Shown here: positions 1 to 37,225 of the stretch, in pieces
How positions within the stretch are numbered: position 1 is the stretch's first letter
Layout: the number at the start of each line of letters is the position of its first letter
Notes under the pieces: model-generated
The model's input: the letters and a program-made list of their open reading frames with translations, nothing else
The model's database searches: none
What the model was told of the DNA's origin: nothing
Made by a program: the position numbers and the translations under genes
DNA from: a bacterium
Lineage (GTDB): Bacteria; Calditrichota; Calditrichia; RBG-13-44-9
Direction of reading: 5' to 3'
Assembly: GCA_020350205.1 (NCBI GenBank)
Contig: CP070707.1
Span: 2,319,862-2,357,086, forward strand
Length of the DNA stretch: 37,225 nucleotides

Positions 1-1
1 A

Positions 2-925
2 ACCTGGACTCTGAAACCCAAACCATTTTCAGAATATCTGCAACTCACAGGCACAGTTGCAGCACGAAATCGAGTATACATCATTGCGGAAGAAGCCGGA
101 ACCCTGCGGAGAATCGTAAAAGATAAAGGGAGTATTGTACAGGCAGGAGATACATTGGCTATCATTGAAAATAAAATTATTGAAGCCAGTTATGATGAGG
201 CCAAAGCAGCACTAAATCAGGCTGAGTTGGATTATGGTAGCAAAAAAGTGCTTTATGATAAACGGGCCATTTCAGAAAATGAATACCTGGTGGCAAAATA
301 TGGCCTGGAACGTGCCCGGGCAGCATATGAACTGAATAAAGCCCGCCATTCCAAGCTGACCGTTACGGCTCCCTTGAATGGTTATGTCAATGACCGAATG
401 TATGATCTAGGTGCATATACGATGCCGAATACACCGATTTTTGATTTCATCGATAATGCTTACATGAAAATCTCTGCCGGCATTGCAGAACGCTTTATGA
501 ATGATATTAAAATGGGTACACCGGTCATGATTTCCTTTGATGCATTCCCGAATCTGGAAATGGAAAGTGAAGTCTCGTTCATTAATAAAAGCATCAATCC
601 GAGCAGCCGGACATTCCAGATTGAGTTAAAAATACCCAATCCGGAGCGAAAGCTTGCACCGGAAATGATTGCCAATTTAAAGGTTTTGAGACGTTCTTAT
701 ACGGATCAAATTGTCATACCGCTGGACGCAGTGATTGAATCAGAAACCGGACGTTATGTTTTTGTGGTTTCGGACGATGGCAAGGCGTTAAGAACCCCCC
801 TGAACTTTCTGGCGATTTATCAGGACAGTGTCCTGGTGGATGGATTAAACCCCAATCAGCAATTGGTTATTTCCGGACAGCAGGAATTAACCGAAGGGGA
901 TTTACTAATAATTGAAAAAAATTAG
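2..925 (+). CDS. RND efflux membrane-fusion (periplasmic adaptor) protein, 5' end outside window
   Basis: The reading frame is open from base 2 to a TAG at 923-925, so the gene starts upstream of the window. The TTG at 155 lies mid-domain and is not the true start. The visible part has the HlyD/AcrA order: a half-lipoyl beta segment (TVAARNRVYIIAEEAG, then IVQAGDTLAIIEN), an alpha-hairpin rich in Ala, Glu and Lys, the second lipoyl half (LTVTAPLNGYV), then beta-barrel and membrane-proximal domains ending in VISGQQELTEGDLLIIE. Adaptors of this family link an inner-membrane RND pump to an outer-membrane TolC-like channel. The pump gene follows after 48 bp, which supports one operon. The signal peptide or lipobox and any TolC gene would lie upstream. 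The adaptor role is well supported; the substrate cannot be told. Confidence 0.9.
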   Translation, partial: TWTLKPKPFSEYLQLTGTVAARNRVYIIAEEAGTLRRIVKDKGSIVQAGDTLAIIENKIIEASYDEAKAALNQAELDYGSKKVLYDKRAISENEYLVAKYGLERARAAYELNKARHSKLTVTAPLNGYVNDRMYDLGAYTMPNTPIFDFIDNAYMKISAGIAERFMNDIKMGTPVMISFDAFPNLEMESEVSFINKSINPSSRTFQIELKIPNPERKLAPEMIANLKVLRRSYTDQIVIPLDAVIESETGRYVFVVSDDGKALRTPLNFLAIYQDSVLVDGLNPNQQLVISGQQELTEGDLLIIEKN

Positions 926-973
926 ATGGCATAGATACTTAGACGGTTTACCAAAGATATTTAAGAGGAAAAT

Positions 974-3900
974 ATGAAATTTATTAACTGGTTCCTTAAA
1001 CATAAAATAAGTGTGTTTGTGCTTCTCTTTATCGTCATTCTCGCCGGTTTCATTTCTTATGCTAATCTGGCAGTAGAATCTTTTCCTCAGATTAAACAAC
1101 CGGTAGTAATCGTTGCCGTTCCATATCTCGGTGTTGCACCTGGTGATATGGAAACACTGGTAGCACAACCCATTGAGAATAAGTTAAAAGAAATCACCAA
1201 GATCAAGAAAATGATTTCGACCAGTAATGAGGGTTCGACGACCCTGACGGTTGAATTTGAAACCGATATGGATATCGATGAAGCGGTTCGGAAGGTTCGG
1301 GAAAAAGTTGATCAGGCAAAACCAGATCTACCCAATGATATTGAAGAGCCAATTATTCAGGAAATTAATTTTGAAAATATTCCAATCATGCTGGTCAGTA
1401 TTGTAGGTGAACAGTCACTGGTACGTCTAAAGAAAATTGCAGAAGATCTTCAGGACAAATTCGAGCAGATAACAGGGGTACTGGATGTTAATATCTCCGG
1501 AGGACTGGAGCGGGAAGTAAAAGTTAATATAAACCCGAGTCGGTTAAAATACTATAATATAGGGGTAAATGACATCATCAGTGCGATTCGATTGGAGAAC
1601 ATGACCATACCGGGCGGATCTGTTGAGAGCGGAAACCTGAAATACACAGTACGAATCCCGGGAGAGTTTGATAATATCGGAGAAATTAAACAGGTTGTGG
1701 TCAAAACTATCGACGGGTATCCCGTGTATGTGAATGATCTGGCTGACGTTGAATTTGGATATGAGGACCAGACGAGTTACTCCCGGTTAGATAAGGAAGC
1801 AAGCGTTACACTTTCGATACAAAAACGCAGCGGAGAGAATATCATTCGGATTGCTGATGAAGTTAAAGCAATTCTAACCTCCTACGAACCTAAATTTCCA
1901 GCGAAAACGAACTATGTGATTCTGGCAGATCAATCAAAAGAAATTCGCTCCATGGTAAATGACCTGGAAAACAATATTATTGCCGGACTGTTGTTAGTCA
2001 TAGCCGTGCTTTACTTCTTTATGGGGGCTCGTAACGGTCTGCTGGTTGGTATCGCCATACCTTTGTCCATGCTGATATCATTCATTGTGATCAGTATGTT
2101 AGGTTACACTCTTAATATGATTGTACTGTTTAGCCTGATACTGGCTCTGGGGATGCTGGTGGATAATGCCATCGTGATCGTGGAAAATATTTACCGGCAT
2201 CACGAGGAAGGCAAATCCCTCATGAAAGCTGCTCGTGAAGCCAGTTCCGAGGTCGCTCTGGCGGTTTTGACCTCCACTTTAACCACCTTGTTCGCCTTTA
2301 GTCCGCTCATTTTCTGGCCCGGAATTGTCGGTGAATTTATGAGTTATCTTCCCATCACGCTGATAATTACATTGAGTTCGTCTCTTTTCGTAGCTTTCAT
2401 TTTTAATCCGGCACTTTCCTCCTCTTTTATGAAACTGGATGCGAAAATGAAAGAACTTCCCGGTGACCGGTTACTCAATCGGCTCATAGGACAGTATGAA
2501 AAAACCCTAACCTGGGCTCTGAAAAATCGCTGGAAAACTATGGGATTGACAGCGACTGCATTCTTGATCATGTTAATACTGTTCGGTATTTTTAATCATG
2601 GTGTTGAATTTTTCCCGGATCTGGAACCAACCCAGGCTTGGATTAAAGTTGAAGCACCTATCGGAACCCGCCTGGAAACCTCCGATGGAATTGTTCGTGA
2701 AATTGAAGAGCGGATTAAGGATACACCCGACATGGAACATTTTGTAACCGAGGTGGGCAATGTTTCTGATGTGTTTAGTTTTGGACTTGAAGGTGGAACA
2801 CCCCATAAATCCCAGGTGACCATTGATTTTCTTGAAAAACATGAACGAGAACAAAACTCTTTCCGGACCCTGGATGAGGTTAAACATAAGGTAGAGGGAA
2901 TCCCGGGCGCACGGATTGACGTAACTAAACCCCAGGAAGGCCCCCCAACAGGCAGTGCCGTAGAAATCCAGATTAAAGGGGAGGATTTTAAAATTCTGGA
3001 AAATATTTCGTCTAATATCCAGAGAAAGATAAAGGATGTTGAGGGATTGACGGAGTTGCGGGATAACTTTGAACAGGGAAAACCAGAACTGCGCATTCGA
3101 ATTGATCGTGAAAAGGCTGCTTTACTGGGTTTGAATACCAGTCACATTGCAAGTACCATTCGAACTGCAATTAATGGGACCGAAGCGTCCAAGTATCGGC
3201 TGGGACAAGATGAATATGATATTACCGTAAGATTCAGCGAAAGTTTTAGACAGAGCTATACTGACCTACTCAATTTGACAGTCTTTCATGAGGGCCAGCA
3301 TATTCCACTGGCCAATTTTGCGATTATTGACTTTTCATCAGGCCTCAGTAATATTAACCATGTCGATGGAGATCGGGTCGTTACAATTACCGCCGATGCA
3401 TTTGGTCGCAGTTCGGCGGAAGTGCTGGCAGATGTTAAAGATCGCTTGCGAGATTATCAGCTGCCCGCTGAATATACCATGTCATTTGCCGGTCAGGATA
3501 CCGAACAACAGGCAGCTTCCGAATTTCTGAGCAGAGCATTTATGATCGCGCTGCTGCTTATTTTCTTTGTACTGGTTACGCAATTCAATTCAGTAAGCCT
3601 GCCCTTCGTTATTATGGTATCCGTCTTTCTATCTTTCTTCGGGGTATTTTTTGGTCTGTTGATTACCTTTAAACCGTTTGGTATCATCATGACTGGTATC
3701 GGAATCATCTCACTGGCAGGTGTGGTAGTGAATAACGCCATAGTATTGATCGATTTTATCCAGCAAATGCGGAAACGTGGGGTTGAGAAAGTCGATGCTA
3801 TCATACAGGGGGGTAAAATGCGCTTGCGACCGGTTATCCTGACCGCTATCACAACAATTTTAGGACTTATTCCGCTTACCACCGGAATAAATATCGATTT

Positions 3901-4132
3901 TATCGGATTGTTTAAGGGTGATTTTACAAAGTTTATTCAATTCGGAGCTGAAAGTTCTCAGTGGTGGAGCAATATGGGAGTCGCTGTCATCTTCGGTTTA
4001 TTTTTCTCTACCTCCTTTACCCTGGTCATTGTCCCGGTTCTGTATGACATGCTGAGTGATCTGGAGACAGCGGTATTGAGAAAACTAGGACAATTTGAAG
4101 ATGAACCAGAACAGGCTGTGGAGAGAACCTGA
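974..4132 (+). CDS. AcrB-like RND family multidrug efflux transporter permease
   Basis: The product has 1052 residues, the usual length for an RND pump. A good Shine-Dalgarno (AGAGG, about 963-967) precedes the ATG. One membrane helix at about residues 10-30, a helix bundle at about 335-540 and a second at about 870-1040 flank two large periplasmic loops, as in AcrB. It should exchange protons for export of small hydrophobic molecules as an inner-membrane trimer with the adaptor encoded just upstream. The TM4 motif is LVDNAIVIVEN (D397, N398), where AcrB has two Asp. The TM10 motif is VVVNNAIVLID (N920, N921), where AcrB has its relay Lys940. This variant also occurs in other RND branches, so the relay probably differs from AcrB but the gene looks intact. 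No outer-membrane factor gene follows it. Confidence 0.93.
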   Translation: MKFINWFLKHKISVFVLLFIVILAGFISYANLAVESFPQIKQPVVIVAVPYLGVAPGDMETLVAQPIENKLKEITKIKKMISTSNEGSTTLTVEFETDMDIDEAVRKVREKVDQAKPDLPNDIEEPIIQEINFENIPIMLVSIVGEQSLVRLKKIAEDLQDKFEQITGVLDVNISGGLEREVKVNINPSRLKYYNIGVNDIISAIRLENMTIPGGSVESGNLKYTVRIPGEFDNIGEIKQVVVKTIDGYPVYVNDLADVEFGYEDQTSYSRLDKEASVTLSIQKRSGENIIRIADEVKAILTSYEPKFPAKTNYVILADQSKEIRSMVNDLENNIIAGLLLVIAVLYFFMGARNGLLVGIAIPLSMLISFIVISMLGYTLNMIVLFSLILALGMLVDNAIVIVENIYRHHEEGKSLMKAAREASSEVALAVLTSTLTTLFAFSPLIFWPGIVGEFMSYLPITLIITLSSSLFVAFIFNPALSSSFMKLDAKMKELPGDRLLNRLIGQYEKTLTWALKNRWKTMGLTATAFLIMLILFGIFNHGVEFFPDLEPTQAWIKVEAPIGTRLETSDGIVREIEERIKDTPDMEHFVTEVGNVSDVFSFGLEGGTPHKSQVTIDFLEKHEREQNSFRTLDEVKHKVEGIPGARIDVTKPQEGPPTGSAVEIQIKGEDFKILENISSNIQRKIKDVEGLTELRDNFEQGKPELRIRIDREKAALLGLNTSHIASTIRTAINGTEASKYRLGQDEYDITVRFSESFRQSYTDLLNLTVFHEGQHIPLANFAIIDFSSGLSNINHVDGDRVVTITADAFGRSSAEVLADVKDRLRDYQLPAEYTMSFAGQDTEQQAASEFLSRAFMIALLLIFFVLVTQFNSVSLPFVIMVSVFLSFFGVFFGLLITFKPFGIIMTGIGIISLAGVVVNNAIVLIDFIQQMRKRGVEKVDAIIQGGKMRLRPVILTAITTILGLIPLTTGINIDFIGLFKGDFTKFIQFGAESSQWWSNMGVAVIFGLFFSTSFTLVIVPVLYDMLSDLETAVLRKLGQFEDEPEQAVERT

Positions 4133-4214
4133 AGATGAGTAAATTTATAATACCCAGGCATCGCTTCCCTTATTCCTGCGCGGATATTTAATACAAATTG
4201 AACCTCAGATATGG

Positions 4215-4242
4215 TTGAATGGCAAAGACAGGCACTTATATT
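4215..4242 (+). promoter_or_regulatory. Candidate sigma-70-like promoter upstream of the AlkD gene
   Basis: TTGAAT at 4215-4220 and TATATT at 4237-4242 are separated by 16 bp. They lie in the 140-bp gap after the pump gene and would place a transcript start near 4249, shortly before the AlkD-like reading frame. This suggests separate transcription of that gene. The DNA is AT-rich, so a chance match is possible. Confidence 0.4.
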
Positions 4243-4308
4243 TAGAAGTATGAATAAACATAAATTCTTCAAGTCTTGAAAGAATATGAAATATTGGACA
4301 AACGAGGC

Positions 4309-5013
4309 ATGAAAAATAGGCCGCCCTCACCATCAATAGAGCAGGTACTGGATCTGTTAAGGGCAGAAGCCCGTCCGGAGAATTTGGAGGGAATGGCCCG
4401 TTTTGGAATGACCATTAATAACCGCCTGGGTGTATCCGTGCCGATTATGAGGAAAATAGCCAGACAGACTAAAAAAAACCATCCTTTAGCACTGGAATTA
4501 TGGGAAACAGGTATAGCTGAGGCAAGGATCGTTGCGGCACTCATAGCCGAACCCCATCAAATAACCGAATCCCAGATGGAAACCTGGGTTAAAGATTTTG
4601 ATTCCTGGGATGTCTGTGACCAGGTTTGCATGAATCTTTTTGATAAAGTCCCCCTGGCCTGGAAAAAAGTGTTAGACTGGTCTAAGCGGGAAGAAGAGTT
4701 TGTCAGACGGGCAGCTTTTACACTCATTGCCTGCCTGGCCTGGCATGATAAAGAAGCCCCTGATGAAAAATTCAGAAAACTGCTCCCGGTCATTGAAGGG
4801 GCTTCCACAGATCCAAGAAATTTTGTAAAAAAATCCGTAAACTGGGCGTTACGACATATCGGAAAGCGTAACCTGACGCTCAATAAAGATGCACTGAAAA
4901 CTGCCTACAATATCCGGAATATTGATTCAAAAACCTCCCGCTGGATTGCTTCCGATGCCATCCGTGAACTGGAGAGCCCGGCAGTACAGAAACGATTAAG
5001 GGAGAAAAAATAG
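4309..5013 (+). CDS. alkD: AlkD-type DNA alkylation repair glycosylase (HEAT-like repeat)
   Basis: The protein is all-helical and matches the DNA alkylation repair family that excises N3- and N7-alkylpurines. AlkD-family landmarks are visible from the ATG at 4309: EGMARFGM near the start, SWDVCD with W100 and D104 (the Trp/Asp pair four residues apart, like W109/D113 of Bacillus AlkD), and SVNWALRHIGKRN with W179 (like W187). The family removes positively charged lesions without base flipping. The start is uncertain. An in-frame TTG at 4276 would add 11 residues and has no clear ribosome site; the ATG at 4309 has GAGG only one base away. The ATG is chosen because family similarity starts after it. 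The gene converges on the symporter gene 40 bp away. It is probably monocistronic. Confidence 0.88.
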   Translation: MKNRPPSPSIEQVLDLLRAEARPENLEGMARFGMTINNRLGVSVPIMRKIARQTKKNHPLALELWETGIAEARIVAALIAEPHQITESQMETWVKDFDSWDVCDQVCMNLFDKVPLAWKKVLDWSKREEEFVRRAAFTLIACLAWHDKEAPDEKFRKLLPVIEGASTDPRNFVKKSVNWALRHIGKRNLTLNKDALKTAYNIRNIDSKTSRWIASDAIRELESPAVQKRLREKK

Positions 5014-5053
5014 CTACCATAAATCACAATATAAATAGTCAATAGTCTCATTT

Positions 5054-6424
5054 TTAATTCTTTTTACCATACAGTTGGTTATCGCTAAAGTAGTTTCGGG
5101 TTTCCCTGACGATGACCGGTGAAAGAGTTAATAAGGCAATCAGGTTAGGCAAGGCCATTAAGCCATTGAAGACATCTGCCAGAGCCCATACCAGATTTAG
5201 TTTTAACAGGGCACCTATCCCCACAAAAAGGACAAAGACCAGTCGATACGGTTGAACCGCTTTTTCACCCATGAGATATTCTACCGATTTCTCTCCATAA
5301 TAACTCCAACCCAGCATGGTGGAATAAGCAAATAAGATCAGACCAATTGCCACGATACTGTTACCCCAGTTTCCCGGTAGTCCTTTGGAAAACGCAATAG
5401 ATGTTAATTCTGCACCTGTTTTGCCGATATCCCAGGAGTTGGTCAGGATTAGAACCAGCCCTGTCATGGTGCACACGATAATTGTATCAATAAAAGTCTG
5501 GGTCATGGATACCAGGGCCTGTGTAACCGGGTGCTTGGTCTGGGCAGCTGCAGCGGCAATGGGTGCGCTTCCCAATCCCGATTCATTTGAAAATACCCCC
5601 CGGGCTACTCCCATGCGAATGGTCAACATGACCCCGGCACCTAAAAAACCCCCGGTAGCAGCAGTTGGGGTAAAGGCATATTTAATGATTAATCCGATGG
5701 CAGCAGGGATCAGATTTGCTTTCATTATAATAATTACCAGTGCTCCCCCCATATAAATAACAATCATGACAGGTACCAGAAAAGCTGTTACCCGGCCGAT
5801 GCTCTTTATTCCACCGAGAATCACCAGCCCGGTTGCTACCATCAGGATCAAACCTGTTACATAGACGGGGATATGAAATGTGGCCTGCACTGCATCAGCC
5901 ACGGAATTCGATTGCACCATATTTCCAATACCGAAAGCAGCTATAGCCGCAAAGATAGCAAATACCGTTCCCAGCCATTTCAGGCCCATCCCTCTGGAGA
6001 TATAATACATCGGTCCACCACTCATGGTATTATATTTGTCCCTGACCCGATACTTCACCGCTAGTACGGCTTCGGCATATTTAGTGGCCATGCCCACCAG
6101 TCCCGTGATCCACATCCAGAAAAGGGCACCCGGACCTCCGGCTGCAATCGCTGTGGCAACGCCGGCGATATTACCCGTTCCAACAGTTGCAGATAGCGCC
6201 GTCATGAGCGCTTGAAAATGGGTAATATCCCCCGGCTCATCTCCCTCTTCCTTTCTTTTAATCAGGGCCAGATACAGGGCATGCCATAAATACCTGAACT
6301 GCAATCCACGAAGCGCAAGAGTCAACCACAATCCGGTTCCCACCAATAACACCATCAGAGGGTAACCCCAAATGAGATTTCCGGCAAACACGAAAAAAGA
6401 TTCCAGATGTTTTAAAATATTCAT
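5054..6424 (-). CDS. AGCS family sodium:alanine/glycine symporter
   Basis: This 456-residue polytopic inner-membrane protein has about ten or eleven hydrophobic helices. It carries the alanine/glycine:cation symporter (AgcS/AlsT) signatures: [15 protein letters not shown] at residues 79-93, [10 protein letters not shown] just after, SGGPMYYI, and [17 protein letters not shown] in the middle. The family takes up small neutral amino acids with Na+. The start is preceded by AGGTAGGG. A 100-bp gap separates it from yqeB upstream, so it may have its own promoter, although I could not find a convincing one. The exact amino acid carried is not deducible. Confidence 0.93.
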
Positions 6425-6524
6425 ATCCCTACCTGTTAAAAATGCTGGTGATTAAGTTAGTTTCAATCTGAATTGTAGATGTGACTTAAACGGGGTTATA
6501 TGACATTAAAAAAGTATCCATTTC

Positions 6525-7358
6525 TTAGCTGAAATAATAAAGAATTTCTTTCAAGACACTCCCGGCCACCGCAATCTGTTTAAAATCAAAGTATCGATAT
6601 CCCTGATGGGGCATTCCCTCATAGACCAGCGCCATGGGTTGTTTGGAGAATAAAATACGTCCGCTGTGAAGCAAACCCCAGATTTGACCCGCATAAGGTG
6701 ATCTGATTTCAATCCCTGTGATTAAACCGATGGGCTCCCCGACGGAAACCGGATCTCCGATATTCTTGAGGCTGGTAAAAATTCCTTCCAGGGGCGCATG
6801 AATTTGCTGAAAGGGCTGCTTAAAAAGATGAAAATCAAATTCAGCGTTTTGCAGGGGTTCATCCGGAATAATCTGCCCCACATGATAATTTGAACGAGTT
6901 TCAATTAACAATTGGCACTCAGTGTTAGATTCATAAAATGGATACAGACCCATAACCAAGCCGGCACTATGGTCAGAAAATGAGATGGTCTTTTCTTCCT
7001 GTGCAGCAACGATAACAGCCGGATTTAAAAGCCCCAAAAAATCTGGAAAATCTTTCTTAAAAAACACCGGTACGGTTCTATCATTCAGCAAATATCTGAT
7101 CGCCTTTTCCCAGGATTTAGAGAGAGATTCTTCCTGATATTCGGACAATCGGGATTCATCGATCAAGGACGCCTGAATCTGCTCAATTTTTTTCTTGCCG
7201 GTTGCAATAATATCAGAAAAGCACAGATTATGACGGAGCTCGGCTTCGAGGGGATCTATAACTAAAATAACATCTATCCCTGCTCGTGCCAGAAAGACTG
7301 TGATAGCGGAGCCGAACAAACCGCCGCCAATAACCAGCACTGACCGACTCTTATTCAT
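6525..7358 (-). CDS. yqeB: YqeB-like (EF2563 family) selenium-dependent molybdenum hydroxylase accessory protein
   Basis: The 277-residue protein starts with a Rossmann-type glycine loop (GGGLFGSA at residues 11-18). It continues with the family pattern of an Arg/His-rich stretch followed by a beta strand (RHNLCFSDII). A C-terminal lipoyl-like, gly-rich half follows: APLEGIFTSLKNIGDPVSVGE, cut here to its core GIFTSLKNIGDPVSVGEP, then IRSPYAGQIWGLL. This resembles the YqeB/EF2563 family, found next to selenium-dependent molybdenum hydroxylases. It is encoded just downstream of a YqeC-like protein, with an ATGA 4-bp overlap, the usual partner order. No molybdenum hydroxylase, selD or molybdopterin gene lies in the window. 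The family's biochemical role is not firmly known. The family call is from remembered patterns, not a search. Confidence 0.68.
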   Translation of the reverse strand: MNKSRSVLVIGGGLFGSAITVFLARAGIDVILVIDPLEAELRHNLCFSDIIATGKKKIEQIQASLIDESRLSEYQEESLSKSWEKAIRYLLNDRTVPVFFKKDFPDFLGLLNPAVIVAAQEEKTISFSDHSAGLVMGLYPFYESNTECQLLIETRSNYHVGQIIPDEPLQNAEFDFHLFKQPFQQIHAPLEGIFTSLKNIGDPVSVGEPIGLITGIEIRSPYAGQIWGLLHSGRILFSKQPMALVYEGMPHQGYRYFDFKQIAVAGSVLKEILYYFS

Positions 7359-8113
7359 TTATGTGGAATCCTTTTGAGACTGTTATCTTTCAGGTTGGAC
7401 TGGTAAATTTTCTGTATTTTTTTCGATAACAGATCCCGGGCCAGATTAATAGACCGGTTTTCCAGCAACAGGTTGTTAATATCGGTAAATACTAAAGAGG
7501 TCGGCCACTTCTGCTGGAATAATCGGTATGCCCCGTTCTCCGCACTCGTCAGGTAATTGAAGATGAAATCCTGGGAAAAGAGATTATCGCTTTTAAATTG
7601 AGGAAAATGCTCGACAATCTCCAATGCATTTCCCATTTTTGAATGATCTAAAGGCTGATCGATGAGGTCAAGCTGGAAACAGTAAATCAGCTGATCCAGC
7701 AGGTTCAATTTGCAGATTTTAGTGATATCTTTGTTGCTCAAAAGACTATATTTTTTTTCACTTCCCAACAATAACAATAGATAGTCCTGGGAATGTTCGG
7801 ACTTAAGTTTACGAATTCCGTTCAGGGTTAATCCGCGAACAAAGTGATCCTGAATCTCGGTTCCAACATAGACGATCGGATTAGTCTTTATTCCCTTTTT
7901 GATATCAGACAGCAGGGTTTTTTCATCCTTGTGATAGATAATTTTACCGGAAGGTGGAAGAATATCCTTTTCAATATTTGTTATTATAACTTTCTGACCC
8001 GCATGTGCGAGTTCACTCGCTACTTGATTTAACAAAAAATTTCTGCCCTTGCCACCAATAAAACCGATAACCCGGGTCTGCTTATTTTCAATAATCTGGT
8101 CTATAATCGCCAT
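7355..8113 (-). CDS. yqeC: Divergent YqeC-like accessory protein with degenerate nucleotide-binding motifs
   Basis: The protein has 252 residues. Its N-terminus (RVIGFIGGKGRNFLLNQVA, residues 14-32) aligns by pattern with the YqeC P-loop (GAGGKTT), but the Lys-Thr-Thr is replaced by Lys-Gly-Arg. The following strand, KVIITNIEKDILPP, matches the family's VTTTTKI..PP. Near residue 209, FTDINN stands where the family has an NKxD-like strand. Both nucleotide-contact motifs therefore look eroded, yet the frame is intact and overlaps yqeB by 4 bp. YqeC proteins are predicted GTPase-like factors for maturing selenium-dependent molybdenum hydroxylases. Here the protein may be a non-catalytic descendant. 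Taken alone it could be called hypothetical; the neighbouring YqeB is the main support. Confidence 0.55.
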   Translation of the reverse strand: MAIIDQIIENKQTRVIGFIGGKGRNFLLNQVASELAHAGQKVIITNIEKDILPPSGKIIYHKDEKTLLSDIKKGIKTNPIVYVGTEIQDHFVRGLTLNGIRKLKSEHSQDYLLLLLGSEKKYSLLSNKDITKICKLNLLDQLIYCFQLDLIDQPLDHSKMGNALEIVEHFPQFKSDNLFSQDFIFNYLTSAENGAYRLFQQKWPTSLVFTDINNLLLENRSINLARDLLSKKIQKIYQSNLKDNSLKRIPHK

Positions 8114-8127
8114 AACACTAGCTCAAC

Positions 8128-8544
8128 TCATTCAGGCACAATTTTGAAGCCCATTTTACTGTAGGCATGATTAGTGGTCATAATAAATCGGATATTACGC
8201 CGATTCATGAGTACGACATTGGCAAGGTCAAATAACGACAAAGAAATATCCGGAAATTTTTTAAAAAGTCTCAGTGCATCTTTTTGAGTTCGACGACCAA
8301 TCCACAAGTACCGAAGATGAGTCCCTAACCAGGCTTCCTCCAGTATTTCTGAGTATTTTATTGCCTGAACTGAATCTCTATTTATTTTAATTTTCGAAAT
8401 AACGTTACCTACAATAATGTTCGTCGTATAAAAACTATGACCGGCATCCAGATGATACTTAAATTGTTCTTTCATGCCGGCATGATTTGGGTTCTGTTTG
8501 TCAGATAAAATCAACCAGGCAATTTCATCCATAAATATTTTCAT
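8128..8544 (-). CDS. PIN-domain protein (VapC-like toxin), catalytic acids partly lost
   Basis: The 138-residue protein has PIN-domain layout: a first strand ending in D6 (KIFMDE), TTNIIVGNVIS at 40-50, a helix with D106 (SLSLFDLANVVLM), and a last strand IMTTNH at 121-126. Active VapC RNases use four acids. Here the second (usually Glu, in TTNxxxxE) is N47 and the fourth (usually Asp, in TTDxxF) is N125. D6 and D106 remain. Ribonuclease activity is therefore doubtful, or other residues compensate. It follows an AbrB-type antitoxin gene by 10 bp and has a perfect Shine-Dalgarno (AGGAGG). It is followed 14 bp later by yqeC. PIN fold is fairly sure; toxin activity is not. Confidence 0.75.
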   Translation of the reverse strand: MKIFMDEIAWLILSDKQNPNHAGMKEQFKYHLDAGHSFYTTNIIVGNVISKIKINRDSVQAIKYSEILEEAWLGTHLRYLWIGRRTQKDALRLFKKFPDISLSLFDLANVVLMNRRNIRFIMTTNHAYSKMGFKIVPE

Positions 8545-8550
8545 GCCCGA

Positions 8551-8557
8551 CCTCCTA
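8551..8557 (-). promoter_or_regulatory. Toxin ribosome-binding site overlapping antitoxin stop codon
   Basis: On the minus strand the sequence reads TAGGAGG. TAG is the antitoxin stop and AGGAGG is a consensus Shine-Dalgarno 6 bases before the PIN-gene ATG. Antitoxin-translating ribosomes finish on the toxin initiation site, so translational coupling is likely. The coupling is inferred; the overlap is directly visible. Confidence 0.75.
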
Positions 8558-8749
8558 ACCGTCTGAGAATTTTATGATTTTGTAAAGCGGATTTTCACTG
8601 ATCAGGATCTCAAGACGTTTAGATTTTACTTTTCTTAAGGTAATTTCTACCTTGTCACCGGGTTTGACATCCAGCTTATCTCGCACTTCCGGTGGGATAT
8701 CCACCGAATTATCGGATTTTAATTCTGTCATAAATGTGGTTATTTTCAT
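8555..8749 (-). CDS. AbrB/MazE-type (VapB-like) antitoxin
   Basis: This is a 64-residue looped-hinge helix protein. The swapped-hairpin AbrB pattern is clear: a Thr/Lys-rich first strand, then VDIPPEVRDKLDVKPGDKVE (residues 16-35), where the family normally has a V.IP..VR..L.I..GD.V. It should dimerise, bind DNA at its own promoter and, through its C-terminal tail (residues 48-64), hold the PIN protein encoded directly downstream. The gap to the epimerase gene before it is 51 bp, enough for a small promoter, but I saw no clear operator. Its own ribosome site is weaker than that of the toxin. Confidence 0.85.
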   Translation of the reverse strand: MKITTFMTELKSDNSVDIPPEVRDKLDVKPGDKVEITLRKVKSKRLEILISENPLYKIIKFSDG

Positions 8750-8800
8750 ACCAAACCTGTTTTATAGGAAAAGTAAGAACTTCCCATACCATTTCCAATA

Positions 8801-9727
8801 TTAATTCTCATATTTTGATTTAAAGAAGCCAACAGTCTGGGTAATTCCTTCCGCCAGGTCAACGGCTGGTTCCCAACTGAGCTTATTTTTTATCAAGGAA
8901 TAATCCAGCACACTGCGCAGTTGTTCTCCCGGTTTCGCTTCTCCATGTTTTTCAGGAATACTTTTTCCTGATTTTTTTACAATCATCTGAAACAACTCAT
9001 TGACATTTGTCTCAATACCTGTACCAATATTATATATACTGTTCTCACCACGGATCAGGACCATTTCATTTGCTTTTACAACATCTCCCACAAATACATA
9101 ATCACGGGTTTGCAGACCATCGCCATTAATAACCGGTTGTTGATCAGTTAAGACTTTTTCAGAAAATATCGCTACTACGCCTGCCTCGCCGTGTGGGTTT
9201 TGACGGGGACCATAAACATTGGCATAACGCAGGACTGTATAATTCAACCCATAGGTCTGGTTGTAAAAATACAAATATTTCTCGGTGGTAAGTTTTGTGA
9301 TTCCATATGGGGAAAGGGGTCGTAATGGATGTTTTTCATCGGCAGGGAAATAATCCTGTTCACCATAAATGGCACCCCCGGTGGAGGCAAAAATAAATTT
9401 TTTAACCTGATATTTTACACAATTCTGCAAAAGATTCAATCCACCTACTACATTGACATTCGCATCATAAATGGGATCCGAAACAGACTTTCGCACATCC
9501 ATTTGAGCCGCATGATGATTTACGATATCCGGTCTCTCATTTTTAAATACGTCACCGATTTGGCTATCCCGAATATCCATTTCAATAAACTTTGCCTGAG
9601 CCGGAATATTTTCTTTTTTTCCGGTAATAAGATTATCTATCACCACGACTTCGTGCCCCAACTCAATATAGCGGTCTGCGACATTAGATCCGATAAAACC
9701 GGCGCCTCCTGTTATTAGAATTTTCAT
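8801..9727 (-). CDS. NAD-dependent sugar-nucleotide epimerase/dehydratase (GalE-like SDR)
   Basis: The extended short-chain dehydrogenase fold is plain. It shows GGAGFIGSN at residues 7-15 for NAD binding, D31 at the end of strand 2, HHAAQMDVRKSV, S115/T116, and the catalytic pair Y141 and K145 (SPYGITK), then TRDYVFVGDVV and IYNIGTG. At 308 residues it fits the short bacterial/archaeal UDP-glucose 4-epimerase group. It likely supplies UDP-galactose or a related sugar for surface polysaccharide. An upstream ATG at 9781 would add 18 unrelated residues. The ATG at 9727 is chosen because it has AGAGG nine bases before it and begins directly on the first Rossmann strand (MKILITGG). The exact substrate is unclear, since dehydratases share these motifs. 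Confidence 0.88.
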   Translation of the reverse strand: MKILITGGAGFIGSNVADRYIELGHEVVVIDNLITGKKENIPAQAKFIEMDIRDSQIGDVFKNERPDIVNHHAAQMDVRKSVSDPIYDANVNVVGGLNLLQNCVKYQVKKFIFASTGGAIYGEQDYFPADEKHPLRPLSPYGITKLTTEKYLYFYNQTYGLNYTVLRYANVYGPRQNPHGEAGVVAIFSEKVLTDQQPVINGDGLQTRDYVFVGDVVKANEMVLIRGENSIYNIGTGIETNVNELFQMIVKKSGKSIPEKHGEAKPGEQLRSVLDYSLIKNKLSWEPAVDLAEGITQTVGFFKSKYEN

Positions 9728-9845
9728 AAAAGAACCTCTTTTAAATTGATTTTGATGGGAGACAATATCAAAAATGCACAACTAAGGGAGTGTGATCAAT
9801 TCCGGTTCCTGCCAATTTTTTTTCCGGATTTCGGTAATTCCACGT

Positions 9846-11123
9846 TCAAGAAAAGTAGGTTTTAAGTACCCGGCTCCCGATATCCTGGCGGTATTGTATA
9901 CCCTCAAAATGTATTTTTGAAATATTTTTATAAACCTTCTGGATGGCACCATGTAAAGTATTTGCCGTAGCTGTGATTCCCAGTACACGTCCCCCGCTCG
10001 TGAAGATCTGATCGGCTTTTCTTTCAGTCCCCGCGTGAAAAATTAGTACATCCTGGTCCAGGTTCTCCAGCCCATTAATCTTTTTTCCCTTTTGATACGC
10101 ATCCGGGTATCCGCCAGAAGCAGCAATAACACAAACTGCATATTCTGATCTCAACTGAATTGAAATCTCCCCTAATTTTCCTGATACCGTGGCATGAAAG
10201 ATATCCATAATATCAGTGGCCAGCAGCGGCAAAACCACCTGTGTTTCAGGATCGCCAAACCGGCAATTAAACTCAACTACTTTAGGCCCGGTTTCAGTTA
10301 ACATCAGGCCGACATATAACATTCCGCAATAACGAATTCCATCCACCTTTAAGCCTTCCAAGACAGGTTCAACAATCTGGCTGATGGCCCGATATTGCAA
10401 TTCAGAAGAAAAAACAGGAGTCGGTGCATAGCTTCCCATGCCTCCGGTATTTTTTCCCTCATCGTCATCCAGGGCCCGCTTAAAATCCTGTGCCGGCGAT
10501 AACAATGCATAGTCTTTTCCATCAGTAACCACAAACAGGCTGGTTTCTTCGCCGCTCATGCATTCTTCAATGATAATTTGATGTCCCGCTTTTCCAAAAA
10601 TTTCATCCTGCATGATTACCCTGATTGCGGACTCCGCCTCCCGGATATTTGCACAGACTATACTGCCCTTCCCGGCAGCCAGACCATCCGCTTTGACCAC
10701 TATTGGCCCATCTTGCTGTTTCTGCAGGTAGCGACGTGCATGCTCGTATTCGGAAAATTCTGCATATTCGGCAGTGGGTATCCCATGCCGCTTCATGAAG
10801 TTTTTTGCAAAGACTTTACTTCCCTCCAATTTGGCACCTGCAGCGGACGGGCCAAATACCTGCAAACCATGAGATTCTAAATAATCTACAATACCCTCCA
10901 CCAATGGCTGTTCCGGACCGACAATAGTTACATCAATTTCCCTATCCTCAATAAATTTGCGAATCATATCAAAGTTGTTCAGAGAAATGTTTGCCACTTT
11001 GGAGATACCAGCAATTCCACCATTGCCTGGTATAGCATATACTTCCTCAACCTGAGGGGATTGTTGAATTTTCCAGATCAACGCATGTTCGCGTCCGCCG
11101 CTACCAAGAACCAAAACATTCAT
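9846..11123 (-). CDS. purD: Phosphoribosylamine-glycine ligase
   Basis: This is the GAR synthetase of purine biosynthesis, joining glycine to 5-phosphoribosylamine with ATP. At 425 residues it is the normal length. It has the N-terminal GSGGREHALIW motif (7-17), GPEQPLVEGIVD, the ATP-grasp segment VVKADGLAAGKG, and FNCRFGDPETQ near the metal site. AGGAG stands just before its ATG, and the TPR gene upstream stops 8 bp before it, so it is read from the uvrB transcript. The other purine genes are not here. A 118-bp gap follows before the epimerase gene, without an evident terminator. Confidence 0.97.
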   Translation of the reverse strand: MNVLVLGSGGREHALIWKIQQSPQVEEVYAIPGNGGIAGISKVANISLNNFDMIRKFIEDREIDVTIVGPEQPLVEGIVDYLESHGLQVFGPSAAGAKLEGSKVFAKNFMKRHGIPTAEYAEFSEYEHARRYLQKQQDGPIVVKADGLAAGKGSIVCANIREAESAIRVIMQDEIFGKAGHQIIIEECMSGEETSLFVVTDGKDYALLSPAQDFKRALDDDEGKNTGGMGSYAPTPVFSSELQYRAISQIVEPVLEGLKVDGIRYCGMLYVGLMLTETGPKVVEFNCRFGDPETQVVLPLLATDIMDIFHATVSGKLGEISIQLRSEYAVCVIAASGGYPDAYQKGKKINGLENLDQDVLIFHAGTERKADQIFTSGGRVLGITATANTLHGAIQKVYKNISKIHFEGIQYRQDIGSRVLKTYFS

Positions 11124-11131
11124 GGAGTCTC

Positions 11132-12676
11132 CTATGATTTTCGGTGACTTTGCAGGTTTTTTAAAATATATTTCTCTCTTTCAATGATGAGCAGGGTGTA
11201 TTCATCACCGGTATTTCCAGCTTTTTTTAACATTGTTTCGGACATCGACCATTCTTCTAACTCACGCAATACCCTGGCATAAGCAATATATACCCATGCT
11301 CGATGAAACTCGTCCTTAAAGTGATTTATGTCCGCGATGATCATTTCATAAATTTCTTTTGCCTCTGAAATCCGACCCCCCTGAAAATAATAACGGGCCT
11401 GGAGGTCCCTGATGAGATATTCCATGGAGGTTTGGTGATAGGTTCGGGGATTTTGTTCCAGCTGCCCGACTAACCATTCGATTTGTGGCTGAGCCTTTTT
11501 TCTCTGAAATGAATAGACATTATTACTTGCCTCCAGATAGATCCGCATGACCGTATCAAAGGGGAGCTCCGTGTGAATTCTGGAAATATTATACCAGTAC
11601 TGGGTTTCCTTATTTTCATAAATCATTTGAAAATAATAGTCCGCTTCTTCCGGTTTTGATAGCAGTGCTGCCAGAATACCTTTGTAATAAGCGATGGCTG
11701 CCTGATAGTATTGAGATTTGCGAAGGGAGGTATCCAACAATCGGTTAAAATATTGATTCGCTTTTTCGAATTGATTTAGGCGATAATAACAAACACCCAG
11801 ATTATAATATTTCATAACAATAATTTGCGGCAGAATCCCGATATATTCCTCCGGAACAGATCTAAAGTAGCTTTCGGCCAGAGTAATTTGACCATGCCGA
11901 CGATAATGGTATCCGATTAACAGAGTCAATGCCGGATTATCCTGATATTCAAGGTGAAGTTTTTTAAAAGTTTGCAGACTGTTATGCTTGTCCCCCTCCA
12001 TAAAATACCGAAATACCGCAAAGGTGAATTCACCTTCAATTTTAAAATATTGACCCTGGGTAGCGGTCAGTCGGATTTCCTGCATCCCCTGTTCCCTGTC
12101 TCCATGAAACCCCAGAATACCTGCAAAAAACTTAAGAATTCCTGGCAAAAGATCAACATAATAATGAAAAATACCCAATCCCAGATAAGCGTCATAGTAG
12201 GTCGAATCCAACGAGACCGCATCCTCTAAATAATTTTTACCCCGTCTCCCATGAATATAGCCTTTTACATAGCTGGAATTAAGGACATGGTAAATACCCA
12301 GGATACCGTTCGTAGCTCCCAAATAATAAAATGCTTCCGGTTCCAGAGGATATTTTTCTTTGTACGATTCCCCGATCTCCAGAGCAAGTCTGACGCTACT
12401 TTGAAGCAGGGAATCCATATCTTTGTTGGTGCGGTCTTGGGAATATAAAATGGCATATATATACGATTCATAAAAATACCCATGGGGATATTCCGGAAAT
12501 CTTTCCTGCACTTTCTGAAAAGTTTGAATCGCTTTATCAAGATGGAAGTGATAAATCTCTTCTTTGCCATCTATGAGGAGAGACTGAAGATCCGAGTTAT
12601 TTTCAGACGCATTTGAACATTTGTGCACGAAAAGAATCAGGGAAAAGATACAGAAAAACAATAAATAGGACCGCAT
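11132..12676 (-). CDS. Exported tetratricopeptide-repeat protein, Iml2/TTC39-like pattern
   Basis: This 514-residue protein starts with a hydrophobic export signal (residues 1-24; the Cys at 20 is preceded by Lys, so a lipobox is doubtful). It is then helical throughout with TPR-type pairs. The region of about residues 115-215 (YYLGATNGILGIYHVLNS, GRRGKNYLEDAV, YYDAYLGLGIFHYY) recalls the TPR family of eukaryotic Iml2/TTC39 proteins, which also has bacterial members; this is a weak impression. Function is unknown and probably periplasmic scaffolding. Its ATG shares one base with the uvrB TAA (TAATG), and purD begins 8 bp after its stop, so it is translated within a uvrB-purD operon. Nothing links it mechanistically to repair or purines. 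Confidence 0.82.
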   Translation of the reverse strand: MRSYLLFFCIFSLILFVHKCSNASENNSDLQSLLIDGKEEIYHFHLDKAIQTFQKVQERFPEYPHGYFYESYIYAILYSQDRTNKDMDSLLQSSVRLALEIGESYKEKYPLEPEAFYYLGATNGILGIYHVLNSSYVKGYIHGRRGKNYLEDAVSLDSTYYDAYLGLGIFHYYVDLLPGILKFFAGILGFHGDREQGMQEIRLTATQGQYFKIEGEFTFAVFRYFMEGDKHNSLQTFKKLHLEYQDNPALTLLIGYHYRRHGQITLAESYFRSVPEEYIGILPQIIVMKYYNLGVCYYRLNQFEKANQYFNRLLDTSLRKSQYYQAAIAYYKGILAALLSKPEEADYYFQMIYENKETQYWYNISRIHTELPFDTVMRIYLEASNNVYSFQRKKAQPQIEWLVGQLEQNPRTYHQTSMEYLIRDLQARYYFQGGRISEAKEIYEMIIADINHFKDEFHRAWVYIAYARVLRELEEWSMSETMLKKAGNTGDEYTLLIIEREKYILKNLQSHRKS

Positions 12677-14664
12677 TAGTCAATTTTACCCTTCAGCTTT
12701 TTAATCTCATCGCGTAATTGAGCGGCTTTTTCAAATTCAAGGTTCTCAGCAGCTTTTTTCATCTCCTTTTCCAATTGTTCTACCAGTTGAAGACCGGTAT
12801 AGCGATCCATATAGTCATATTGACGAACATCCTTCTTGGTCTTATATTTAGTTCTCACATCTGCTACGGAAGTTGTTTTGAGAATTTCCTCCACAGATTT
12901 TTGAATGGTTTTAGGTTCAATTCCGTGCTCCGAATTATATTGCAGTTGCTTCTGGCGCCGCCTTGCCGTTTCATCCATCGTGACTTGCATCGACCTTGTA
13001 ATTGCATCCGCATAAAAAATAACCTTGCCATTAACGTTGCGGGCTGCACGCCCTGAAATCTGTAACAGGGATACCTCCGAGCGTAAAAACCCTTCCTTAT
13101 CAGCATCCAGTATCGCCACTAACGAAACCTCCGGAAGATCCAGACCTTCCCGTAATAAATTTATGCCGATAAGAACATCAAATTCAGACAGCCTGAGATC
13201 ACGCAAGATATCGACACGTTCCAGAGAGTCAATTTCAGAATGCAGGTACTGGGCTTTGACGTTCAGATTCTGCAGGTAGTCAGTAAGATCTTCCGCCATA
13301 CGTTTAGTCAGTGTTAATACCAGTACCCGTTCCTGGCGTGTGACACGTTGATTGATCTCTTCATAGAGATCATCAATCTGTCCCCTGGTTGGACGCACTT
13401 CGATTTCCGGATCGATCAGACCGGTGGGACGAATAACCTGGTCAATTACCACTCCCCCGCTTATCTCAATTTCATAGGAAGACGGGGTGGCTGATACGAA
13501 AACCATCTGGTTCATTTTGGCCATAAACTCATCAAATTTCAACGGTCGGTTGTCCAGGGCACTGGGCAATCGGAAACCATGCTCCACAAGAGTTCTCTTC
13601 CTGGAAAAATCCCCGTTGTACATAGAATGAAGCTGGGGAATGGTCTGATGGGATTCATCGATGATGCACAGGAAATCATCCGGGAAAAAATCGATCAGAG
13701 TATAGGGCGGTTCTCCTGGATTTCTTCCTGAAATATGCCGGGAGTAGTTTTCAATCCCTGAACAGTAACCGATTTCCTGGATCATTTCCAGGTCAAAGTT
13801 TGTTCTTTGTTCAAGACGCTGAGCCTCCAGTAACTTCCCCTGGGTTCTTAACTCCTCGAGCCTTTCCTTCAATTCTTCTTTAATAGTTAGATGGGCACGC
13901 TGCATTTTTTGCTGGGTGGTGACGTGATGACTGGCCGGATAAATCATCACTTGTTCCACCTCGTCAAGAATTTCCCCGGAGGTGATATCCAGATAGACAA
14001 TATTCTCAATTTCATCCCCGAAAGTATCAATTCGCACCGAATATTTTTCATAGGCCGGATAAATTTCAATGACATCCCCCCGCACCCGGAAGGTTCCACG
14101 CTCTGGACTCATATCGTTTCGGGTGTAATGAATATCAATTAATTTCCCAAATAATTGGTGTCGGACTAATCTTTCCCCCTTTCTGATCAAAACCATGAGT
14201 TCACGGTAATCTTCCGGGGAACCGATCCCATAGATACAGGAAACACTGGCAATGATAATCACATCACGGCGCGATATGAGAGCTGCAGACGCCTTTAGCC
14301 GCAGACGTTCGATTTCGTCGTTAATGGAACTGTCTTTTTCAATGTAGGTATCTGATTGAGGAATATAGGCTTCCGGCTGATAATAGTCAAAATAACTGAT
14401 AAAATACTCCACCGCATTATGCGGGAAAAACTGCTTGAACTCTCCATACAGTTGGGCGGCCAGGGTTTTGTTATGAGAAATTATAAGAGTGGGGCGGTTA
14501 ATTTTTTCGATTACATTGGCCATGGTAAATGTTTTACCGCTCCCGGTGACACCCAGCAAAGTTTGGTATTTTTTATCTCCGCTTATTCCCTCATATAACT
14601 GTTCTATTGCCTCAGGTTGATCTCCGGTGGGCTTATATTTTGAAACCAGCTTAAACGAATCCAT
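12676..14664 (-). CDS. uvrB: UvrABC excision nuclease subunit B
   Basis: UvrB is the damage-verifying helicase-like subunit of nucleotide excision repair. Visible motifs are the Walker A GVTGSGKT at 38-45, the beta-hairpin [12 protein letters not shown], the Walker B-type DESHQT, helicase motifs with [12 protein letters not shown] and QISGRAAR, and a C-terminal UVR coiled coil ([14 protein letters not shown]) that binds UvrC. Length from 14664 is 662 residues, typical. An upstream in-frame ATG at 14700 would add 12 residues. The ATG at 14664 is chosen since GAGAGGAAC sits just before it and the UvrB N-terminus begins there. It heads the minus-strand gene series, starting in the gap opposite the methyltransferase. 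No LexA-like box was recognised. Confidence 0.98.
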
Positions 14665-14766
14665 GATGTTCCTCTCAACAAACCTAAAATTTATAACCAC
14701 TGCAGCACTAAAACAAGTTAAGAACCACTCAATCGACCAGTATTTTTTATGTTTATGAAATAATCT

Positions 14767-14795
14767 TTGAATTTTACCTATAATTCAGATAAAAT
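14767..14795 (+). promoter_or_regulatory. Candidate promoter for the methyltransferase gene
   Basis: TTGAAT (14767-14772) and TAAAAT (14790-14795) stand 17 bp apart in the 240-bp divergent gap between uvrB and the methyltransferase. A start near 14802 would leave a leader of about 105 bases. An alternative TATAAT at 14779-14784 has no good partner hexamer. The gap is very AT-rich, so confidence is low. I saw no clear promoter for uvrB and no hairpin in the leader. Confidence 0.4.
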
Positions 14796-14906
14796 ATTCC
14801 TAGTATTTTAATTATAGGGTCGGACAGGATTAATCGAGTAAAGCAATATCCAGACTTTTTCAAAGTAGCAATGGATTATTGAGACCAAATTAAACTAAAA
14901 ATTTCA

Positions 14907-15644
14907 ATGATTATGAAAAATTCCCAAGAAAATTTCCACCATATAAAACATTATCAATTTGACGGGGAGTATTACGATTTCTTTAACCCCGACAAATTTA
15001 TGAGACAAGAAATCCGCCGGCGGTACCAGGAATTTTTTCACCTTTTTCAACCTGAGAAACAGCATAATGTCCTGGAGATCGGGAGTGGCGGCGGATTTGC
15101 ACTACCCGAACTTCAAAAAGTCCAATCACGTTTTTTTCCGTTGGATATTCCTGCGGGAAATCTTAAAAAGATTCGGGACAGAAGCCAATCCCCTACTTTC
15201 CCCTGTTGTGCAGATGCATATCAATTGCCATTCAGGGAGCAATCTTTTGATTTGATTATTATGGCGGAGGTTGTTGAACATCTTCAGAAACCCGAGCAGG
15301 TATTAAGGGAGGTCTTTGCTTTATTAAAAAAAGGTGGAAAACTTCTCATTTCCGTCCCGTATAAAGAAAAAATTTCATTTCAAATTTGCGTTCATTGTCA
15401 CCGCCCCACTCCAACCCATTCACATTTCCACTCTTTCGACCAGGCCAGTTTAACCGATCTGACCAGAACCGCTGGATTCAAGCCTCACAAAATATCTAAA
15501 AATTGTAATAAAGTTCTCAATCGCCTTCATTTCAATTTGCTGGCCAAAAACCTTTCTTTTCCCCTCTGGAAAATCATTGATAGCATATTTAATCGAGTGA
15601 TTGATAAACCGATATCTCTGATTCTTCTCAGCACCAAGCCCTGA
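14907..15644 (+). CDS. Class I SAM-dependent methyltransferase (Methyltransf_11 type)
   Basis: The 245-residue protein carries the SAM-binding motif LEIGSGGGFALPEL (residues 56-69), an acidic strand end (FPLDIPAGN), the DAYQLPF motif and FDLIIMAEVVEHL, then a motif-IV-like strand KLLISVPY. This is standard for the UbiE/COQ5-like group. A Cys/His cluster (CVHCHRPTPTHSHFHSF, about 164-180) follows the Rossmann core. Similar segments occur in relatives and might bind metal or a polar substrate. The substrate is not deducible. It stands alone between two divergent and convergent minus-strand units. Two ATGs two codons apart (14907, 14913) can each start it, and neither has a clear Shine-Dalgarno. 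Confidence 0.82.
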   Translation: MIMKNSQENFHHIKHYQFDGEYYDFFNPDKFMRQEIRRRYQEFFHLFQPEKQHNVLEIGSGGGFALPELQKVQSRFFPLDIPAGNLKKIRDRSQSPTFPCCADAYQLPFREQSFDLIIMAEVVEHLQKPEQVLREVFALLKKGGKLLISVPYKEKISFQICVHCHRPTPTHSHFHSFDQASLTDLTRTAGFKPHKISKNCNKVLNRLHFNLLAKNLSFPLWKIIDSIFNRVIDKPISLILLSTKP

Positions 15645-15673
15645 AATAAAAAACCCCTGTCTGGAGACAGGGG
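15645..15673 (-). terminator. Rho-independent terminator for the minus-strand pcrA/TPR/PD40 genes
   Basis: A perfect 8-bp stem (CCCCTGTC at 15654-15661, GACAGGGG at 15666-15673) with a TGGA loop is followed on the minus strand by TTTTTTATT. On the plus strand no T-run follows the stem, so it mainly stops transcripts coming from the PD40 lipoprotein gene, about 27 bp downstream of that stop. The methyltransferase stop codon is one base away on the other side. Confidence 0.85.
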
Positions 15674-15699
15674 TATATACATCACTCTATATGGATGGC

Positions 15700-17010
15700 T
15701 CAACTCCCGAGCAAGGCATCAAGCTGCCGAATCAGTTCCTGGGCAGTCGGTTCACTGGTAGACTGTAGATTAATCAGAAAAATATCATAATTTCCGTTTT
15801 GATCGGAATGATAGGCGATAAATTTACCATCCGGAGAAAAGACCGGATTCGTATTTTTTGCAGGACTCATGGTCAGTCTCTCGATTTCACTTCCATCAAT
15901 TCTGGCCCGATATATCTCATAACTGCCGGTCTGATCACTAAAAAAAGTGATATACTGGGAATCCGCAGAAACGAACGGATTCACCTCATTTGAATTCGGA
16001 TTTTCGATCAAAATCATGGGAAGAGCCCCATCTGCTTTCATGACGAATATATCATAGGAGCCATTCTTATTTGAGTGAAAGTATATATGGCTGTCATCAG
16101 CACCAAAGGTGGCACCCCCATTATTCGCTTCATCATTGGTCAGCTGGGTGTGAAAATCTCCATCGCTCTCCATACGAAAGACATCACTATGTTTATCGGT
16201 ATATGGAACGCTTCTTAGATCACCTCTTTCGGTCACAAAGGTGATGAGTTCATCGTTATGACTAAAACGAGGCAACCAGTCATCCGCCACGGATTCCGTA
16301 AGATTCTTTGTAATACCGTTCTTCAGGTCTAACAGGTAAACTTCTCGCACTTTATATTTATCATCTATCGGTCTGCGATCATCAGCATTTGAGGTGTAGA
16401 GAAGTTTCTGACCATCGGTACTGAGACAAGGAAGTTCCTCGGCGGCCGGGGTATTGACCACCATGCGGGTTTCACCAGTATTTAAATTTCTTTCTGTGAT
16501 ATCCCAATTACCATTTTCGTTGGTCTGGTATAACAGCTTCGATCCATCCGAAGAAAAAACCGGAAATGCTTCATCTGCAGGGCCGCTGGTAATCTGCTGA
16601 ACGGTATATTTTCCACCCAAATAGCGTGAAACGCCTGTAGAATAGGATGTACCCCCGGGCGATTTTAAAGCATCGCGGAAGGCACGGTATGCAGGTATTG
16701 TTTCACCCCGTTTAATCATTATTTCCCCATATTCGAACTGCACGTCTGCCTGGTAAGGATCCTGTCTGATGATATCTTCCATGACTCCCAGAGCTTTTTC
16801 AACCATATTCAGATCCAGATATTCTTTATATAATTTCTTTTTTGATTGGATATCAGTTGAATTTTTCTTGGTATACTTTTCTAAATAGGTGATTTTTTCT
16901 TGGGGAGATAGCTGTTCATACTCATCCTGAGTCAGCTGTTTGGTGCCTGCACACTGGATCAGAAAAGCTGCAATGCTGATGAGAAGTACCCACAGTATGA
17001 CAGTTCTCAT
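15700..17010 (-). CDS. Lipoprotein with TPR region and TolB-like PD40 beta-propeller
   Basis: Started at 17010 (behind GGAGGAG), the protein has 436 residues. A hydrophobic N-terminus ends in FLIQC with Cys20, a loose lipobox. Residues about 30-115 are helical and TPR-like (QADVQFEYGEIMIKRGE). From about 135 on, at least five TolB/PD40-type blades repeat a pattern such as PVFSSDGSKLLYQTNENGNW or PVFSPDGKFIAYHSDQNGNY. TolB-like propellers usually dock proteins in the periplasm; the lipid should tether it to a membrane. It follows a huge periplasmic TPR protein with a 70-bp gap and precedes a terminator, so it ends that transcript. An ATG at 17055 would add 15 unrelated residues. It is not canonical TolB, and no TolQRA or Pal genes are seen. 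Confidence 0.83.
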   Translation of the reverse strand: MRTVILWVLLISIAAFLIQCAGTKQLTQDEYEQLSPQEKITYLEKYTKKNSTDIQSKKKLYKEYLDLNMVEKALGVMEDIIRQDPYQADVQFEYGEIMIKRGETIPAYRAFRDALKSPGGTSYSTGVSRYLGGKYTVQQITSGPADEAFPVFSSDGSKLLYQTNENGNWDITERNLNTGETRMVVNTPAAEELPCLSTDGQKLLYTSNADDRRPIDDKYKVREVYLLDLKNGITKNLTESVADDWLPRFSHNDELITFVTERGDLRSVPYTDKHSDVFRMESDGDFHTQLTNDEANNGGATFGADDSHIYFHSNKNGSYDIFVMKADGALPMILIENPNSNEVNPFVSADSQYITFFSDQTGSYEIYRARIDGSEIERLTMSPAKNTNPVFSPDGKFIAYHSDQNGNYDIFLINLQSTSEPTAQELIRQLDALLGS

Positions 17011-17080
17011 GCGATCTCCTCCGAAATTATGATAGTGTAATATAAACATTTTCATACTCTTATCCCAAAGACTTTTTCAT

Positions 17081-20000
17081 TCATCCAGATTCTTTCAAGC
17101 GTTCGATTCGTTTCTGTGCCTCTCTCTTCAACTCCACTAGAATTCCAGGTCGGTCCACAATTTCCTGATACATCCGAATTGCATCGGACTTTCGTCCCAT
17201 TTTTTCATAGGCCTGTGCCGAGTAATATAAAGCACTTGCCTCCCATTGTAACTTGGTCTGTTTGGAAAGTAAGGGAATTTTGACAAATTCGCGAATGGCA
17301 TTTTCATATTGACCGGCATTAAAGTAAGCTTCACCGATATAAAACTGAATCTCTGGCTCTTGATCACTGTTTGCTTCAAACTTGAGATTAGTTAGAAAAT
17401 CTACCGCTTCAGAATAGCGGTTTAATTGAATCATTGCAGATCCCATAATAATTTTTTTATCGATGAGATCATCCGCTTTGGGAAATTCCTCCACATAGAT
17501 ACGGGCCTGTGCCAGCACGCCGTCCCACAAACCCAGATCGCGATAGATTAAGATCAGGTTCGAAAGCGCCAGTTGCCGGGTTTCCGGCGTAGTGGCTGTC
17601 TCTACCGCCTTTTGAAAAGATCCAACCGCCAGTTCCCGTTTCTCGGCACGATAATATAAATTGCCAAGCGACACATATATATTGGACTTTAATGGACTAT
17701 CTGGATAATTTTCTGCAAACCGGGACAAAATATCCATTGCTTTATCAACTTTGTTCAGGGTGGTATAGGTTAGGGCCAGGTAATAGTCCGCATCATCAGC
17801 AAAATCAGATTTTTTATAAGATCTGGTTACTTTATCAAATCTTTTAATTGCCGCATCAAAATTCTGTTTCTGATAGTAATATTTTCCGATCTCAAATTCA
17901 AAACTTGCCAGATAATTGTTATAGTTAGGGTGCCGTTTAAAATTTTTACTGAATGAAGCAAATCTGGCATCATACGCCTTGAAATTACCCTGATTTATCA
18001 TACAGATCATTTCTTTCGCCTGGTAGTCTATTCCCTCCTCCGAATCGCCAATTTTAGTCAGAAGTTTTGTATAATTTTTCTGAGCAGCCTCATACTCTTT
18101 CCGGTCTAAATATATATCGGCCATTTTCGCAGTGGCTTGAAGAAAAAAATCTGAGGATTCTGATTTTACCAATACCTGTAAATGTAACAAAGCTGCATCG
18201 GAATCTCCCTGCTGCAGTGCCATTTCCGCTAAGAGCATCAAAGCTTCATCCTGATTCTTTTCAACACCCTGATTAACAAGATAACCCAATAGTACGATTC
18301 GGGCGTTTTGGTAATCTTGCAGATTATAATAAGCCTTCCCATTATAGAAATAGAATTCTGGTTCCTCAATCACCTGCAGATCTCTCAGTAACAAATCTTC
18401 CGTGCTCATTTCCCTCAAAAACAGTTCAGTATAGCCTATTACCTCCTGATTTTTATTTGCCAAAAGATAGACCTCAGGAATACGGTTTTTTGCTGCGATT
18501 GCAGCTGCCGAATAGTCATAATCCTGCCGCAGCCGAGCCCAAAACTGGGCGGCAACCTCAAAATCTTCCTGTTTTTCGAATATTTTAGCCAATAATCCGA
18601 AAGCATTCGCCCGCAGGGGATGTTCACTGATATTTAACAGAAAATCCTTCAAATCCAACCCAGCCTGTTCATAATTTTTCTGTTCATACTGAATCATTCC
18701 GGCCAGATAGTAAGCCTTTCCGGCTAAAAGATAATCTTTAGCAGTTTTCAAATTATTAAGTTTCAGTAAAGCGGGTTCAATCTTCTGGCTCTCAAAATAG
18801 AGGTTTGCAAGCAGATAATTTGCTTTTGCGGAGAGATAAGATTGAGGATAACTGCTGACAAAAAATTCCAAAAATTCAATTCTTTTAGCGGCCGGAATAT
18901 TTTCAATCTCGATGCTCTCCAAAATAAAAGCTAAGGCAAGACTATCCGGATGATTTATATACGAGACATAATTCATTGCCTGCTTGAAGGTGTTGAGTCC
19001 CTGCTGACGCATCTCCTGGTCATTTTTACCTTCAAATCGTTGTAATTCAGCAATTCTTCGATATGCCTCCGCCATGATATGCAAGGCTTCTCCGGTCATA
19101 GAGGAATCCACCTGACCGGCCACAATTTCCCGGCTCAACTCAATCGCCTGTTCCATATCATTCAGATATAACAGGTAAACCCGGGCTAAATCCAGTTTCA
19201 TTTTCTGTTTATCGTCATCCGTAAGTACCCGACCGACCAGGTTGGCCAACTTACTCATGCCCGTTTTTTGGTCGGCAAGATAATAGTATTGAATAAGATG
19301 AAGATACTCCTGTACCGAGTCTATTTTTGCGGAGCAATAATAATCATTTCGAAACTCCTGAAAATTTATACTTGCATTCGTATAATCACCCCGTCGAAAT
19401 CTATTCTGAGCAAGGGCAAAGAGCAAATTATCTCTTTGATCATATTCAGATGTTTCTGAAAGCAATTTGCGGTAAATTTTTTCACTTTCCTCCGGACGAT
19501 TAAGTTCGAGGGCGGTATAAAAAACATCTGCCAGGATATTCTCCATTCCCGGATCTTCAGGGTAAGTGGAAATATACTGTTGCAGGATTGACCAGCCTTT
19601 GTCAAACTGCTTATTTTTCAGATACACATAACCCAGCTGTTTTTCGGTTTCAGGCAGATAAGATTGTCCGACAACCTTAAGATTCTCATCTTTCAGTAAT
19701 TTTTCAAATTGCTCCGCGCTACTCTGAAGTTTCATTTCTTTAAAATAGATATTTCCCAGATAAAATAAATAGCGGGCTCGCAGTGTATCGGGCATATTTA
19801 CCAATTGAATAGTTTCTAGACTTTTTCGGGCCGCAAAATAATCACCCTCAAGATAATGGACTGCTGCCAGTTGTAAATACAACTGAGATTTTTGATTTTG
19901 GGATTTGAAACGATTCAAATTATCATTCAGGATTTTTAAGGCATTTTCATAATCTGTCTGAATAGCCAATAGGTGACTATACTTGAGGAGTGCTTCAAAC

Positions 20001-20737
20001 GCTGCTGGCTCGCTGGGAAATTTTGATAAGACAGTCACATATTGTTCTTTTGCACGTTCATCCTGTCCGAGATGTGTATAAAAATTCCCCAGGCCAAGAT
20101 ATGCTTCAGCCTGCAAATGATCTTCAGCACCGGATTTCAGAGCTTTATCATATTCCATTAAGGCCTGGTCATAATCTCCCTTCTGGAGTAATAAATTCGC
20201 ATAGAGGAGACGTCCATTGGGATATTCGTTGCTGTCCGGATAACGGTCCAAAAAATCCTTAATAGCCACCTCTGCCTTATCAAGATCGCCATGCTGATAG
20301 TAAATTTCAGCCGCTGTATAAAGTGATTTGGGAGATAGAGGATGTCGTGGATAGAGAATTTTTACCGTTTCATAACTGCGGGCCGCTTCAGACCATTTCC
20401 CCAGTTTAAGGTAGGAATCACCCACTTTTTGCCAGGCTTCCGGTGCCCGGGAATGATCCGGAGAGGAAACCGCCATCGATTGGAATTCCACCCGGGCATC
20501 TTCATATTTTGCAGATTGGAAGAGAGATAGCGCCAGATAGTATTTGGCTTCAGGAACACGCTCACTTGCCGGATATCGATCAACAAAAATATTAAACTGC
20601 TGGGCCGCGATATCATAAAAGCCCTCGTTATAAAGCTTTAGGGCATATGAGAAATCATCACTTTCCCCATATCGCTGAGCAGAGGTGAATTGCACCAGCA
20701 AAAGACAAATTACAATGATCCATGTTTTATTCAGCAT
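17081..20737 (-). CDS. Very large periplasmic tetratricopeptide-repeat protein
   Basis: The 1218-residue protein has a signal peptide (MLNKTWIIVICLLLVQFTSAQ, cut at about residue 20, signal core WIIVICLLLV). Essentially everything after it is TPR solenoid, probably two to three dozen repeats. Typical TPR sequences are visible: YDIAAQQFNIFVDRYP, SEAARSYETVKILYPRHP, ENAIREFVKIPLL. The start of the mature protein resembles BamD/CpoB-type repeats (YNEGFYDIAAQQFNIFVDRYPASE). It lies 6 bp after the pcrA stop and upstream of the PD40 lipoprotein gene. Likely a periplasmic or outer-membrane-facing scaffold. No catalytic domain or membrane anchor besides the signal was seen. Its partners are unknown; the lipoprotein next door is the natural candidate. 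Confidence 0.85.
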   Translation of the reverse strand: MLNKTWIIVICLLLVQFTSAQRYGESDDFSYALKLYNEGFYDIAAQQFNIFVDRYPASERVPEAKYYLALSLFQSAKYEDARVEFQSMAVSSPDHSRAPEAWQKVGDSYLKLGKWSEAARSYETVKILYPRHPLSPKSLYTAAEIYYQHGDLDKAEVAIKDFLDRYPDSNEYPNGRLLYANLLLQKGDYDQALMEYDKALKSGAEDHLQAEAYLGLGNFYTHLGQDERAKEQYVTVLSKFPSEPAAFEALLKYSHLLAIQTDYENALKILNDNLNRFKSQNQKSQLYLQLAAVHYLEGDYFAARKSLETIQLVNMPDTLRARYLFYLGNIYFKEMKLQSSAEQFEKLLKDENLKVVGQSYLPETEKQLGYVYLKNKQFDKGWSILQQYISTYPEDPGMENILADVFYTALELNRPEESEKIYRKLLSETSEYDQRDNLLFALAQNRFRRGDYTNASINFQEFRNDYYCSAKIDSVQEYLHLIQYYYLADQKTGMSKLANLVGRVLTDDDKQKMKLDLARVYLLYLNDMEQAIELSREIVAGQVDSSMTGEALHIMAEAYRRIAELQRFEGKNDQEMRQQGLNTFKQAMNYVSYINHPDSLALAFILESIEIENIPAAKRIEFLEFFVSSYPQSYLSAKANYLLANLYFESQKIEPALLKLNNLKTAKDYLLAGKAYYLAGMIQYEQKNYEQAGLDLKDFLLNISEHPLRANAFGLLAKIFEKQEDFEVAAQFWARLRQDYDYSAAAIAAKNRIPEVYLLANKNQEVIGYTELFLREMSTEDLLLRDLQVIEEPEFYFYNGKAYYNLQDYQNARIVLLGYLVNQGVEKNQDEALMLLAEMALQQGDSDAALLHLQVLVKSESSDFFLQATAKMADIYLDRKEYEAAQKNYTKLLTKIGDSEEGIDYQAKEMICMINQGNFKAYDARFASFSKNFKRHPNYNNYLASFEFEIGKYYYQKQNFDAAIKRFDKVTRSYKKSDFADDADYYLALTYTTLNKVDKAMDILSRFAENYPDSPLKSNIYVSLGNLYYRAEKRELAVGSFQKAVETATTPETRQLALSNLILIYRDLGLWDGVLAQARIYVEEFPKADDLIDKKIIMGSAMIQLNRYSEAVDFLTNLKFEANSDQEPEIQFYIGEAYFNAGQYENAIREFVKIPLLSKQTKLQWEASALYYSAQAYEKMGRKSDAIRMYQEIVDRPGILVELKREAQKRIERLKESG

Positions 20738-20743
20738 ATCAGA

Positions 20744-22960
20744 TTACTCCAGACTATCGCTGATGGTTAAATTAGCATATTCAGCAATAAGTTTCTTTAT
20801 ACTCACCTTTTCAAAACGTACAACCAGTTTGGTTCCCAAGTTTGTCATTTCAACCCCGAGAATCTGTCCATGACCAAATACCTCATGTTGAACATACTGT
20901 CCGATTTTAAAATCACTGCTTTCATCGGGAAGCCTTGCAAGATACAAATCCCCCGGCGCTTTTCCAACAGATGAATCCTCTCTCACGCGGCTGTCGTGCG
21001 AACCAGCCAGAGCATCTATTTTCAGAAACTGTTCGGGTATTTCCCGCAGGAATCGGGAAGGCATACTTCGGAAACTGCTTCCAAATTCTTCTCTCCCAAA
21101 TCGATGGCGGTTTTGGGCATGGAGCAAAAACAGGTTTTGTTTGGCACGGGTCATTCCCACATAGAATAGCCGGCGTTCCTCCTCAAGTTCACCCGGCTTG
21201 TCAGAATTCCTGGACAGGGGTAAAAGCCCGTCTTCCAGACCGGTGATGATAACCAGCGGAAATTCCAATCCTTTGGCGCTGTGTAAAGTCATCAAAGTTA
21301 CCACTGAACGATCGGCGTCCCAGCGATCAATATCGGTTAACAGTGATATTTCATCTACGAAACGACTGAGAGGAGAATTTTCCGGATCGTCACTGACAAA
21401 AATCTCGATACTATTGAGAAACTCATGAATGTTTTCCAGACGAGTTTCATCCTCGACCAGACTGGAATTTTCATAGATCTTTTTCAATTCAAATTCTGAA
21501 ATAATCTTTTCAGCGGCCTGATAGGCATTCAAATGAGACAGGTTTTTTCGAATCCCCTCCAGCCGATCATAAAAGTCCTGAATTTTTGCTGAGATTCCGG
21601 ATTTTATCTCGTCGATTTCTCCCACATTGGAAATAACTTCATAAAGTGATACATTCAGGGATCGGGCTCTATCCCTTAAATATTGAAGCGACGTGGTTCC
21701 AATACCACGAGTAGGAAAATTGATAATTCTTTCCAGGCTAACCGCATCCTTCGGATTCACCAGGATTTTTAAATAGGCCAGAATATCTTTAATTTCTTTT
21801 CTTTCATAAAATTTAATGCCTCCTACAATGGTGTATGGAATATTAGCACGACGAAATTGCTCCTCAAGCGCCCGGGATTGGGCATTCGTACGATAGAGAA
21901 TGACCATATCGTTGTAGGAAAGATCCCTCCTTTGTCCTTCCTCCCTGACAATTTTAACGACCTGATATGCTTCAGCCCTTTCATCGCTGGTCTGTATCAC
22001 TTGAATCAATTCCCCCTGCCCCTGCTTACTCCACAGTTTTTTACCCAACCGACTCACGTTTTTAGCAACCACTGCATTGGCAGCATCCAATATATTCTGA
22101 GTAGAGCGATAGTTTTGCTGCAGGCGCACAACTTTACAGGGTTTGTAATCGCTTTCGAAATTGAGAATATTTCCGATATCTGCACCCCGCCAGCCATAGA
22201 TACTCTGATCTTCATCCCCTACCACACATATATTGCGACTTTTTTGAGATAATAACTTTACCCAGTAATATTGTGCCCGGTTTGTATCCTGATATTCATC
22301 TACCAGAACATAACGAAATTGCTTGTGATACTTTTCCAGAACTTTTGGAAATGCTGTAAAAATATCAATAGGTTTTAAAATAAGGTCATCAAAATCAAAA
22401 GCATTATTTCGTTTCAGGGCAGCCTCATATTCCCAAAATATTTTGGCAATTTGCTCAGTACGAAAATCATGTACGGTTTTTTCATATTTTTTAGCATCCA
22501 TCATTTTATTCTTTGCATCACTGATCTGGTACTGAACGGTACGGGGGGTCATGATCTCCCGGCTGATATTCAAAAATTCCATGATACGCTTGATCTGGGT
22601 TTCCTGGTCATCGGTATCATAAATCGTAAAATTGGCCTGATATCCTATATGCCTGGCTTCCCGATGAAGTATTCGAGCGGAAATTGAATGAAAAGTCCCG
22701 ATCCAGAGATTTTGTACCGGAATTTCGATCAGCTTTTCGATTCGACTTTTCATTTCGTTGGCGGCTTTATTCGTAAAGGTAACAGCCAGAATTTGATCCG
22801 GCCGGGATAGCCCCTCAGCCAGAATATAGGCGATTCGATAGGTAAGCACCCGGGTTTTCCCGCTCCCGGCACCAGCTAGAATAAGCAGCGGTCCTTCGGT
22901 ATGTTGAACAGCTTCCTGCTGGGGAGGATTCAGTTCAGAGAGGAGATAGGATTGATTCAT
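20744..22960 (-). CDS. pcrA: UvrD/PcrA/Rep-type superfamily 1 DNA helicase
   Basis: The 738-residue helicase has the Q motif (LNPPQQEAVQ), Walker A AGAGSGKT with K35, motif II VDEYQDTN, motif III GDEDQSIYGWRGAD, motif IV LQQNYRSTQNIL, and the late motifs LMTLHSAKGLEFPLV and GMTRAKQNLFLL. The C-terminus (GQYVQHEVFGHGQILGVE) is the Tudor-like domain of PcrA/UvrD. It unwinds DNA 3'-to-5' in repair and replication. It is the first gene of a minus-strand series. No strong Shine-Dalgarno precedes its ATG, and the divergent 133-bp gap to the AI-2E gene must hold promoters for both sides, though none stands out. PcrA and UvrD cannot be told apart by eye. Confidence 0.96.
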   Translation of the reverse strand: MNQSYLLSELNPPQQEAVQHTEGPLLILAGAGSGKTRVLTYRIAYILAEGLSRPDQILAVTFTNKAANEMKSRIEKLIEIPVQNLWIGTFHSISARILHREARHIGYQANFTIYDTDDQETQIKRIMEFLNISREIMTPRTVQYQISDAKNKMMDAKKYEKTVHDFRTEQIAKIFWEYEAALKRNNAFDFDDLILKPIDIFTAFPKVLEKYHKQFRYVLVDEYQDTNRAQYYWVKLLSQKSRNICVVGDEDQSIYGWRGADIGNILNFESDYKPCKVVRLQQNYRSTQNILDAANAVVAKNVSRLGKKLWSKQGQGELIQVIQTSDERAEAYQVVKIVREEGQRRDLSYNDMVILYRTNAQSRALEEQFRRANIPYTIVGGIKFYERKEIKDILAYLKILVNPKDAVSLERIINFPTRGIGTTSLQYLRDRARSLNVSLYEVISNVGEIDEIKSGISAKIQDFYDRLEGIRKNLSHLNAYQAAEKIISEFELKKIYENSSLVEDETRLENIHEFLNSIEIFVSDDPENSPLSRFVDEISLLTDIDRWDADRSVVTLMTLHSAKGLEFPLVIITGLEDGLLPLSRNSDKPGELEEERRLFYVGMTRAKQNLFLLHAQNRHRFGREEFGSSFRSMPSRFLREIPEQFLKIDALAGSHDSRVREDSSVGKAPGDLYLARLPDESSDFKIGQYVQHEVFGHGQILGVEMTNLGTKLVVRFEKVSIKKLIAEYANLTISDSLE

Positions 22961-23093
22961 GAAATTTCATACTTTTAATTCAGCGCTAAATTTATTAAAA
23001 TGTCCCTAACTATAAAAGCGTTTTTCTGCAAATTATTTCCAATATAATCCACCTTTTTGTATAAAATTATAACATAATGAAAGGATGTAACCT

Positions 23094-24149
23094 ATGGCTG
23101 AGAAAGAAAATAATCCCAGAACATCCGGTGCAAAATTTATCTTATCTCTGGCGGCATTCGTGGTTGTGGTGGCCGGGATGAGAGAGGCAAAATCGATTCT
23201 GGTCCCGTTTATATTTTCTCTGTTCATTTCAGTCATTTTTTATTCACCATTTCACTGGTTAAACATACGGGGGATTCCGAAAGCACTGGCTCTGTTGATC
23301 ATTATTGTTGGTATCATCATTACCGGAATATTAATGGGAACTCTGGTTGGGACATCCATTAATCAATTTAGTCAAGACCTACCGATTTATGAAAGAATGT
23401 TGGAGCAACAAACTTCATCTATTGTAAGTTGGCTCTCGGGACTGGGTATACAGATTCCTAGAGATCATCTGTTGGATTCCATCAGCCTTAACGAGCCCCT
23501 AAAATTGATCGGAAGCATAGTGGGTGCATTCAGTACCTTATTAAGCAAGACATTTCTTATTTTAATTATTGTGGTATTCATTTTACTGGAATCAACTGAT
23601 TTCCCAAGCAAGTTGAAGGTTATTTCCCGAGATCCAAATTCCGCTCATTCCAATTTTACCCAGATCAATGATAATATTAAAAGATACGTCGGGATTAAAA
23701 CACTTCTCAGTTTAGCTACCGGAACAGCAGCAACCATCCTGCTTATTATTCTTGGAATTCCATACCCGTTGTTATGGGGACTAATGGCATTTTTACTTAA
23801 TTATATACCTAATATCGGTTCAATTCTGGCAGCAATCCCTGCAATCCTGATTGCATTGATTCTGAAGGGAGTAGGAAGTGCTTTATTGGTTACAGCGGGA
23901 TATCTGTTGATAAACTTTATCTTCGGTACTCTTCTGGAACCCAAGTATATGGGAAAGGGATTGGGATTATCAACACTGGTGGTATTTATCTCTTTGATAT
24001 TCTGGGCATGGGTATTGGGTCCGGTGGGTATGCTTCTCTCTGTACCCTTGACTATGGTTGTAAAAATCGGCCTGGAAAGTTATGATGATACCCGTTGGAT
24101 CGCGGTTTTACTGGGTTCATCTGATAAAATAAAAGTTCAGACTGAATAG
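23094..24149 (+). CDS. AI-2E family / PerM-type transporter membrane protein
   Basis: The 351-residue protein has about eight hydrophobic helices and an amphipathic segment at about residues 90-150. It carries the family signature PLLWGLMAFLLNYIPNIGS at about 225-243, followed by EPKYMGKGLGLS and a last helix pair. Family members (YdiK, TqsA, PerM) are inner-membrane exporters or sodium/proton antiporters, and the true substrate is generally uncertain. AAAGGATG lies upstream of the ATG. It converges on tamB 41 bp downstream and has no linked gene. Transport of autoinducer-2 should not be assumed. Confidence 0.9.
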   Translation: MAEKENNPRTSGAKFILSLAAFVVVVAGMREAKSILVPFIFSLFISVIFYSPFHWLNIRGIPKALALLIIIVGIIITGILMGTLVGTSINQFSQDLPIYERMLEQQTSSIVSWLSGLGIQIPRDHLLDSISLNEPLKLIGSIVGAFSTLLSKTFLILIIVVFILLESTDFPSKLKVISRDPNSAHSNFTQINDNIKRYVGIKTLLSLATGTAATILLIILGIPYPLLWGLMAFLLNYIPNIGSILAAIPAILIALILKGVGSALLVTAGYLLINFIFGTLLEPKYMGKGLGLSTLVVFISLIFWAWVLGPVGMLLSVPLTMVVKIGLESYDDTRWIAVLLGSSDKIKVQTE

Positions 24150-24190
24150 AAATCAACCTGCACAAACACTTAAAATCTTAGCGGGATTGT

Positions 24191-27100
24191 TTATTTATCT
24201 ACTTTGAAGATTAAATCAAAACCGCGGGCCTTTGAATCTCCCTCGATAACCTGCAAAAAAATATTCCGCGTGATTTCATACTCAACAGTGACGGTTTCCG
24301 GGGCGATATCATCATCATTGGAATCGCCAAATTCCCGTTGGTAACTCACAAACAGTTCATTCGTGAGATACTTCCCCACCACAAAGGTCGCACTTTGCCA
24401 GTTATCCTTACCCTTGATTTCCATGTAGTCCACATTCAACTCCTGTCCCAGCTGTTGATTCAGCTGCCGGGATAGCAGGCCGGAAGTTAAATCCGTTGCA
24501 ATAGTATTTTCTTCCAATCCTGCCTGTTCTCCATAGGACAGTTCATCTATGCTCCGGCCGGTAACCACATAAGAAACCGCGTCAGCCTGAGTAATCTCTC
24601 TTCCATCCAGAGTGAAGCGGAAAACCGGACTTTTCATCTCACCACTGACAAAGAGTCTCATTAGTCTCTTCTCCCGATCTCCGGTTCGTAATTCCAGTTC
24701 AGCTTCCAAAGAAATCTCCGGATTAATCTCCCTGCCACCTTTAAAATCCAAACGTCCCTGGCGGATCTTAAATCGTTTGCCCAAAAAGTCATAATCCCCT
24801 CGTACAATCCCTATCCTTCCAAATAGTTCGAAATCCCTTCCCTCTTTAATTAAATCAAGATTTCCATCCAATTCTATCCTCCAGTTAACTCCTTTTATCC
24901 AGGTATTTCGTGGAATTAAAACACTCAAATTTCCTGATAACCTATTTAAAATTTTAGAGGGACTTCTATCCACATCTGTATCAGGTATTCCTCCTTTAAC
25001 AATAACGGTATCTGGCTTCTTCCCACCATCCTCAGTTGTCCTTGCCTGAATTAAAAGAGGGATTCGCTGTGACTCTTTCAGACCTTCTTTCCCGGTCAAT
25101 TCCAGCATTGCAGGTAAATAGAAACTGGATCTTTTTATTGTTATACCGCCACTCAGTTTGGAAGAGTCAGGTGCCCCTGATATGCGTGCATCGCCGGCAA
25201 TTAATATTTCAAAATCCTTATGTTTAATGGCGTAAAAGTCTTTGATATCAAATTCCAGCAGAGAACTGTTAATTTGACCTTGAATTAGATTATCCGAAAA
25301 TCGCAAATAACCCTCGGCCTTCAATATGCCCTTATTCTTAACAATGTTGAGCTTGTCCAGATAGAGTGTAGAATCTTTGGCATGTATGTTTAGATCAATT
25401 TGATCATATAATATGCCATACTTTGGCATTCTTATCGAGGCGTTAAATAATTTAATAAAACCTTCCACGGAAAGATGGTTCAGCGTATTTCCAACGGAAA
25501 GATTCCCCAGCAGAGTACCCTGGATATTTTGAGCTTTCGCAGGATCCGGAGTGAGCATACTCAGTTTCAGGCTATCTGAAGCAAACTGCAGGGCCAGAGG
25601 CTTATTCCTGAATACTTCAAATTGAAAGTCTTTCAGACCGATGTAAACTGGAAGGCGACCTTCCAACCACAAGATTGAAGGTTGATCTGTGTTGAGATCG
25701 CCTCTGATGACCATTATACTATCCTGATAATTGAAGAAGCTTCTAAAATTCTGGTACTGGTATTCTCCCATTTTTAAACCGCTGATATCAAGTTTTCCTT
25801 CAATCAGAGGAGAGATGGCTGTACCTGAGATACCCAATTTAAAATTTAGCACTCCTCCAAAAGTAAAGGGCAGAGCAAGATACGGACTTAAAACAGTCAG
25901 ATCCAAGCCGGTTACCTGCAGTGTGAGATCCTGCTCGCCTTCCGAATCTATCTTAGCATCAAGCTCTATCTTCTGCTTTGGATCGGACAGATTGGAGATC
26001 ATCAATCCCGAAATCTCCATTTTACCATCATCGTAAATGACCTCAGCTTCAGGTCCCCCGCCCTGCCAAGCCAACTCTTCCAAATTTAAAAAAAATTCAG
26101 GTAATTTTATGACGATCAGACTATCCAATTGGATAACCGATTTTAGCCTTCCTGAGACATTTTCCTGGAGAGAGATATTTAATTCCAGGTCAATCTTATC
26201 CTGTAAAAATGAAGCTTCAGCCTGAGCAGAGTCGATAGTCGTTCCCCCAAGATTCATCTGCATCAGACTTAACGTGTTTCTACCCCAATATTGATCATCT
26301 TGGACCGAGATCTCTCCTTCACCTTTTAATTTTTTACCGGAATTGCCATTGATATTTATATCTTCAAATTCAAAATTCGCCTTTGCTGACAGTGAATCAA
26401 ATTTTCCTGTAACATGCCCGGTAAGAAATCCAGAACCCTCCAGGGTTTCCAATTTTAGCCATTCACGAAATGGCGCTAAATCGTTAATTGATACGCGATA
26501 TGACAAGTCACTTCTTCCGGCAAAATCAAACAAGCCGGATCCGTGAACCGATACCCTTGATATTTCAAGCATCAGGGTATCCAACTGAATTTGTGATCCT
26601 TCCACATAACCGGTACTGAACAGAGTATCGATCTCAAAGTCTTCTATCTTGGATGGCAAGACTGAGATTCTGTAATTGGCTTGGATATCTTCCAGAGTCA
26701 ATCCATGACCCTCGGCCTGAATTTCTGCGCTAAGATGGGATTGAATTGAGTCTGAAGGGAAAAGGGTCGAATAATCAAAATCTGATACCCTCCCGTTAAA
26801 GGAATAAAAAGGTGTTTCCAGCAGATTTCGAACATGACCAAAAGCCTGGAATTCTCCACTTTCTCCAAGAATATCTAATTCAAGATCGGCATTTCCACTT
26901 TGATAGGCAGCACTGAATTTAAATTTTGAAAAAGGTCGTTTACCCAAAACAGACCGGGAAAGATTCCCTGAGATATCAATCTGTGCAATTTCTTTTGATA
27001 GTCCCAATCCAGAGAGGTTAATCACTCCGTTCAAAACCATTTCCATTGGAATTTTCTGATAAAAAGAGGCCACATCAGCATTTTTAAACAACAGCCGCGA

Positions 27101-28072
27101 GGTGTAACTGAGTGAATCGCCATGGCCATTAAAAAATGAACTCACCTGACCTAATTCGATTTCTACTACTGCTTCCAGCACAGAGTCACGTACTCCAATG
27201 ATCATTGCCAGTGAATCTGCTTGAAAATCAGCTTTCATGCTGATTTGCGGCAGAGTTGAGAACGACATTTCAGGAAGTAAAAATTCAAACTCTTCCCAAT
27301 GCATTGGAGCTGTCTCTGCTGTCAGCAAAGCTTTCTGCGGAGGTATCTCAGTAGATTCCGCAGCTAAATTTATTTGATTCATTGAAGTTTTGAGGAGGAA
27401 GTTTTTCAAAGTGTACTGATCGTTTGCTCGGGAGAATTGTAAAGTAAGATTATCAATATTTAATTCCGGCGAAACCGTCCTCAGATTTAAGGTGGTTATC
27501 TCAAGCCCGAATTCGGAAGGCCCATAAAATCCGGAGAAACCAAATTTGTGAATATGTATTTCCTGCGGAATCCATCCGTTGAATGCCTTTATGAGTATCC
27601 GGCTTGAATCAATTTGACAATAGTTTAATCTAATTTTATAAGGAAAGCTTTCGTCTGAAGGTTCTTCAAATTCTGCCTGTTCATCCTTTTCTCCGGCTAA
27701 TTGAGTGATATTCCAGGTAGTGTCCGCCGATTGATTCAGAAATATTCGTGCATGGTCAACCACTAAATTTTCGATATATATTTCCTTTTTGAGTAGTTTC
27801 CGGGGTTCATAATCCACAGTCAGATGATTGATACGAATTAATGTATCCTCTTCCATGACAAGTTTTACATCATTAAGAGAAATACGAGCGAACAAATTTC
27901 CGGACAAAGATTCTATACTGAGCTGTCCCCGGATATTTTTGTTGATTTGGGTCACAATAACATTTTTTATCCAAGATTTAAAAATTGGGGTTTGCATGAA
28001 TAACAGCACTCCCACAAGCAGCCCGAGAATAATCAGTAACACCCTCAGAAATATTTTGCTAGTTCTTTTCAT
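24191..28072 (-). CDS. tamB: TamB-like translocation and assembly module protein (DUF490)
   Basis: The 1293-residue protein begins with a signal-anchor helix (about residues 8-28, LLIILGLLVGVLLFM). A very long stretch of beta-rich, AsmA-like repeats follows, and it ends in a TamB C-terminal domain (about 960-1293) with GRIGIVRGDYDFLGKRF, then LTSGLLSRQLNQQLGQEL and EYEITRNIFLQV. TamB spans the periplasm as a hydrophobic groove and works with TamA; relatives move phospholipids or help insert outer-membrane proteins. The tamA gene ends 44 bp upstream, so both are one unit. The length is in the usual range. There is no clear Shine-Dalgarno. Confidence 0.93.
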   Translation of the reverse strand: MKRTSKIFLRVLLIILGLLVGVLLFMQTPIFKSWIKNVIVTQINKNIRGQLSIESLSGNLFARISLNDVKLVMEEDTLIRINHLTVDYEPRKLLKKEIYIENLVVDHARIFLNQSADTTWNITQLAGEKDEQAEFEEPSDESFPYKIRLNYCQIDSSRILIKAFNGWIPQEIHIHKFGFSGFYGPSEFGLEITTLNLRTVSPELNIDNLTLQFSRANDQYTLKNFLLKTSMNQINLAAESTEIPPQKALLTAETAPMHWEEFEFLLPEMSFSTLPQISMKADFQADSLAMIIGVRDSVLEAVVEIELGQVSSFFNGHGDSLSYTSRLLFKNADVASFYQKIPMEMVLNGVINLSGLGLSKEIAQIDISGNLSRSVLGKRPFSKFKFSAAYQSGNADLELDILGESGEFQAFGHVRNLLETPFYSFNGRVSDFDYSTLFPSDSIQSHLSAEIQAEGHGLTLEDIQANYRISVLPSKIEDFEIDTLFSTGYVEGSQIQLDTLMLEISRVSVHGSGLFDFAGRSDLSYRVSINDLAPFREWLKLETLEGSGFLTGHVTGKFDSLSAKANFEFEDININGNSGKKLKGEGEISVQDDQYWGRNTLSLMQMNLGGTTIDSAQAEASFLQDKIDLELNISLQENVSGRLKSVIQLDSLIVIKLPEFFLNLEELAWQGGGPEAEVIYDDGKMEISGLMISNLSDPKQKIELDAKIDSEGEQDLTLQVTGLDLTVLSPYLALPFTFGGVLNFKLGISGTAISPLIEGKLDISGLKMGEYQYQNFRSFFNYQDSIMVIRGDLNTDQPSILWLEGRLPVYIGLKDFQFEVFRNKPLALQFASDSLKLSMLTPDPAKAQNIQGTLLGNLSVGNTLNHLSVEGFIKLFNASIRMPKYGILYDQIDLNIHAKDSTLYLDKLNIVKNKGILKAEGYLRFSDNLIQGQINSSLLEFDIKDFYAIKHKDFEILIAGDARISGAPDSSKLSGGITIKRSSFYLPAMLELTGKEGLKESQRIPLLIQARTTEDGGKKPDTVIVKGGIPDTDVDRSPSKILNRLSGNLSVLIPRNTWIKGVNWRIELDGNLDLIKEGRDFELFGRIGIVRGDYDFLGKRFKIRQGRLDFKGGREINPEISLEAELELRTGDREKRLMRLFVSGEMKSPVFRFTLDGREITQADAVSYVVTGRSIDELSYGEQAGLEENTIATDLTSGLLSRQLNQQLGQELNVDYMEIKGKDNWQSATFVVGKYLTNELFVSYQREFGDSNDDDIAPETVTVEYEITRNIFLQVIEGDSKARGFDLIFKVDK

Positions 28073-28116
28073 TTATCAAAATAGCTATAATTTCGAAAAT
28101 TTGAAATTCACCTCTT

Positions 28117-29976
28117 TTAAAAGGTCTGACCAATACTTAGATGAATTTCCCAACTTTTTTTGATATCCCAGATCGGCCTTCCCGCATCCAGCCGCAATGG
28201 CCCGATGGGAGTGTCTATACCAAATCCCACTCCCAGTGCATAGCGAAGGTCATTCAAGGGATAATAACCCGTTTCCACCCAGACATTACCAAAATCACAG
28301 AATACCACACCGCTGAATCTAGACCAAACCGGGAAGCGAAATTCGATACTCCCCTCAATAAGGCTGTTACCGCCGATAGGTTTTTCATTTAAATCTTTTG
28401 GCCCAAGTTCCTGTCGCGCCCATCCCCTCACCGATGTACTGCCACCCGCATAGAATCGCTCTTCCACCGGGATAAAACCCTGATCCTCGTATGAATTTAT
28501 CATTCCCAGTTTAAGTCGATAAGCTACAATGAACCCGAGTTGTCTACGATAATGCCGGGCATCCAGCAGGTATCGTACAAATGGATAATCAGCATTTAGT
28601 AAGTAGCCATTTATTTTGCTGGAGACCAGAATAAAAAAACCACGATCGGGAGAAAAAAGTGGGCTTGAATTATCCCAGGTAAAGGCAATTAAGGGACCCG
28701 CCTTATCATATAAATCATTATCGGTTATCCCTGGGATTTGATCCGAAATATTTGTACTGCTGTCTTGCGAAACATTTTCCCGAATAAAAGTAAAAGATCC
28801 TTTCAGGTGGAGACTAATTTGGTAAAGGAGCGATATTCGAGCACCGGATCTGGCAACAGTGTATCCCGGTTCAGTTTCCCGTTTTAAAAAAGGATTCAGA
28901 GTTAAAGCAGTGCGGTGAGAGAAAAACAGCGGTTCAATAAACTTTAAATCGATATTGTAAGGTTCCAAACCAGAATGTTTCAACATCAATTCTAAACGTC
29001 TGGCACCCCCTAAGAATCCAATCCGGCGTCCCTGGACAAATGCCCTAAATTGGTCCTCCTTCCCATATCCCCCTCCCAGTTTTGCAGTCCATTGCGGGGC
29101 CTCTTTTACCGTAATGATAACGGGAATAGTCTCTCTGATCTTTCCTTCAAATTGTGCTTTAAGAACGACCACTTCAAATAGCCCCAGAGAAAATAATTTC
29201 CGTTGGGTATCGTCTAATATTTTTTGACTGAAAATTTGACCCTTCTTGAATTCCACCTGTCGCAAAATGAACTCATTACTCACCCGTTCATTTCCAAGAA
29301 GTGTGACCTCTCCAAAGGTTGAAAGTGGTCCGGGTCGTAAAATCCATTCAATATCTACCTGTGATTCTTTTTCCAGAACCCGTAGTTTAAAATTGACATC
29401 AATATAAGGATACCCGTTGAAAGCAAACACCCTCAAAATATTTAACCGATCCCGTGCAAGATCGTCATCCCGAAAGCGTGCTCCTGATGACAGAATGAGG
29501 TTCTGTTTTAGATTTTCGATCAATTCTTCAATGTCGGAGATATAACCATCCTTATTCACAAAGCTGGTTGTGACATTTCTCACCGTCACCGGCATCCCCT
29601 CATCAATTTGAATAAGAATATCAATACTTTTCTCTTTGTGATTGATATGTATGACTGGCTCCGGAATTCGGATCTTCAGGAATCCTTCCACCTGATAAAA
29701 TTCAAGAAGTCTTTGGAGGTCTCCCTGCAGCAGTTGATCGCTAAACATAACTGGATCCTTACGCAAAATATTCCGTTTGACAAAGCTGGTGCTCCGTAAA
29801 TTCATTTGCTCTCGAAGTGCGTGCTCAGAAAATTGCTCATTGCCGGAGAAGGATAAGGATGAAATGCGATATTCATCCTGGGAATGCAGGATGGACCAGC
29901 TGAAGCACATCAGAACAATAATTAAAAGCAGTGGTTTCTGTAACACACCGCAGGTAATGTCAAACATACTTTTCAT
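28117..29976 (-). CDS. tamA: TamA/Omp85-family outer membrane assembly protein
   Basis: The 619-residue protein has a signal peptide (residues about 1-32, ending in SQ), then POTRA domains (about 35-300, e.g. ISSLSFSGNEQFSE and FGEVTLLGNERVSNEFIL). A 16-strand-type Omp85 barrel follows, with the end motifs FYAGGSTSVRGWARQELGP, FVDFG-like VVFCDFGNVW, and GFGIDTPIGPLRLDAGRP. It inserts proteins into the outer membrane. BamA is normally nearer 750-800 residues with five POTRAs. This shorter protein, encoded just before tamB, is better called TamA. It starts the minus-strand unit from the divergent control region shared with the kinase gene. The N-terminal ATG is preceded by no clear ribosome site; ATG at 29967 is possible. 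Confidence 0.9.
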   Translation of the reverse strand: MKSMFDITCGVLQKPLLLIIVLMCFSWSILHSQDEYRISSLSFSGNEQFSEHALREQMNLRSTSFVKRNILRKDPVMFSDQLLQGDLQRLLEFYQVEGFLKIRIPEPVIHINHKEKSIDILIQIDEGMPVTVRNVTTSFVNKDGYISDIEELIENLKQNLILSSGARFRDDDLARDRLNILRVFAFNGYPYIDVNFKLRVLEKESQVDIEWILRPGPLSTFGEVTLLGNERVSNEFILRQVEFKKGQIFSQKILDDTQRKLFSLGLFEVVVLKAQFEGKIRETIPVIITVKEAPQWTAKLGGGYGKEDQFRAFVQGRRIGFLGGARRLELMLKHSGLEPYNIDLKFIEPLFFSHRTALTLNPFLKRETEPGYTVARSGARISLLYQISLHLKGSFTFIRENVSQDSSTNISDQIPGITDNDLYDKAGPLIAFTWDNSSPLFSPDRGFFILVSSKINGYLLNADYPFVRYLLDARHYRRQLGFIVAYRLKLGMINSYEDQGFIPVEERFYAGGSTSVRGWARQELGPKDLNEKPIGGNSLIEGSIEFRFPVWSRFSGVVFCDFGNVWVETGYYPLNDLRYALGVGFGIDTPIGPLRLDAGRPIWDIKKSWEIHLSIGQTF

Positions 29977-30062
29977 GAAAATAATTTATTTAAAAAGTAA
30001 CTCAGTTCAAAATTATAGATATAAAGTTTGAGATGAAATATTTTCTAAAGAGAACATTGCAG

Positions 30063-30083
30063 ATTTCATCAGGGTGATGAAAT
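30063..30083. promoter_or_regulatory. Perfect palindrome, candidate operator in tamA/kinase divergent gap
   Basis: ATTTCATCA (30063-30071) and TGATGAAAT (30075-30083) are perfect 9-bp arms around GGG. The half-site GATGAAATATT also occurs as a direct copy at 30032-30042. The palindrome sits between a TTGCAG (30057-30062) and an AAATAT (30080-30085) 17 bp apart, a possible but weak plus-strand promoter. This 293-bp gap holds no gene that I can support. A regulator would be expected to bind here; which one is unknown. Confidence 0.45.
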
Positions 30084-30103
30084 ATTGCCTCTGACAAACG
30101 CAG

Positions 30104-30140
30104 TATCATAAGCTTCCTGAATTTTAAAAATATTATGATA
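30104..30140. repeat. Second inverted repeat in the same gap
   Basis: TATCATAA (30104-30111) and TTATGATA (30133-30140) are perfect 8-bp arms separated by 21 bases. It could be a hairpin in the kinase leader or a second dyad operator. No T-run makes it a terminator. The AT-rich arms make a chance match possible. Confidence 0.3.
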
Positions 30141-30269
30141 ACCGATTAAATTTTAACTTTCTTGTTCTCTGAAAAACTGCAAAATCTGATAAACTTCCCT
30201 TCTTTTCTGCCGATAAGATAGTAAGATGGATCAAAATTAAACAGATGTGCACATTTACCGTAGAGAAAT

Positions 30270-32438
30270 ATGTCAAACGCCTATCTCGGTAAGGTTATAG
30301 ATAACTACCGAATTATTGAAAATCTCGGTGTCGGTGGTATGGGTGTGGTGTATAAGGCCATTCATATCAAACTGGATAAATTTTTTGCATTAAAAATGAT
30401 TGCACCGGGATTGATCATGGATGAAAATTTTATCAAACGGTTTCAGACCGAGGCAAAAGCACTGGCCAAATTTGAAGATCCCAACATTGTACGAATTTAT
30501 GACTTACGTTCCCACGAAGGTCAATGGTTCATTGTTATGGAATTCGTTGAGGGTATAAATCTACAAGATAAAATCAAGAAAGATGGAGCCTATTTCTGGA
30601 AAGATACACTACCCATTATTAAACAAATCCTTTCAGCAATAGGTCATGCACATTCTACCGGGATTGTCCATCGAGATATAAAGCCAAGTAATGTTATGAT
30701 CTCGAAACAGGGAACGGTGAAAATCACTGATTTTGGACTGGCTAAGGATGAATCGAGCTTTACCAACACTATGACCATCGCCAGTGGGGGGACTTTATAC
30801 TACATGTCTCCCGAGCATATCAAAGGCTTTTCATTTATTGACAAAAGAAGTGATATTTATTCAATCGGGATGACCTTCTATGAAATGCTCACCGGAAGTG
30901 TCCCCTTCAAAGATATCACCTCAGATTTTGAACTGAGAGAAACGATTGTCCGAAAGGAATATGCCCGCCCTACTGCCTTCAATTCTGATATCCCGGCAGG
31001 AATAGAGGCTATCGTTTTGAAATCTCTTGCCAAAGATACCGATAAACGTTTTCAATCCGCAGAAGAAATGTTTCAGGCGATAGAAGCATTTGAAGCAGGA
31101 AAACCCTTAAAATCAGTATCAGTTCACCCTAGGTCGGGAACTTCATCCATTTCGAGATCCAATAACCGTCTGATATCCTATGGTCGAAAAATAAGTCTTG
31201 CCCTTTCTGCATTTACTATACTTTTCCTTATTTTATATTGGCTATATCCGAGCGCTTCTCCTACACCACCGGTCAAAGACAAAGCAGAAGAGATGGGATC
31301 CGTCTCAATTTCTGGTTTGCCTCCCGAAGCCAGAGTATTTATAAACGACGACTCAATCGGGGCACCTCCGATTACGGATATAAAGCTCCCTGGAGGAGAA
31401 TATACTATAAGTATTGAAGAACCGGCTTATCTTCCATTTGATACGACCTTGGTATTAAAAAGCGGGAACAGTCAAAACCTGTCGGTCAGTATGCAAAAAA
31501 AAGAAAATCTAATCCATTCAGAAGCTCCCGCAGAGCGAAATATGCAAGATAAGCAAAAAATCATTTTTTCGGACCTTACGGTAAGATCGGAACCAAGCGG
31601 GGCTAATGTTTGGATCAATAATCAACCACGCGGTCAAACACCGCTGAGGTTATCAGAGCTAGTGCCGCAATCATACCAAATTAGGATTGGAAAAGAGGGT
31701 TTTGAAAACTATGAGACCTTGATGAATCTGGATCCCGGGAAACATGAGGAAATCCTGGCCAGTCTAGATGTGCAAATTTCAGGTATAAATCTTATCACTG
31801 ATCCTTCGGGAGCTCAGGTTTTTCTTAACGGAAAAGAACTAAAAAACCAGGAAACACCGTTGTTTTTGGATGAAATTCCAGCAGGTCGATACAGCCTCGA
31901 AATCAGGAAATCCGGCTTTTCCACGTTAAAAGAAGAAATAGATTTACACCCCAATCAGGTTTTGCAGATCAACCGCCGGCTTCTTCAAAAAAAGGGTACA
32001 TTAAGCGTTCATGTAAGACCCTGGGGATCCATTTACCTGGATAATAAATTGATTAAGGAATCAACTGACATCAAATACATCACTGAACTACCTGAGGGGA
32101 AATATAAGCTTGAAGTAGTCCATCCCACCCTCGGAAAGTGGCAAAAATCACTGTTGGTTTCAGCAGATGAGCCCAGAGAGGTAAATATTAATTTTGCAGC
32201 GATGTTAAATTTTCAGGTCAATGCTTTCGACGAGAAAGGTCTACCCGTCAACGCTACAGTTCTTCTGGATGGCGTCGATACCGGTTTAATTACTCCTGCG
32301 ACAGTACAGGCGAGACCAGGTAATCATCGGATTACTTTAAAAAAGACAGGCTATTATATGGAGAATGGAGAAAAGGAATTATTGATAGAGGAGGAGTTTG
32401 TAAATCCCCAAACTTTCATATTAAAAAAGTTAAAATAG
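30270..32438 (+). CDS. Transmembrane Ser/Thr protein kinase with extracytoplasmic PEGA repeats
   Basis: The 722-residue protein has a complete PknB-like kinase domain (about 10-275): G20-V-G-G-M-G loop, K42, E61, HRDIKPSN with D136 and N141, DFG at 154-156, and GTLYYMSPEH in the activation region. A linker then leads to one membrane helix (about 306-328). The outside part has five PEGA-like repeats of about 65-78 residues, starting near 342, 435, 505, 576 and 645 (e.g. SEPSGANVWINNQPRGQTPL). PEGA domains are thought to act as extracellular binding or stalk modules; the kinase side should phosphorylate cytoplasmic targets. It precedes a TPR membrane protein (31 bp) and a giant secreted protein (12 bp more), so a surface sensor for that product is an attractive inference. 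All catalytic residues look intact. Confidence 0.93.
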   Translation: MSNAYLGKVIDNYRIIENLGVGGMGVVYKAIHIKLDKFFALKMIAPGLIMDENFIKRFQTEAKALAKFEDPNIVRIYDLRSHEGQWFIVMEFVEGINLQDKIKKDGAYFWKDTLPIIKQILSAIGHAHSTGIVHRDIKPSNVMISKQGTVKITDFGLAKDESSFTNTMTIASGGTLYYMSPEHIKGFSFIDKRSDIYSIGMTFYEMLTGSVPFKDITSDFELRETIVRKEYARPTAFNSDIPAGIEAIVLKSLAKDTDKRFQSAEEMFQAIEAFEAGKPLKSVSVHPRSGTSSISRSNNRLISYGRKISLALSAFTILFLILYWLYPSASPTPPVKDKAEEMGSVSISGLPPEARVFINDDSIGAPPITDIKLPGGEYTISIEEPAYLPFDTTLVLKSGNSQNLSVSMQKKENLIHSEAPAERNMQDKQKIIFSDLTVRSEPSGANVWINNQPRGQTPLRLSELVPQSYQIRIGKEGFENYETLMNLDPGKHEEILASLDVQISGINLITDPSGAQVFLNGKELKNQETPLFLDEIPAGRYSLEIRKSGFSTLKEEIDLHPNQVLQINRRLLQKKGTLSVHVRPWGSIYLDNKLIKESTDIKYITELPEGKYKLEVVHPTLGKWQKSLLVSADEPREVNINFAAMLNFQVNAFDEKGLPVNATVLLDGVDTGLITPATVQARPGNHRITLKKTGYYMENGEKELLIEEEFVNPQTFILKKLK

Positions 32439-32469
32439 GGTGTCCAAATAGAGATGATATGAGACAAGA

Positions 32470-33039
32470 ATGATTGAAATACACAAAAAGATGAAAAAAC
32501 CGCCGGTAAAGATACTTATAAGTTACCTGGTAATCATTGTAATATTTTCACAGTTATCCGGATTATTTCAAAACCTGCTTCTGGCTCAGGATTTATCTTC
32601 CTGTGATCTCAATTTAAAAAAAGCAGAAGAAAGTTATTTCGCTGGTAACTTTGCGCAGGCAACGGAAATGATCAATCAGTGCTTGCGGGAAACCAGGATT
32701 TCAGAAGAAAACCGTGCAAAAGCATATATCATCCTGACACGGATATCTCTGGCAGAAGGAGACATCACAACTTCAAGACAATACATTGAAATTATTTTGA
32801 AAATTAATCCTGGATATCAACCGACGATAGAGGAAGAAACCCCCAAATTTGTCAATCTGGTTTCCGAGATTAAAGCCGCCATGGGAGAGGCAAAATCTGA
32901 CAAAAGCAGCTTTAATAAATGGATCCTGATCGGTGCAGGCGGGGTGGCTACCACCGCTATTATACTCCTGGTAACAGCCCGGGGTGGTGATCATGATGTT
33001 CAGGATAATAATTTACCTGAACCACCGCCATTTCCATAA
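32470..33039 (+). CDS. Small TPR protein with N-terminal signal and C-terminal membrane helix
   Basis: The 189-residue protein has a hydrophobic N-terminal stretch (about 14-38) ending in LLLAQD, a signal-peptide-like cleavage site. A compact helical TPR-like domain follows (about 43-135, AEESYFAGNFAQATEMINQC and similar), and near the end a membrane helix (about 151-170, WILIGAGGVATTAIILL). A short charged, Pro-rich tail follows (PEPPPFP). The TPR would face the periplasm and the tail the cytoplasm if both helices insert. I do not recognise a family. It sits between the kinase and the giant secreted protein, 31 and 12 bp apart, so it is likely part of the same transcript and may bridge them. 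A later ATG at 32491 is possible. Confidence 0.8.
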   Translation: MIEIHKKMKKPPVKILISYLVIIVIFSQLSGLFQNLLLAQDLSSCDLNLKKAEESYFAGNFAQATEMINQCLRETRISEENRAKAYIILTRISLAEGDITTSRQYIEIILKINPGYQPTIEEETPKFVNLVSEIKAAMGEAKSDKSSFNKWILIGAGGVATTAIILLVTARGGDHDVQDNNLPEPPPFP

Positions 33040-33051
33040 AAAATATAAACG

Positions 33052-36000
33052 ATGAAGACATTCTTAACCATTCTTTTCATATTCACTTTCCTTCAGATGT
33101 TGAAGGCACAAACTCCTATCTATACCGGTACTATCAATGGTTCAACCTGGGATCATACGGGATCCCCTTACCTTATTTATGGTGATGTAACTGTTGAAGA
33201 TCTGACCATCAGTGAAGGAGTAGTCGTTAAGTTTCAGGGTAATTTTAAATTTGAAATCAACGGAATTCTTGAAATATATGGATTATACAGTGACTCTGTT
33301 TATTTCCAACCTTCAGATTCCAATACTGTAGGCTGGCCAGGGATTAAATTCAGGACCGGTTCTTCTCCAGGAAATATATTGCGATACTTTCGCATTGAGG
33401 GGAGCAATAATCCCGCTCTTCATATTGATCAGAGCCATCCTACAATAGAAAATTCCAGAATAGTGCACAATAACAACAACGGCATTTATTTAAAAAATAC
33501 CTCGGTTCAGATAAAAAATTGCATTATTCAAGAAAATCTCTCCAACGGTATTGAGCTGGATAACGCCTCAATCACCAGCATCAATTCCATCATCTCAGAT
33601 TGTGATGAAGCAGGAATTTTATCCACCAATGCTGCCGATTCAATCACTCTGGTGAATTCAGTGATTGCTGGAAATCAAAGCGGAATTACTGGAGGATCAG
33701 CCTACATAGATGTATTAAATTCTATTGTTTATGAAAATCTTGTCAGTATAATCAGTTCAAATCCAAATCCATCTGTTCTTTATTCCTGTATAGAAGGCAG
33801 CCCGGTTTTTCCAGGTACCGGAAATATCAATGATCCACCTGTTTTTTCGGACAGTCTTCCCTACCTTCTCGAATCAGCTTCCCCCTGTGTGGATGCCGGT
33901 CATCCTGACGATCCATACCGGGACAGTTATTTTCCCCCATCCAGGGGAGGCCTGAGAAACGACATGGGCGCCTATGGAGGTCCACTTGCAAATGGCTGGT
34001 TTCCTCCACTCTACTTAATTCCACAATTTCTTGATTTTGGCAGGGTTTCCAAGGACAGCATATCTTCTTTTGATATCCAAATCGAAAATTACCGCAACTC
34101 CGGTATTACGGTAACTGACATTATATTTTCGGGTACCCATCCCGAATACTTCTCGGCCAATAAGAATAACTTTTACCTTCCTGCTTCAAACAGTACTGAC
34201 TTAACTATCTATTTCACTCCTGCAGCGGATTCATTGTATTCCGCCGAACTGCTGCTGGAGACCCTTTTAAACGGAACTGTTACAGCTCCCATATCCGGGG
34301 AAGGAGTAATTGCCGAAATCAGTCTTTTAAAAACATCCCTTGATTTTGGTGACATCACCCTGGGAGATTCTGCTGTCTCGCATCTTCCCATTCTAAATTC
34401 CGGCAAGGATACCTTGCACCTTACCTTAATGCCAATTATTAATTCCGTATTCAACATCGATGAGTTCCAGCTGTCCATCCTGCCAGATTCCTCAACGGAT
34501 TCTATCCGGATCAGTTGCTTTCCTGACACAGCACTTTCATATGTTGATTCCTTGATTATTCTTAGTAATGATCCTGAAAATCCCTTTCTCACAGTGCCTC
34601 TCCTGGCCCAGGGATATGGACCCGTAATCAGTGTGAGTTCTCCAGTTCTCGAATTTGGGCAGGTTAAAATACCATCAGACAGTACCCTGCTATTGGTCGT
34701 CCGTAATTCAGGAAATGATATTCTTTCCATCCATGACTTTTCTCTCTCTCAGCCAGACTCTGAAAATACCGTCTTTTTCCTTGAGGACAGCAGCCTCTCT
34801 CTTCCATTAATTCTGCCGGAAGATAGTTCATATATTTTACCCATTCGCTTTAAACCGCTTATGCAGGGGAATGTCAGTGGTGAATTGAAAATCCATTCAA
34901 GTGATCCGTTTAGGGAATTAACTACCATTACTCTATCTGGTGAAGGCATTGCCCCAGAGATTAATGTATCCACAAATGAAATCCAGTTTGGCTCGGTATT
35001 TGTTTATAAAGATACTCTTCAAATTTTAAAAATTTTTAATCTGGGATCAAATACCCTGATCGTTGAAAGAGAAAATTTGGAAATTTCCGGACCTGATTCA
35101 GCTGCCTTTAGGCTTGATACACTTAATACAATTTTCATACTGCATCCAGGAGACAGCACAGCAATAAACCTTCTCTTTAGTCCATCCAAGCTAGGAAATT
35201 GTGAAGCTGAACTCGAAATAATCAGTAATGATCCGGCAAAGAATGAGACATCGGTTGATTTGACAGGCACAGGGGTTGCTCCTGAGCTGACTGTTTCAAC
35301 TTCATATTTATCCTGGGGACAGGTACCCTTTAATACCGACTCGTTAAAAATGCTCACCCTTTATAATGAAGGTGATGCTGAACTGATTGTTTACCGGGAC
35401 AGTCTCATCATTCATGGATTGGATTCCATGGCCTTTTTGGTTGATACCTTGTGGGACGATATTTTTATAGATGCAGGTGATTCTGCTGATATCCCCATTC
35501 GATTCCTTCCAAGCCGGTTTGGTGAGCACTCTGCAGCTTTGATTATTGAGAGTAATGACCCCTTTGAGCCAGTCTACGAAGTTATCCTGGGAGGATTGGG
35601 TGTAGATATTCAACCTGCTTCAATTACCCTCGATCCAGAACAGTCAACAATTCCTTTAATCAAGAATCAGAATGCCATTCTGAGTTTTCATATAAGCAGT
35701 GTATCACCGGTGGATTCAGCATCACTCTTTGCCAGAAAAGGCGGCAAAACATTTTTTCAAAAAAAACCTTTAACTTACCAAAATACAGATTTATGGACTG
35801 CCCAGCTTGATTCATCTGATATAACAGAGAGAGGCCTGGAGTACTTTGTTAAGGTTGATCATGGGTACAGAACGACTATCCTACCTGAAACAGGAATGTC
35901 AAATCCGTCCGCTATTCAGGTGTCCATACCGCAAATGAATTTCCCACAATTAACGCTCCAATCAGAATATAAGATGATATCCATTCCATTTTCGACTTTC

Positions 36001-37173
36001 GGACAGACCCTCTATGACTTGTTTTATGATGATCTGGGGCCTTATGATCCTGCCATGTATAGATTTTTTGATTATATTCCCGGTCAATTTTATGTTGAGA
36101 TCGATCAATTAAATATTTCTTTAGCGCCCGGAAAAGCACTCTGGCTAATCACTCTGGAGCCAAAGCAGCTAGATGTTTCCAATGGACAATCATTAGTCAC
36201 AAACACCAATTTTACCCTGCCGCTTCAAGCAGGCTGGAATATGATCTCCTCTCCCTATGCCTTTCCATTGAGCTGGAATCAGACCAGTAATGAGCTGGTC
36301 CTGTGGTATTACAATGAAACCGACTGGGATGTTGCAACAATACTGCAACCATTCGAAGGATACGCGGTTTATTCTCCTCTGGACACAGCCCTTGCCATAC
36401 CCCCCAGGGAAGCTACTGGAATGTTTTCAAAAAACTCGGGTCTATATAGCAAATTAGGCTGGAAAATACAACTAAGTGTCCGGCAGGGTGAATTAAAGGA
36501 TGAATTCAATTTTGTAGGTATCCATCCCGAGGCCGTTTCAGAAGTTGATGTTTATGATTATCCGGAACCACCCCGTATTGGGAAGCATATTCAACTATAT
36601 TTAAATTTAGGCGATTCCGATCTTCAGTTTGCAAGAGATTTCCGACCCCCGGAAGAATCTGGATATGCATTCGAATTTCAGATTTCAGGCAATGTGGAAG
36701 GTTCGAAAGAAATTACTTTCCACCCAGAACATCTTCCTGAGAAATTGAACTGGACTGTGGTAAGCACTGAGACTCATATTAATTATGGGCAGGATAAAAT
36801 CAAAACCTTCCTGCAGAAAGCAAAATTTACCCTGCTGGTGGGCGAACCGCAGTATATGAGTGAGCAATTGCAAAATTTTAATCAAATACCCACAGAATTT
36901 AAGCTCTACCCGAATTATCCGAATCCATTTAATCCCAATACTACCATCAAATTTCAACTCCCCCAAAATACTTCTGTAACCATCAAGGTTTATAATTTAC
37001 TGGGACAACTGGTGCAGACCCTGATGGAAGAGAACCCGATGGAAGCAGGTTATTACAGCATTGAGTGGAATGGCAGGAATTCATCGGACCAAGGTGTTTC
37101 AAGCGGGATTTATTTCTTACAGATCAAAACACAGGCAGATTATAAAGTCATTAAAATGATATTGCAAAGATAA
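33052..37173 (+). CDS. Giant secreted multidomain protein: beta-helix, five ASH-like domains, C-terminal sorting domain
   Basis: The 1373-residue protein begins with a signal peptide (cleaved near residue 20, LKAQ). Residues about 30-310 form a right-handed beta-helix with Asn/Ser-rich rungs and the closing SPCVDAGHPDDP and NDMGAYGGP motifs. Five tandem ASH/choice-of-anchor-D-type repeats follow (see separate entry). A domain around 960-1130 contains GWNMISSPYAFPLSW, and the end (about 1287-1373) holds YPNPFNPNTTIKFQLPQ and SGIYFLQIK, the FCB-type secretion/sorting domain (T9SS-like). Such C-terminal domains direct export across the outer membrane and surface attachment or release. No enzymatic motif was seen. 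The role is probably adhesive or structural at the surface, a judgement from architecture. It follows the TPR gene by 12 bp with no clear Shine-Dalgarno. Confidence 0.9.
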   Translation: MKTFLTILFIFTFLQMLKAQTPIYTGTINGSTWDHTGSPYLIYGDVTVEDLTISEGVVVKFQGNFKFEINGILEIYGLYSDSVYFQPSDSNTVGWPGIKFRTGSSPGNILRYFRIEGSNNPALHIDQSHPTIENSRIVHNNNNGIYLKNTSVQIKNCIIQENLSNGIELDNASITSINSIISDCDEAGILSTNAADSITLVNSVIAGNQSGITGGSAYIDVLNSIVYENLVSIISSNPNPSVLYSCIEGSPVFPGTGNINDPPVFSDSLPYLLESASPCVDAGHPDDPYRDSYFPPSRGGLRNDMGAYGGPLANGWFPPLYLIPQFLDFGRVSKDSISSFDIQIENYRNSGITVTDIIFSGTHPEYFSANKNNFYLPASNSTDLTIYFTPAADSLYSAELLLETLLNGTVTAPISGEGVIAEISLLKTSLDFGDITLGDSAVSHLPILNSGKDTLHLTLMPIINSVFNIDEFQLSILPDSSTDSIRISCFPDTALSYVDSLIILSNDPENPFLTVPLLAQGYGPVISVSSPVLEFGQVKIPSDSTLLLVVRNSGNDILSIHDFSLSQPDSENTVFFLEDSSLSLPLILPEDSSYILPIRFKPLMQGNVSGELKIHSSDPFRELTTITLSGEGIAPEINVSTNEIQFGSVFVYKDTLQILKIFNLGSNTLIVERENLEISGPDSAAFRLDTLNTIFILHPGDSTAINLLFSPSKLGNCEAELEIISNDPAKNETSVDLTGTGVAPELTVSTSYLSWGQVPFNTDSLKMLTLYNEGDAELIVYRDSLIIHGLDSMAFLVDTLWDDIFIDAGDSADIPIRFLPSRFGEHSAALIIESNDPFEPVYEVILGGLGVDIQPASITLDPEQSTIPLIKNQNAILSFHISSVSPVDSASLFARKGGKTFFQKKPLTYQNTDLWTAQLDSSDITERGLEYFVKVDHGYRTTILPETGMSNPSAIQVSIPQMNFPQLTLQSEYKMISIPFSTFGQTLYDLFYDDLGPYDPAMYRFFDYIPGQFYVEIDQLNISLAPGKALWLITLEPKQLDVSNGQSLVTNTNFTLPLQAGWNMISSPYAFPLSWNQTSNELVLWYYNETDWDVATILQPFEGYAVYSPLDTALAIPPREATGMFSKNSGLYSKLGWKIQLSVRQGELKDEFNFVGIHPEAVSEVDVYDYPEPPRIGKHIQLYLNLGDSDLQFARDFRPPEESGYAFEFQISGNVEGSKEITFHPEHLPEKLNWTVVSTETHINYGQDKIKTFLQKAKFTLLVGEPQYMSEQLQNFNQIPTEFKLYPNYPNPFNPNTTIKFQLPQNTSVTIKVYNLLGQLVQTLMEENPMEAGYYSIEWNGRNSSDQGVSSGIYFLQIKTQADYKVIKMILQR
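34022..35615 (+). repeat. Five tandem ASH/choice-of-anchor D repeats within the secreted protein
   Basis: Repeats begin near residues 324, 427, 530, 641 and 750, each about 103-111 residues. Each opens with an hydrophobic-FG motif (FLDFGRVS, SLDFGDIT, VLEFGQVK, EIQFGSVF, YLSWGQVP). Most carry a SNDP/SSDP turn and close with a GEG/GTG-type motif. The pattern is that of immunoglobulin-like ASH domains, which usually act as surface or scaffold modules. The sequence has diverged strongly between repeats, so it is an old duplication rather than a fresh one. Confidence 0.8.
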
Positions 37174-37225
37174 ACCGTCACAAATTGAAAAAAATACTCT
37201 AACGAGAGAAATATTGAATAATAAA

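Follow-up and report, generated by a model that had tools for sequence, protein, structure and literature searches.

An AbrB/PIN pair joined to divergent YqeC-like and YqeB-like genes in a four-gene unit of the Calditrichia

The yqeC/yqeB pair found in the window, the whole 37,225-nucleotide stretch of Calditrichia DNA that was analysed, is the downstream end of a four-gene operon on the minus strand. The first gene encodes an AbrB/MazE-like small protein of 64 aa (8555..8749). It is followed by genes for a VapC/PIN-like protein of 138 aa with a broken acidic tetrad (8128..8544), a YqeC-like protein of 252 aa with a predicted SIMIBI-type P-loop fold (7355..8113), and a YqeB-like protein of 277 aa (6525..7358). 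The first-pass annotation had placed two overlapping intact frames at 6525-8113 on this strand, and both were recovered there, sharing a 4-bp ATGA overlap. Its pair stands, but the extent of the unit does not, as two more upstream genes (8128-8749) belong to the operon. The four-gene unit with its AbrB/PIN pair is a new finding that had been missed. At the PIN-like gene, an AGGAGG resembling a ribosome-binding site shares bases with the stop codon of the gene before it. A gene for a sodium:alanine symporter (AgcS; 5054..6424, minus strand; PF01235, 494 bits) lies downstream of the YqeB-like gene, as it does in many loci of the class, and is probably outside the unit. The reading that we favour, with a probability of about 0.55, is that the four genes encode a domesticated, conserved four-protein complex which is uncoupled from molybdenum hydroxylases and in which the YqeC-like protein is a pseudo-NTPase.

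The unit is conserved across the class. Of the 31 PIN-bearing Calditrichia genomes, 19 have the complete order AbrB, PIN, YqeC, YqeB; nine lack YqeC, one lacks YqeB, and two lack both. Most genomes of the class are draft MAGs, so that single gene absences are weak evidence. The gene order is unchanged in all 31 PIN-bearing genomes, and an AbrB-like homologue was found before the PIN-like gene at each of the 31 class loci checked. This AbrB-like/PIN-like pair, which is single-copy and class-wide, precedes YqeC and/or YqeB in 29 of 29 genomes that hold PIN and either of the two. Contig ends truncate three more loci. Homologues of the YqeB-like and YqeC-like proteins are spread over the families of the class. 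At least three lines have dropped the YqeC-like gene but kept AbrB, PIN, and the YqeB-like gene, and one genome (G026) has a YqeB-like gene with no adjoining AbrB, PIN, or YqeC. Where computable, dN/dS for the PIN, YqeC, and YqeB genes was 0.04-0.19 in congeneric pairs from related genera (about 0.08 for YqeC, one pair of which was saturated and gave no value), and these values are rough because dS is near saturation. Judged by these ratios, these genes are under purifying selection.

Outside the class, no PIN-like neighbour was seen at 16 YqeB loci, although spurious open reading frames in the high-GC loci may hide neighbours. A separate YqeB scan of named genomes gave nine loci. Most of their titles name Calditrichota or Caldithrix MAGs; of the exceptions, one is given as Deltaproteobacteria, another as candidate division KSB1, and a third only as "bacterium". 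A plasmid search found no YqeC-like homologue.

The YqeB-like protein scored 77.5 bits (E 1.1e-21) against TIGR03309, with residues 7-274 aligned to positions 1-255 of the 256 in the profile. The curated cut-off of 220 bits is reached neither by this protein nor by any member of the class, the full-length ones scoring 57-107 bits. By homology, the assignment of 6525..7358 as a full-length but divergent YqeB is firm. Like the YqeBs of TIGR03309, which are accessory to selenium-dependent molybdenum hydroxylases (SDMH) and include Escherichia coli YqeB and EF2563, it has an N-terminal Rossmann segment, a C-terminal biotinyl/lipoyl-like (barrel-sandwich) segment, an AGGVLEA-type end, and a selD-positive genome. 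It differs from them in its low score, in its AbrB/PIN partners in place of xdh, moa, and selD genes, and in its separate position in the tree, where the Calditrichia YqeBs split from twelve canonical YqeBs on a branch with SH-aLRT 98. Its structure model is poor over residues 157-254.

The YqeC-like protein is weaker on its own score. It matched PF19842 with 21.1 bits (E 4e-4), below the cut-off of 27.6, and did not match TIGR03172. Its relatives carry the assignment. Eight of 20 YqeC-like homologues of the class match PF19842 (best 1.9e-17) and seven match TIGR03172 (best 2.6e-12). The gene's counterpart in G016, a genome from a different family of the class, also lies in this operon; its product scores 64.3 bits against PF19842, which is over the cut-off. 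A profile-profile comparison from which G016, the one member with intact motifs, had been left out still gave a 98.6% probability (E 6.4e-16, 224 columns) for the match of the class alignment to five canonical YqeCs. Because the homologues match the families and the class profile matches canonical YqeCs, the protein can be taken firmly, on homology, as a very divergent YqeC. Thus both names in the first-pass annotation hold by profile search, YqeB over its full length and YqeC below threshold, where it is rescued by its relatives and by the profile-profile match. The YqeC-like proteins resemble the members of PF19842 and TIGR03172 in fold, length, and place before yqeB. They differ in their motifs, and in that the gene is missing from nine genomes that keep PIN and the YqeB-like gene.

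In the five canonical YqeCs, the GxGGKT P-loop, ExDG, and NK motifs are invariant or nearly so. At these positions the window protein has GGKGRN, LLGS, and TDIN. Of 20 class members, 19 no longer have the Walker-type GGGGKT, EADG, and NK motifs; G016 alone is intact (GGGGKTT, IEADS, INK). BLASTP aligned G016 to the window protein with no gap (27% over 111 residues, E 6e-13). FIGGGGKTTLI in the former is set against FIGGKGRNFLL in the latter, and the columns of the Walker lysine and threonine are filled by R24 and N25, respectively, so the alignment does not restore the P-loop. The first-pass annotation had read GGKGRN against GGKTT and TDIN against an NKxD-like motif. The erosion is real and TDIN does occupy the position of the canonical INK, but the P-loop register has to be shifted, as R24 and not the lysine of GGK holds the critical column. 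Nor is the erosion peculiar to this genome, since it is class-wide. Among the 20 homologues, the Walker lysine column is always arginine in families f1-f3 (the window's order) and is mixed elsewhere. The eroded proteins descend from a real YqeC, because the same operon holds the intact YqeC of G016.

An AlphaFold2 model of the YqeC-like protein had a mean pLDDT of 85.5 and a pTM of 0.87. Its best Foldseek matches in the PDB were SRP54, FtsY, MinD, MipZ, and NifH (E about 2e-4 to 1e-3), all P-loop proteins of the SIMIBI class. The canonical YqeC profiles also weakly match FtsY and ArsA. Since the model is confident and its neighbours are of this class while the Walker residues are lost, the protein retains its predicted SIMIBI fold but not the catalytic signature. 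Loss of these residues from a sequence would be no proof that nucleotide binding is lost. The P-loop lysine and threonine, EADG, and NK have disappeared while the frame is intact and dN/dS is low, and the suggestion already made for this protein, that it is a descendant which has given up catalysis and taken on another job, is the best reading. The loss of one protein's nucleotide-binding site in nearly every species, from a cluster whose order the class has kept, points to a job that has changed but is still required.

The main rival is that these are divergent but ordinary YqeB and YqeC proteins which mature selenium-dependent molybdenum hydroxylases encoded elsewhere, with AbrB/PIN as a hitchhiking or regulatory neighbour. 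The genome itself speaks for it. It possesses selD (380.7 bits, with an in-frame TGA, C1:3972077-3973000), selA (545 bits), and four PF02738 places marking molybdenum-hydroxylase loci, all of which the first pass had proposed looking for. The nearest place is ~34 kb from the pair and ~5 kb beyond the right edge of the window, and the next is ~13.5 kb beyond. The locus ~34-40 kb away also encodes YgeY (398 bits against a cut-off of 321.5) and an SsnA-like protein (313 bits, cut-off 455). The pair had been called an orphan with no hydroxylase in the window. The window does lack one and the description is right locally, but it fails for the genome as a whole, and a hydroxylase system that is lost or orphaned at the genome level is ruled out by these genes. 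The nearness of the pair to a hydroxylase locus was considered as a functional link and dropped, as it is not conserved in relatives; the operon contains no hydroxylase gene, and in relatives the hydroxylases are distant or on other contigs. Since the genome has SDMH-like genes and only one TIGR03309-type protein, the YqeB-like protein may still serve its own hydroxylases.

Distance between these genes is also seen in Clostridioides difficile, where yqeB, yqeC, and selD are all separated (PMC11448449), which favours the same rival. In that organism, yqeB is needed for selenium-dependent use of xanthine and urate and yqeC is not; deletion of yqeC alone gave no phenotype, and the gene is largely dispensable (PMC11448449). 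The textbook arrangement is represented by a reference locus (L066) with yqeC-yqeB beside a selenium-type xanthine dehydrogenase, moaA, moaC, and xdhC, named by reading the sequences.

Several observations stand against ordinary maturation. No PF02738 hydroxylase was detected in the four genomes of genus g17 (three at 94-96% completeness), which retains AbrB, PIN, and the YqeB-like gene. Conversely, G008, G014, and G016 have hydroxylases and no detected YqeB-like gene. The YqeC motifs are lost. The YqeB-like scores lie far under the cut-off, where Haft and Self described a sharp drop in TIGR03309 score before homologues largely from selD-lacking species (PMC2276186), yet the Calditrichia proteins are in selD-positive genomes. 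The window genome also appears to be without moaA and moaC: its best MoaA match was 48.6 bits against 284, and MoaC gave no match. Taken together, we regard ordinary SDMH maturation as unlikely, though it is the strongest of the alternatives.

The conserved complex uncoupled from hydroxylases is favoured because g17 keeps AbrB, PIN, and the YqeB-like gene with no PF02738, while G008 and G016 have hydroxylases and no YqeB-like gene. The repeated loss of the YqeC-like gene fits the dispensability of yqeC in C. difficile (PMC11448449). In this complex, the four proteins would act together. The YqeC-like protein would keep its SIMIBI fold, would not hydrolyze nucleotide, and could act as a scaffold or regulator that is not essential. 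The PIN-like protein may be a VapC descendant, altered or dead as a nuclease, that partners the AbrB-like protein in a structural or RNA-binding role. The YqeB-like protein, with its Rossmann and barrel-sandwich segments, would be the active or ligand-binding component. The job of the unit would be independent of molybdenum hydroxylases, though it may still belong to selenium or redox metabolism. Genomic context of this kind implies a functional link, not a complex. That the unit is a Calditrichota-specific machine, in which a domesticated VapBC pair and YqeC/YqeB do a non-hydroxylase job such as RNA- or redox-linked control with YqeC as a pseudo-NTPase, is put forward only tentatively.

The AbrB/PIN pair itself raises another possibility, that of a VapBC-type toxin-antitoxin system particular to the class, with YqeC-like and YqeB-like partners that alter its regulation or activity. 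The AbrB/MazE-like protein matches PF04014 MazE_antitoxin (27.4 bits, cut-off 24.7). PF01850 is matched by 22 of 25 PIN-like homologues of the class and not by the window protein, and the PIN-like class profile matches VapC20 (PDB 5wzf, E 7.6e-7). The antitoxin-like gene comes before the PIN-like gene, as in vapBC, and many members in families f5 and f6 hold D-E-x-D with histidine at the third acid. However, none of the aligned members has the full acidic tetrad. In the window protein it reads D6, then N, D, N, so that two of the four acids are gone; the first and third are kept throughout the window's order, while the other families mostly keep acids 1, 2, and 4, with histidine at the third. 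Unlike a typical VapBC, the pair is also single-copy, class-wide rather than patchy, and coupled to YqeC/YqeB. PADLOC found no defence match for the AbrB, PIN, and YqeC proteins, and for the YqeB-like protein gave generic Rossmann matches to E1-E2 only. A toxin-antitoxin role is therefore improbable. Decaying remnants of a lost selenium-hydroxylase locus would account for the eroded motifs and for the loss of YqeC in several lineages, but with frames intact across the class, dN/dS well below 1, and an invariant gene order, this explanation is very hard to credit.

YqeB and YqeC are the least understood of the selenium-utilisation genes. A class that has the YqeB-like protein minus an intact YqeC, nearly always beside AbrB/PIN, supports the idea of jobs for these families outside molybdenum hydroxylases, and g17, with no hydroxylase detected, adds to this support. 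The Calditrichota proteins can be seen as natural separation-of-function variants of YqeB and YqeC. Among the papers searched, none tied Calditrichota to selenocysteine, or PIN domains to YqeB.

Other features of selenium and molybdenum metabolism were seen in these genomes. SelD is over the cut-off in 38 of 40 class genomes, and in most of the class it has an in-frame TGA, probably for selenocysteine. In many genomes there is a second SelD match with no TGA in a frame of roughly 740 aa, possibly a fusion. In g17, selD adjoins a selenouridine synthase gene; this synthase was not found in the window genome. PF02738 is present with both MoaA and MoaC missing in the window genome and about 14 other Calditrichia genomes, including G024, G025, G026, G027, and G028 (94-99% estimated completeness), and the genomes without one are largely those without the other. 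Adjoining the window on the right (C1:2357087-2377000) is a purine/pyrimidine catabolism cluster with two molybdenum-hydroxylase sets, YgeY, and SsnA-like, PreA-like, carbamoyltransferase, and hydantoinase/allantoinase-like genes.

Upstream of the unit, many genomes outside families f1-f3 have SerA-, PdxS-, PdxT-, CutA-, and IF-2B-family genes in a conserved order, as seen at L060 (1489-5196) and at other loci of families f4-f6. The PdxS/PdxT neighbours were first suspected to be hydroxylase subunits, which was dropped after their sequences were read. One contig labelled Deltaproteobacteria (L132, WYBG01000122.1) carries a Calditrichia-type unit, and its public label looks wrong. It and the contig of G015 are both 4,051 bases long.
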